64,000 bases of DNA, taken from assembly GCF_002865645.1 (NCBI RefSeq), contig NW_020194659.1, positions 314,688 to 378,687 on the forward strand. The letters run 5' to 3'. Both the position numbers and the translations under genes were made by a program. The notes beneath the pieces were generated by a model. It worked only from the letters and a program-made list of their open reading frames with translations, had not been told where the DNA came from and did not search any database. The DNA comes from Hyaloscypha bicolor E (Eukaryota > Ascomycota > Leotiomycetes > Helotiales > Hyaloscyphaceae). Every line of letters starts with the position of its first letter. The first letter of the stretch is position 1. Positions 1 to 64,000 of the stretch are shown here, piece after piece.

Positions 1-943
1 CGCAAGAAATGCTGGATTCCGTGCTCGAGAGCAGCAGGAAGAAGATCGCAGAGCTGAAGCGGCAGCATGAGCGACTGTTGCGTAGATACAGCAATTTGCA
101 GTGCGCGTATACGGATGTTAGGGAGAGGTTAGAGCAGAAAGAGTACACGATTCCTGATGAGCCGTTGTTGTGTGGTAGTGGCTTTGGACAAGGGGTAGAA
201 GGGAGGATAAGTCCTAGTCCGCCGAGCCCACAGGAGCCGAGGACTATGACCATGCAGGAACCGAGACCGCCGCAGCGGCCGGAGCAGAGGTATCGCAGAA
301 GAGCAGCACACAAAACTTCCGATCCAGAGACCTACGTGTACGAAGCTCCTACTACCAGCCCGCCGAACATTCCCTTGCCACCCAGGCCTGTAAGAATAGA
401 CACGAGCTCTACCTCTGGGGCCGTAAGAATAGACACGAACTCTACATCTGAGGCCGTGAGAATAGATACAAGCTCTACCTCTGGAGCCGTAAGTCCTGAA
501 GGCGGTTCGCGCAGTCCTGTAAGTCCGGTCGAAGGCATTGCGAGGGTTGGAACTGGTGGAATGGGCGGTGGTGCATTGGCGAGTTTGGGTGCCGGATATG
601 GAGGACACTTCCATGCGCCGCTGCCATTTAATCCGGGTCCGAGTGCGAGTATCGGGAATTTGGAGGGAGGGGAGGAGGGGGGAAAGAAGAAGATTGTGCC
701 GGGGAGTGAGGTGAGGATTTATGGTCGTGGTGAGCTCCATTCTTCCTCTTTAAATTATTTGAATTTGTATCAGGAGCGAGGCTAATCCAAACAGGTGGTC
801 CACAAAATATCGGCAAACTCCCAAAGGAGAAAAGGGACAGTAAAGGGAAGGAGAAAGAGGCTCCATCCCCTCAGAGTCCAGTTGCGGATCCGAAGAAAGA
901 AAAGAAGAGTGGGGGGTTGAGGGGGATTAGGGGATTTGTCTGA
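1..943 (+). CDS. 3' end of an unrecognised coiled-coil / low-complexity protein (5' partial)
   Basis: The reading frame is open from the left edge, so the gene starts outside the window. I join 1..729 with 795..943. The intron runs from GTGAGC to AACAG (65 bp), and the second exon stays in frame to TGA at 941-943. The first visible part (about 45 residues) is charged and helix-forming, with SSRKKIAELKRQHERLLRRY, and looks like a coiled coil. The rest is Pro/Ser/Gly rich and includes three back-to-back 11-residue repeats of the type VRIDTSSTSGA (about 390-488). The C-terminus is Lys/Gly rich. I do not recognise the family. Composition suggests a scaffold or regulatory protein, but no function can be assigned. 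The gene model is supported by frame continuity only. Confidence 0.6.
390..488 (+). repeat. 33-bp coding minisatellite, three units
   Basis: Three adjacent 33-bp units beginning GTAAGAATAGACACGA (the third begins GTGAGAATAGATACAA) encode VRIDTSSTSGA, VRIDTNSTSEA and VRIDTSSTSGA. The unit length is a multiple of three, so copy number can change without breaking the frame. Confidence 0.8.
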
Positions 944-1419
944 GTAATACTTACGTATGTTTGTACATCATTGTTCCTATAATCTCCAATACAATACAGC
1001 AAGATATTGGAACAAATTCCCAAAGTCAAAGGGCACTAGTCTAGCAATTCATTCATCTCCTACCGTGAAATAAGCCGATTCCAACTGTTGCTCACCTTGA
1101 TCCTCAGTAACCTCTATCATTTCACAATACTCGCCAACGTCCGAGACGTCAAAGATCCCATGAAGATCGGCTTGAACAACATCATCCTCATCAACTGTAT
1201 CCACAGTCCTTAGCCAATAAACTTTCCACCGATTACCCCTCTCCAACGTCGCGTTCTCCAACTTCCGGCTCGAAAGCCACGAGAATTCCTGCTCCCCTAC
1301 TGCAAAAAGGCTACTCGCTAACTCAATCCCACCTGATGACTGTCCCCTCCCCCAACATCCAGTAAACCCGCGCCAGGAGTCACGACTGGTGCGGTGATCC
1401 CCCCGCGATGATGCGAGAG
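944..1419. other. Intergenic, no supported gene
   Basis: This stretch is the 3' flank of the left-edge gene. A 70-codon open frame on the minus strand (1049-1261, acidic, MENATLERGNRWKVYWLRTV...) has no recognisable domain and no clear splice partner, so I do not call it a gene. Confidence 0.5.
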
Positions 1420-2145
1420 GCGACGAGGTGATCGCTCAAGGTAGCATCAAACAGGGCCTCCATCCCAACAACCATAAACACCCTCCGGTCCCTAATAATA
1501 GCTCTCTCCAGCCATCTCCAATACCTCAACCAAGACCAGATTCAAGGTTTCTCCTTATGCCAATGGAGGGTGTTGTCAGGGATATGCCGCTCCATTCAGT
1601 AGGGGACGAGAACAAGAGCATTTAAAATCTAACGACTTGCGTCTCCATACACACAACTACTCTGAGCTCAACTACCAGCACAGAAGTCCTGGATCCACTT
1701 CCCAATCATGACATTGTACAGTTTGCCTGTCATGGATTTCAGACGCGCTCAACCCGTCTAAGTCACACCTGAATCTCAAGGATACGTGTCTAGCCGTTGA
1801 GCCGATCGAAGGCGGCCTCGGCCCAGTTTGCATCTTTCTGCCTGCCCCACCGCCTACTTCAGGGATCCGCATCTAGGTGATGAAGGTATCCACATTGCAA
1901 GCCATTTTCAGCTGGCTGGCTTTACACATGTTATTGGAATGCTATGGGAGACCGAAGATGAGACTTGTCAGTTTCTCACCAAGAAGTTCTATGAGCAACT
2001 GTTCGCGGGAGAACGCGAGTGGAGTGGAACTGGGGATGTCAACAAAGCACTTTATCACGCTGTTTCACTGCTATCTGCGGGTAGACAGTTGCTACTACTC
2101 TTGGCCCCATTTTTTTGTTTTGGGAGGCAGGATAATAGAGTATAA
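1420..2145 (+). pseudogene. Decayed CHAT-domain (caspase-like protease) gene fragment
   Basis: Pieces of a CHAT domain appear in order but in different frames. Around 1555-1620 there is a degenerate PLHSVGDENKSI, matching the usual LPGV..E segment. Around 1698-1740 there is LPNHDIVQFACHGFQ, which contains the family's catalytic His motif. From 1828 there is HLSACPTAYF, with the catalytic Cys motif, followed by DEGIHIASHFQLAGFTHVIGMLWETEDE and ALYHAV, which end the domain. The His block and the Cys block are in different frames, and stops lie between them, so this is a broken copy. In intact fungal proteins this domain usually follows TPR repeats. None are visible here. Confidence 0.75.
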
Positions 2146-3658
2146 TGAGAACTAGGTATTGCGAAGGCAAAATCGATCGAAGGGGGCTGCAGTGAGAAAC
2201 CAATTTTGCGGAAGGAGGAAGCGAAGCCACAAAACACAATTACGCCAACGCGGAATTTGGAGTGAAAATGAGAAAGCTGTCGTAAGGCGGTTAGAAGGGC
2301 GATGCTTGTCTAAAAGCATATTGATATTGCGCAAGGTTGTCAGGGGCAATCTCGCTTGTTTTATCCACAACGCAAACACTTCAATATATGGACCTTTTCT
2401 GACCCAAGATATTTCATGTAATAAAAGATATCTTGGTATGTAGTAGCGTTTGGTTGTAAATATGAATAGCTATTTTGACACATAAAGTAAACGTTTAGTA
2501 TTGTGAAGTGTTTGATCGGGTGGAGAGATATAACGGTAGCTGCGTGTCTCGGGGTTTAATGTGCTATTTTGGCCATTTCTCGATATAAATACAAGAGCGG
2601 ATCTGGTTTCGAGTTGAACTTGCCGATTAGCCTATGTGAGATGATTGGGCGCGTTTGACAATCATTGCCTTGGACAGCCAAACAAGTTTTGTGGATGATA
2701 CAAGTGTATCTTCAGTCTCAAGGACCTCGAGAACTCTCACGACCTCTTCTCGATCTCTCTTGGCCCCCTATCACCTAGTTTATCTTGCAACTTTCCTTCA
2801 AGCTGGTCGACCGTGCCATTGAAGATGACGGAGCCTTCCAGTTCGGGAGAAACTACAGGGTGTGCTGCGACTACTTCAGTTGTGGCTTTTGCGTGGGGGT
2901 TAGGCTTTGCGATGTGTCCATATAATATCCAGGCTTAGTCTTGCTTTGCTTATCAGTGACATCAAGTTTCCTTGCCAGGTGGGTGAATAGCCTTGCACGT
3001 TTTCTAGTGTATCATTCTAGTGGATACTCCCCGACGTTCTCGGAGAGAACTCTCCTCGAATTCAAATCGACCCAATCATAAACCCACCCGGAGTTAATTC
3101 AGCAGAGCTCTAGGGCTTTTTTATGCGAGTAAAAAGCCATGCATTGTAAACCTATGAGGTGTGTGCATCTGATAAGGAACCCGTGGAGTAGCAGGTTTGA
3201 CAAATGGGAGGTTTGTTCCCCGAGTTGCCAGTTTCGCTCAATTGGGCGAAGTGCTGCTGCGGCCTTGACATCACGCAACCAGCCCTTCATCCCATTGTTT
3301 GTTTTTCGGGCATGGTTAACCAATGCCCGCTCTTTAGGGCTGGGAATCTGGGATAAGCAATGTCATACCACACTTGGTTGCAACGCAGATGGGGATGCAA
3401 TACATTGAATGTTCCTGGAGGAAGCCTCACACCAAATCGTGGCACTCGATGGACGCGTGATTGGGCTACCACAACTTTGCTTTCCTTTCCGACTCGTGCG
3501 TGGGTGGAGCGGGGCATATGGATTCCCGAGGCTCCATCTCACAGCGGGCGAGCTAGCATTTTGCGAGCCTTCCTTTGGCAGAGCCCCGTACTGGGCGAGT
3601 AGGCCTCAAATAGTCCTGCATGTGTTGATTGCTTGAGTCTGCAACTGCTCCTCACTCC
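2146..3658. other. Intergenic, about 1.5 kb
   Basis: No open frame here shows a recognisable domain. The left two-thirds is moderately AT-rich with scattered stops, as expected downstream of a decayed gene. The last several hundred bases are presumably the promoter of the di-iron oxidase gene. A CCG-N7-CGG element at 3031-3043 could be a binuclear zinc factor site, but I find no repeat of it upstream of the neighbouring genes. Confidence 0.4.
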
Positions 3659-5845
3659 ATGTCCCTGGTTCTTCTTCAAGCCATAATGTATTCTTTTTGG
3701 CTTTGGTGTACCTCTTTAATTGCTGCGGCGTGCATCCTATACGCTTGTAAGCGCTTTAACTCCAAAGCTTCATTGCCTAATTATCGATCCAAGTCACTTC
3801 GGAGAAGCGAGGGACTAAACAAAAATAAAACAAAGGCTAGACAGCATGGATCAGAACAAGCCGCCTCCGAACTGAACATGCTCAAGGAGCTGTACTTCAA
3901 ACTGCATAACCTGGAACACTTCTACGACAGTATATTGCCTACTGTCGCACCGAAATTGTGGGCTATGATGTCGGAAGCTATAGACCACGAAGTACAACGA
4001 AAAGGTGGTGGAATCTTGGATATCGAAACCTACTCGCGACAGAGGCTCGAGCAATTTCTGCAAGTGGAATATGATGCCTGCATGTGTAGGTGGGAGAAGT
4101 ACAATTTGAGACGGCAGGCTGGAGGCAACCGCAAGTTGTTCGTGGACCGCAAAGATGCCTCCAATTCTATTAGACGTCTCGCACCTTTAAAGCTTGTCGA
4201 CGGAGCGTGGCTGGCGCATATCGGTAAAATCTCTACTCCCCTTGCTCTGCGATCAGTAACGCAGAATGCATGGCAGATACTTTCGGAAGAACTTGGAGAT
4301 GGTGATCTCCGCAAGAACCATGTCCGCATCTACAGCGAGCTCGTTCACGAAACTAGCGGGGTATTCCTCGAGCCTCACTCACCGCTCTTTATCGACCAGT
4401 GTATTTCCGACATCCACGTGTGGAAAGCCGCGGTAGCTCAGCAGCTTCTCTCTATATTACCCGATAAATTCCTGCCGGAGATCCTAGGGTTCAACTTACA
4501 CTTCGAGAGCGTTGCCTTCGAAACGCTCATCACCTCCCGCGAGCTTGAGGAGCTTGGCTATAGCCCGTTATACTTCTTATTACATGTATCAATTGACAAT
4601 CCTCATTCGGGGCACTCAGCTATTGCACTGGAGACCGTGGCTAGGTATCTTGAATTTATTCAACGAGAATCGGGTACGAAAGAACTCCAACTTGCTTGGA
4701 ACCGAGTGCGAGCCGGCTACCTGCTTTCCCAGCACCTGAACACAGAAGTAAGTGAGACCCGACGGTTCCTGGCAACAGGTTTGAATCCGTGCGAAGAAGC
4801 GGTAATCCAGGTCGTAACTGGTAAAGCCCGAGCAGCGCAGAAGATACATTGCGGGAGCCGTGTCAGGGTCGGCGGCCACTCTATCAACCACTGGCTGGAC
4901 GAAGAACGTCTTCGTGAGCGTACGTGGCAGAGCCGATTTCTTCAGGCACTTAACAACACCGGTAGTCTAGTGCGGAAGGGTCGTAGCGCGGATAGCAAAC
5001 TGGTCAAAGAGATCAGTTGGGGCGGTAAAATGTTCGGTTCCTTCACGGACCTCGAAGTTATAGTAATAAAGCAGTGGATAGACGCACTGCCTTGGAAGCA
5101 CGGCGAGAGTTACTGGAGTTTCACGGGGTTATGCGCTGACGAAGTGGCATATGATCCGAGGACGGACAACCAATGCTGGATCAATGCGTTCTACCGCAAG
5201 ACGCCGCTTATTGAGCAAAGTCTGCGTGAGTCCAACGACAGCATATTCCCCTTCAACACAAATATCGACAGCATGATGGCTAAGCAAAGCCCGAACCTGA
5301 GCAAAATGCTCCCACTCTGGTTCGCGGGTCTCGGCCTTTTGGAGAACTTTGTCACTATACCTTCCAAAGTGGCAAACACCCGCAGCTGCGCTATACTCCG
5401 GGTGCTCAGGGCTCAACACGGATTTGGCAATGAGACTGGAGGCGTTGCCGGCTTAGACGAAGCCTTACGTACCGATCGGGTGGATTTGGTAGACATTGGT
5501 CTAGACTGGGTGGATAAAGCGGGACTGCAAAAACCAGAGCTCGTTGATGCAGTACTGCGGGATCCTGACGCTGCATTTGCACGCGAGATGGTCACTTTAG
5601 CTGTGCGGCCTGAGGGATATGCTGATGTATTAGTGGGTCTCAGTTGCGCCTTTGCGGAGTTGCATCTAGCGATGGTCCCGGTAGTATCGCCATCGCTTCA
5701 AGATGCTTTACAGCAGATAGCAATGAGAGAACAACGCGGCTTGGAGGGGTGGCTAGTCGATCTGCGAGGAAACAGTGCTGACTCCTCTATGGTATGCAAA
5801 GCCTATAGTGTAGGAAGGCGAGTGATTGCGTCTTGTTTTGATTGA
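3659..5845 (+). CDS. Membrane-anchored heme-oxygenase-like di-iron oxidase (iron-containing redox enzyme family)
   Basis: This is a single exon of 728 aa. I start at the first ATG in the frame (MSLVLLQAIMYSF). Residues about 5-31 form one hydrophobic segment followed by CKRFNSK, a likely N-terminal membrane anchor. The middle of the protein carries the HDO ligand pattern. There is a Glu/His helix with RIYSELVHE and EPHSPLF (about 222-242), then GFNLHFES (about 277-284), then YFLLHVSIDNPHSGHS (about 305-320), which supplies the H...D..H set. Relatives (UndA, BesC, SznF, PolF) bind two irons and use O2 for decarboxylation, C-C cleavage, N-oxygenation or azetidine formation on fatty-acid or amino-acid substrates. 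About 400 C-terminal residues extend beyond the core and contain LPLWFAGLGLLENFVTIPSK. Their role is unknown. It is the first gene of a six-gene block with amino-acid-handling enzymes, so an amino-acid-derived substrate is my inference. Confidence 0.8.
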   Translation: MSLVLLQAIMYSFWLWCTSLIAAACILYACKRFNSKASLPNYRSKSLRRSEGLNKNKTKARQHGSEQAASELNMLKELYFKLHNLEHFYDSILPTVAPKLWAMMSEAIDHEVQRKGGGILDIETYSRQRLEQFLQVEYDACMCRWEKYNLRRQAGGNRKLFVDRKDASNSIRRLAPLKLVDGAWLAHIGKISTPLALRSVTQNAWQILSEELGDGDLRKNHVRIYSELVHETSGVFLEPHSPLFIDQCISDIHVWKAAVAQQLLSILPDKFLPEILGFNLHFESVAFETLITSRELEELGYSPLYFLLHVSIDNPHSGHSAIALETVARYLEFIQRESGTKELQLAWNRVRAGYLLSQHLNTEVSETRRFLATGLNPCEEAVIQVVTGKARAAQKIHCGSRVRVGGHSINHWLDEERLRERTWQSRFLQALNNTGSLVRKGRSADSKLVKEISWGGKMFGSFTDLEVIVIKQWIDALPWKHGESYWSFTGLCADEVAYDPRTDNQCWINAFYRKTPLIEQSLRESNDSIFPFNTNIDSMMAKQSPNLSKMLPLWFAGLGLLENFVTIPSKVANTRSCAILRVLRAQHGFGNETGGVAGLDEALRTDRVDLVDIGLDWVDKAGLQKPELVDAVLRDPDAAFAREMVTLAVRPEGYADVLVGLSCAFAELHLAMVPVVSPSLQDALQQIAMREQRGLEGWLVDLRGNSADSSMVCKAYSVGRRVIASCFD

Positions 5846-6336
5846 TGTATCCTTCGGTCTGGTAGAAATCTTTTTCCATGTGCCTTTTTAATATCCAACA
5901 AACTTTGTAATTACTGTGATTCTTTATCGAGAACTAGATTTCTGTCGAGAGCTCAGAATAATACATGTGAAACGATATGAATGAAGCTGCTACTTAGCTA
6001 AAAGGCATGACACAGGTTTGAGTGAAGTCTTGGGTAGGGCTAAGGCTACGTAGACTCTAGCACGGCAGCGTAGTATCAAGTACAGGCGAGCGAGCCCTGA
6101 ATACTGAAAGCGGAGGTAAGACGAGGCAGACTTATGTGACACAAGATATTACTGCCCATTTTGGCTAAGCCCAGGAGCTAGATTATTACTAAAACCCACA
6201 GACTTTCCAAGGCTTCCCCGTTCATGTGACGTAAACTCCTTCCTGCTGTTAAACACAACCACGCTCGATGTCATGCTCTAGGCACATTACAGATCTGAAT
6301 GGTTAAACCAGTCTTTCTTCTTCACAGGATCATACA
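5846..6336. other. Intergenic between di-iron oxidase and ATP-grasp gene
   Basis: This is the 3' flank of the oxidase and the promoter of the glutathione-synthetase-like gene. I see no RNA gene, repeat or further coding region. Confidence 0.5.
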
Positions 6337-8063
6337 ATGGCAGACCTTAAATTGCTTCCTTATCCTCCGGATCTTGCTGCCGATCAACAAGAACAACTTA
6401 TCAATACTGTGACTGATTGGTTGATCGCACACGGGTTTTTTGCCCCCCGCAAATCAGGGACCGACAAGACCCAACCTACAATTCGCGTTCCTTCCTCCCT
6501 ATCTCTCATCCCTGTTACTCTTTTCCCCAGCTTGTTCCCGCGCACTTGCTTCCACGACGCCATAGAAATTCAGCCAGAGTTCAACAAGCTATATGCGGCT
6601 GTCGCTGCGGACGAAGACTGGCTTTCTGCTGTTATTCAAGATGAGTACGACATTTTCCGAGCTTAGAACCGTGTTTTGATGGAGCAGTACTCACCCTTTC
6701 CATATTCTAGGTTCGCAGACAGCGACGAGTTCATCAAGAAGCTTTGGAGTGTTCATCTCGCTGTGAAGAGCGAGGGCTATGTCCAGGCACGACCCCCTCC
6801 AGGACCGGTACGTATGAGTGCACAAACTGATGGATCGGGGAAGGATACAACTATCACTCTGGCTCGGTCCGACTATCTTCTGTCTACAGACCAGCTAGAG
6901 AATAGTCGCCCATTGACTATCAAACAAGTGGAGTTCAATGGAATCAGTTCATTTGGAGGCAGTGCTCATAGTATAGCGGAACTTCATAGGTAATACTGAA
7001 TTGTCATTCCCTGCCCCCGGAATCTGTGGCTAACTCAGGATTTAGTCACTTGTACAATATTGGAATGTCACAACCCAGTCAAGGTCTCAATGCTGATCAG
7101 TCATCTTTCCCGCCAAATCCTTCACTTAAAGGGCTTTGCGCTGGTCTGCTCGCAGCACACACAATTTATGGGGACCCGAAGAGCGGCTGTGCCACTAAAA
7201 TTGGCATTTTGCTCATCGCTCAACCTGTTGAGTGGAATATCTACGAACACCGACGGATCCAGTATTTTCTGTGGTCTCAAGATCCGGCGGTCCCAATCTA
7301 TAGTCTGCCTTTGTCATCTGTACTGGATAAGACTACGGTCACGGACTCTCGTCACCTTCTGTACACGCCAAATCCGGAAGCAGAGACCATTGAGATCTCC
7401 GTTGTTTTCTTCCGCGGTGGCCACGATGCAGAGGACTACACCTCTGCTATAGAGTGGGAGGCACGTCGACATCTTGAACGGTCCTTTGCCATCAAATGCC
7501 CGTCGATCCTCACCCAAATTGCTTGCACCAAGAAAGTCCAGCAACTCTTAGCAAAAGACTCGAACCTTAAGCGTTTTGTTTCCGACGCCTCTTCGCTCCG
7601 CCTGAAGGAGACTTTTATGGAAATGTATCCACTTGGTGCGCAGACAGCTGATGGACAGAAGGGCCGCCAACTTGCCCTCGACCCCAAATCGGCCTGTGGA
7701 TATGTCTTAAAACCACAGCGGGAGTGTGGCGGCCATAACATCTACGGTGAAGCCATTCCGGCCTACCTCAATACGCTGCCAGAATCCCAGTGGAGGTCCT
7801 ATATTCTCATGCGGCTGATCAAGCCGCCTTGTCTGAGGAACGTTATTCTAAGGAACGGTGAGCCCGCAACTGAGAGCATCATTAATGAACTCGGAGTTTA
7901 CGGTACTTGCATATGGCGGGCTACCCGGCAAGCAAACAATTTGGACATCATGTACAATGGAAACGCAGGTTGGTTGGTCAGAACGAAGAATCGAGCTCAT
8001 GCGGAAGGAGGCATTGGTGCTGGCTTTGGTAGTTTTGATAGTCTCTTCTTGGTTGATGATTGA
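6337..8063 (+). CDS. Glutathione-synthetase-like ATP-grasp ligase (eukaryotic GSS family, divergent paralogue)
   Basis: I join 6337..6644, 6711..6989 and 7046..8063 (534 aa; usual family length is about 470-500). The N-terminus (LLPYPPDL, IPVTLFPSLFPRTCFHDAIEIQ) and the substrate region (FIKKLWSVHLAVKSEGYVQ, ARSDYLL, KQVEFNGIS) follow eukaryotic GSS in order. So do the ATP-grasp region (YVLKPQRECGGHNIYGE, about 414-430; YILMRLIKPP) and the end (GWLVRTKNRAHAEGGIGAG). GSS joins gamma-glutamylcysteine and glycine using ATP. Three deviations suggest a changed substrate. The glycine triad EGGGNN reads ECGGHN. The glutathione loop NTI(S/A)xSFGG is one residue shorter (NGISSFGG). There is an extra 15-20 residue insert before ARSDYLL. 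It lies 0.5 kb from both flanking enzymes on the same strand. A housekeeping GSS is unlikely given these changes, but activity is untested. Confidence 0.85.
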
Positions 8064-8570
8064 GGTCTTTATGGTTTTTATCAGAGTAGCGTTGAATATT
8101 TGCATTTCATGAAAACATGATTCCAGAGGAGCCGCACATGTGGCTTGTCTCCCCCAGCACTTTAGAACTAATCAAGTGCCTCGCATGGCCACCCCTACTT
8201 ATAATGCATTTGCCGGCAAGGCTTGAGACCAACCCCCACGATTAGACACATTTCTGCTAAATATGGCCAATCTTGTTTCGTCCTCCGTCACCGTGGCTGG
8301 TGGCACCCATCCTTGACCAAGTTGAGCTGAAGCTGATACAGAGAGGTGATTGCTCATAATTTGACAGCCTGGAATTGATCACCTTTGTTAGTATGGCACC
8401 TGATAGGAGCCTTCCCGGTGTCGTCTTAAAATACCGAATCCTGTGGGTGGAGGCAGGAACAAACTGAACTTCTTATAAATTCCACAGAGGATTGCCAGGA
8501 TAGCACACGGCTTGTCCAAATAATCAGGGCATCTATTTTCACTTCTACAACCTGTTACCTCTGTTCCACA
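8064..8570. other. Intergenic, promoter of the TyrRS-like gene
   Basis: Nothing beyond flanking UTR and promoter sequence is seen. A CT-rich stretch with TTCTACAACCTG precedes the ATG at 8571, as is common for fungal transcription start regions. Confidence 0.4.
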
Positions 8571-9927
8571 ATGTCGGCAACACTCTCCCTCGAAGAAAGA
8601 TTGAACCTTGTCACCAGAGGGCAGAAATTGGTCAATCCTGGAGATATTGACTCCTTAGAGTCACTCCTGGCAACCACAAAGCGACCCAAGATTGCATGGG
8701 GTGGGTTATCCATTTCTGAAAAAGATATTGCATCTAAATTCTCCCAAGAAACAACTCCAACCGGAAAGCGTAATCATCGCTGCCACCTTGAGAACGTAGG
8801 ATGAGCTCGCTGAGGCCCATATAGCTCACGTGGGGTACTTTGTTCCCTTGGCCAAGCTTGCAGATTTCGTAAAGGCAGATCTTGAGGTATGGTTTTTCTT
8901 CTAATTTTCTAGGTAGATGTTTTCTTCTTCTGCTAATCCAATTGGGGCATCGAGGTGACTCTCTTCTACCTCGATGTCTATGGATTTCTAGTCAATTACA
9001 TCTATCCCATGGAAGTTGTTGAGAATCGCAGGAAATACTACCATCATTTAATGACGGCCGTGCTGCGATCCCTAGGGGTTGACCTGTCGAAGATTCGCTT
9101 CGTGGCCGAGTCGTCTTTTGCCTATCGCAAGGAATACTTCGTTGACGTTCTGAGGACTTGCGCGCTTATGACGCAGCAAGATGCAAAGGACACCTGCGAA
9201 GAGACCGCGGAGACAAAAATGCTCAGTCCTCTTCTGTGCTGTGTATATCAGTCTCTATCTGAGCAGTACTTGGACATTGACATTCAGTTTGGAGGCGAAG
9301 ATCAGGTGTGTAAGATTTGTTCCCAACAAACCTGCTATACTCAACTCTGTTTACCTTTAGCGTGGACTATTCATCCACTCAATCAAATACCTGCCTTTGC
9401 TTGGTTACAGGAAGCGCGAGCATCTCATGAATGCCATGGTCACGGGATTGCAAGGCGGGAAAATGTCCTCTTCGCACGCAGCAGAAACAAAGATTGAGTT
9501 TCTTGACGACCCCGAGACCGTTCAGAAGAAGATAAACCGGATGCCATGCGAGCCTGGGGATGTCCAAAGCACTGTAGTACTGCTCCTGCGAGACGTACTC
9601 CTCCCAATTAGTCAACAGAGAGTCGAATCGCTACAAGACTCCGGCACCTCGTGGGAATTGGATGGCAATAACAAACCCAGGCCTTTTATTACGGAAGATG
9701 CTCCGCAAGGAACTATTTTCAGTATACCTGCAGGATCTTGGGGCGATTCTCGGCATTACACATCCTTTGCTGACATTCAAAACGGCTTCGGGGAAGGGGA
9801 GATTAGTCCTGCGGCTCTGAAACTGGCTGTCACCAATGCTTTCAATAATCTACTGGGCAAAATTCGAGCAATCTACTCTGAAAGCAAGGAGTGGCAATTG
9901 GTTGACAAGCTAGCTTACCCAGATTAG
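8571..9927 (+). CDS. Tyrosyl-tRNA-synthetase-like class I adenylating enzyme with altered amino-acid pocket
   Basis: I join 8571..8769, 8825..8886, 8955..9305 and 9361..9927 (392 aa; 376 aa if the in-frame 48 bp at 8701-8748, which has GT...AG ends, is also an intron). The cytosolic TyrRS fold is clear. The HIGH-equivalent segment reads TTPTGKPHVGYFVPLAKLADF, the Rossmann core has QFGGEDQRGLFIHSIKYLP, and KMSSS is intact in LQGGKMSSSHAAETKIEFLDD. The C-terminal helical region (YTSFADIQNGF...NNLLGKIRAIY...LAYPD) is present. The residues that recognise tyrosine in known TyrRS (human Y39, Y166, D173) align with A42, C182 and S189. Only the Gln (human Q170, here Q186) is kept. H77 and D81 of the human enzyme align with Y96 and V100. 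ATP chemistry is probably retained while tyrosine binding is probably lost. It may activate another amino acid, load a tRNA as a donor, or be a resistance copy. Confidence 0.85.
8701..8748 (+). other. 48-bp in-frame segment with intron borders inside the TyrRS-like gene
   Basis: The segment runs GTGGGT...CCCAAG, has CTAAA about 12 bases before the end, is a multiple of three and has no stop. Removing it places W43 next to the TTPTGK motif, as in other TyrRS proteins, with one Gly changed to Glu. Keeping it adds 16 residues (GLSISEKDIASKFSQE) just before the ATP site. Confidence 0.55.
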
Positions 9928-10681
9928 ACATTGTCCTTCTGCCTCGTCTCAATGGGAGGCACCTTTAGTAGGAGAAGGAGATTTTGAAGCATCTCTTTGT
10001 CTTTTGACATAGCTGGCCAACTTTGGTTTTATTTCAATAATCTATTTCTTTTTGAGCGTGATAGCCCTGCTTCAGAGATTAAATGTTCACAATTGCCTAT
10101 AAATGCGAAATAATTGGCAATAAAGTCTACACAACCAGCATAAATCCCATGTAGAATATCGATCTTAAGGGGAGTTAGCTCTTTAAACATACAGCTGGTG
10201 GCGTATAATACGGCTGTTTAATTACAGAGCTCGACCACTTATTTGACACTGATTTCCTGTCCAAGTACACCGAGTAGCCTCCCCACGCCATTTTGATCCG
10301 TAATGCGTAGACCCCCACCGGCGCCTTGGGTGGATTTTCAATTAGCTAAAACGATCGCGTCAAAGGGCGATTCATCAGAGCCTCCCCCACTTCCCTGCCT
10401 CTGAAGGGGGCATCCACAAATGATGAGGGGTAGCAGATTAGAGTATCCAATAACACATCTAGCCCGTGGCTGCAGCAGTGAAGAACGCTTTACCACGACT
10501 GGAGTGCGGCTTGCATGTACGGGCACGAGGTAGAAATTGTCAAAAGAGATGACTTGGATTGAGGCCTCATCGCTGATCACTGATGCATCACTCTACAATT
10601 TTACTTTTCACAAACTCTCCTCACAGACCTAGGGGAACTCGTTCCAGGCACTTTCTCTTTTGCCCAGTTATCTAATCCACT
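9928..10681. other. Intergenic, 750 bp
   Basis: This is the 3' flank of the TyrRS-like gene and the promoter of the dioxygenase gene. An 80-codon minus-strand open frame (10338-10580) shows no family features and is not called. Confidence 0.4.
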
Positions 10682-11689
10682 ATGTCCACGATGGTATCAA
10701 CAGTGACACTGGAGAACGGGCTGCAGGTCCCCGTTGCGGAGCTGACCACCATTGACCTGGCTTTGCTCGAGGCGGGCAGCTCTACCGAGATCGAGAAGAT
10801 GGCGAAGGAGGCTAGGGATATCGGCTTCTTCTTTCTTGATCTGAAGAACAGTCCATCTGCGCAGAGAATTCTTGACAGTCTGCCCCTACTTTACGCTCGA
10901 AGTGAGGTTTATTTCGATCAGGACAAACAGGTGAAGCAGATGGACGCGAGATACGATCAGAGCCCTTCTCAGGACCGAGGGTATGTAGACACAAGCGGAC
11001 CACATCCTCGAGAAAACTCGAAGGGTTAAATTTAAATTACAGGTATAAGTCCAGTGAGTGCGATGAAACCTTTGAGGTAAGGCTTCTTTCCATATCAAGG
11101 TTCTGTACGGTTGAACGGATTGATGGTTGACTATGAGCCCTCCTCCAAGATGGCATTTGACGAGCTTGTCGTCAATGGAGGAAGCCTAAAACTTCCTGGT
11201 GTTTTGCAGGACATCCAAGCTTCGCTCGCCCAATTCTCTAATCTCTGTCACGCGGCATGTTTGACCATGCTCAATGGCCTATCAGAATCACTGCATGCGC
11301 AAGGTGCGGAGGGACTCGAGATGCATCACCGCCACGGACATCCCAGCGACAGCGGACTAAAACTCATCTACGAACCAAGCCTGGCGCGGGTAGCGGACGT
11401 GAAAGAGAATCGCCATACGGATAGCGGCACGCTGACGATGCTCTTCTACGAGGAATGGGGTCTTCATGTCAACTTAAAGGGCTCTGACGAGTGGGCCTTT
11501 GCTTCAGTCACTCGGGGCTCCGTCCTGGTCAACGTTGCGAACTCGCTGCAGCGGCTATCCGGTGGAACTTTCCACTCGCCGATTCACCGCGTGACGCAGC
11601 CGGGTGACGGATTCTCCAAACGCTACTATCTGTCTTACTTCTTGCGCCCCGAGGATGAGCTGAAAGCCGAGTGGGCAAGGACGTCCTAA
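10682..11689 (+). CDS. 2-oxoglutarate/Fe(II)-dependent oxygenase (isopenicillin-N-synthase-like)
   Basis: I join 10682..10980, 11043..11076 and 11138..11689 (294 aa). The N-terminal DIOX_N part contains VPVAELTTIDL and EARDIGFFFLDL. The C-terminal oxygenase domain carries the iron ligands HTDSGTLTMLF (His and Asp, HxD) and the distal His in FHSPIHRVTQP. The 2-oxoglutarate-binding Arg-x-Ser type segment is KRYYLSYFLRP. NVANSLQRLSGG is also typical of the fungal family. Such enzymes couple 2-oxoglutarate decarboxylation to hydroxylation, desaturation or ring closure of small molecules. The 34-bp middle exon is set by frame (DRGYKSSECDETFE), and the acceptor of the last intron is the least certain join. 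As the second non-heme iron oxygenase of the block, it is a plausible tailoring enzyme. The substrate is unknown. Confidence 0.85.
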
Positions 11690-12117
11690 ATCGGCTTGGC
11701 CTATACGTTCTGGTTAGTCTTTCAAGGCTGTTGGGGGGTTGCTGGCTGCTCAGTCGCTATTTTCACGAGTTCGATTAATACATGCTGAAAATCAATACTT
11801 ACCTGTAGACTTTTCTAGCCACGTATGAAACCTTACTCTATCTGTGAAGTTATTGAGTTGCATGGTTCTTATCAAGAGGTTGCCTTGAGAAATAGCGCTT
11901 GCCAACATGCCAAACTATCTGCACATGCACAAACCAGCTGATCGCTCTCTCATTTCCTCTGTGAAAAGCCTCACTTCAATAAGCAAGTTGGGAACTCAAG
12001 AACACCGTCAGTGGCTCTTTGAAACGAGCAGTACTCTTAAGACTCCTGTATTTGCTTTTTCCTCGCCAGCTGCTATAATTTCATGCCATGGAGCCAGTTC
12101 ATCATTTCTATGCCATT
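11690..12117. other. Intergenic between convergent genes
   Basis: This is the 3' region shared by the dioxygenase (plus) and the flavoprotein (minus). No supported coding sequence or repeat is seen. Confidence 0.45.
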
Positions 12118-12964
12118 CTATGAGGTTGCAGCTGCAACAGCCTTTTCTTTTCCATTCGAATTCTCCTCACTCACCCATTGGTTCAAGTACTCCGGAGCCT
12201 TGGGGACCTTGTTCGCTTGTGTCGGAACAGGCTCGCCCCACTGCAGCCACGAAGGCACGACGCCAGTCCAGACCTTAGCTGTCAGGGCATCGTCCTTCAA
12301 GTCCTTCCGATCCTCAATCGGCTCGCCGGTCCGAACCTTCGAACTAGCGGAGTGAATGCGGACGCGGAGGATGGACGTGCTGGTCATCTCGGTCTGGGTA
12401 GGTGGAACTCGAGAGTTCTCCCACCGTCCGCGGATAATGTTCTCCGTAATGGTCTCCATTGCCCACATCTTCTCCGCCGCGTCGGTGACGACGGTGGCAT
12501 ATCCGAACACGACAGCGGAGCGGTAGTTGCAGCTGTTGTGGAATGGGGTGAGCGACAGGACGAGCCCATCCAAGATCGAAGCCGAAATGGTGACGGGAAG
12601 TCCACGAGCGGCGTGCTCATCAGACTTCGGCAGCTTCATGAGACGCGCGGAAACGTAACCATGGATGTAGATATCGGGATCGGTGGTCTCGTCTGCGGAT
12701 GACTTTCCACCTGGGAAGGAAGCCGTACAGCCCAGCATGGGCAGGACAATGGGGAAGGGATCATCTTCAGGCTCGGCCGGGTTGAAGGCGACGTGGAGGA
12801 TCGGTGTTGCATCGACAATGCCATGGATCAATGCACGATCGTAGAACGCTTTTTCTGGCCGTCAGCTTCATAACGCAATTGGGATGTGGAGAGTCGTGCT
12901 TACCCCGGTTTCGCACTCGATTGACAGCATTCAAGGGTGTCTTCTCGTAGGTTGCACTCTCCAT
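12118..12964 (-). CDS. Pyridoxamine 5'-phosphate oxidase-like FMN-binding protein (Pyridox_ox_2 / NimA-like)
   Basis: On the minus strand I join 12964..12904 and 12854..12118 (265 aa). The start is the ATG giving MESATYEKTPLNAVNRV, a common start in this fungal family. Exon 2 continues KAFYDRALIHGIVDATPILHVAF, then an FMN-barrel-like core with DIYIHGYVSARLMKL, GLVLSLTPFHNSCNYRSAVVFGYA and a C-terminal KVWTGVVPSWLQWGEP. Members bind FMN in a split beta-barrel. Most fungal members have no proven reaction, and bacterial relatives reduce nitroimidazoles. It is convergent with the dioxygenase and divergent from the permease. Family members are widespread in fungi, so it may be a neighbour rather than a pathway enzyme. 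Confidence 0.8.
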
Positions 12965-13936
12965 GTTGGACAAGGGGAGTCGACTGGCGCCGAATTCAGA
13001 GGAGTGGTTGAGGTTGAAGCTGAGGAGGCAGAGCAGGTAGAGGAGGTATCAGATCCAATTCGGGGAGACTAGGGAGGAGGCCTGATGTGGGGAGATTTGG
13101 ACGTGAGGCGGGGTGCGCGAAGTATTTGATTGTGTTGTGTTGTGTTGTGTTGTGTTGCGTTTTTGCCTGCTAGTCATTCACCTCGCAGCAGCGAAGTCGG
13201 GGGTCGGCTCCTCTTCCCGTTTGCGTGTGGCCGCGTCGGGCCGAAATCGTTGTTTGAGTGACAGTACGTACCGCAACGCCCTTACCATAACCATCCCTAT
13301 TGTGCCTGTGCCTGTGCTCGTGCTCGTACGACGTCAGGAGGGGGGCATATCTGATTGGCGAGTCACGCCAGCCCCGCCGGCCCCGCCAACCCCGCCCCGC
13401 CCACATGTGAGGCTCTTCTGTTAGGGGCGGCCCCGCCAACAAGCTCACCGCTCCCACCGCGGAATCCGATCCGGCGACCAGCCGCTCGGCATCCTGGCGA
13501 GGCGTGCAAGAGCGCGGCCTGCGATAGGCTCTCGCGGATGTGTCTTCCTTAGCGAGGCGCGCTAGCTAAACTTATCACTCCGTGCACACCATCAATTGAT
13601 CATCATCATCTCGCCTAATTGTCTACTCTCCTTACTCCGTATCCACCGCACTCCTTATCATTATTCGTCTTATCGGCACCGTCTGACACGCCCGCCACCA
13701 GCCGAGGGGCAAGATTTATCGCACAACGTGATCCGAAGTTCTTCACCGTCAGCCGCTTATGTGCTTCACGGGGCCTTCATCCGATTTATGCAATGGGTGC
13801 CGACTGCAGCATGTAGGGCATTTCACGCGTCGAATATATCGAATACCTCGAAACTGCCAGTGGCGACGAGGCTTGGGATCTCCTGGCACGACACGGCTCT
13901 CTTGTGAGTGAGCCCAGACCGCTCAGTTGGCCGGCC
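12965..13936. promoter_or_regulatory. Divergent promoter region between flavoprotein and amino-acid permease
   Basis: About 970 bp separate the two divergent start codons. The region holds a TGTGT pentanucleotide tract, a GC-rich patch with repeated CCCCGCC blocks near 13368-13400, and CT-rich sequence closer to the permease. No supported open frame is present. Confidence 0.45.
13131..13160 (+). repeat. (TGTGT)n pentanucleotide microsatellite
   Basis: Five perfect TGTGT units are followed by a sixth, TGCGT, in the divergent promoter region. Confidence 0.85.
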
Positions 13937-15672
13937 ATGGACTCTGTCACGACACCGCTTCTCGCCGCCGACGAGGAGGCTCCAGCGCCGAGTGATGGCA
14001 AAGCAGAGGAAGACACAAGGAGGCACCTTGGCCTCTTCGACGGCGTGGCCCTGGTCCTTGGGCTCCAGATCGGGTCTGGAATCTTTTCCTCCCCCTCGCT
14101 CGTGCTTCGGAATACTGGGTCTGAGCCTGTAGCGCTCGCGGTCTGGTGCATTGCTGGTGGTCTGGCCTGGGCTTGTGCGGTTTGCTATACCGAGCTGGGC
14201 ACCCGCCTGCCCTTTAATGGAGGACCTCAAGAATACCTGTCCTATTGCTTCAGCGACGTCTATGGCTTCCTCGCCTCCTGGGCCTGTATTTTTACACTCA
14301 AGCCTTGTTCCGCAGCCATCCTGGCCTTGGTTGTCGCCGACTATGTTTGCGATGCATTGAGCCTCGCCAGGGGACCGTTTGATTACGTCCCGAAATTAAT
14401 TGCTGTTTCCATGATTACTCTTGTGACAGTGGTCAACTGCACGGGAAATAAACTAAGCAATATCGTTACAAAGAGCTTACTGGCATGTAAGATTTTTGGC
14501 GTTGCTTCTATCATAATCCTCGGATTCGCAGTTCTGATCGGCCGGCGTCTTTCACCGTCGGTCGTCTTGACGGAGCTCAAGTCTCCCCCACGACCAGGCT
14601 TGAGCAATTATACTGATGCCACATTATTAGCAATGTGGGCATATTCTGGATGGGAGGCGGTTTGTCTAGCCTCTATAGAAACTTGTCAGCAAGGGGCTAA
14701 CAATGATCTTAGCTGGCATTTGTCGGGGGAGAACTTAAGAACCCCAGCCGCAATACGGCTGTCGTCATTAATATATCTATGACTGTTGTGATAGTACTCT
14801 TTGTTCTTGCTAACATTGCCTATTTCTCTGCGTTGTTATTCGCAGAAATTATCCGCTCCTCTACTATCGGCTTGGTAGGATTTAACTCCAATCTACGTGT
14901 TCAGATTTCTACAATCACTCACGTTCGCTATAGACCTTCAGCCAACACTTTTTCGGGCGTGCCGGTGGCGCGCTGTACACCCTAGTCATCTGCCTTTCTT
15001 GTATAGGTACTCTCAACGTCAAGTTCTTCACCGCGAGTCGTTTGACCCAAGCGGCTGCCGAACGGCAGTTCTTGCCACCTGTTATTAGAACCATCAAACG
15101 TGTAAGCGCTGACCACGGTGACGAGCCATTGGAAGCAAACCCGTTGCGACGCATGCTTGAGGTCTTACGGCATCCAACACAGTTCGGAGATGGATTAATA
15201 CCACTGTGAGAACCAAAGTCCCCCCTTTTTTTTTTAATCTTAAGAGCTTGACTAATTCCAAAAAACAAACAAACAAGATCTGCTATTATATTCAACGCTC
15301 TCCTTGCGGATGCCTACATCCTGGTTGGTGATTTTGGCTCGCTGATTATATTTATTGGTAATTCTCCGGGAAAACATGGATTGTGGTGAAAATTTACTAA
15401 CTTCAAGTGTGCGTTATCTAGGAATCGTGGAGTATTCAATAGCGTGCATTACCATCGCCGGACTATTTACTCTTCGCCTGCGTCCGAGGCCACCAGAAGC
15501 GGACTCTGGAGGTGGGACATTCCGGGTCCCGTGGATAATTATTTTCGTTGCTTTGGCTGCCACCGCGCTTATTGTCTTCGTCTCGGTTGTCAGACATCCT
15601 TTTGCTGGCCTTGGGTTCGTATTCTTTTGCGGAGTGAGCACGGTTATATACACACGCATCATTCGAGTTTGA
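13937..15672 (+). CDS. Amino-acid permease, APC superfamily (LAT / methionine-permease-like)
   Basis: I join 13937..14659, 14713..14874, 14934..15205, 15278..15357 and 15422..15672 (495 aa). The start is the ATG of MDSVTTPLLAADEEAP. The first transmembrane segment has the APC signature GVALVLGLQIGSGIFSSPS. It is followed by CYTELGTRLPFNGGPQEYL and several hydrophobic helices (for example VVIVLFVLANIAYFSALLF and ALYTLVICLSCIGTLNVKFF). The last helices come from IVEYSIACITIAGLFTLRL onward. About 12 membrane segments are expected for the family. Such proteins exchange or import neutral amino acids at the plasma membrane or an internal membrane. Next to the biosynthetic block it could supply a precursor or export a product, which is inference. 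The join at 14659/14713 uses a GTTTGT donor and is the weakest. Confidence 0.85.
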
Positions 15673-16826
15673 ATTGAAGAGAGACAAAGAATTTAACTAG
15701 ATAGGAAGCAACTCGGCCCCAGTTGACATTATGTTTTGCATTATACTTCATAACGTTTTTCTTTCAAGCATTATTGAAGCAGGGTTAAGTACTAATTGGT
15801 TATGAAGCGTACACCGAGAGAGGAGGAGAAATGGATTGCTAGACAAAGGACTCGAAAGGAGGACTGTAGTTAGAGCACGTAGAAAGCTAGGACATATTTT
15901 ACATAATTACTCATACTTACACATGTGGAAGGCTGGCGCGATTATGAATAAGGCAATGAGTTGCAGGTGAAGAATGATGACACACCGGAAGCGCTGTTGC
16001 AGAGAGAGAGCCTCAGATGTATGAAGTATAAATAGAAGATACGGATTTCAAGTTCGGTCTCTGACCTTGGATCTGAGAATCGGACCTCTCTTAGGTGCGA
16101 ATACAGAATTCGTATCCGCATTATAGAAGGTAACTTCGATATGGTGGACACTTTGGCTGCTGTTTTGGCAGTTGTTGTCCATGGAATCACTCCGTATAAA
16201 CCCCACAGCGACAAACTACTGACTATCCGCGTCTCTATGAGCCCTATATCAAATTTTCCAATCCCTTCTAATCGCTGTTATTGCACTCTCTATCATGGAC
16301 CTGAATAATTCGCTTCTTGGAGAAGGAATCTCAATACTGCCATCAATCTGAATCTCGTCACTCTAGAAAATCTCAAATGTCCTCTCTAAGAGTACCAATA
16401 ATTGCTGTTCATCGTCGCTGTATGAGGAAAACATGTTTGATTACATCCAAGATGGGTGTGTTGTTATTCCGTTGGTACTCCCAGCAACAAGCCGAAGAAG
16501 CTGCGAAGCAGAGACTGGCCGTGCTTTTCGTGCCCAGGTTTGACGGCTGGGCTATGAAACCAATTGATGAAACCAATTGATTTCAAGAAGCTGAAGCTGG
16601 TACTCCCAGGAGTGAAAAGTCCAGAATTGAGGCGAGATCTCTTGTAGGTTCTCCGGTAGTGGGAACAACTGCTTCTTAAGCTGATTCGCTGTTAATCTAA
16701 ATCCTCATGATTTTAATGCCTTTGCTCTTAGAGATTTCCTGCTGTATTACTAAATAACTATACAATAACTGAGATCATTTCCACTGTATTGAAATGTCGT
16801 TGATGCTGTTGACTTTCGACTCGCTA
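15673..16826. other. Intergenic, 1.15 kb before the repeat island
   Basis: An 87-codon frame at 16317-16580 and a shorter one at 15942-16214 (minus) show no recognisable domain. The first contains a short direct duplication (AAACCAATTGATG near 16557-16575). I see no supported gene. Confidence 0.4.
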
Positions 16827-16831
16827 CCCCT

Positions 16832-16946
16832 TGTTGCGATGTTTTGGAGGTTGACGACTTGATTTTTCAGCTTACGCGGGGTAAGCACTCTATATATACA
16901 TCTGGTATATAAACTACAGTGTACTAGCGTACACTCAGTTCCAACA
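16832..16946 (-). repeat. Copia LTR, left copy (115 bp; 3' LTR in element orientation)
   Basis: It starts with TG and ends with CA and matches the right copy along its length, apart from a few transitions (for example GCTTACGCGGGG against GCTCACGCGGGA) and a 2-bp difference in a TA run. Confidence 0.9.
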
Positions 16947-17283
16947 CGCCCCTTACGCTATACACTGTGACCGTATAACGCCCCCAGAGGGTGTCTTTTG
17001 CCTGCTTAGCGCCCCTACGCTAATATACCCTCAAGTCTCTGCCCTTATACCCCCCAACCCCTAGCCCCAAGCTAGCCAAACACGCCCTTGTCTCTTGCCC
17101 TCCCTCAGCGAGGTTCCAAGGGAAACTGTCTTCCCGGGCCGGTGCTGCTTCCGCTCGTACTATCGCAGGTTATGAGGATAGGCTTTCGTGGCGACCGACC
17201 GACCGACCGACTGTGGTTCGCAATCGTCGCCCCTGAGTCGTACAATATAGCTCTCTCTCCTGCAAGAGCTATAAGGGAAGCCG

Positions 17284-19260
17284 TCAGTTGCAATACGCGC
17301 AGCGGTGAGCATTTGCTGCTCGCGCATTCCGGGCCCATGACCTGTTGCAATGTTTTGGAGGTTCTCCCTGATTAGGGGAATCAGGGTCCCCTGAATCAGT
17401 GTCCCCTGAATCGGAATCCAAAGCCCCTGTATCCACCACTATGGTATCCCCATAGTCCCCTAGAACGCTCCACCGGGGGTCAGGTGACGGGGAAATAGGG
17501 GCTGGAGAGTCACGTGTACCCCCTGAATGCCCTGTAATTACAGGAGCTTCAGGTGCTACAGGCTGTTCCATTATAGCTTCCATTGGGTCAAACGGGACTG
17601 TTTCCTCCCCAATAAGCTCCTCGTTCTAGTTCCATTCCAATCGCTCGTTTTCATGGAAAACAGGTGCAGTGGATACTATAATTTTCCCCTGTTCAGGCTC
17701 ATATTGTGATGGGGATTTGATTGTTATATGGATTTCGGACCATATATAGGCGTTGGATGCGTGGGTGGAGGTAAAGAGGGTAGGAAGCTAAATAAGTAGA
17801 AGTAATAATCTTAAGACTCTCAGTACCAGTAATGAAATAATACGAATGGTCAAAAATAAGGGCTCCGAAGGTTGATGTATTGGGAAGGCTAATCGTACGT
17901 ATGGATGGAAGTCTTATGTAACCCCCTAAACTAGCGCCAGCATGCCTGGGAAGCAGGGCACGTGACGGTAGTCACGGGACAAGAGAGAAAAAACCCCACC
18001 ACAATATAGCTTGTACTGCCTTGACGTAGGCATATAGCCTATAAGACAGGCCTTAATAGCCACATCGTCCATTTTCAAGCGAGTTTCCTTAGGGACGTGT
18101 GCGTACGCTACGCACCCGTATGCCCTAAGGTGCCCAATATTAGGGCGTTTCCCACTATAGGCTTCTTCTGGAGTCTTTCCATTAGGCCCTACAGGTGTCC
18201 GATTCCGTAAATAACAGGCTGTAATTACAGCTTCTCCCCAGAACTGTACAGGGAGCTTGGCGTCCAATAACATGGCCCTAGCCACTGATATTAAGCTCCG
18301 GTTCAGGCGTTCAGAAACCCCATTCTGCTCAGGGGTATAAATAGTGGTATACTCAAACTGTATACCATAGTTGTCCAGTAATAAAGCCCCTAAGGACTTA
18401 TATTCCGAGGCATTATCGCAGCGTACAGCCTTGATTTTATGCCTTGATTCCAGCTCTACTAGGGCCTTAAACTGCAAAAACACAGTTCTCAGCTGCTTCC
18501 TAGTTTTGGTGAGGTATACCCACGATTTACGGGTATAATCGTCCGTAAATATAAGCATATAGGTGTCCCCTTCTAGTATGGGTACACTATAGGGGCCCCA
18601 AAAATCGCTGTGGATCCGTTCCAGTAGAGTTGTAGCCCTCTCAGGGGCCTTCCGGTTCACTACCCGTACTGTTTTAGCCTTGATACAGGGCTCGCAGGGT
18701 TCCTGAAGAGCCCCAATAGGCTCTTTAAGCCCTGTAGAAACAGTGTGTTCCAGCTTTAGGCTCATGGGGCTCAAATGGCCGAAGCGGCGATGCCGGAGGC
18801 TAACTTGGTTTTCCGGTGCAGTGGTTGCTTTTAGCCCAATATCAGTGCCTTGTGGGATACTGTCCAGGGCGTACGCTCTCCCTAAGCGGCTAGCAACCCC
18901 TATTACTGCTCCCTGAAACTCAATTAAGAGCTTCTTTCCAGTGGAACCAGTAGTAGTACGTATAGTAATGCCCTTATCCTGGAGCTGCAGTACCGAAATT
19001 AAGCTCCCAGCGAGCTTAGGTACGTAAAGCACTCCAGTGAGCTTTACAGTTCGTACAGAGGCCCCCAGGGCCACCTGCAAAAGCACAGTACCCTCTGCAA
19101 TAGCCGGAATCCGGGCCCTATTTGCCGTAGTTACTAGTATAGGAGTGTCTAGCACCCTATACTTAGTAAAAGCCTCCCGTAAATAAGTCATGTAACGGGA
19201 GCTTCCAGAATCAATTACCTATAGCAGGTCGTTTCTGCTATAAGTAGGCTCTTCCAGAGC
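17284..19260 (-). pseudogene. Copia pol remnant: integrase with linker, no reverse transcriptase
   Basis: The longest open part (19191-17926, 421 codons) begins at the protease-like VIDSGSSRYMTYLREAF region. It then contains the integrase zinc region (HRRFGHLSPMSL...CEPCIKAK) and the catalytic core with D, D and E positions (HSDFWGPY, VRCDNASEYKS, YTPEQNGVSERLNR). It ends after LRAYGCVAYAHVPKE and a TAG stop. Further downstream, EPEQGKIIVSTAPVFHENE and GEETVPFDPMEAIMEQPV are recognisable linker pieces with another TAG. No RT motif follows. Confidence 0.85.
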
Positions 19261-19263
19261 CAT

Positions 19264-20175
19264 TCAACTGGTTTCAGCGCTACTAGCGTTCGCTATAGGC
19301 TTCTCAGGCCCTGGAGAGAGTCCTCTGCCTTCTCCAGGGGTTACTAAGGGCCCTGTACTAGGGCTCTTTTCCTGCTTTTCTTGCTTCTCTACCTTCTTGC
19401 TCTTGCAATCAGATTTCCTATGGCCTTGTTTACCACATTTGAAGCACTTCCCCTGAAATTTAGGGCTCTTTTCCCCTGTTTTAGCTAGTAAAACAGATTC
19501 CTTCAGGGCTTCTTTTGGTCCCATTCTCCGTTCGTGCTCACTGAAGCGAGCTACTATTGCACTATAATTAGTAGTAGTATCACTAATCTCTAGCTGCAAT
19601 ATCAGGGGAGCGAAGCGCTCATCCAGTGCCCTAATAGCCCCAAAAAGGATCGATATTTTGAGGGTTTCAGAGGGCTTTTCCGTAGGATCGATGATTCCGA
19701 TTTCGTACTATAAAGTACTCAATTCCGTGGCTACCACAGCAACAGTGGCATCCCGTTCCGGTGGCTTATAGCTAGTAAAAGCCTGAATTTTAGTACTAAG
19801 CTACTATATGCCCAGGGGGGCATATAAAGCTTTCAGTGCCTCCCATTGCTCCCTGGCCGTTCCAAGGAGTAATATATGCTGTAAGGCTCCCTGAGCACAT
19901 AAACTCATGATTATAGTGCTCGCCTTAGCGTCCTTCACCTCCGTACGATCACTGGAAGGCCCTAAGCCCTTAGGATCGCTCCCATCTCCAGAGCTTTGAG
20001 CCGCTGAACCCCCTGTAGAACCCGGTTCTACAGTAGTAGTTTCCACCCCTAGACTAACCACGTTCCATAGGCTTTGACCAATCAAAAGCCTACGTACCTG
20101 AACGCTCCAGGGCCTATAATTGGGCCCTGTAAGCCTGGCGATCCGGGGCTTTTCCACACTAAAGTCGTCTTCCAT
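19264..20175 (-). pseudogene. Copia gag remnant
   Basis: The likely start is MEDDFSVEKPRIARLTGPNY at 20175. The frame continues through RPWSVQVRRLLIGQSLW, a gag-like AREQWEALKALYAPLGI, two adjacent TAG stops, one later TAG, and then the zinc knuckle KCFKCGKQGHRKSDCKSK. It ends in TGA. All pieces are in one frame, so point nonsense mutations rather than indels disabled it. Confidence 0.85.
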
Positions 20176-20338
20176 AGTGTTCTCTAAAGGATATTTCCGG
20201 TAGGTGCAAGTGAGCCGATTCAGTAATTTATAGTGCGTAGATATAGGGCGTAGAGGTAGCTTCCGGTGCTCATAACCTGTTGCGATGTTTTGGAGGTTGA
20301 CGACTTGATTTTTCAGCTCACGCGGGATAAGCACTCTA

Positions 20339-21029
20339 TCCGTTCCGCTGCGGCCAGCTTTAATAGTCGGACTTGACGTCGCGCTAAAGGGGCCCTTCCC
20401 TTTAGTCGGGGAAAGCAAGTTGTCCCGGGAAAGCAAGATGTCCCGCACCAAATAAAATCCTTAATAACTTGAAACATTAACCTTTTTAAATAATTCTAAG
20501 TAATAGAATTAAAAATATAAGCCTTATAAACTAGATACGATTCTCTAAATTTTAAAAAAAGATATGGGTAGAGAGTTATTAAGGTTTTAATAATAAAATC
20601 GCGAGAAATACAAAAATTGTAAGAATTATTTGTTCGCGACCATTTCGCGAGTATTAGATCTATGACTTTTGCTTAATTATAAATTTTTATTCTTTCACTT
20701 AAAACTTTAGCCCTTAATTATGCGATAGGTAACTATAAGATCGCGAATAAAACGTATTAATTAGATTTTCTATAGCTAGTTCCTAATATTGTTTTTTAGA
20801 AGGCAAAAAAGGCTGGTACGGGACATCTTGCTTTCCCGGGACAACTTGCTTTCCCCGACTAAAGGGAAGGGCCCCTTTAGCGCGACGTCAAGTCCGACTA
20901 TTACATCTTACGTGATCACAAATTGTAGCGAACTAGAGGCCATAAATCAAAGATTTGGACAATATGATTCGCTGATCCAGGTCGCTTAAATGTGCACGGA
21001 CCATGTAAAGCTGGCCGCAGCGGAACGGA
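20339..21029. mobile_element. 691-bp TIR element with TA target duplication (Tc1/mariner-type, non-autonomous, decayed)
   Basis: Long terminal inverted repeats of about 110 bp begin TCCGTTCCGCTGCGGCCAG on the left. The right end is the exact reverse complement, apart from a later insertion. TA lies at both borders (20337-20338 and 21030-21031), and one TA remains at this place in the intact LTR. The inside (about 20455-20805) is very AT-rich with no coding potential, as after heavy RIP. The TA target suggests the Tc1/mariner superfamily, but no transposase is visible. Confidence 0.85.
20904..21005. mobile_element. 102-bp insertion inside the right TIR, flanked by TA
   Basis: The left TIR reads GCTTTAATAGTCGG without a break. 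In the right arm its complement is broken after CTATTA and resumes with AAGCTGG. The 102 bp between are flanked by TA on both sides (20902-20903 and 21006-21007). Its ends (CATCTTACGTG and the complement CATGGTCCGTG) are only imperfectly inverted, so it is a MITE-like insertion of unknown family. Confidence 0.75.
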
Positions 21030-21228
21030 TATATACACCCAGTATATAAACTACAGTGTACCAGCGTACACTCAATTCTAACACCCCTTAAGTGGGTCTG
21101 TGGCCACGTGATCTCGAAATTGAACCTCGGCTTCAGCCTCGCCAGCCGCGACATCCAAAAATTTCGACTTCAACACTTCACAACGGCTCTCTTTGACAAC
21201 TTCCCCCCCCCCCCCCCAAACCGCCAAC

Positions 21229-22527
21229 ATGGAGTTCATGGCCGCCCTCCGCTCGACCTTCGACGATGCCAAACCTTCCCTCTTCGAACTCCTCTCCGAA
21301 GCCCAACTCGCCGGCCTCCTCCCACCCTCCCTGCGTTACCTCCTCTCCGTCGCAACCCACCGACATCCGCGCTACCTCCTACGCGTCCTCAACTCCTTCG
21401 ATGAACTCTACGCCCTCCTCATGCTCCTCGTAGAACGGCACTATCTCAAAACCCACAGCGGCGGCTTCACAGAAAACTTCTACGGCCTCAAACGCGAAAA
21501 AGCATTATCCGTTGGCGAGATCCCACGCGCAAGCATCGCAGCGCCGTCCCACGTCCGCGAAGCCCTCACACTCACATCGACCGACGTATGGAAGAATTTA
21601 GCGGTGATGGTAGGCCTGCCATACCTAAAGCGCAAGCTGGACGAGAGTTACGATATCAATGCGCCGCGGGCGCTGCTGGGAGCGAATTACACGCGCATGC
21701 CGACGAACCCGACCCTCAAGCAGAGATTCATGCACTATTATCGCTGGTTCCTAAGGAATGTGTACCCGAGTGTTAACGCGGCATATTATTTCTCGATGCT
21801 GGCGTTTAATGTGGCGTATTTGTTTGATAATAGCAAGTATCATTCGCCGTTCATGTGGTTGATTGGAACGAGGATGAGGAGGTTGGGAGAGGCGGATTAT
21901 AGGGCTATTGCTGCATTGGGGGAGACGAAGGGAGGGGCTGCTGGGAGTAACTTGGGAGTTACAAGCATAATGAATCCGAGGGTCTTTGGAAGCAGGGTGT
22001 TGGGGAGTTTGAAGATCTTGCTACCGACAAGTATATTTGCGTTGAAGTTTTTAGAGTGGTGGCATGCGTCGGACTTTGCAAGGCAATTATCGAGGAAAGC
22101 TGCAGAGGGGATTGAATTGCCACCGCCAATTATATCAGGACTCTCGACCTTGACGATCAAGTTCGGTCCTGTGGCACAAAAGAAGGGAACATTATCCACA
22201 GAAGAGAAGCCGAAGGAAGAGAGTACAGAAATTGAAAACCCGCCAATAGCAGCGCTATCACTGCTCCCCATATTTACAGTTCCTCCGCCGCAGGATTCGG
22301 ACTTATGTCCCATTTGCCAGCAAGAGATTACAACGGCAACAGCTTGCCAAACCGGATTCGTTTTCTGCTATACATGTATACATAGGTGGTTAGAAGGGAA
22401 CCATGATAAACAAGAGGAATTCATGAAAGATAAGGAGGGGAAGTGGGAAAGTGGGAAAGGTCGCTGTGCCGTAACTGGGAGGAGGGTGTTAGGTGGCACG
22501 GAGGGGCTAAGGAGGGTTATGGTATAA
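21229..22527 (+). CDS. pex12: Peroxin-12, RING-type peroxisomal ubiquitin ligase subunit
   Basis: This is a single exon of 432 aa. The ATG at 21229 (CCAACATGG context) gives [22 protein letters not shown], the usual start of Pex12; an earlier in-frame ACG/ATG region lies in a poly-C tract. The N-terminal Pex2/Pex12 domain contains [32 protein letters not shown] and several membrane segments. The C-terminal RING reads [31 protein letters not shown] and then CAVTGRRV, the incomplete zinc-ligand pattern typical of Pex12. With Pex2 and Pex10 it forms the membrane complex that ubiquitinates the receptor Pex5 so that it can be recycled. The copia element ends only about 140 bp upstream, so the present promoter is partly repeat-derived. 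Confidence 0.93.
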
Positions 22528-22831
22528 CCAAAATATATCACTAATGATGAAATAACGAAATATGTGCCAAATTTAGAGGATAGGGGAAAGTGCCATGGAA
22601 AGTCCCCTTGTCCAGGGCGTGTTGAAACAGAAGAACCGTCCCATGCTACGCCACTGAAGAGGCGAGCACTTGTAAGATTTCTCTTCACTCTCGTTGAGCC
22701 GATAAATTTCCTCATAAATTTAGGTCTAACATTGTATCTTACCATACATTCGATAAACATTTAAGACCCCTCAAACACCTGATGGCCATCCTCGTCTCCC
22801 GTTCTCGACCACCAACTATTTCCAGTCGACC
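22528..22831. other. Short intergenic region
   Basis: This is the 3' flank of pex12 and the promoter of the first BTB gene. Nothing else is seen. Confidence 0.4.
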
Positions 22832-24057
22832 ATGAACCCAATGACGAACACTCAATTCCCCAAGGCCAACAGCTCGCCCTTTGATTTCACAGCCAATGCC
22901 CCGAATAGCGCAGAAACTTCCGCGATGGCCGCACCGAAGGATGCCCACCCGTTTGTTTTTGCAGACGGCACCACTCGAGTCATCGTAACGTACAAGAATG
23001 ACCACGTCGTTGGCAAGGTCTCGCCTCACGCAATGGCACTTGCTAGCCCTGTTTGGAAGAAGTTCATCTTCCCTCCCTTCCCTCAGAGATCGATGAAGGA
23101 CACCGCCGAGCCAAAGGGCGGCAAGATAGTAGTTGAGCCGGTGGAGGAGCTTGATTTCGCTGAAGATCCTGCGGAGGCACTGTTGATACTTCTCAATATT
23201 ACACACTTCCGGTTTACGGGCATTCCAACGAACCTCCCCTTGAACATCTTGTCGGGGATTGCCATCCTCTGCGATCAATATGATTGCGTTCACCTGGTCA
23301 AGCCTTGGTTGTCTCAATGGTTGGCAAATGAGAATTCGGAGTGGAAATCAACAGATCCAACACCGACAAGATTAGTTTTCGGAGCACGACCAGCACCACC
23401 AGCACCACCAGCACCACCTCGAGAGAAATGGCTCTTTATAGCTTGGGTCTTCGGTCGAGAGCAAGTCTTGAAGGATTTGGCTTCCTTACTCGTCCGCGAG
23501 ATTTCAACCTATAGCAAGGGAACTTGTGCAGCGCTGGCTGGTAATCATGGTCCAATGCCTCCTGGAATCATTGGTTTGTTGATATCTCTTTTTGAATAAT
23601 CGTTCCCTTTGTTCCTAAGCTAATACTTTCAACAGAGAGTATCCTCGTGTGTCGGCGGGTCACGATCGCCAGACTCCTTGCAATTACTGCTAAATGTGTC
23701 AGTCCCTTCACCGACGACCCTAATGATATCCTCTGTCTGTATATGAACGGCACCTGCGACGCAACTACGTATGGATCTCTCCTCCGCGGCCTCGACATTG
23801 CCAAAGTCAACCCGAAGATGAACGCGGAGGAATATCACAACTCGGTCAAGACCCTAAGCCAGGGGCTAAGCAATTTGGTTATTCACGTTCATCCTCCGAA
23901 TTACGGATCTTACGTTGCACAAGATCACAGTAACTGCTTCACCACCGATATCAAGAAAGAGGTCGAGGCAGTCATAGCAGGTATTGGAGATCCCGTTCTC
24001 GAAGACCATTACTTCCATATGAGAGTGCAGCAAGCAAAGTTGAGAGGGATGCTCTAG
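22832..24057 (+). CDS. Fungal BTB/POZ-domain protein, tandem copy 1
   Basis: I join 22832..23573 and 23636..24057 (387 aa). A leader of about 40 residues precedes the BTB fold. The fold has FADGTTRVIVTYKNDHVVGKVSPHAMALASPVWKKFIFPPF, then VEELDFAEDPAEALLILLNITHFRF, then AILCDQYDCVHLVKPWLSQWL. The BTB part is followed by an EKWLFIAWVFGREQVLKDLASLLVREIS block and, in exon 2, a conserved C-terminal part ending DPVLEDHYFHMRVQQAKL. A PAPPAPPAPP run (about 190-198) is specific to this copy. BTB domains mediate protein-protein contacts. These fungal single-BTB proteins have no established role. Two close relatives follow downstream in the same orientation, with the same C-terminal intron phase. Confidence 0.85.
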
Positions 24058-24515
24058 AATCTACCAGATCTCAGGAGGATATTGGCGACGTGGTTGGCAT
24101 GTAATTTTACTCATTTGGAATTGGAATTCAGGCTGCACTTCGGTGAAGAGATAATCAGGAAAGTTGATAGCAAAAACCTTCCATCGAGTAATTCTGGGTC
24201 TAAGGTGAAGCGAATTCTGACGGGAGCTACAACTTTCCACTAGGTTTGGTCAGAATAATTTCAAAGCTCAACTTTTCCTTCAACCTTTCTAGCTCGCAAC
24301 ACTACCTCCACCACTCATGCCCGAAGAACTTCGGGACCGCATCCCCATCTCCACTACCGAGTCATTGTTCTCAATTCAATTCAAACAATACTAACTCGTT
24401 GTACTCGCTTCAACTCGAAAATAGGTCCATTGTCTCCAATCCTACTCAGACAGCGTCGATTCATTGTTCCCAATCTAACTCCAACAAAATCAGCCTATTT
24501 CCTACTACCCGAAGA
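24058..24515. other. Intergenic between BTB copies 1 and 2
   Basis: The frame of the downstream gene stays open upstream to 24246, but that part is Ser/Asn/Thr rich and has no counterpart in the other copies, so I treat it as 5' leader. No repeat is seen. Confidence 0.4.
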
Positions 24516-25657
24516 ATGGCAGCGAAAGCTCCAACTTCACAATCCCTCTTCACTTTCGATCCCAGTGATGTTCGCCTCAAAGTCAAGTACAAAGGCGAGT
24601 CCATAACCGCTCATGTCTCATCATCCGCCATGTCATTTGCGAGCCCCTTCTGGAAGAAGTTCGTCTTTCAACCATGGAAGCCCGTTGCAGCCAAAAATTG
24701 GGCCACTGACTCGGACTCCACACCTGATGCCAAAAAGTGCAAGATCGCCGATCAAGACGACAGGAACAAAACAAAAAGCGGCTTGCCTGTGGAGGAGCTC
24801 GATTTTACCGGCGACAACGAAAAAGCGCTTCTAATCCTGCTTCGAATTGCTCACCTTCGCTTCCAAGATAACCCATCCACCCTGCCGTACCAGACACTCC
24901 TCCAGATTGCCGTGCTCTGTGACCAATACCAGTGCATCAATTTAGTTCGACCTTTGCTGCCTCAGTGGCTCGCCGATGAAGAAACATGGTCTCTTAGATC
25001 CCGTCAGGAGAACTGGCTGTTCATTGTATGGGTCTTCGGCAGAGAGAAAGTCTTCAAAGAATTGGCTACCAGGATGGTGCAAAGAGTTTCTGTAAGCCCA
25101 CTCACGAAAGTGGTATACGTAACTTCCTTGCACCAGCGTGGCAAGTACAAGGTCCCTGACCCTAGGCCCGACGGAATTATAAGTAAGTGTCAGCCTTATG
25201 AGTCTAAAAGGAGCTGTAACACCAAAAATGCTAATTGGTCATTTCTGTAGACCGCATGCTGGAATTCCGCAAGGAAGTCGTAAATCAGCTACTCGAAATT
25301 GCGCATGCCAAGTTCGACAAATGTCTTCAGTCAAAGGAGAGCCTCTGCCGCTTAGACGCTCATAATGCTCGTCCCGGAAATTGCGGTGCCATGGTACTTG
25401 GCTCTTTCATTCGGGCCTTACAAAGACTGGGCGTGTTACCGGAAGTTGCAGCAAATAGAATGAAAATTAACATTCTTAATATTAGTATCGAGGAGTTAGC
25501 TCACAAGCTCAGCACCTTGGCCATCAAAAGTCCACATTCTCTATACTCCGTTTCTCCAATTAAGGAACAAATTGCAGAAAAGCTCCGATCAATGCCGGAC
25601 CCGGTTCTCGACTCTCACCGTCAACATATGAAAGTACAAAGTGGAATGGGGCAATGA
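24516..25657 (+). CDS. Fungal BTB/POZ-domain protein, tandem copy 2
   Basis: I join 24516..25182 and 25251..25657 (357 aa). The start MAAKAPTSQSLFTFDPSDVRLKV aligns with the BTB start of the other copies. The BTB motifs are ITAHVSSSAMSFASPFWKKFVFQPW, VEELDFTGDNEKALLILLRIAHLRF and AVLCDQYQCINLVRPLLPQWL, followed by ENWLFIVWVFGREKVFKELATRM. Exon 2 (MLEFRKEVVNQLLEIAHAKF ... DPVLDSHRQHMKVQ) matches the ends of copies 1 and 3. A Lys/Asp-rich insert (about 60-85) separates two BTB strands and is unique to this copy. The function is unknown. Confidence 0.85.
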
Positions 25658-26329
25658 AGTTAGGTTAGCCGTTAAGAGCCGCCCTTGGATATTTTAGTAA
25701 TGGTGGAGATATGGAGGGAAAGAGAGTGATACAGAAATTTGGATCGGGCTCTGCTATACAAAGAGACTTCAAGCAGTGCTTCGGCAATAGGCAATAGGGG
25801 AGCAGGTCAACCAATTCCTACAAGCTGCGCAAATCATTTTCAAATGATCGTAATTGGGACAAGTCCTCTTGTTTTGTGCTTCCTCCCTCGATGTTCCGAG
25901 TAACTTTAAAACATTGCGTGGAATCGCTCTGCTTTGAACAAATCATATGATTTACAATCAATTTGAAATAGTTAGAAGGTGTCCGGAAATGGTACTTGGA
26001 CTGCCAATGTCGGAGTTAAAGGTCTGTAAACTATTTGGAACACTGGGTCGGACTCATCACCTTTAGAACGATATTCACTTTAAGCAAATCTCCCGTTAAA
26101 TCTCCCGACCATAAATTTACTTTCGCCCGTCAGTTTTACATTCCCTCCTCCTTCCACCAAGCCCTTGTACCAACAATCCCACAACATCACAAAGCAACGA
26201 CAACGGAATTGTAGCTCCACTCCGGGAGCATCGCTAGACGCAAATTTACATTCGCAACAGCGTCATTCTAACGGCACTCCAAATACACATTTGACGAAGA
26301 CGAACGATCAGCCTAGACGCCAAGTTAAC
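25658..26329. other. Intergenic between BTB copies 2 and 3
   Basis: The open frame upstream of 26330 (from 26165) is Gln/Asn/Ser rich and likely an untranslated leader. No other feature is supported. Confidence 0.4.
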
Positions 26330-27575
26330 ATGGTTGAACCAAATACCTCTGGTCCTTTGAAGACGGACGACTTTACTTTTGACTGCGGTGACGTAGACAT
26401 CAAGGTGAAACTGAGCAGTGAAGATACGATTACCGTTGGAAAAGTATCCTCGAGCGCAATGGCAATGGCCAGTCCCGTCTGGAAGAAGTTCGTCTATCCT
26501 CCATTCTCGAGAATTCAGGGCTGGCACTCTACCGGTGGTGTCACTATCAAGGAACTGGACTTCACGGAAGATTACCCCTTGGCACTACTGATTCTGCTTC
26601 GAGTCGCCCATTTACGCTTTAGGGCCGTTCCAGTTTCGCCTTCGTAAGTCGAATTCAATATTCTACTGCCTTTAGGACAATGGACAAAGCTAATAACAAT
26701 AATATTATCAGGTTTGAGCTGTTGGTGCAACTTGCAACTCTTTGTGATGAATACGATTGCGTCGACCTGGTTAAACCGTGGTATCATACTTGGTTTGCGA
26801 ACTGGGAGTCTAAGCCACTTGAGTATGGACAGGAGAAAGAGAGTTTATTGATTGCATGGACTTTTGGCATGGAGAAGTCCGTAGAATCTTTGACCAAGAA
26901 TTTGGTGAGGGAACTCTCCATCAACGAGGATGGAAAGGCAAACTTTGGGATCATCGAAGGAGACATACTCCCAATTCCGCAAAGTCTCATTGGTAAGTTA
27001 CCTCCACTTGATTGGTCTTGCTGGAGCTAGTCTTCCGAGTCACGACAACTGACCAACTTATTACTTTAGAGAACATTCTCAAAGTTCGCTTGGCCACGAT
27101 TGACCTGCTCCTTGATATTCCCTACAGTCGCATGGAGCTGTACGAGACGAAGAGTAGTGGGTTTTGCAAAAGAAACAAGGAGCACTGTGAGATATTGTGC
27201 TACGGTTCCCTTCTTAAAGGCCTCCAGAATACTGGAATTTGGCCGCGGCCGAAGGCTCAAGACGTTCACATCAGTGTTAACCAACTTTCCTCGGCACTCA
27301 ACGGCTGCAAGATATATACCCTCAACAACCACACCGACTGCTTCTGTACCTCCAAAATACGAAAGTACGTAGGTAGTGTCATCTCGAGCCTTGAAAGCCC
27401 GCTTCTCGATTCGCATCGTCAACAGCTGAGAGCAAGAAGCCAGGAGGGAAAGGAGCACGAGTCTTCAGCATTAGACACAATTCTTGAATCACCTCGGGCA
27501 ACAACACAGTGGAAGCAATCAATCCTGGGACGAATGCTTCACGGAAAGATGTTTTCCAGCGGAGGAAAAAAATGA
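26330..27575 (+). CDS. Fungal BTB/POZ-domain protein, tandem copy 3
   Basis: I join 26330..26643, 26712..26992 and 27070..27575 (366 aa). The start MVEPNTSGPLKTDDFTFDCGD leads into VDIKVKLSSEDTITVGKVSSSAMAMASPVWKKFVYPPF, then IKELDFTEDYPLALLILLRVAHLRF and, after an intron, LATLCDEYDCVDLVKPWYHTW. The SLLIAWTFGMEKSVESLTKNLVREL block and the C-terminal ENILKVRLATIDLLLDIPYSRM ... SPLLDSHRQQLRARS part match the other copies. It has one more intron than its sisters, inside the BTB domain, and a longer tail. The last intron sits at the same place and phase as in copies 1 and 2, which supports origin by tandem duplication. Confidence 0.85.
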
Positions 27576-28407
27576 GAAAGGGGACGAAGCGCAAAATTTG
27601 CGATTGTCAGACTGGCAATGGCCATCTTGGAGACCGAATTCAATGCATTTTGTGTGAGAGAAACGTTCAGAAGTAGTGTGTGCTAGACATGTGAAAGTTG
27701 CCACTTGGACTGGAAGGAGTCGGGGAACGGCGAGCGAGAATTCAGACCTTCTTCCCTCCTATGTTGATGGCTTTTATTTTCGTTATCAGGTCCTGAAGGT
27801 ATATAGAGGGGGTTAATTTCGCGAGCCTCCACGGCAGTCTTCGGAGGACTTGCAGTCATCACCCCAATACACATCATGTCGCTTTATCCAACCAGACTCA
27901 CTCGGCTTCTGGCTGCATCGCTTTTTGCTACCTCCATTGCATTAATCCTCGCGTGGCTCATGGATGCTGCTGAAAGGAAGACATAATCGCTAGTACCGCC
28001 GCGTACGCCGCTGTGCTTGTTGTGTTTGTTGGTACGGCCACTACAGCTATTTAGGCAGCCTCTCAAGGAGACGGGAGGGAAGTTTGAGGATCGAAAAGGG
28101 TGGCCTTTGGATTTAGGAGGAAGAAGACTCTGTTCGGCTCTTGATCCCGAGTAATAGGTGAGGGATATTTGCCATCAAGGCTTCACCTTCGAATAACACA
28201 AATAATAGATCAATTTCGGCGTTGGCCAAAAGTGCACTCCCCTGTTCCGTGATATTCTTCCTCGCCCGAGATACTTTCTCGAGCGACTTTCGTAGTTTAT
28301 TTGAGATTCCCAGTCCTCCTTCTCGTATATGGTCAAAGTCTATTTTCAATACCGCTTTCACCCTTGTACGGAGATCATGGGCAGTTCGCATGGAAGGTAC
28401 AGTGAGG
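27576..28407. other. Intergenic, 0.8 kb
   Basis: Short open frames on both strands (for example 28113-28391 minus) have no recognisable domain. No supported gene is present. Confidence 0.4.
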
Positions 28408-28866
28408 GGACATTGAAATTAGCCCGTTTACTAAAACCCCACCAAAATCAGCTATTTTTCACCCTTTTCACCAAGCGATAACTTTACAACCACACCCGGT
28501 GCAAACTTAGTACTTATTTTCGGTAGAGAATCAAAGCCTGGGAACCCCCCTTTTAAATATAATTTAATACATTTAAATCGCGCATTAAGTTATATAGCTT
28601 TAAAAATTTAGTGATTTGATTTTCCTAAATTTTCGCTTAATTTTGGTGTAAAATTACGAAAATCAAAGAAGTCTCTTATAATCTAATAAACCATTTCACG
28701 AGAACGACCTAAATTAAAAAGCTGAATTGAGTAATTTAAAGGGCTAGTTCGATTTAAGAGATCTGCTAATTACGATTCTTAATTAGAAGGTGGGGTTATA
28801 GTTTTCTTTTGAAGTGGTTCAGTGAGTTTTGGCTGTAAAAGAGCGTTCGGGCTAATTTCAATGTCC
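28408..28866. mobile_element. 459-bp AT-rich TIR element remnant
   Basis: The ends are 19-bp inverted repeats: GGACATTGAAATTAGCCCG at 28408-28426 and its complement at 28848-28866. A second subterminal inverted pair (AACCCCACC near 28433 and GGTGGGGTT near 28789) follows. The inside is AT-rich with no coding potential. I could not identify a target-site duplication, so exact borders and superfamily are open. Confidence 0.65.
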
Positions 28867-30585
28867 TAGTACTGTATACGAGAAGCGAGACGTCCCGAGA
28901 TTTTTCAGCCTCGAATGCTTGAGAAATCAAGTCCGTATGACCGCAGCCCCCAGCAAGCATAAAACTTGCGCAGATTATTTGCACCGAGTCTTACAGTCTC
29001 ACTAGAGTCCGACATTCTCGAACACCCGCAAATATTTCCTCAAAAACTAGCTTAATTCAGATAATTTGTAATCGTTATCCTTCGGCGTTTCGGGTCTCCG
29101 ATGTCAGCAACTACTGACGTGCTCAGAGGAACCACACTAAAACTTTGCCGCACAGTAAGAGCATGATCGCCATGCTGACAGGCTTGTCACAAGTCCTCAC
29201 TTGTGTTGATCTTGGCATTGCGTATCCTACTGATGGTCTGACGTCAAGATACGAGTGACCAGGGCGTGTATCTGTCACGTGACGTTACAGACAGCAACGG
29301 AAGAAAAGGCAGCGATAGGAAGCAGTATCTGGGCTTGGAAATACAAGCAGAGCCAGCCGCTGGGCAAGAATGCTCAATATAAGATTGTGGTCGTGGTAAG
29401 CCCGTACCACTGTGCTCTGCCCCTTTTTTACACTTCATCTTCGCCCCCATCTTGAAAGCATGATAGGCTCACGTTTGGCGGCCTGGCAGTTTTTGTCGAA
29501 GTTTCTAAGTGCTGACAACCTCGCTTTGCAGACCAATGAAAGGCATAGCTCGCAACGTTACACAAAGGGGAGGCCGGTGATCACTGAGACGGGAGGGGAA
29601 GAATTAAAGTTAGAACTCGGTGCTTTGCTGCGTTCTCGGGACCAATGCGGGTTAATTGCGGAAATCAGGGCTACCAGTTTCCTGGGATTTTTCTTGCACA
29701 ACTCCTGCACAAGGAGGATAAAACCGACCAGTGCAGGTCAAGGGCATCCATGAAGGGCCTTACCCGGTCGATCTGAAACCTACCTGGAGTGCTGTAGGTG
29801 GGCTGTACGAGCAGAGCACGTGATGGCTAAGCACTAACAACCTCATCATATTGAAAGTAAGCTTCTTATTCGCTTGTCGTATAGGGTTTATTGTGGATAC
29901 AGCCAATTTCCATGGTCATATTGCCATTATTTGCCATCAGCCTCACGCAACCCTTCGGCCAGCTGTTGAGTCTGCCTTTCGCTCCCAGGACCCCCTCATC
30001 CACCGTCGACCATTTTTGACAGCTTGCCAGCCTGCGATCCAAGCGCAATATCTAAGTCGATGCCAAGGTGCGAGGAGTCCGAACGGCTGGCCCTTCGCTG
30101 GCTTACTTATACGAGAATTGGGGGTTGATTGGCATGCATAACGGGCCCCTGTCCAGTAAGCGCTGACGCTGATCCGGGGATCGACGGATTTGGAACACCC
30201 TGCTTGCCCTACTCGCGCATTTCCTATCAAAGGGACCTTTGTGCCACCGATGCGTCCCACTCCCACTCCCACCACTGCCACAGAGCAGCTGAGGTGAGAG
30301 GGCGGCCCTTGTCAGCGTGTATCACAGATCAAACCCGATGCGACTCATCGCCGCTGATTCGTGATCTCGACGGCCGGGCCAGGGGCCCAGTAGACGAGAT
30401 CTCTCCTCTGATTATTGTTCCGAGTCAGCACAGCTTGCCATGCCATGCCACATTGCCAGCCATGCCAGCGAGATGGCGCCGGCCTGCTCGCGGCTCAATC
30501 TTTATAAGGCTGCCCGTTGTCCACTTTTGCTATTCTGGTTTGACTTCGCTGATGTTACGTCTATCGAGAGTTCACGAGCGCCCTG
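28867..30585. other. Intergenic, 1.7 kb
   Basis: Several short open frames (29412-29753, 29851-30141, 30129-30620) overlap one another and show no domain or consistent splice structure. The last 300 bp are presumably the promoter of the zinc-cluster gene. I see no supported gene. Confidence 0.4.
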
Positions 30586-32481
30586 ATGGCAGAGAAAGTG
30601 GCAGACCTTTCAAAACTTGACACCGAGGTCAAGGTCAAGAAGACGAGGGCCAGCAAGCCAAAGGTCAAAACCGGCTGCCAGACATGCAAGTTCGTATTCG
30701 CATTTACTTCATTCTTATTCGTTGTTCTGCTGGATGATGCAGCCTTGTTTGGCGAGGCGGAAGTTCAAGGTTGAGGAGGATATAGCTAAGCTCGTTCAAC
30801 AACTAGAATACGGCGCGTCAAATGCGATGAGACTAAGCCCAGCTGTCTGCGTTGCGTGAGATTCGGTCACCAATGTGACGGCTACTCGAACAAATCTCCT
30901 TCCAAACCCGGTTTGTCATCGAAAAGTTCCCGGACTCTAGTCCCCAAATCCCCCACCCAAAGCCCCCTCTCGCCGGCCACATCGCACTTGAACGCCTTTA
31001 GTCCAATATCATCTTGCACTACAACAAAATTATACCCCTCACCACCGCGAAATTTATTTCAAAACCAGCATGAGTCCGAAGCCTTCCAAACATTTTGCAC
31101 GCGGACGTCATATCAACTATCATCTGCCTTCTCCTCAGATCTATGGACCCGTCTCATGGTCCAAGCATGCGAGACCGATCCATCGATCAGACATGCAGTT
31201 ATAGCAATAGGGGCATTGAATCTCACAGCTCCTTTGCCCGGGCCGGATAGTTCAGTCGGGACACTGAAACACAACTTTGCGTTCCGGCAATACAGTAAAG
31301 CACTTTGTCTGCTGCGGCGAGATGTCGCGGGAGGAATGTGTGATTTGCGCACCACGCTGATTGCGTGTTTGCTATTCTACTGCTTTGAGTCGTTCCACGG
31401 CTACCACGAGCTTGCGATTTCGCAAGTTTATTCAGGCCTTAAATTGATCCGCGAATGGACAACCTCTTACTACAAGCCAGATGACAGCGGAAGGCGGCGA
31501 ACGAGAATAGGAAGTGAGGATCCCTATACAGTTGAAGAGGACATCCTGCGCGCGTTTAGCAATCTGGAAATCCAGGTCATGACATACGCCGATGGACGAA
31601 GTAGGGAAGCGCACGAGCACTACCGGCATATTGGGCAAGAGACAATCGACGACATGCCTCCAATTTTCGGGAGTCTGCAAGAATCAAGAGCGGTGTTGGA
31701 ATTGGTGATTCGAAGAAGCATGCACTGGCTCCGCAGCACCATGCGTTTGCAAAACTTCTCAACGCCCTCCGGCAGCCCGAACGGATCCCCCACTTGGGGC
31801 GAAGCCTCGGATTCTCACCCATTCTCCCTTTTCTTTGATGTGGACCCTACTTTTGAGGAGCGACTGGAGACGATGAAAGAATACGAGCGGTGGGACGACG
31901 CTTTTAGACCCCTGCTAAACCGCTCGAGGAGTCGGTCTGCACCCGAGGAGGACTTTTTACTTGCTTCTACACTCCGGTTACACTGGTTGTCCGGATATTT
32001 ATCAATCGCTTCTAATAACAGTTACTCGAGCCTTGTCAACAACGGTCGTTTCACAACCGAGCTGGAAGAGCTGGTTGGCATTTCTAGAATTCTGCTCGGC
32101 AGGGGGGAGGAGCTGGGTAATGGGGGGTTCGTCTTCGACATGCAGATTATTGTTCCGCTGATGACTGTCGGCTGGATTTATCGCCACCGAGCATTACGGA
32201 GCGAAGCGATCGAGCTGCTTCTACGGAGTCCGAGAAAAGAGGGCGTTTGGGATGGGATTGTGGTTGGGAAAATTATGGCTTGGCTGGCCCGCATTGAAGA
32301 GGAAGGTCTGGATGACGAGGCCAGTGAGGACGAGGATTACGTGCCAGAGTGGGCGGCGGCACGGTGCATCAAGATGAGTTTCGACACTGAACGCCGCGAA
32401 GCCAGCGTCTCTTGTTTGCAGCCAGTACGGGGATCTCCAAGTGGAGAGGAGGTTCGGAGGGAGGCGATTATACCATGGTGA
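30586..32481 (+). CDS. Zn2Cys6 binuclear-cluster transcription factor
   Basis: I join 30586..30689 and 30807..32481 (592 aa). The intron lies inside the zinc cluster. The spliced frame gives CQTCK-IRRVKCDETKPSCLRCVRFGHQCDGY, the six-cysteine pattern that binds CGG-type DNA, preceded by a basic KKTRASKPKVKTG. After a Ser/Pro-rich linker comes a fungal-specific regulatory region (fungal_trans_2/DUF3468 type) with FQTFCTRTSYQLSSAFSSDLW, ACETDPSIRHAVIAIGAL and LLRRDVAGGMCDLRTTLIACLLFYCFE. An acidic patch (EEEGLDDEASEDEDYVPEW) is near the C-terminus. It is nuclear with unknown targets. It is 15 kb from the candidate biosynthetic block, with the copia island and pex12 between, so it is not an obvious cluster regulator. 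Confidence 0.9.
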
Positions 32482-33047
32482 AAGTTGAGTTTAGTTTAAA
32501 TGAAAAAGTGAGGGTTTGGATCCTCCCGGTTTGATCGCCCGTTCCAAATGTTTATTGGTCACATCCTCAACCAGACACAAATACGAACCCACGAACTTTG
32601 CCCGAACTCATCCTTGGAAGACGAAAATGGAGGGTTCAGAGCACCGTCATGTTGGTGTTGGCAATCAAACACACAAGTCTGACACCTTGAGGCCGCAAAC
32701 ATTCGCAGGACAATCTATTTACATTACCCCGCATAATACGACAATTTGGATCGTCTGGGTATTCTCCGCTGCGGGGACAATTCTCGTGCCTGGCGTACTC
32801 AAATGATGGGAGGCCAAGAGCTCAGCTACTTTTCAGGAGTTTTCCAGCCAAAGAAGCTGCTTCAATTGTTGACTTGTAAAACATTCGTCCAATAGACACG
32901 CATTGCTCTCCGATGAAGTAAAAAAGGGGGCAGTCGCCGACCTGACGTCCATTTCTACCTGATTAGGCCATTTTTGCGAACAAGAAGCTTGTGCCTACTT
33001 CCGGAGGAATCTTGTTATTTGGAGACCGCAGGGTTGATACGCACGTC

Positions 33048-33150
33048 CTCTTCCCCCAAATAAAACGTAGCGCAGCCAGGATACGGGATACGTTGTACGT
33101 CAGAACGGCCGTGCCAGCCTTGTCACGCCACGTTTTATTTTGGGGGAGAG
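33048..33150 (+). mobile_element. MITE family 1, copy A (about 100 bp)
   Basis: The ends are inverted: CTTCCCCCAAATAAAACGT on the left and CACGTTTTATTTTGGGGGAG on the right. The inside contains GCCGTGCCAGCCTTGTCACG, shared with copy B in the opposite orientation. Confidence 0.75.
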
Positions 33151-33785
33151 AGTAACTTTCCTGCTTACATGTGGATACCTACACCCATATTACTCATTAC
33201 CTCACTCCCCCCACCAAGGCACCCAAAACCTTCGTATATTGACCAGTGAGGCGAGAGTATCGATCGGGCTTTCCGAGTTTTGCTCCTGACTGGTAAATGC
33301 GGGGGGCCCAGGCTAAATCGCGGGGAGGGTGCTGGTTGGAGTCGTTCGCATGCTCGTCAGCAGTAAGGGCCCCCCTGGGAGCGAGAAGGCCTCTCAGGGG
33401 CATGGAGTCCGATAAGCGAGCCTTGCCATGGCTCAGCATTCCAGGAACTTGGGACAGCAGCCGGATGATTCGGATGCTGGGCCAGTCACAACAACAGCGC
33501 GAACCCAGGGGAACAGAGACTGAATGAAGTCTTTCTTTGTTGGTGCTTGGTTATCACGCAAAGATATGCTGTTTAGTTACGCAGCCCTGTGGCTTCTCGC
33601 GGTTACTCGTTCACGCTCTAATCCACACGCGTTTAAAAGAATAAAATACAACTCAACTTTTTTCAACTGACCCCGAGGGGAATGTGACTTTTCCGTGCCG
33701 TTCACTATCCAATCGGTAGTTGGCCTCCATACCGGGCGAATTGGGGGTCTCGGGAAAATCATGGAAACCTGTACTGTACGGAGTA

Positions 33786-33880
33786 CTCTCCCCGCCTAAA
33801 TAAAATGTCGCGTGACAAGGCTGGCACGGCCTTTCTGATATACCGCATCCTGGCAGCAATAAGTTTTATTTAGGGGAGGG
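33786..33880 (-). mobile_element. MITE family 1, copy B (about 95 bp, inverted relative to copy A)
   Basis: The ends are CTCTCCCCGCCTAAATAAAA and TTTTATTTAGGGGAGG. The inside has CGTGACAAGGCTGGCACGGC, the reverse complement of the core of copy A 640 bp away. Confidence 0.75.
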
Positions 33881-34721
33881 GGGAGGGGGATTTGATTTGA
33901 TTTGATAGTTATTTACGTCCGTGGGCGTGAGCCGACCTCCCGTGGGGTATGGGGACGTGCTAAGCATATAGGAATTATAAATAGAGTACTACTTGCAATA
34001 GGTGTCAAAACCACAAGGGGAAAAAGACCCCCTATTACAAGCAATCCCGGGTCCCTAATCCCGCGGTGTTACAGTGCCCCTATAGACCTTTGAAAGCATT
34101 TCAAGTTGTGTAGTGCTGTTGCCAGCTCTCATTGTAGGACTCTCCACGGCCAGTTGGGAGTCAGCCCTACGCTCGACACCAATTCCAATAGATTCCCGCC
34201 CGTCTACTCCCCTCCCGACTTGTACCCTCCCCAAGAAGATATAACGTAGTAGTACTCGCAGCCGGTATCCTCGGGTTGCATCTGCAAGGTGTCCTCCACT
34301 CGTTTGACCCGATCGATTAAGGACGAAGGACCTGTCGCAAGAGGCTATCGCGGGAGCCCGATCGTCCAACTTGAGCGTCTACCTTCCCTCCTCCCCCGAG
34401 TACTCAAATGCTATATCCCTTGTGCCCTCATAGTCGTCGTTTGGAAAGTAGCCAGTCGTAAAAGCGTAAAAAGGTTCGAGCTACGGGTAGAAGGCCACGT
34501 TGCAGTGGCTATTCAACCTCGTAGTTGTGTCGACACAAGGAGGACAACGTGTATAGCTTCGCGAGCTATAGCACCTCAACTAGTCACCTCGGTGACTGCG
34601 TCCACTCTTCAGCTCAGTCGAATACTTGTTGAAAGTGTCGACAGTTCGTAGCCAGCGCCCCGTACAGGCAGAGAGGTCCGTCTTCGCTGGCCAGGGGGGG
34701 AGGGGGAGAGAGTACAACGTA

Positions 34722-34849
34722 TCTAGGGAAAATAATGTAGCGAGAGAGCCACAGACAAGGGCTAAAAGCCAATTAAAAGTTCGTATTGTTTGCTTTCTGG
34801 TCCGTGCCAGCGCGGAACACCCCTGCCTCGCTACATTATTTTCCCTAGA
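34722..34849. mobile_element. MITE family 2 (128 bp, perfect 23-bp TIRs)
   Basis: The left end begins TCTAGGGAAAATAATGTAGC, and the right end is its exact reverse complement over 23 bp. The inside has no coding potential. I could not see a convincing target duplication. Confidence 0.75.
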
Positions 34850-36055
34850 ACAGACGGGAAAGGAATCCGTGCTGGCCTCGCTCGCCTCCCTTGGCCCTAA
34901 TTTCTGACAATTCTCCGGAGCGACGCAGCCATTCAGAGACGAGACAAGGGTGCCACGAGCTCTTGACCCCTGGTTTTGGCCTCGGACGCTTTGAAACCGG
35001 CGCAAAACCTCATGATTCGTTGAACCAACTTCGAGATGCAGAAACTCAAAATGCTGCATGTCATGGTAGAGCACACGCGATGCATGCACATTAATAGACT
35101 CGAATTGTGTAACTCGGGGTAAAGTGTGCGTTGGCCTATTAAAATGGAGAAGAAACGGGCCGTTCCAAGAGCGGATGCAATCGTCCGCAAACTCAGAAAT
35201 GGCCCAATTTGGGTATCGATTCGAGGACGGGGCTCTTTCTTGGCATCTCACACATCGCCTGCCCACGAAAGATAATAAGAATCAAGTTTCGACCCATTTT
35301 TTGTTCATGATTATTCTGCGGTGAATCAGGGAACTAACTTCCTGAACCAGCAAGTGCTGAAATGAAGCCCGACGCGCCCGCCGTTGTGGGCATTTATCAG
35401 CACCGCGGCGACCATCCTCCGTCTCACTGTATCTTTCAAGGATCGTTCCAGAAAACGTGGCATAATGTTTCAGATTGGGAGGCTCGGTATGAATTAGACT
35501 TTGGCTGGAAGCTGCAGGAACCAGTCCAAGGTTGGTGATTGAAAGTCGTATTATCGTATTTCGGTACCTTGCTGGATACTTGTAAGCACAAGCGAAGTGT
35601 GACCGGTCATGTAACAGTGCATACTAAACACGTTCTGAAGTTTGGTAGCGATGCCATCTTTTGATATGCAATCAAGACCCGCATAATCTCCGAGGTCGAA
35701 GGAGTCGAATACGTGATTGTGAACAGTCGGTGTTTAAGATTGTAGGTTGAGACAATAACAAACTTAGGAGGTGGTTGTTAAGCGAAGATTCAGGTGACGG
35801 ACTCGCTAAATATAGGGGTAAGTCTGCACGTGTCACACGCTCACACCAAAGAGCGAAGATATTCGCCAGAGAATGCAGCATTCAACTCTAGCTATCAAGT
35901 ATCTATGCGCATCGTGGATATCTCTTCTACCAGTACCATGAACTCCAAATCCCAGCCCGCTCAATATGCTCCACCATTAACTCCCACCATAAAGCAAAGT
36001 GATCCATCCAGCAAACGCCCGGTCGTCCGCTCACAAATCGCACGAAGTGAAACGA

Positions 36056-39000
36056 TCAAATGGCCGTACCATGCAACTCCTCCTTCGCAATCTCAATCTC
36101 ATCCTCATCCTCAGGACGGCACTCACACTCGTACTTCTCTCTAAACTCCTGCAACGGAAGACCACTCAGCAAGTGCTGAGCATTCTTCGCAGCCGCCACC
36201 TTCGCATATCGCGAGCTCTCAGCCTCAGCCTCAGCCACGACTTGACCGTGGATCAAGACAATCGCAACGACCGACGGCTTGCTGCCGTCCACCTTCTTGA
36301 CCTCACGAGTCATAACACTCCAATCCGCACAGCCCATGTTGATCTGCAGGAACTTGGTCAGGAAGGTTGTGGGATGCTTGTTGGCGAAGGTGTCATAGAT
36401 GCTCATGTCTTTGAAGTACCACTTGATGTGCATGTCGAAGAATTTATCAACTTCAGAGTAGTCGTATTCCGAGTCAACAAAAATGGCAGCGATATAGGCT
36501 TCGATGATATCAGGAAGACACTTTGGAGGCTGACGAACGGAAGTCCAGTAATCAGCAGAGCACTCGGATCGTGATTTGCCAGCGCGGACGGCGTCGTCCT
36601 CGGCTTGCTTTAGGGCTTCGTTGATATCAGTAACATAATCAGTGATCTGCTTTTGGATCCCGAGGTTAAAGAGGAGCAGGTGGGAGTGGAAGCCAAGGTG
36701 GACACACAGAGCTCCAAGGAATTGATTGGAAACCATTGCCATCTTGTGCTCGGTCAACCACTGTGGGTCCTTGCTGGGGAAGCTATGGAACAGGAAGTTG
36801 ACGCAAGCCATGTCAAGCAAAGAATCTCCCAAGAACTCAAGACGCTGGTAGCTGGGCACGTGTTCATACGAGAATGGGTATGATGGGTGCGTGAAGGCAG
36901 ACCGAGCAAGGCGAGGATACCGGAAGTGGTAAGGGTGTACCTTCTCCAGCTGGGAAGCGAGGTCCTTCTGCATCTCCGTAGAGGTAGCCAACTGGTATTT
37001 CGGCTTCTTGTAAAGCTTGTAATAATCCGCGAATGCAGTTACCTGATGGTTCTCACTGGAGACGAGCTCCGTAACAGCCCGGCAAGCCCTGTCCATATCT
37101 CCAGTCTCATGACATGTCAGAAGCGCAGCACCAATCAAAGCCTCACAGACATCAGCAATTGATTTATCACCAAGCTTGTGCGAATTGGGAGCTGTTGCAG
37201 TCTTGCCCTTTGTCAAAGCGAGTCCTTCGGGATACCAGGCTCGGCGATTGAAGCTTTGAGACCGAATGTACTCGTAAAGCTTGAGCTTGATGGCGTTGTT
37301 CTTCAAGTTCTTGTTGCAAATCAGCATCATGCGATCAACATGGTAGCTGTATTCGTCATTGTCTGGGTGGATACCAAACAGCGAAATAGAAGTGGCCATC
37401 TTCAAGAAACAGTCACCAAGGAACTCAAGTCGCTCGTAGTTCGTGCCCATGCCTCGTTGGAAATTGATTTGCTCGTCGCCATGATCTTCGGTATTGTCGG
37501 AGTCCTTGGTCACGGCTTCCAAAGCCAACTCAGGCCGAATCTCAAGATGCAGCAACTCACAAGCTTCCAAGGCGATGAGATACGACTCCATACGGTGGAT
37601 AATGGCTGGGAAGCAGTACGCCATGGCAACAACAGGTGTGGGGAGCTTGGCTATGTGTTAGTAGGTGATTTGAAACGGAGTACTGTCACTTACAGGAGAA
37701 ATCTTGAGAGGCTCAAGAATAACAAAGCATTTCTTTGGAGTCTCCTCTTCAGGACCGTCAAAATCATCGAGAAGGTTTCGACGAAGTGGGATGAACTCAG
37801 CCTCAACGACACGTTGCTCAGCATCAAAGGTCCTCCTAGATCTAGCCTTTGCCCACAAGCTACAACTATACTCCATGATGTTGTCATTGTTCTTCCGAGT
37901 TCCCTTGCGCGGAGCAGAATTCGGCGGAACAGCATGAAGAGGTTTGTGCTCTTGAGTGACTCCAACGGTCCACAGCTTTCGGGATCCATCAAACGGGTCA
38001 ACGACGAACTTGTCCCTGAAAAACTCGTCCGGCTCGGTTTGCCATGACTTGTTATCCCAAGGATTGTCCGACCACTTCGTGTGATGATCCTGGATGGATT
38101 GCAGAATATGCCATGCAATAACCTGGTCCGGATGCGTATGGTTGATATCGACCTTGGCACCAAGTTCAATCGGAACCAAGAAATAAGGCATCTTGGACAG
38201 ATCTGACTCGTATCCCTTACTGAAAACATCGTCAAAGATGCAAAGAGTAAAGGTGTTGATGAGTTGACGGAACTCAGAATTGACCCGCCACTCTCGTGCT
38301 AGGGGTGTGGTCAACACTTGGGAGTGTCGACCCGCCCCAAAGTGGAGATAAAACGACGGCAGCTGCGGCAAGGGTGATTTGGTTAACAATCCCATGGGCT
38401 GGCATGGTCGATCTAAAGCCTCCGGCGTCTCCAAGGCCATAATGGTCAGATACAACACTTCAGGAACACCACCAACAGACCACAGTGAAGGCTTTGTCTT
38501 CATATCATAAGACTCTCGCTTCTTCGAATCAACGGCAAGGAGAGCATTTCGCATTACAGGAAGTTGTTTCGTGAAGATGGGTAGCAAATATTCGTCTAAA
38601 TACTTGAATTCCACAAGCTTCAAGCAGGTTTCAAAAGCAGCGGAGCATTTTGCAACCTGCTTGGTATTGGCCGGACGGCCAACAGCTCCCCGCAAGGGCG
38701 ATGACTCTGGAAGGATAGCCTCACACAGGAACTGCTTGTTCTGGACAGTGACAACATATTCGGGTTGAATATTGGTGTCCTGACTGTGAGGCAAAGAATC
38801 GACGAAATTCGCGAGCACTGCCAGACTCATCTTGTAGGTCAGCTTGGCACCAGTGACTGGATGCTTGAAGACGCGATGAGTTCTCTCCTTGGCCAAGAAA
38901 TGATCCATGTCGAAGCTGTTGCCCGTGAGAAGTCTGTCCTCGGGGAGAGCATTGCAGAAGCGCTTCAAGATGTTCTCGTTTAGACGGACTTCACGGATGA

Positions 39001-41499
39001 TCTGATGATGCTCCTGGTTGCCATCTTCGCACATGTGGATGTACCTGGAGTTTGTATGTCGTGCTCGGCCTCTTGATTGGATGTACTGAATCAGAGTAGT
39101 GTAGAGGTCAAATCGAATGACTAAATTGCAGTCGGGAATATCCAGTCCTTCCTCGGCTACCGACGTCGCAAACAGACAATTGAGCTTGCCTTTGCGGAAG
39201 TTCATCATGGTCAGTACTTGCTGGCGGAAGGAGACGTTCAGGTCACCGGCATCTCCGCTTCGGGTTCCGACCTATTTATGTGAGCGTGGTTCTAAGAACA
39301 ACAAAGATAACACGGAACTTACCAAGGCTCCTGCAAACAAATACGGGGTGCCAATGTGTGGATGAGTGAACAGATTGGCCAGGAGACGTGCAGTATATCG
39401 CTGTCTTACGAAGACAATGCACTTATCATCTGTCGGACGCTCGAATCGTTCCTTCAGGTATGTAATAAGAGTGGTGACCTTCGAGGACAGATTAGTGGAT
39501 GTATGAGTCTGTGGATCATAGTTGGGCGGCTCGAAGGTGTGTGTTTGCACAATTTGTCGCGACTCTCGAAGCTGCTCCTTGTGCATTTCCAAGACTGCAA
39601 GTGGCTCTTGAACTTTCTTCGCATGGTATTTGCGTTCAGTCGTTGCTTGCAGCTTCTTCGTCTCTTCTTCGCTCAGGACGAACGGCCAAATATGATCAGA
39701 GCACCATGACCCCAGCTCTCTGGTTGCTTCGTATGCGTACAGAAGTGGCTTGTTGAGAACCGAATTTGACTTGAATCTGGCATACATCTCCTTGTACAAA
39801 AGTGTCTCAAACTTGGGACCGAGGGCTGCATATTTGGCGAGTTGCTCTTGTTTGGATGTGACGGTGTACTGCAGCAAGCTAGAGTCGGCAGCAGTGGCGA
39901 TCTGGCAATGGAGAATAGCTTCCAGTTCCGCAGCAGCCTTCTTGACATCGACACGAGCATCTACTGGAGATGCAGTCATACCGAAGATCTTGGGAAGGAT
40001 GACGTGTATTTCCTGCTGAGCATAGAAGTCTTTGATGATTCGAGCATACGCATGATCTTTCTTCGCATGGTGTGCTTCGTCGAAGATGAGAAGGTTGATC
40101 TGTTCCATGGAAATGAATGAGTGGTGAAGACATTGTCGAAGGACTTCTGCAGTGCAAACAATGACCATATTGTCTGCAAAATGTTTCTCCCAGAGCTTCT
40201 TGCTCCACAAATCACAACCCATATCGCCACAGAACATGTTCATTGGTTGATCGAGATTTGCCTTGAGGACAGCATGTTGTTGGAAGACCAGCTGGACCGA
40301 GTCGACCAAGAAGAATGAGATTCGCTTCGGCTTGCCCATGGCTCTATCCTCCAACTCCTGAGTAAATATATGTCGAAGGAGGAGGACAGCAATCAAAGTC
40401 TTGCCGGAGCCTAAGCTTGTTAGCACCTGAAACCAAATTAGGTTAGTAGGCACGTACCAGTATCGAGAACGGCTATGATATTCTTCTCCTTTGCCTTCTC
40501 AAACAATTCCACCTGATATTCTCGCGGGCTTGAGATGATCTCGCGGTTCTCGGATTGATTGACCAGCCATCGAGCGGATTGTTGTGCTTCATCTTCAGGG
40601 CGGACCCTGTTGCCTTCCTTCAATTGCTTTTGGGTTCGGACGTGCATGTAACTGTCAGCAACGGCGTTGTGTCGTCGCTTTCGTTCTGTGATTTTGCGCG
40701 GCTTTGCTGTAGGTCGTGCTTCTTCCTCGTCCGAGGATTCATTGGGCTCATCTTCGTCACCATCATCAGGGCCGAGGGGAGCGTTTGCACCTAAGTAGAT
40801 GGGAGCTTCCGGAAGACTAAAGAGAGTTGACTCTGACCTGGTGCTCGCGTAGGAGGTCAGGCGACGTTTTAGAGAGAATGGAGAGTCGGCGGGGCCGGAA
40901 TCAGAAGGTCTCTTCAGATCAGCAATGACTTGGTCAGTGTTTCTCGTGGCGAGAGTCGTAGCTTGAGGACTTGAATGAGCTGGTGCAGCCATCTTGTTGA
41001 TGTATTGTTGCTTGTCAGCTTGGAGGATTGGAATGGGAGATGGCGTGGATGGAGGTGGCACAGCTTCGTTTGTGACTGTCGTCTCCATCAGGAGCTTCTC
41101 TTGGAGAGTTGGAGATGCCATAGAAGACGCGTCTCCTTCCTCCACGGGAGGGTCGTCTACCATTGGTGGGGGCATGACCGTTGGTGGAAAGTTGAAGACA
41201 ATGGAAGAGGTTAGGTCAAGGGCTGAAGTTGACATGGAGTTGATTTCCTCCCACTCGGAATCGTTTGTACTGGGGGAGTGAGCAAGCGTATTCGTAGCCT
41301 TGTCAGCCTCGCTTTCGTGATCCGCAGCCTTGTCCAGCTCCAGCATCACCTTGAGCGTGGTCGGGGTCAGCTCAATGGTACATGATGCCTCTCGACCGCT
41401 GGGACTGCCATCAGTCAGTGCGCTGTCCATATCAGAAAGTTGTACCAAAGGATCCTCAATCAGCTGACTGAGGTCCTGCAGGTAGCCAGCGTACGGCAT
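36056..41499 (-). CDS. dcl1: Dicer-like protein (DCL1 type), RNA-interference endonuclease
   Basis: On the minus strand I join 41499..40458, 40410..39323, 39271..37694 and 37645..36056 (1765 aa). After an acidic Ser/Pro-rich N-terminus of about 300 residues comes the DEXH helicase, with [27 protein letters not shown] split by intron 1, IFDEAHHAKKDH, and the motif VI region QSRGRARHTNSRY. The Dicer dimerisation domain follows (YVVTVQNKQFLCEAILPESSPLRG). Two RNase III domains carry ERLEFLGDCFLKMA with ADVCEALIGAALL, and QRLEFLGDSLLDMA with DIIEAYIAAIFVD, so catalytic Glu/Asp residues are present in both. A C-terminal dsRNA-binding segment (VVAIVLIHGQVVAEAEAESSRYAKVAAAKNAQHLL) ends the protein. 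No clear PAZ domain is visible. It cleaves dsRNA into small RNAs. It looks intact. Confidence 0.92.
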
Positions 41500-41800
41500 T
41501 GTGCGAGAAGGGTAGGGGAATGTGAAAATGGAGTACTTAGGAGGTTCGAAGATGATTTCGAAAGAATTTCGAAAAGACCTTGAAGGCCTTTCGAGCTCGC
41601 GTAGCTAGCGCATCGGTGTAGTCAAATTTGAGGCCGAAGAGAAGTTGCGATGAGTGAAGTGAAGGTCGCGAGAGTGAATTTTGTTCAGACGCGAGGCGAA
41701 CAAAGCAGTCGCGTTTTCTCATGCCTTTCCTTCTCCCCCACCAACACAACTTCAACACCCCACCAACAACCACCAAAAAAGTCTATATCTCTCCCCAAAA
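41500..41800. promoter_or_regulatory. Shared divergent promoter of dcl1 and the TAP42 gene
   Basis: Only 301 bp separate the two start codons. The TAP42 side is rich in CT and CAACAACC tracts just before the ATG. Confidence 0.6.
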
Positions 41801-43016
41801 ATGGCAGAACAAAGCATCAAGTCGCTCTTCAGCTCCGCAGAGCGTCAAAGAAAGGATATCGAGGCTGTATGGGACAGCAACACCGCCACCTACCAACAAA
41901 ACCTCGCCGCTGCCATCTCCACCTACGAAGACTGCCTCAAGCTTGCAGACCGTCTCTCGCTCTTCAGTCCTAATGAAACTCTTGAGGATCTTACCTCAGG
42001 AGACCTGCAGTATGTATCTCTAGCTATTCCAAAGCATTGTGCTAATCTCGGGAGGTACCTGCTCATCAATTACCGCCTCGCCGACCTCATCATCCGCCTC
42101 AGCTCCAAAAACCGCAAAAACACCCTGCAAGAAGCTCGCGAAGCATACGAACGATACCTAACCCTCCTAGACCACTACGAAATTCTCTCAACACCAGACA
42201 AGAAGCTCTACAATGATTACACCGAAGCCCCCACCAAGTTCTCCACAATCTCGACCAAAGACCCCAATGCGCGACGAGACGCGAAGATAGCAAATTTCAA
42301 GCAGGAAAAAGAGTTAAAGAAGAAGCTAGAGGTATGTGTATACCCTTGAGAAGGTATTCGAGGCATCTGCTGACAGGTGGAAGTTCCTGTCGCAAAATCC
42401 AGCATACCTGCAGAATGACGATGATGCGGTCCGCGAGCTTCAACTGGCAAATGTTGCCCTCTGCACACATAATACATTCCAATCGCTCGAATCTATGAAC
42501 CGGGAGCTTGGAGTTCTGGCTATGGCTCCTCCGTCTGCACCAACAGGCCCAGAACAGCTCGAGAGAGATTTCAGGGAACGGATGGGATTGCGTGACAAGG
42601 ATGAATATTCGGAGCGTCTGGATAGTCGAGATGCATTATCGAGCGCCACGAACAAGGGCCCAATATTGAGTTCGAGTGGGAAGCCATTGCGGCCGTTTAC
42701 GCTGTTGGACAGCAGAAAGACGTTGCAGGAGGGTGTATTTAGACCAGGGCATAATCTACCGACTATGACGATTGATGAGTACTTGGAGGAGGAGCGGGCC
42801 AGAGGGGGCATTATTGAGGGTGGTGGGGAGACGAGTGGGTTAAGTCCAGAGCCAGACGAGGATAATTTTGAGAAAGCGGATGTGGAGACGCTGAAGGCAA
42901 GGGAATGGGATGAGTACGTGGAGGCAAATCCGAAGTAAGTTTACGCCCCTTTTTGTAAGAAAACCGCAGTACTAACTGGCAGCAGGGGCTCTGGAAATAC
43001 ATTGAACAGAGGATAG
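41801..43016 (+). CDS. tap42: TAP42 / IGBP1 (alpha4)-like regulator of type 2A protein phosphatases
   Basis: I join 41801..42009, 42055..42331, 42384..42934 and 42986..43016 (355 aa). The family signature RRDAKIANFKQEKELKKKLE bridges exons 2 and 3 and continues FLSQNPAYLQNDDDAVRELQLANVAL. The helical N-terminal part includes SPNETLEDLTSGDLQYLLINYRLADLI, seen only when the 45-bp first intron is removed. The C-terminus has PTMTIDEYLEEERARGGIIEGGG and ends DEYVEANPKGSGNTLNRG, the conserved tail. In yeast Tap42 binds PP2A-like catalytic subunits and links them to TOR signalling. It is cytosolic. The gene is divergent from dcl1. Confidence 0.93.
42010..42054 (+). other. 45-bp in-frame intron in the TAP42 gene
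   Basis: It runs GTATGTATC...CTAATCTCGGGAG, is divisible by three and stop-free, so retention would add 15 residues (YVSLAIPKHCANLGR) in place of a clean Gln-Tyr junction. Family alignment favours splicing. Confidence 0.7.
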
Positions 43017-43366
43017 AAAATTAAATTCATATTATGAAGTTTTAAATCATAGTTGATTTTCCTCATTGCATAATGCTGCGAATTGGCCCATTTTGTATAC
43101 TGACCAGTAAAGTCGCTGGAATTTATTCCCCCGAACTTGCATGCACTTCCAAGATCTCATTTCCTCCCAAATGCACTGTCGTTCTCCGTTCCCTCCCGAA
43201 TATCCCTTTTGCCATCCCGTTCTGCCTTTGCTCCCTTCTCCCCCATACGTACCCATCTTCCAAAGGAAGTAAGCTCCCCATCCATTGCAGTCAATCACCC
43301 ACTAAACCCCCCAAAACATTCCCAGAGGAAGTCTCCTTGCCCACCCCTCCTCAAACACCACCCACA
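43017..43366. other. Intergenic between convergent genes
   Basis: This is a pyrimidine-rich 3' region of TAP42 and the BTB gene on the other strand. Long plus-strand frames here and beyond are mirrors of the minus-strand gene. Confidence 0.45.
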
Positions 43367-45272
43367 TCATACCTCCGATACCGCAAGGAACCCCTTCGTA
43401 CAACCCGCCTCTGCACTCCTCTCAATTCCTCCCCGCTCTCGTCTGCTTTCTCCATGCACACGCATCTCCTCCCACCTCTCCTCCAACCCCCTCTCCTCAA
43501 CCACCCACTCCTTCCGCCAACACTCCTCCCACGGCTTACTCTCAGCCCACTTCCCACCCTCCTTCAAAACATCCAACCACAGCCCCTGACACTCACCAAA
43601 CAGCTTCGTCCACTCTTTAAGCTCGTCCGAGCCTTCGGAGTACCGGGTGAAGGGGTTAGAGGCCGCGATGCAGGCTGCTGTGAACTTTCTGAGGATCATC
43701 GGGCCTTCCATTGCACCGCTGCCCATTGTTCCATTCCCACCCGGGTGATTGAGGGGCTTGTAAGAAGAAACGGCGGAGTGGATGAATCGCACCTGCTCCA
43801 CGCTCGGCCACTTACGATCCACTTTCCGGCGCTGCTGTGTCATGATATAGTTCATGAATCCTGGTGAGCCGAGTTGGGATGCAGAGAGGTATAAGATTGG
43901 GAAGGTGTGTGTTGGATGCAGTTGTAGGTCGCTGATTGACGGGCTGATGGTGCGGGTGTAGATGAAGCTGAGGAAGACCGTGAAGTGGATGCTGTTGAGG
44001 TCGGGTACATTGATCTCCGTGAACGAGGGAAGAGGAGAGGTGATCTTGGTTGGTGGAAGGGTGCTCGTTGTTCCGCTTGTTGGTAGAAGAATGGGGAGCA
44101 CAGGCTGCGGGGTGGCTTTCTTCAGCATGTTTAGGAAGCCGTCGTCGTATCCTTCATAGGGATTCGGGACCTCAGAAAGAGTGCTGTTGTCGCGGCTCTT
44201 GTCTCCGCTTCTCCTTTGATCTCCCTCCTCCACCATTTGTCCATCTTCGTGGGTCATGAGGCCCAATTCCCACTCCTCGTTGTGTTGTACGCCCAAATTC
44301 TTTGTCGTGAGGGTTGACGAGCGGACGATTCCAGAAATCATCGCCATCTCTTGTCCCTGCTCAGGCAACGCGATGTCCTCGCTTTTGACTTTCATACCCT
44401 CGTCTTCTTTAACCTCAACCTTAACCCCCTCCTTCAGCATCTCGCGGAAGAAACTCGAATGAAGTATGAGAAGTTCTCGATGAACGATGAACCTTTGCTT
44501 CAGACTACCTCCTTCACCACCAACATGAACAACCACCATTCCTTGCGAAGAAACGATGATTCTGTACCCATACCTCATCAGCTCCAACGTCCCCGAAGTC
44601 ACAAGAGCAATTAGAAAAGGGAAAAACTCACGCAGTCCTAAAATCCTCCCAAATCCTCTTCCCCTCCTTCTCACACTCCGAAAGTGACTGATGACCCTCA
44701 GTACAATCACATCCTTGCTCCTCTTTCTCCCTCTCAATCTTCGATTTCTTTGCGCGCCATGGACGGCCGCCTTTCATTTTCTCGGTTGAGGCCCGCTTTC
44801 CCGGCATCCTGACTTCACTTTCGTGCTCGGTTTTGACTTTACCTTCAAGCTTAACGTATTGTGAATCTTCGATCCCGGATTCCCGCTTGGTCGTGCGCTT
44901 GAAGGGAAGTTCAGGCTCGCTGTCGTCGGAGGTAGAAGACTCTTCGGAGGAGGAGGACGAAGGATGTTCAGTGAGAGGGACAAAAGTACCAGTGTAGAGC
45001 CTCGAGTCTGGGTCACTTTCACAGGCTTGCTGTGATTCGTGCGTTGTATGGGGACAAGGGCAGAGACTCCAGAATTTCTTGCGGGTGCTTGTGCGTCTTT
45101 GCTTTTGCTGTTGTTTGGATGGTGAGAGTGGAGGTGATGGTTTGGATGATGAGGCACTGCTGACGCTGGGTTGTTCAAGGAAAGGTGATGTAGAGTGTTC
45201 AGGTGAGGGTGATGGAGATCGAGTGCCGGGCTGGCCTGCTGGTGAGCTCTCGGCTGATTGTTCGTTGCCCAT
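43367..45272 (-). CDS. BTB/POZ-domain protein with possible N-myristoylation signal
   Basis: On the minus strand I join 45272..44632 and 44573..43367 (615 aa). The ATG at 45272 gives MGNEQSAESSPAG. Gly2 and Ser6 fit the N-myristoylation consensus, and the upstream in-frame codon is TTG. The N-terminal 210 residues are Ser/Pro-rich and charged, with a Cys-rich FWSLCPCPHTTH and CDCTEGH, and basic KKSKIEREKEE. After the intron, YGYRIIVSSQGMVVVHVGGE leads to the BTB core RFIVHRELLILHSSFFREML. A second part has HFTVFLSFIYTRTISPSISDL and YLSASQLGSPGFMNYIMTQQ, and an RKFTAACIAASNPFTRY helix region follows. It is a different BTB subtype from the tandem trio. The role is unknown; membrane tethering by acylation is my inference. 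Confidence 0.75.
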
Positions 45273-46123
45273 GGAGTAAAATGGAGGATGTGAGAGCAAG
45301 ATGGGGTGGGGGAAAGAAGAAGAAAGGAAGTGAGAGGAGGTGGAGGGATGTGGCTGGGATTGAGTTAAAGAGAATGGGAGGGAAAGGTGGAAAAGGTAGA
45401 AGAGCTACCCTTGCTAGAGAATGGAAACGATTCTCATTTAAGGGGAGATCGATGTGGAATGGAGGTCGATGTCGTCTGGGTTTCACTTTTGAGTCGAACG
45501 TGTGAGATTGTTTGGATGTTGAGAGAGGAAGATTCTGAGACTAATGAGCGAGCATCAGAATTGCATCGAAAGATCACAGTGTTGAATCTTGTGTGAAAGC
45601 TCAAGGGCGTATCTGGGCACAAATTGACCCCCAAGTTGTAGGCTCAAATCAGATGAATCCAGGGGAGGCCGAGTTGACCGCCCTGGTCTAATTATTGGAA
45701 AGCAGATACTTTTGAATTAAGAAGAGTGTATTTGATTACATTATACCTCCACCTCCCTACATGACTTGTGACGATTCACGTGATCTAGAGGTAAGGAGAC
45801 GAAGATAGCGAGCCTTTTACAAATTGGGATATTCAGCAAGGTTAGGAGGGGGACTCCAAATAAATTTAAGGGCTATACCAGAGTTAAAGAGCCCGAAAAG
45901 TCAGGCATATACGTGTGTGTTGCTCAGTCTCAGTGTACTTCACCCATGTCTACGAATTCTGTTTCGTCAGTAGATTGAGGGGAATCACTTACACAAGTTC
46001 GTTTTCGGCCGATTTTTGAGCATCTTATGTGCATGGGTAGGCGGGGCTATATATTCGTGACGCCCAATCATTAGAACACTGTAAACAAAGTTAGCGGACA
46101 TTCCCATCAACGAACCAAAGATT
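45273..46123. other. Intergenic, 0.85 kb
   Basis: This is the promoter of the BTB gene (minus) and the 3' flank of the zinc-finger relic. Purine-rich tracts lie just upstream of 45272. No supported gene is present. Confidence 0.4.
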
Positions 46124-47333
46124 CTAGCGCTCTGTGAAGTTCGTATTAGGCTGCTTAGTAGCCAGGTGACGAAAACAATGCACCACTGGTCCCGACCCAA
46201 ACTCCAGACATCGAATGCTTTTGAAAGTGTTCCTTTTGGCCAAGAAAAGACTGGTGTCCGAAGAGTCTACTCCCAGCCAAAAGGCTACTCCAAGCTTAAC
46301 GTACTCGGGTTTGGAGCCGGCGACACGCTCGTGTGCGCACTCTGGGCATGCGAGAATACCCATCGGTTGACATTTCGGGCATGGCCACCACAGCAACAAC
46401 AAGTCCAGAACTATTTTTGGAGGTGCTGTTTGGCCCGCTTCGTGGTAATCGCAGGGATGGCCTCTGAAGTGATCTTTGCGAGCGAAACCATTGATCGTGC
46501 ACACATGCGGTAGTCGCAAGGGAACGCTCGTTCGAGATCGGCTGGACTGTTGAATAGAGGAATTTCGTGGGCACCAATATGAGGTTTACACGGCTGCACT
46601 GGTCCTTCAGGCTGGAGGGGTTTCGGGGGGCCACCAAGGCTCGTTCATTGGGTCGTAGCTTGCCGGTGCTGGCTGAAAAATATCGTTCCAATTCGGATCT
46701 GCTGTCGAATTTCGAAGAAATGAATGAAAATCATAAGTACCTTCGAAACTGTTTTCCGTATCTGGCAATGTTGGACTTTCTGGGACTCCAGGTTGAGTTG
46801 CGGGAGACTTGTCAAGAGCCTGTTCTGGGGGTTGTTGGCTTGTCGACTCAGGACGAGTGCAATTACACTTCTCGTTATGAGCGTTGTTTTAGTTTGCCTC
46901 TGCGGATAGATGGGCTTACCTCGATTTTCTTCCTCCTGTGTTGTTCACAAGCACCCCGTTTTCGAACTTCGGCTACCTTCTTCCGCTTGAGGTGAGTAAA
47001 CGTCGACCTTTTCCTCTTGAACTCGGCGGGGTTTCCGGTTGTGATTCTCCAGGCGGTAGGTGCTTTTCGGTGGTTGGCTGCGGATGCCTGGGGCGAGTAC
47101 ATGCCAGAAAGTTGTCCAATTGTTGGAGAAATGTTGTGTTCTGATTCCAGGTGGTTCAGGAGGGCTCTGCGAAGTTGACTTTCCAGGCCAAGTTCCAAAG
47201 GGTACTTCAAAGCTAGAGCATTTGCGAGTTCGAGAGAGCCAATTGGCGGATTGAATTGGAAACTTAGGTCTTGTCGCCGTATGATGGTGTAGCTGGGTAT
47301 ATGACCCATGTTGCCTTGCGGTGTTTCGGTCAT
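46124..47333 (-). pseudogene. C2H2-type zinc-finger protein gene with two frameshifts
   Basis: The minus-strand start at 47333 (MTETPQGNMGHIPSYTI) leads to FKRKRSTFTHLKRKKVAEVRKRGACEQHRRKKIE. After an intron come CNCTRPESTSQQPPEQALD and, after a second intron, DPNWNDIFQPAPASYDP. The frame is then lost near a run of six C (plus strand GGGGGG, about 46623-46628) and resumes one frame off as FPCDYRMCARSMV. It is lost again near a T run and resumes as FARKDHFRGHPCDYHE, then WWPCPKCQPMGILACPEC. These pieces follow the order of fungal proteins with a C2H2 finger of the RKDHxRDHLRDxH kind. Both breaks are single-base changes at homopolymers, so assembly error is an alternative to true decay. Confidence 0.6.
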
Positions 47334-48846
47334 GAGGAAAGTTCAGGAGGGTTCAAATGTACCAGTGTGGCAATGAAGTTGAGATGTAATTGATAATTGA
47401 ACAAGTCGATCAAGTTGCAAAGTCAAAATTTTGACCGTCTGCAGTTGGGCGATCCCAGGAATTTATCTATCTACCCTCGTTCGTGCCGCGCATGTTCTCT
47501 GAGGATGTGCCAGCTTGGCGGGGCGAAATGTTTGTGCGCACTAAATGTGTTGTTCAACTGTGCATGAATGCCAAAGTTTCCTCAAATGGTCACCGAGGTC
47601 CAATGAGGCTGCTTCGGTGAGTTTACCGAGTAAAAATCTCGAAAGGAGGGAAGGCTGAGGCGGTTAGGTGGACGTCGTGAAGCGGCATTCTTGCATATCA
47701 CCAGCAGCACGATACACACTTGCGAGGCTCATCCGCTGTACAAGCCAACTGTGGCCAATTACGAAGTTTCAAAGGGACGCTGGTGAGGGGGAAAACAAAT
47801 CTGGGAGGGCTGCACGCCTTGGAGCATCCCCTCCATGACCCACTGAATACGAGATCTGCGGCCGCAAGGCCTCAAACCGCTGGGCGCCAATTTGTGCTTG
47901 CAAGCACAAATCAAAGTTCGGGTTTTTGGCTGAGATGATGTCGATGAATGAAGGGTGGTGAAGGAAACGGGGGACAGGATAATGAAGAATACCAAGAACT
48001 TCGTCATTCCCGAAGCTGAAGCCACCGGACGGGAGTGCTGGAGCGTCAGCATTCTCATTATTTCTCAACGGGAGCTATCCCTTAGCTGCCTGGAGGATAT
48101 ATTCCCCTGAAGATGGGGGTTTATTGTTTGGCGGGTTACGGACGATCCGACAAAGAAGCAAATGTCCACTCTACCCGCCTGCAAGGGCACAAGCACGTGA
48201 CTTCCCCTTGTTTCTTCCATACCTTACCATTCGATGATTTGCTTTGGAAAAGAGAACTTGAAAACAAAACATAGCGACTGTCCTATATCTTCTGCGCGGA
48301 ACTCCCGTTGTGTCGTCTTTCAAGACCCAGAAGTTTCGTCTTCAAAGGGGTTCAGGGGCGTTCAGGTGGCGATAACTGAACCGTAGCGGATTGCGTGGCG
48401 CCGAAAATAACCACACCCAATTCAATTCGGCAGCCCATGTCCATGTTAAAATCTGCGGATCATATCAGATCAAGATCACTCAACCTCCACGCAAGCCTCA
48501 ATCAACCGCGCACCGCAAAACACGCACGTCGAGGGATCATCAGCTTATTTACGCAGCACTGCAGGACGTCCATTTTGCCTTCGTCCCTGCTCACCCATCT
48601 AAGTGCTTACCCTGCTCAGGTCCTCTGGACCGCTTACGCTCGTTAGGAGATCCCCGGCGCCGTCATCAACTCTAATCCCAACGCGACAATCCACCCACCG
48701 AACGTGATAATCGAAAGCCATTGGAACAAGAAAGAAGGGAATTGGCGGCAACAAGATTTGGAGTGGATTCCTGAAAAGGGGCTGGGAGATTGATGCCTGG
48801 GAAGAACGTCGAGGAGAAGTCACGGATCCGGTGATTCAACACAAAG
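47334..48846. other. Intergenic, 1.5 kb
   Basis: This is the divergent upstream region of the zinc-finger relic (minus) and the TM9 gene (plus). Frames such as 47759-48058 (minus) and 48391-48675 show no domain. I see no repeat. Confidence 0.4.
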
Positions 48847-51128
48847 ATGGCGACCGATTTTCGATTACGGCTGTGGAGTTGTCTCCTCCTCCTGACGACT
48901 TTTTCATTTACTGAAGCCTTCTACATACCAGGTACGCTGAGGAGTTACGATTGGATTGGTGTGAGGGGTGGCTAACATCAGCAGGCTGGTCGATCAAAAG
49001 CTACAAAGATAACGAAGCAATTCCCCTCTTCGTCAATAAAGTATACTCCGACAACACACAATTACAATATGCATACTACGACCTTCCATTCGTATGCCCT
49101 CCATCTGGTACCCGCCACGCCGGTTCATCCCTGCTCAGCGGTCAGAGCATCCCCCTCAACCTCGGCGAAGTGCTTAGGGGTGACCGAATCATGCAATCAG
49201 ACATTGAATTGGTGATGGGACAAGACCAAGAATGTAACATCCTCTGCACGCGGAATATCAGCCGATCGGACCTGAGGCGTGCACGGGAGATGGTCAAGGA
49301 AGGATATGTTGCGGAGTGGATCGTGGACAACCTTCCAGGAGCCACGAGCTTCGTGACAGTGGACAAAACCAGAAAATATTACGCAGCAGGGTTCAAGATG
49401 GGATATAAAGATATCTCGAACACAGGAAAGTACAGGTACTATATCAACAACCACCTCACCATTGTCATCCGATATCGAAAGGCTCCGGGCAGAGATGGGA
49501 ATCGGGGCGGAAAGGTAGTGGTAGGATTTGAGGTGTATACGAAGAGCATTGGACCGCAGAAGAGGGATGGAGATGGGTGTCCGGCAGATATAAACGATGC
49601 TGATACGCCCATGGAACTCTACCTTCCCCCGAACGCCACCACCGATTTCTCCCTACAATATCCTCATTCGTCCTACTACCCGCCAGAAAGCGAGCAAGAT
49701 GTTGACGATGGAGCTACACTCGACATCCCATACTCGTACTCTGTATATTGGCGGGAAGATGACAAGATTGAGTGGTCCCATAGATGGGACCTCTATTTCG
49801 TGAATCAGGAGGAAGGCTCCAGGATCCACTGGCTAGCAATCATCAATTCTCTGATTATTTCCGGACTGTTGAGCGCCATCGTGGCTATGATATTGGCAAG
49901 GACAATCCGAACGGATATCAAGACATACAAAGATGCTTCAGCAGAGGAGGGAAAGCTCAAAGCGAAGCGGAGATCCAGACCCGGAAGCGGAGCAAGAACG
50001 CCAAAGACTGGGGAGAAAATGGGGACAGGCTTACTGGAACAAGTTGGAGATACGGAGAATGACGCAGATGTGTCTTCAGATGAAGAAGCTCTCGAAGATG
50101 TGACTGGATGGAAACTTCTGCACGGGGATGTTTTCCGAGCTCCAGCATACGGATATATCTTGGCGCCTCTTGTTGGTTCTGGGATGCAATTGATATTCAT
50201 GGCATTCGGTCTGCTCTTCCTCAGCAGCTTCGGCGTCCTGAATCCCTCATTCCGTGGTGGATTCGTCTCAGTCGGTATTGGACTTTTCGTCTTTGCAGGT
50301 CTCTTCTCTGGCTACTTTTCCGGACGAGTGTACAAAACATTTGGTGGACTGAACTGGAGGAGGAACACCCTCATCACCGGACTGCTCTTCCCGGGCCTTC
50401 TTTTCTGCCTGATCTTCATTCTCAATCTCTTTGTCTGGGCCCAAGCTTCATCCACTGCTCTCCCATTCGGAACTCTCATCGGCCTCATCATGCTCTGGCT
50501 CTGCATTCAACTTCCACTCGTCTATGCCGGAACATGGTTAGGCTACGTCAAAACAGGCGCCTGGGAACACCCGACCAAAACCACAACCATCCCCCGCCAA
50601 ATCCCGGCCCCAGCTTGGTATATCCGCTCCCCCCAATCCATCGTCCTGGCAGGCCTGATACCCTTCGCCGTAATCTTCATCGAGCTCCTTTTCGTCTTCC
50701 AATCCATGTGGCAAGACAAGTCAGGCTACTACTACGTCTTCGGCTTCCTGTCCGTCGTCTCGGTAATTCTGATGCTCACCATTGCCGAAGTCACCATCGT
50801 GACAATCTACATCAAACTCTGCTCTGAAGACTATAACTGGTGGTGGCACTCTTTTGCAGTTGGCGGATCAAGCGCCATCTGGGTCTTTGTCTACTGCATC
50901 TGGTATTACTTCATGCGGCTGCATATCGAGGGCTTCGTGAGCGGACTGTTGTTTTTCAGTTATAGTTTTATGGCGTGTGTGGTGTATGGGTTGCTGTGCG
51001 GGACGGTTGGGTTCTTGACTGCGTATGCGTTTGTCAGAAGGATTTATGGGTGAGTCTTGTGCTTCTCTGATTTCCTCAGGACAGAGCATCAAACTGACAT
51101 CAACCACAGGGCTATAAAAGCTGATTAG
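48847..51128 (+). CDS. Transmembrane 9 superfamily protein (EMP70/TMN)
   Basis: I join 48847..48931, 48985..51049 and 51110..51128 (722 aa). Exon 1 encodes a signal peptide (MATDFRLRLWSCLLLLTTFSFTEA), and the splice restores the family start FYIPGWSIKSYKDNEAIPLFVNKVYSD. The lumenal domain contains YYDLPFVCPP and LNLGEVLRGDRI. Nine membrane helices follow, starting with IHWLAIINSLIISGLLSAIVAMIL. Conserved loops include WKLLHGDVFRAP, WRRNTLITGLLFPG and EDYNWWWHSFAVGGSSA. The tiny last exon gives YGAIKAD, whose C-terminal KxD fits the COPI/Golgi-retention signal of TM9 proteins. They act in Golgi/endosome sorting of membrane cargo. There is a cytosolic Lys/Glu-rich insert between helices 1 and 2 (about 350-400). 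Confidence 0.93.
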
Positions 51129-51806
51129 AATGACTGGATAATCGGTATTAATTTGACTTGTTTTCTAATGCATGGGTGGAGCAATGGTGGGTTTAGAGGC
51201 GCTGGTTGGAAATACCAAGCAAACAGCACGAAGCACAATGTGCTCGCCGCATAATTGAGATGATTGAATCCCTGACTATTCTTTACCGTTTGAGAGAAAC
51301 CCCTGGATCATGGACAACCTCACACAGGCCTAAATTTCTGACGATCGAGATACCAGGCAAGGAAAGTTTCTATCCGGAGGCAGTCCGCCGCTTCCTCCTC
51401 CAAGATTCCGAACTCCCAGGTTATCTTGTTGTCGTTCTGTTACTGTCTAAGCAAGTTTGCGAAAGATCAGGCAAGACGCACTGTTGCGTGCCTGTGACAT
51501 GGCGCGGATCAACTTTGACTACGTTTGAAAAATGCCTCCAATCCAGGGAACGAAGCTTGTTAGAGGCGGAGGGCTTATCAAGTGATAAGCTGACAAGCGA
51601 TGCGGCAGCTGCACGGCTTTCAGAGCAGCCTGTGGTTCGCTTAGTTCTGCGCTGACGGTTACTTCAGCTGTCAGCCACGACGCCCATCACTGCCACCATG
51701 CATGCACCCAACCCCATTGAATACTCCCAAAATTCCCAAAGCTCTCTCTCTCCCCTTCCTTCCCCATACCCCTCAACCATCGTCCCAAATACCGTATTTC
51801 GCCATC
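51129..51806. other. Intergenic, 0.7 kb
   Basis: A 149-codon open frame (51206-51655) is the only sizeable one. It has no recognisable domain and poor evidence of coding, so I do not call it. CT-rich sequence precedes the next ATG. Confidence 0.4.
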
Positions 51807-52594
51807 ATGCATCTAACACTCACAAACACGATCCGGGGCCTGTTCACATTTGGCTCTGCTAAGAAGCCGGAGTCAACAGACCATTCCTACGAGTACATCC
51901 GCGGCCCAATCGAAGAACGAGGTCCCTGTCCAGGCCTCAACGCCCTCGCAAACCAAGGCTACCTGTATGCCCCCTCCCTCCACCTCAAAACCTTCTCAAG
52001 AAGCTCACACCAACCTGCCACAGTCCCCGCGATGGCAAAAACCTGACCCTCGCCAAAGTAGACTCTGCCCTAAAGACAGCCCTGCATTTCAGCAGCCCCC
52101 TCGCCGCGTCCCTGTCAAATAGTCTGAAGCCTCTCTTGCGAAAAGATGGGACGTTCGATTTAGTCGATATGCGCCGCCACAACGTCCTCGAGCACGACCG
52201 CTCCATCACGCGCCTCGACTACGGCGCCCCTTCCAACCCTTCACACGACAACTTCTCTTTCCAGCCCACCATGTTCACCTCCTTCCTCGCTGATGCAGGG
52301 CCTGGCGAGGAACCCGTCACAATCAAGAGTCTTGCTAAGACGTATGCGAGGAGGAAGAAGGAGAGCAAGAAAGAAGGGGGAAAGTTAGGTTTGGGGTTGT
52401 GGTTTGTAAATGTTTTGCAGACGGTCAGTTTATTGAATACGGCGGGCAAGGGGGGGAGGTTGGAAAGGGGGCTGCTGCGGACTTTCTATGAGGAAGAGAG
52501 GTTCGAGGTACGTATTTTGGAGGATGAGACGGAGAGGAGCTTGCTTGGGCTGGTGGGGAAGGGGGTTGTGTTGCTGTGGCATGTTGTTTTTTGA
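51807..52594 (+). CDS. Chloroperoxidase-like heme-thiolate peroxidase (short peroxygenase family)
   Basis: I join 51807..51964 and 52024..52594 (242 aa). The heme-thiolate motif is GPCPGLNALANQGYLPRDGKN (Cys of PCP as axial ligand, residues about 39-41), recovered across the intron. The acid-base segment DLVDMRRHNVLEHDRSITR follows the EHD-x-S-x-x-R pattern of short family members. Further conserved parts are FTSFLADAGPGEEPVTIKSLAKTYARRK and LLRTFYEEERF. Such enzymes use H2O2 for halogenation, peroxygenation or peroxidation, often on aromatic compounds. I see no clear signal peptide after MHLTLTNTIRGLFTFGS, unlike secreted relatives. A GTACGT just after EERFE could be a further donor, in which case the last 25 residues differ. 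Confidence 0.8.
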
Positions 52595-53456
52595 AGTGAG
52601 GAGAGAGGTGAGATTTCGCTTGTTGTGTGTGGCACTCAGAGGAAAGTTGGCACTTAATGAACGTCATGTGAACGAAATTGGAAGGGAAGCACTCCTGGTT
52701 AATCATCTTATGGGTTTACATAATTAATTGTGGAGTTGTCCTGTGTTGTACGTTTTGAGCTTTTGATTCAAGCTTGCTCAGATGGCATCAAGTATTTCCT
52801 CGAGACTGGAGAGAAGCATGCTTTAATTGGCCTACTGTATAGGAAGTAAGTTCACCATGTCTTGAGCTTCAGGGGCCTGCACCGGGAAGGACCTCTGAAG
52901 ATACAGTGGCAAAGCCACTAAAACGGAAGCGACCCGCAAACCTTCTTTCAACATCTGCAGGAGAGGGACCACGGCAACACCTATTTTAACAACACTCCAA
53001 TACACTCCATTTTCTAGCCATACTATGAGCTTCTTTATAGGATGGCTTTCCTCCATTTTCTTCCTAACATGATACGCTTCTTTTAGAATGAACTTCCACC
53101 ATTCCCTCCTCTTTATTGGACCTATAGTATTCTAGGCATTCTCATGCGCTATTTAGCCACCGGCTCAACTGCCTACTGGACATCTATTATGAGAGCTACG
53201 TGGTGCTGCAGAGGCAACCATGGCTCTGGCAGCCTATGATTTGATACTTGTACGCCCCTTAGGGCAGCACCACCTTCACCTGCACGCGACCCTTTAGATG
53301 CATGATCTCCGCCCCCTCATTCTGCTGCTGAGCCCCGGTGAGGCTACAAGATCACGACGAAACCTAATGGGAAATATAGGAACCATCGCTGTATCCACAT
53401 GAGCAGCGAATCCAACAGCCTCTCAGCGATCACATCAAGTGCTGCGCTTGACGGCA
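52595..53456. other. Intergenic, 0.86 kb
   Basis: A 74-codon minus-strand frame (52832-53056) is present without recognisable features. No repeat border is seen. Confidence 0.4.
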
Positions 53457-56400
53457 ATGGCAGACCGATACGGGTACTCTGAATCGGCATATCGGCCTCG
53501 CGCTCCGTATAATCCTTACGCCATCGATCCCAGGTCTCTGCGAGCATCGCCAAATGATATGAATGATGTTCGCCGTCGTGAGCCTCCACTGCGAGAACGG
53601 CCCACGACCACGATAGAAGAATACGCCCCAACAGCTCCTCGTCCACCAGCAGATATCAGATATCCATCGGGACCACCTCCCGCTGTGAGAGGTTTTGACC
53701 ATCTTTTGACATCACCAAAATTGTCTTCTACCAGGATCCCTCGGGCTCCCGATCCTCCAACCTTAGACCTTGCGGACGTATATGTCGACCACAAGTCACC
53801 TGCGGAAAGGGAAAAGAGACGTTCTGTCGACTTCAGACGAGCTGATGGGCGCAGGCGCAAGAGGGAAACCCTCTATCCCCAGCGACATGAAAGAGATAGG
53901 CATGATAATGAAACACGGGACCAGCGGAGAGAAGGAGAACCGCAACATCACGATGTCTCAGCCCCTGGTGGCTCCTCTGCCAGTGATTCGGATTCCCGTC
54001 AAAAGATAGCATCAAGGAGGAAATCCACTCAACGTCGACCGGCTACCTCTGGTAACCTTGGATTGAAAGATGTGCAAAATTTGAGAAACTTGAAAGAAGA
54101 ACTAGCTGGAAAGCCCAGCGATCTACCTAGACTTCCTCCCAGACCACCATCTGCACTCACGACTCTGGCTGAGGTATCTCCGGCATTTCCGCCCTCTTCA
54201 ACATTGCCAGAAGTCGATGATCCCGAGAGCACACCTTTCCTGAGAACATCCTTGAGGTCTGCCGAAGAACAGGATCAGCAAGAACAGCCATCAAAATCAC
54301 TCGTTCGGTTCAGTGCTGAACTCGATAGAACAGTTACACCGTCGACACCCCCGCAGATAATGTTTCAACATGAAGTTCATAAGACGGCTCCTGAAGACCC
54401 CCGAAGTGATGTAAAGTCTCTTGTTGATGAATTGCGAGACAAGACCACTCTTCTACAGAGCATCATCTCTCCCGGTAGTTCAAGGAGAGGACCCAGTCCA
54501 TCTAACAAGGCCCACAGACTATCCACGGGCCCTGCAACGGGAGATCCATCCATAATCATCTACCGTCTCTCATGCAGAGATCTTTTGACACAAGAAGAGC
54601 TACTCCGATATTCAACAACGCCCTTCGAAGGCTTCATCGAGAGTCATGGAGATACTCGCACAGAATATGCCCCAATGGATGTCATGCTTTACATCCAAGG
54701 AAACAAATTGAAAGACAGAAAGAGCCAACACAGGTCTACATTCGGAACCAACCGAGATCCCGATCCAGACCCCTTTGTTGTAGGAGAAGATTTCTTTGCC
54801 CGCGTTATCGAGCCAACATACATACGAATCCTCTCTCCGCAAATCCAAAACGTACTCCGAAAATTGGTACTCTACTACCCAGGCCATGATTTGCAAGGAA
54901 AAGAACTTTTGTTCAAAGAACCCTATCGAATATTAGTGCACTACCATACCGATCTCCAAAAAGTCGCCGAGGCATACAACAGCGAAGATAAGACCGTTGT
55001 CCTTGGTAACAACGCGAACGAACCTCTCACTACCGTCACCTGCGATGAAACTACCCACAATCACCTTAGCATCTTGCTTAACTCTCCAACCTACAAAGAC
55101 CACTACGATTGTGTCATTGAACCTGAACTTCGAAACTATGCGAATGGATACGCATCCTACGACATGCTCTGGCTACTATTCAAGCCAGGCGATACAGTTC
55201 TTGCTCGGGTTAGAAAGGATCTCGCTGGGTTCATTGTGCTGGCTGCAGATCATACTCAGGATCCTTGCGGTGTCTCACCCTTAGACAGGTGGACGATCCA
55301 GGTCTGGAACTTGGCATACACGGGACAATGTCTAACCCGCCAAGCCCACGAGTTCACAATTGACAGGTACGACGGCTTGCGTAAAATCGACGGGCTCAAC
55401 ATATTCCCTAAACGATTTCTAAAATATTATGATGACAAAGTGGAGGAGGAGCTCATTGCTCGTGGTGCTGAATACTTCAAGATCGTTTGTGGATTACCTG
55501 CTCATCGAAGGTATTCTGGTTCTGTGATTGCGAATCATCTTGTTCAGGTAAGATGAAAACAGAACGTAAAACACTCTAACGCTAATGATTTATTCAAGTA
55601 CAATGGAGAGATCATGGTTGACCCAAGCGGCTATCTAACGTATGCGCCCAAACGAGGTTCCAGTCGAGATACGCCAGCTCGCTCAGCCATGCAGCAACGG
55701 GCATGGCAACCGATTGAGAAGAGCCAGATTACCGAAGATGAGGAAGCAGACCATTACACTCACTTTGCCAAACCTTTGGACCTAGACGGTGGCCCACGGT
55801 GGTCAAAGTTCAACAATATGGCATGCGACGAGAATAACATGCCAACACCAGACCAACTCCTCTTGTTTAGTTCACACGTCCTTGGGTTTGCGCTGCGGAG
55901 GAAAGAGTGGAGTAAGTTACTTGGAGCAAAGTGAACTTTGAAGTTGACGTTTCTAGTGATTTTCGAGATGAAATATGTGCATCCGGTAGACGAAGACAAG
56001 CAAGCAATGAAGCGAGTGGTTTTAGAACAAAGCGAACGGGAAATACTAATGGGCATGGTTGGAGATGACTCGATCGATTCACGGAACGCTGAATTCATCG
56101 AGGAAAATGGGCGTGGCCGGGTGATACTCCTATATGGTATGTAAACACTTCCCATGCAGCCAACTCCTTGATAACTAACACCGCCAGGGCATCCTGGGAC
56201 GGGGAAGACTTTCACTGTTGGTACGTTCTTCGCCTTCGCCTAGAGAAGAATCCTCAGGACTGACAAAATAGAATGTGTGGCAAAACACACCAATCGACCA
56301 TTGCTTTCTTTGACAGTTGCAGATTTGGGAACGGAAGAAACTACCATGGAAGCGAAATTAGCCAAGTGGCTAGACAGAGCCACATCATGGAACGGTATCG

Positions 56401-57094
56401 TCTTCATCGACGAAGCAGACATCTACCTCGAACGCCGAGAAAAGGAGGACTTGTCTCGGAATTCATTAGTAACAGGTAAAGCCTCTATCCTCCATAGTAA
56501 TCTTCAACTAACATAATTCAGCCTTTCTTCGAACAATGGAATATCACTCTGGCACGATGTTCTTGGTACCGCTCTTATCCTCCCCCTGCCTTAAGTCTTC
56601 TACTGACAAGGTGTTATCTAGACAACAAATCGCCCAGGGGCAATCGACCCCGCCTTCACATCCCGAATCCACCTCTTCCTCGGCTACAAAGATCTCAACC
56701 CCTCTTCGCGTCCTCAAGTCTGGGATGGATTCTTCAATAAACTCGAGCGCGAGCAACGGAAACTTCGGCCGGGAGTGCGGCGTCTGTATATCCCGTCTTC
56801 CACGCAAAATTTTGCGAAGAATGATCCGATGATGTTGGAATTGAATTTGAATGGGAGGGAGATTAGGAACAGTGAGCCATTGATGCAGAGGGAGAAGAAC
56901 GAGTATTAATAGGAGAAATAGTATTACAAAGTGCGATCAATTTGGCACGATATCATGCCAGAGTGGATGGGGATGCTGAGATGATCGACATCACGGCCGA
57001 CTTGCTGAAGAAGGTGGTGGAGAATAGGACGCAGTATAAGAATGCTATCAAGGCTGTTGATGGGTTGTCAGAGAGTTCTAGAGCGCATGACTAG
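53457..57094 (+). CDS. Large fungal AAA-family ATPase with DUF7025-type middle domain
   Basis: I join eight exons: 53457..55547, 55599..55911, 55957..56136, 56188..56220, 56272..56475, 56522..56565, 56622..56871 and 56922..57094 (1095 aa). The first 330 residues are disordered (Pro/Arg/Ser rich). A conserved middle domain starts near IIIYRLSCRDLLTQEELLRY and includes DMLWLLFKPGDTVLARV. The AAA core has Walker A GHPGTGKT, split by the 33-bp exon 4, Walker B GIVFIDEADIYLERR, sensor region TMEYHSGTMFLTTNRPGAIDPAFTSRIHLFL with an Arg finger, and a C-terminal small domain ILQSAINLARYHARVDG. All joins keep frame and motifs. This family is expanded in filamentous fungi. Cellular roles are largely unknown. 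Confidence 0.9.
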
Positions 57095-57445
57095 GGCTGG
57101 ATCGTGGAGTAAAGGGAGCTTATAGCGTTAAGAACTCGATTAGGTAGGTATAGTGGCGAAATACAGACCATGGTACGCAGACAAAGATGTAAAGCAGACC
57201 AGAAAGGTTTAAGCAAACTGAGACTTAGTACTGATATCTTATATTAATTGTTACCCTTTTGTCTATTATTTGTAGTATGACTAGACAGAGGTCTCTGGGG
57301 TGGAAAATGCAAATCTAACTTCACCTAAAGCCATGCTTATCGTATCACTCCACTATAATGTGTTTGCGTCATTACAGTTTGTCTAGGAAGGACGTTGCGT
57401 TGCCTTTAAATGAAAGTTTCGACATTCAAATCTCGTCCATGACTT
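57095..57445. other. Intergenic between convergent genes
   Basis: This is AT-rich 3' flanking sequence. Nothing else is supported. Confidence 0.45.
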
Positions 57446-59064
57446 CTACTTTGCAACAATCTCAATATGTAATGCCCAAGCCCATGTATTTGAATCATCT
57501 ACCCTAAAACTCAGTTTGGAGACCCCGAGATCCAGGGCTTCTTGCCAGTCCAGTGCCGCCTTAATTACCCCCCTGTTTTGTATTATTGCTTCCGCCAAGC
57601 TTTTCCCTTTTTGTAAGATGGATGCACGGCATTTGAGCTTTTTAGGAACCAGCTGGCGGAACAATTGCGTGGGGCTGTACCGGTACTCGAGCCATACAGC
57701 ATAATTTGGCCAGCTCCCCCGGTTCTCGTCATTTTCTATAGAGAACAGAATATTTTGGTGCTGAAATTCGGAGTGGTTTTGTGGATCCCATATATAGCTG
57801 CCGTTAATAATTCCGGTCCAAGTTGATGGATAGAATTCCTGGATTTTGTGTGCATATTTGTGTCTGCCTGGTTGTCTGAAGTCTTGCCCGATAGATTCAA
57901 TGCTCAGTCCTGACAGAAAGACTTTCGGCGGGCGATCGATCGACCTGTGTAGATATATATGTGCCAAAGTATGTGAGAAAAGGTTCGATGAAACCAGAAC
58001 AGGAGTCGCCCCTCGATGCCTGAAAAAAAGCATGTCATTGTCCTTTGATCTGACCAGAGACAGCGCAAGACTCATGCCATCTCCTTTCCTGTCATGCGGC
58101 GCACAATTCAGACGAGCAAAGACCAACCCACGATCGAGCGGTGAGATCCAAACATCGGCTTCGATATAAAGCCCTTTATTGGTGAGGGTATAATGTGAAG
58201 GTCTTACCCCTGCTGGGATATCAGGCTTTAGGTCCATACAGGATGCAAATTCGGCAGGTGAGGATGCAAATAATTGATATCTAAATGCAGATTTGTCTTG
58301 TGGCGATAGACATGGACTCGAGTCGAAGCCCCACGCAAAGATGGACTCCTCATCTGAAGCTTTCAGAATCTCTTCCTGGAGCCGCACAAAGGCTCGGACG
58401 CCTTCGCCATAGAGCAGAGGCATATTGACTCCAAACAAACCAAGAAGAGAGTAAGCCACATCCTCCGCTCTCGTCGTAGTTCTGTAAGCTGCCCAGCTCA
58501 TTCTCTGGGCGACACTGAAATCACCAAGTGAGCTCCGACCTTCAAGTAACTGGGAGTTTATCCGGATCACCCTGCTCAGAAGTTTTCTGAAATGTTCATC
58601 CTCCTTGAGGCACTCTTTCGACCAATGAGTTTCCACGATTCATCATAAAATGCCACCTTCCCTGGCGCTATCAACTCTTGGAGCGTCCACCCGCGAGTGA
58701 ACCACCGACTTTTAGAAAACGCTGAGTCTTCTTTCTCTATTTCAATTCCATGAGGAACATCCGAGAGGTATGCGTAGCATATCTCGGATGCGCCGTACCA
58801 GGCATACATAGAATTGATAGCTTCCGAAAGCTCTACGCTACTACTCTTGTCGATACAACAGGTGTCTGCCCACACATACATCAAACAGTCTTTCAACGCC
58901 TGTTCACAGCAGCCGTCAATCTTCCGAGAGGGAATATATCCACTTTGCTCCATTTGTTTAAACGTCAACTCGATTGAACCCCATGTGTGTGATAAGATGG
59001 CGTAGGGTGGCGTTTCGTCAAAGAACTCCTGGAATTGTTTGGTTCGTGCATTGAGAAGCCGCAT
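57446..59064 (-). pseudogene. HET-domain (heterokaryon incompatibility) gene with one frameshift
   Basis: On the minus strand, MRLLNARTKQFQEFFDETPPYAILSHTWG starts the HET domain at 59064. It continues with KIDGCCEQALKDCLMYVWADTCCIDKSSSVELSEAINSMYAWY and WFTRGWTLQELIAPGKVAFYDESWKLIGRK. The frame is then lost near 58614-58618, where one base appears missing. The next frame takes over at once with ECLKEDEHFRKLLSRVIRI, and MSWAAYRTTTRAEDVAYSLLGLFGVNMPLLYGEG follows in the canonical order, then a 260-residue C-terminal region to 57446. Apart from this one site the gene of about 540 codons is open and intron-free. HET proteins trigger incompatibility cell death on allorecognition. A single lesion means recent loss, an allelic null or a sequencing error. 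Confidence 0.85.
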
Positions 59065-60135
59065 CTTGATTTGGGTTGAAGGAGTGCTCGCAGCGATTTG
59101 TTTCGAGAACGAAGGAGAGATGTCGTTGAGAGATGGTATGAGACCATTTTGTCTCACATTTTGAAGCACTTGAGCTCACCGAAATGTAGTTCTACAATTG
59201 GATCGTCTAAGAGACCTTACAGCAGCGATCCAGCTGAGCTGCCAGCTGCAGCCACAACCCACAACACTTGAACAGCACAGCCCCATTAGCCCGACATTCA
59301 ACTACAGTAAACTCATTATTCTTGTCATTTTTCACATCCTCTTTCCACATTCCTCGAACCGACTTCTCGCCCGACGAAAGCAATGTCATTTGGCTGGAGT
59401 GCCGGCGACATTACAACTGCCGTTCTACGGAAGTACGGAAAGCCGGCTGGTCATTGAATCGCGAAAGTGGCGTCGTGGAGCTGAAAAGCTTGGCCCTTCC
59501 AGATGTTGCTTTTGCGCCACCCCTCAGCGCCTTCAGCCACAATTGACCGAATTGGTAGGTTGACGTCGAAAGTATTTGATGATTCGTCGATGCTGATATG
59601 GGATCGGCATAATCTACTGTATTGAAGCACAATGTTCTGGACGGGAGCTCTCGTGTTTCAGAGAGGCTATATAATCTAATCTAATCTAATCATTTGACAC
59701 ACTGTCTACTGACGCAAAAGCTGGGATTGGCATGGGAGTCGCTGCATTGGTCGTGATCGGCCTGCTTGCGGAGTGGTTCTTGTTGGGCCGGAGCAAGAAT
59801 TGCGGTCCCGTACAAGAGCCTTGAGGAGTGGGTACGAATTGGATATATAGAAACGCAAAAACGAAGCCAGGTAATTTCTACATTCGCTTCCAAAGACATT
59901 TCAAGAAGACTTGTATTCAAAATTCTTTAAGTAGCAGCCCTCTATTCATTGTGGACATGCCTATTCTACAAATAAAATACACAGAAGCTATATCCATACC
60001 CACTCAAAATCTCATTATTCAAGTTCTCATCAACTTCGTTAATTGTGCGGAAATGGAAATGGTGGTAGCTAAGCTATGGTGAACGAAAGCCTTTTCAGGA
60101 CCGATACTCTAAGGCAAACGAGATCCTCAAGAACA
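59065..60135. other. Intergenic, 1.1 kb
   Basis: This is the upstream region of the HET gene and the 3' flank of the CFEM gene. A short TAATC repeat (ATCTAATCTAATCTAATC) lies near 59674-59691. Open frames here are short and unsupported. Confidence 0.4.
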
Positions 60136-61640
60136 TTACAATTCATTTTCACTTACACGACTACTAGATTTCATAGCCTCAGCATCAAGATCACTCATCT
60201 GCATCAATTTCGTCTCATCGTGCTCCCCCCACTGCACAGTATAGGTCTGCGAATACGTGATCCCGTCCCCACTGCTCCCATCATGTTGGCTAGAATTGAG
60301 TGATTTGCCTGGTCGGTTGGCTGAAATGTTGCCTCCCGTGTGGCTATGACCATTATTGACATAGTATCTATTGTTCGAATGCTGAGTGGTGCCGAGAAGC
60401 TTGGGGAACAGTCGAACGAGGAGAACACGAAGACTGGGCATACAGGCGCAGATAATACCGACATTGATTTCGACTGTCGACCACCGAGAGACGGCCAAGT
60501 TGTCCCACGTTGGGTTGTTCGTCTTCGCGAAATGGAGAAGGGACTGGAGGCGTAGAATACTGACGACTGTGACGCTGTATACATGTTATTTTGGATCGCG
60601 TCAAGATATGAGAGGAGAACTTACAATGTCCCAACAACGAACATCATACCAACTCCAATCTTTTTTTTCCAGTGTAGCTGGAGGGCAACTAGTTGAGACA
60701 TCGGAAGACCAAGCATCCAGGCATCGAGGAGGATACTAATCGCGGCATTGGTCCAGCCAAGACTATTTACGTTCAAACAGGTCCCCTGGTGTTCCCCGTC
60801 CCAACTCTTCCAATAGTAACTAATAGGCCGGCATTGAAATATAGCGAGAAATACAAAGATTGTCCCAAAGCAGACGTCGAAAATGATAGTAGCCCAGAGG
60901 AGACGTCGGATCTTCGGTCCTGGGAAGATCCGCAAGTAAAAGAAAAGGAGTGAGAGTTTTAGTAATGCAACCTGGGCGAAATAGAGTATCTCCATGGCGT
61001 AAAAAACATGTACAAAGTCTGTGATTTGTTTAGGTGTAATAGTCCAAATATCTCTGCCTAGTCCGTTGGAAATAATGCCGTGGACAGTTAAGATGCTACT
61101 CGGTATGCCCGCTCCTAGTGTAAGAGCAATGAAGTAATCATCTAGCCCAAGTTCTGAGTTGATGAGGAATTTGGAGACAAGTCTTAAAGCCACAATTGCG
61201 CCAGATATTGTACCAAAGCTTACAGACAGGGCGTAATACGACTTGCTTTTATTTCGAATTGGAGCATTACAGGTCGTCTCGGTAACGTTTTTAGTGACTA
61301 ATAAATAACAAGAGTTTAGATACATTTTCAAAACAAGGCCGATTTGGAGATTTACCAAGGGATTCTTTGATAGTGCAAGATTTTGCAACGCAAGACGCTA
61401 CATCGGTTTGCAATGATTCGTTGAGGCATATACATGTTTGATTTGTCGCCGCGCATATTGAGTTCTGAAGTGCTCCTTCAAGACATAGTAGCTGCGGTAT
61501 TGCGTCAGTTGCTGGACCTTTGCTCAAGCGGGCGGGGGGTTACGCACTGCACAGGTGGGTAGTTCGGCAATTGCTGAAGATAGAGAGCCCTCTGTCACGG
61601 AAGCCAGGAGCAAGAACAGGAGACCTGAAAGCACTTTCAT
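60136..61640 (-). CDS. CFEM-domain Pth11-like G-protein-coupled receptor
   Basis: On the minus strand I join 61640..61548, 61491..61356, 61297..60625 and 60574..60136 (446 aa). The signal peptide is MKVLSGLLFLLLASVTEG. The CFEM domain has eight Cys: TCALLC, SICAATNQTCICLN, VASCVAKSCTIKE and ETTCNAP. A seven-helix rhodopsin-like fold follows, starting YYALSVSFGTISGAIVALRL. It includes GLDDYFIALTLGAG, LYFAQVALLKLSLLFFYLRIFP, and WDGEHQGTCLNVNSLGWTNAAISILLDAWMLGLPM, all hallmarks of the Pth11 group. The cytosolic tail is Ser/Asn/Gly rich. In plant-pathogenic fungi such receptors sense surface cues. The ligand here is unknown. Confidence 0.9.
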
Positions 61641-63451
61641 AATTTCTCCTCTGACTTGCACAACAAATTGTTATCGAAAGGTTTTGATAGTCCCAAGCGT
61701 CGGAATATCGATTGTAGGGAAGGATTAAAGTTTATAAATCTAGGATAAGCCACGATGAAACATGGGAGTGGCGTGCCGTTCGTTCCATGTAATGGGTGGC
61801 GAGGGCAGCACAGACAAGTTTCCAACGCTCTTGACCGTGCCGAAGACTTTATCTGAATACCGAAATAGGAAATCCCGCGCCGGTACAAGGATTTAGAATT
61901 CCACTTTATATTCTCGAATACGCCGAACCCTGTTCCCATGTGTCACTTGCGGGCCATGCGCAGGGACAACCGCTCTGGGCATATCTTACGAAGATCGGGT
62001 GCGGTCCTTTTCTCCCACTCAGTGTGGTAACTACCTTCCTGCGGCATTTGACGGACTAGTCGTCGGCAACATCCCGAGTCGGCCAGCGACGCGAGGCCGA
62101 CGATTAGAGCAAAATCGCTGTCAATAGCATCGGCATTATCACTTGATCTGGGCTCAGGACCGATCTGCATTTCCAAGGATCGAATCGTGAGAATTCATGC
62201 AGCGCAGGCGATGAAAATGAGATGCAACCTTAATCTAATAGGCAGACTACTGGTATCACGAAGGCCAACGCATTTTGCTAAGCGAGACCTGGTAAAGCTC
62301 CTGGTTGCATTGGATAAATCGCAATAAATCCTTTATAGACTTTTATGATTTGAAAAACATAAGAAAAACATAAATTAGCTTCTTGGAAGGTCTCCTCGCG
62401 TTGGTCCCTCCTTGAAACTTCAACTTCCTTCAGGGGTCTGCTCCGCTCCGAAACCACCGGACCAGACCCCTCAGGCGTGAACCCTAACTGGATTTGCGCC
62501 ACCACCGGCCACCACCGCCACTAACAGAGAGCGAATGCACCACAGAGCCATTCCCTTCTCTATTAAGCACCACGAGACAGAGTATCGACCTTTTCTCTAG
62601 TCTGAGACATTAATTACTTTCTGTTCTGTATCTATCTTCGAATTTGCCTACTTCGAACAATACTAAGGATGTGTTGCGCAACGGGCTTAAGGCACCCAAT
62701 TTCGATCCTTGGTGGAGTCTCTGATTCGGATCGGAGATGATCTGGACTGCTGCGAAGTGGGGTTGTTCAAGGAGTTGCCGATGAGGCAATGCAGTGCCGT
62801 ATAAATTTATTGCGCGATGGTGGCGCTCACGGACCCCCTGTGGCTAGAATGGGGTTCTTTACGATCATAGCGCATCTCCATTCAACTTTGCTCCGACCCC
62901 TTTTCACTGATCCATCCCTCGAGTCCCGAGGCACGACCATCTATATCGGGCCGCAAAGAACCAATAGCTCCCCCCTGATGATCGAGACCTGCCTGTCGAC
63001 GCAGGAACACCGGGGACGGTATATCAGACGAAATATCAACATGGTAAACCGCGACAAGAACAAAAGAAGACATTCAAAAGCCAACTCCCCAGGGTTTTTC
63101 GTGTGTTGGCCATTCACCCATCTCGGCATTGGTTCCCCTCTATCATTTAATTACCGTCCTGTGGATTCTACTCCTAGAACTGCTTATTGAATGTGATAGT
63201 GAGGCGATTTCTACGATAGATATACTACAGGTTTGCCTTCCTGAAGCAGTATGGGGCGGCGGTGACAGCAGCCCCGCCACTACCCCCTAGTCAAAATAAA
63301 CGGTGGCCCGGGAAGCCGTGGGGATTTGGAAATTGACTTCACGTGTGCCCTTTGCTCTTTTTACTTTCCGAAGAAGATAAAATGTTTCCGGGCTGCCTCG
63401 TTCCCTTCGCTCATCTCTCAATCCTCTCTTTCCGAAGACACAGAAGCCAAG
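61641..63451. other. Intergenic, 1.8 kb
   Basis: This is the divergent promoter region of the CFEM receptor (minus) and the FAD oxidoreductase (plus). No open frame with recognisable features is present; 62789-63190 (plus) is the longest and unsupported. No repeat is identified. Confidence 0.4.
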
Positions 63452-64000
63452 ATGAAGTTCTCCACCATCGCCGCCTTAGTCGCCCAGTCATCCATGGCCC
63501 TGGCTTCTAAAAGCTGCCATTGTTTCCCAGGCGATTCTTGTTGGCCATCAACTAAAGCCTGGAGTAACCTCAACAGCACAGTCGGAGGCCGACTTATTTC
63601 CACAGTCCCCATCGGGACGCCTTGTCATGACCCAACTTTCAACGCTGCCGAGTGTGCGAACTTACAAAGCGAATGGACCCTCCCGCAGACGCAGTAAGTT
63701 CCGTCCACGATCTCCCATTTGACGACTGGTAGTTCTAAACTTCAGGGTAGTTTAGACTCGTCCTCATCGGTAATGGCGCCGTACTTTGCAAATCAGAGCT
63801 GTGACCCGTTCACTGCCGAGTCGAAGCCTTGCCTTCTTGGGAATTACGTCCGGTATGCAATCAACATGTCGACAGTTGATGATGTGATTGCTGGTATCAA
63901 GTTTGCGGAGAGCAATAACATCCGTTTCGTGATACGTAACACAGGCCATGAGTAAGTTACGCAAATTTTCTTGAGTATAAGAAATTTACTAAGTCGATAG
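63452..64000 (+). CDS. Secreted FAD-linked oxidoreductase (BBE-like), 3' partial
   Basis: Visible exons are 63452..63693 and 63751..63951. A following intron begins GTAAGT and may end exactly at the TAG at the window edge. The ATG gives a signal peptide (MKFSTIAALVAQSSMALA), then CHCFPGDSCWPSTKAWSNLNSTVGGRLISTVPIGTPCHDPTFN. This is the start of secreted fungal flavoproteins related to 6-hydroxy-D-nicotine oxidase and berberine-bridge enzymes. The second exon has SSSSVMAPYFANQSCDPF and YVRYAINMSTVDDVIAGIKFAESNNIRFVIRNTGH, the beginning of the FAD_binding_4 domain and its NTGHD motif. The covalent-FAD and catalytic parts lie beyond the window. Such genes are frequent in secondary-metabolite clusters, so the region to the right deserves inspection. 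Confidence 0.85.

Follow-up and report, generated by a model that had tools for sequence, protein, structure and literature searches.

What are a relative of glutathione synthetase (GSS) and a relative of tyrosyl-tRNA synthetase (TyrRS), set between two oxygenases on one strand of a fungal genome, doing together? Do they form a small biosynthetic cluster, or did they become neighbours by chance?

Gene content and borders of the locus

The genes in question belong to a group of six intact genes at positions 3659-15672 of the window, by which we mean the whole 64,000-nucleotide stretch of DNA that was analysed. The first-pass annotation had proposed these six genes from the letters of the sequence, and they proved to be there: each product matched its family in Pfam, and splicing leaves every frame uninterrupted. 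With their borders, the features are:

1801-2145, plus strand: CHAT-domain remnant at the left border (PF12770, E 2.2e-10, a 114-aa piece)
3659-5845, plus strand: HDO-family (haem-oxygenase-like di-iron) oxidase, 728 aa, single exon (PF14518, E 3.1e-26)
6337-6644, 6711-6989 and 7046-8063 (exons), plus strand: GSS-like ATP-grasp ligase, 534 aa (PF03917, E 8.6e-110; PF03199)
8571-9927, plus strand: TyrRS-like class I synthetase paralogue with a recoded amino-acid pocket, 376 aa (PF00579, E 5.8e-32); splice model with exons 8571-8700, 8749-8769, 8825-8886, 8955-9305 and 9361-9927
10682-10980, 11043-11076 and 11150-11689 (exons), plus strand: 2OG/Fe(II)-superfamily oxygenase, 290 aa (PF03171, E 2.7e-11)
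12118-12964, minus strand: flavin-nucleotide-binding (FMN) protein, modelled with two exons and an intron at about 12849-12903, two introns being possible (PF12900, E 9.5e-25, one exon used)
13937-15672, plus strand: APC-family amino-acid permease (PF13520, E 2.7e-35, 386 residues used); exons 13937-14659, 14713-14874, 14934-15205, 15278-15357 and 15422-15672, the 3' end picked by eye among five splice combinations
16832-20339 (ends approximate), minus strand: copia-type retroelement at the right border, with integrase/SH3/BBD domains and a repeat pair

The four genes from the HDO to the 2OG-like one all lie on the plus strand, and the intervals of 0.5-0.75 kb attributed to them measure 491 bp (HDO to GSS-like), 507 bp (GSS-like to TyrRS-like) and 754 bp (TyrRS-like to 2OG-like); further right, the gaps are 428 bp (2OG-like to FMN) and 972 bp (FMN to permease). 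The flanks, annotated as a decayed CHAT gene and a retrotransposon island, are also as described: the CHAT remnant is real though short, and on the right the integrase ORF of the copia-type element (17929-19191, minus strand, carrying the integrase/SH3/BBD domains) lies between the two copies of a 62-bp direct repeat that are 97% identical (16832-16893 and 20278-20339). The absence of a standard PKS or NRPS core was borne out for the window's contig (C58), on which we found none of the genome's condensation-domain matches (at least 39) and none of its ketosynthase matches (at least 58). Within the window, Rfam gave no family at gathering score, and ARAGORN, run under the bacterial code, found neither a cognate nor a suppressor tRNA.

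The proposal that all six genes form one unit stands only in part. All six are real, and the membership of the FMN gene is doubtful because it is read from the other strand and contig C62 holds a comparable match. Membership of the permease, whose nearest paralogue in the genome stands at 35%, is unproven, and we regard it as a possible fifth member. A pseudogene reading of the permease was rejected because its apparent frame break is removed with intron 14660-14712.

A TyrRS-like synthetase with an altered amino-acid pocket

With its four introns removed, the TyrRS-like gene reads AWETTPTGKPHVGY, and the motif recurs letter for letter in the independent homologue P0001. The first-pass annotation had named clear housekeeping orthology of the TyrRS-like and GSS-like proteins as evidence against its proposal. 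The TyrRS-like gene is not the housekeeping copy: a separate cytosolic TyrRS is encoded on contig C70, which has a canonical pocket and passes both curated TyrRS cut-offs over a 309-aa stretch (233.7 and 188.4); the window protein fails both (136.5 versus 220 and 81.5 versus 113.8). Two of two other controls pass these models, and three of three further recoded homologues fail both.

For the pocket comparison, 120 matches were listed of 246 found and were sorted on position 166 into 26 recoded and 94 unrecoded rows, the latter including one row with a gap there; because the rows were split on this position, Y166 provides no independent evidence for recoding. Position 39 is Y in 93/93 unrecoded rows with a letter and in 0/23 recoded ones (A in 12 of these and in the window protein), and position 173 is D in 93/93 unrecoded rows and in none of the 26 recoded rows, which have S (16), A (6) or G (4), the window protein having S. 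H77 is kept in 93 of the 94 unrecoded rows and is Y in all 26 recoded rows, while Q188 is present in every one of the 120 listed. The window protein has PHVGY and KMSSS, which match the HIGH and KMSKS ATP motifs, and among recoded rows with letters the first His of HIGH is found in 22/22, its Gly in 20/23 and KMSSS in 25/25, bar one S-to-A change. All 27 recoded rows, the window's included, fall on one side of the tree with support of 100/100. Their commonest pocket form is A-W-[EV]-T-[TA]-P-T-G-K-P-H-V ... L-C-x-x-x-Q-[ST]-L-[SA]-E, from which several rows differ. Cyclodipeptide synthases have a TyrRS-like fold without the ATP motifs; the presence of HIGH and KMSKS ruled out that identity here.

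What might these substitutions mean? We take positions 39 and 173 of human TyrRS to correspond to archaeal 32 and 158. In the Methanocaldococcus jannaschii enzyme the hydroxyl of tyrosine is bound by Tyr32 and Asp158, which are the preferred residues to change when larger substrates are wanted, the variants carrying Tyr32Gly/Ala and Asp158Ser/Ala (PMC9499402, in excerpt). Judged from the alignment, the recoded clade has lost both of the residues that read the hydroxyl of tyrosine and has kept its ATP motifs.

A GSS-like ligase changed at near-invariant positions

The second ligase is likewise not the housekeeping copy: an ordinary GSS on contig C2 carries the most common residue at each of the 30 sites examined, and near-invariant GSS positions are changed in the window protein. 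The substitutions are Q220H, N372H, A462G, V461I, Y270H, G369C and T147G, together with a one-residue deletion near 150; in 118 other listed GSS matches, the usual residue occupies these columns in 118 (Q220), 118 (N372), 117 (A462), 117 (V461), 115 (Y270), 116 (G369) and 116 (T147). Of these positions, Q220, Y270, N372 and A462 lie in or close to the site for the cysteinyl and glycyl groups. A pseudogene reading of this gene was rejected because the TAG at 6664 falls within intron 6645-6710. Two metagenome relatives, P0121 (96% over 62% of the query) and P0122 (85% over 63%), show the changes too within the part covered, and in the GSS tree a stem branch of 2.04 leads to tips shorter than 0.1.

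Much of the active site is nevertheless kept: E144, N146, K305, K364, E368, R450 and K452, and also R125, S149, S151, E214, N216 and R267. All but R450 in the first set are catalytic/ATP residues of GSS. The protein passes the glutathione-synthase cut-off TIGR01986 (378.8 versus 329.8), as does a third, divergent GSS on contig C45 (363.4), around which we saw by eye no convincing cluster. In GSS, the gamma-glutamyl group and the carboxylate of the glycyl residue are held by R267, S151, E214, N216 and R450, Y270 lies across the cysteinyl group, and V461-A462 form the A-loop (PMC2845819, in excerpt). Because the cut-off is passed and the gamma-glutamyl-binding residues are kept, the enzyme might still make glutathione-like products.

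The two oxygenases and a second pair on another contig

The HDO alignment comprised 122 rows (the window protein, a copy on contig C33 and the 120 matches listed), of which all have E274, E283, E295, H309 and D313 and 121 have E211, H221 and H319. HDOs carry a 3-His/3-carboxylate set of metal ligands (PMC13108848, in excerpt), and these residues are compatible with such a set, in which we infer the identity of the ligands, the third carboxylate and the choice of H319. A PDB profile search with this protein returned no HDO structure and no informative match. Its N-terminus is hydrophobic by eye, a possible membrane anchor.

The 2OG-type proteins of the window and of C33 both have, by eye, HTD...H, that is, the HxD...H facial triad. 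The RxS motif binds 2-oxoglutarate in 2OG/Fe(II) oxygenases; that position reads R-Y-Y in both copies, so 2OG is no more than a candidate cosubstrate. IPNS also belongs to PF03171.

The only other HDO match in the genome (39%) and the closest paralogue of the window's 2OG-type gene (51% over the larger exon, the runner-up reaching 35%) both lie on C33, on the same strand and 533 bp apart (L025 3964-4496). The 2OG genes of the two loci have in common an intron position after [ST]FE and a RYYLSYFLRP motif, and no TyrRS or GSS match lies beside the C33 pair. HDO plus 2OG looks like a reused module, and this second pair is new support for a functional unit.

Discussion

Amino-acid activation and amide ligation by the TyrRS-like and GSS-like enzymes are plausible, and the substrates of both ligases probably differ from those of the parent enzymes. 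We hold, with somewhat better than even confidence, that the HDO, the GSS-like ligase, the TyrRS-like synthetase and the 2OG-type oxygenase form the core of a small specialised-metabolism cluster free of NRPS and PKS. Two housekeeping ligases would have been duplicated, their ATP chemistry kept and their substrate pockets recoded. The amino acid adenylated by the TyrRS-like enzyme would not be tyrosine but probably an aromatic one that is larger or O-substituted. The GSS-like enzyme would couple an amine to a gamma-glutamyl-type donor in which the cysteine and/or the glycine position is altered. Oxidation, either of the building block or of the finished peptide, may fall to the HDO and the 2OG-type enzyme, and the product would be a modified short peptide, gamma-glutamyl or aromatic. 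If so, a metabolite pathway that lacks the usual core enzymes has been built around two everyday ligases.

A more specific and rather unlikely version is an NRPS-free tripeptide line drawn from the protein-synthesis and glutathione machineries, in which the GSS-like ligase would make a gamma-glutamyl tripeptide analogue, the recoded TyrRS would activate and transfer an aromatic amino acid other than tyrosine, and an IPNS-superfamily oxygenase together with a membrane-anchored HDO would yield a strained or rearranged product. Were this true, the recoded TyrRS clade, which occurs in scattered filamentous fungi, would point to a larger class of such pathways that has stayed hidden.

Could the neighbourhood instead be fortuitous, a transposon-bordered stretch holding neofunctionalised duplicates from unrelated pathways, in which HDO and 2OG may cooperate and the two ligases are passengers? 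Some observations point that way. No 7- to 10-base word is common to all four upstream regions, a weak test because shuffles give only 0.45 common 7-mers on average. The recoded TyrRS and an HDO-family protein are unclustered in Geoglossum simile and G. umbratile, because they lie on different contigs (sized 267,391 versus 43,983 and 149,832 versus 423,659, respectively), these HDOs falling in a broad clade and not in that of the window HDO. The C33 pair lacks both ligases, and by eye no obvious cluster surrounds the divergent GSS on C45. Other species are less telling: in Xylona heveae the recoded TyrRS and one of two HDOs are on contigs both sized 3,318,606, which does not imply adjacency, and for Orbilia brochopaga and O. 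oligospora the TyrRS and HDO contigs differ in size, but different assemblies seem to underlie the records. Against chance stand the single strand with its short gaps, the position of the HDO and 2OG genes on either side of the ligases, and the same pattern in both ligases, with catalysis kept and the pocket changed, and we consider a chance neighbourhood unlikely, if worth keeping in mind.

It is a good deal less probable that the GSS-like enzyme still makes a tripeptide of the glutathione or homoglutathione type and that the block serves redox or stress metabolism and not a secreted natural product. The TIGR01986 score, the kept gamma-glutamyl- and glycyl-carboxylate-binding residues and a homoglutathione synthetase among the solved relatives would suit such a role, but the ordinary GSS already exists, Y270 and the A-loop are changed, and the recoded TyrRS and the oxygenases are left unexplained. 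Resistant copies of housekeeping genes often cluster with a pathway, and a search strategy based on aminoacyl-tRNA synthetases has been used (PMC6331615, in excerpt), so might the TyrRS-like gene protect its host from an inhibitor of TyrRS that the cluster produces? Tyrosine has to remain a substrate of any resistant TyrRS; we find self-resistance very improbable because the pocket has lost its tyrosine-hydroxyl-reading residues, Y39 and D173 being absent from every recoded row with a letter, and the protein also scores below the TyrRS cut-offs.

Comparison with known systems

Our full-text literature search, with subscription journals mostly outside it, gave no description of such a cluster or enzyme among the titles and abstract openings listed. 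Several known systems resemble parts of the proposed cluster. SbzA, an IleRS-like aminoacyl transferase of the Streptomyces SB-203208 cluster, is likewise a synthetase paralogue with HIGH and KMSKS in a natural-product cluster and has a separate housekeeping counterpart (PMC6331615, in excerpt). It is, however, bacterial, of class Ia and tRNA-dependent, whereas the protein here is a fungal TyrRS paralogue with its tyrosine-reading residues replaced. MshC of mycothiol synthesis is a CysRS-like amide ligase, a relative of the class I synthetases that joins an amino acid to a small amine; it differs in belonging to a thiol pathway of actinobacteria and in its CysRS parentage, and we know of no GSS-like or HDO partners for it.

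The GSS-like protein has the fold family and catalytic residues of eukaryotic GSS and plant homoglutathione synthetase, and differs from them at Q220, Y270, G369, N372 and the A-loop, the element that in homoglutathione synthetase sets glycine versus beta-alanine. Its eight solved relatives include 1m0t, 2hgs and homoglutathione synthetase 3kaj, and other GSS relatives with altered roles exist, because some solved relatives are, by name, "glutathione synthetase-like effectors". An engineered NRPS-free version of the penicillin route (ACV plus IPNS) combines an ATP-grasp ligase with an oxygenase, as here, and its authors stress the resemblance of ACV to glutathione (PMC13338154, in excerpt); that route is a product of engineering, and the genes described here give no sign of a cysteine-containing tripeptide or ring closure.

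A parallel to the pocket itself is found in engineered M. jannaschii TyrRS variants, in which Tyr32 and Asp158 are replaced like the two hydroxyl-reading residues here (PMC9499402, in excerpt). Those enzymes are laboratory products, whereas the changes described here are natural and common to a clade. The recoded clade is a natural counterpart of laboratory orthogonal synthetases, altered at the same two residues, and its commonest pocket form can serve to search fungal genomes and to identify synthetases of novel amino-acid specificity.

Gene content and borders of the candidate cluster

The six adjacent genes proposed by the first-pass annotation as a natural-product cluster are all real, with reading frames that are open after splicing. 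The block and its borders are as follows, in coordinates of the window, which spans G000:C58:314688-378687:

1801-2145: short CHAT remnant, one border of the block
3659-15672: candidate six-gene block, in order a haem-oxygenase-like di-iron oxidase (HDO, +), a glutathione synthetase (GSS)-like gene (+), a tyrosyl-tRNA synthetase (TyrRS)-like gene (+), a 2OG/Fe(II)-superfamily oxygenase (2OG)-like gene (+), an FMN protein (-) and an APC-family permease (+)
16832 and 20278: repeat pair of a copia-type element, the other border
21229: peroxin gene, beyond the copia-type element

The HDO gene is a single exon. In the GSS-like gene an in-frame TAG at 6664 falls within an intron (6645-6710), so that the apparent break is spliced out, and a frame break at about 14740 in the permease is likewise removed by an intron (14660-14712), its 3' exons being our choice by eye out of five splice combinations. 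The TyrRS-like gene has four introns, and this splice model is supported because its product carries AWETTPTGKPHVGY, which recurs unchanged in P0001, a homolog from another fungus. Near the start of the window, a 33-bp tandem repeat (3.3 copies, 385-493) lies within an ORF at 9-785.

Ligase paralogs elsewhere in the genome

We searched the genome (82 Mb, 76 contigs), which the named relatives of its proteins suggest to be that of a filamentous ascomycete, for paralogs of the block's genes. The possibility raised in the first-pass annotation, that the two ligases might be housekeeping orthologs, did not hold: contig C70 carries a TyrRS of cytosolic type whose pocket is canonical, and C2 carries an ordinary GSS that matches the majority residue at each of the 30 sites inspected. 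Because these separate copies exist, the window ligases should not be required for housekeeping. C57 and C5 carry further TyrRS and TrpRS genes, which look bacterial-type by eye and are probably mitochondrial. The genome has three GSS genes, the third of which (L028, G000:C45:2335788-2337272) is intronless and diverged differently from the window copy, with substrate-residue changes S149C, S151A, E214N, Q220E, Y270L and GG459-460 to MS; its surroundings, viewed by eye, held no clear cluster.

A TyrRS-like clade with a recoded amino-acid pocket

All of the best 120 of 246 relatives of the TyrRS-like protein were inspected, with human residue numbering counted from an alignment to 5thl, and were split at position 166 into 26 recoded rows with a non-tyrosine letter and the remaining 94, including one gapped there; because the rows were split on it, position 166 is itself no proof. 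Elsewhere in the pocket, among these best 120, Y39 is present in 93/93 unrecoded rows with a letter vs 0/23 recoded, D173 in 93/93 vs 0/26, H77 in 93/94 vs 0/26 (all 26 have Y) and D81 in 93/93 vs 1/26. Within the same best 120 of 246, Q188 is retained in every row and Q170 in 24 of the 26 recoded ones. The ATP motifs also persist in the recoded rows of this set, with the HIGH histidine in 22/22 with a letter, the HIGH glycine in 20/23 (A in two, C in one) and KMSSS in 25/25 except for one S-to-A change. An organism is named for 23 of these 26 rows, and all 23 are fungal.

Of the rows inspected, the maximum-likelihood tree took in every recoded one (26) and 21 of the other 94, together with the window and C70 proteins; a branch at 100/100 separates the 27 recoded sequences, that of the window included, and the C70 sequence is itself long-branched. 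The window protein was rejected by both of the curated TyrRS models applied, as were all three other recoded proteins tested, and both models accepted 309 aa of the C70 protein as well as both further controls.

Human Y39 and D173 are the equivalents of archaeal Tyr32 and Asp158. According to one study, these archaeal residues contact the hydroxyl of tyrosine, and larger substrates favor substitutions there (PMC9499402); judged by the alignment, the natural recoded clade bears the kind of substitution described there. Other pocket combinations occur in recoded paralogs, with T or C at 166 and F, L, Q or A at 39 (P0085 and P0107 of Ophiocordyceps, P0104 and P0111 of Aspergillus, P0108 of Sclerotinia, P0038 and P0090 of Geoglossum), a variety which suggests several amino-acid specificities inside one clade. 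Residue 44 of the TyrRS-like protein (codon at 8700 and 8749-8750) is equivalent to human G41, a glycine at which a neuropathy mutation occurs; the window protein has Glu there, as do 7 of the 21 recoded rows that carry a letter.

The substrate site of the GSS-like ligase

The best 120 of 712 GSS relatives comprise two window-type metagenome pieces (P0121 and P0122) and 118 comparison rows, in which the named organisms are fungal. In the window protein Q220, Y270, G369, N372, V461, A462 and T147 are altered and one residue is missing near 150, while the inspected ATP and gamma-glutamyl contacts are retained; both metagenome pieces carry every one of these changes within the part they cover. 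In a trypanosomal study, the equivalent of Y270, which we assigned from its spacing to R267, spans the cysteinyl group and the A-loop adjoins the glycyl end (PMC2845819). Because the contacts are retained and Y270 and the A-loop are altered, we predict, given these site roles, that the enzyme keeps its gamma-glutamyl donor and is changed at the cysteine and/or glycine positions. Against an altered specificity, the protein still clears the curated glutathione-synthase cut-off. In the GSS tree the window protein, P0121 and P0122 share a stem that is 2.04 changes per column long, and their own tips are below 0.1; this tree gives them no firm position among the other GSSs. The long stem and short tips fit a bout of rapid change that later came under constraint, a pattern that sparse sampling may mimic.

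A second pairing of the oxygenases

A protein search gave at least two HDO matches in the genome, that of the window and one on C33 (39% identical). The nearest 2OG paralog is also on C33 (51% over the larger exon; next-best match 35%), 533 bp upstream of the C33 HDO on the same strand, and both 2OG genes have an intron after [ST]FE and the motif RYYLSYFLRP. By simple proportion, the chance of that neighbor within 2 kb either side in 82 Mb is about 5 in 100,000.

G000:C33:1385001-1395000 (L025, flanks L024 and L026): second candidate locus, with an MFS-like piece (below cut-off), 2OG and HDO

Within 20 kb, this locus also has AMP-binding ligase, multicopper oxidase, cupin, esterase and sugar-transporter pieces that score above cut-offs, and it has no TyrRS or GSS match; the first three lie farther upstream of the MFS-like, 2OG and HDO genes. 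A quick HDO tree (48 of 122 rows, with a long-branch warning) has two clades: the window protein groups with P0241-P0247 and Trizodia P0251, and C33 belongs to the other, broad clade. P0241 is identical to the window HDO and represents seven ENA sequences (86,999-bp contig), which places this fungus, or a near strain of it, in a further dataset. We propose that an oxygenase pair of this kind would have been joined with the two recoded ligases on C58, the contig holding the window.

The R-x-S motif binds 2-oxoglutarate. The window 2OG-type enzyme (11621-11635) and its C33 paralog have R-Y-Y in its place and may not use 2-oxoglutarate.

Support for a cluster and relation to known systems

Against a cluster, the recoded TyrRS and HDO are on different contigs in two Geoglossum species, the C33 HDO and 2OG pair occurs without either ligase, and no promoter word was common to the upstream regions of the four genes, although this is a weak test. 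The absence of a standard core, part of the first-pass claim, was borne out by the lack of any PKS/NRPS core match on C58. The proposed cluster stands as a sound candidate, with the case stronger for the two ligases and the HDO and 2OG pair and weaker where the FMN gene and permease are concerned.

The literature searched (titles and abstract openings) contained no description of the combination in the candidate cluster, an aminoacyl-tRNA synthetase paralog together with two iron oxygenases and a ligase of the glutathione type. Closest in working are pathways in which a synthetase paralog acts on an amino acid outside translation, such as that of SbzA; MshC likewise belongs to a pathway where such a paralog handles an amino acid outside translation.
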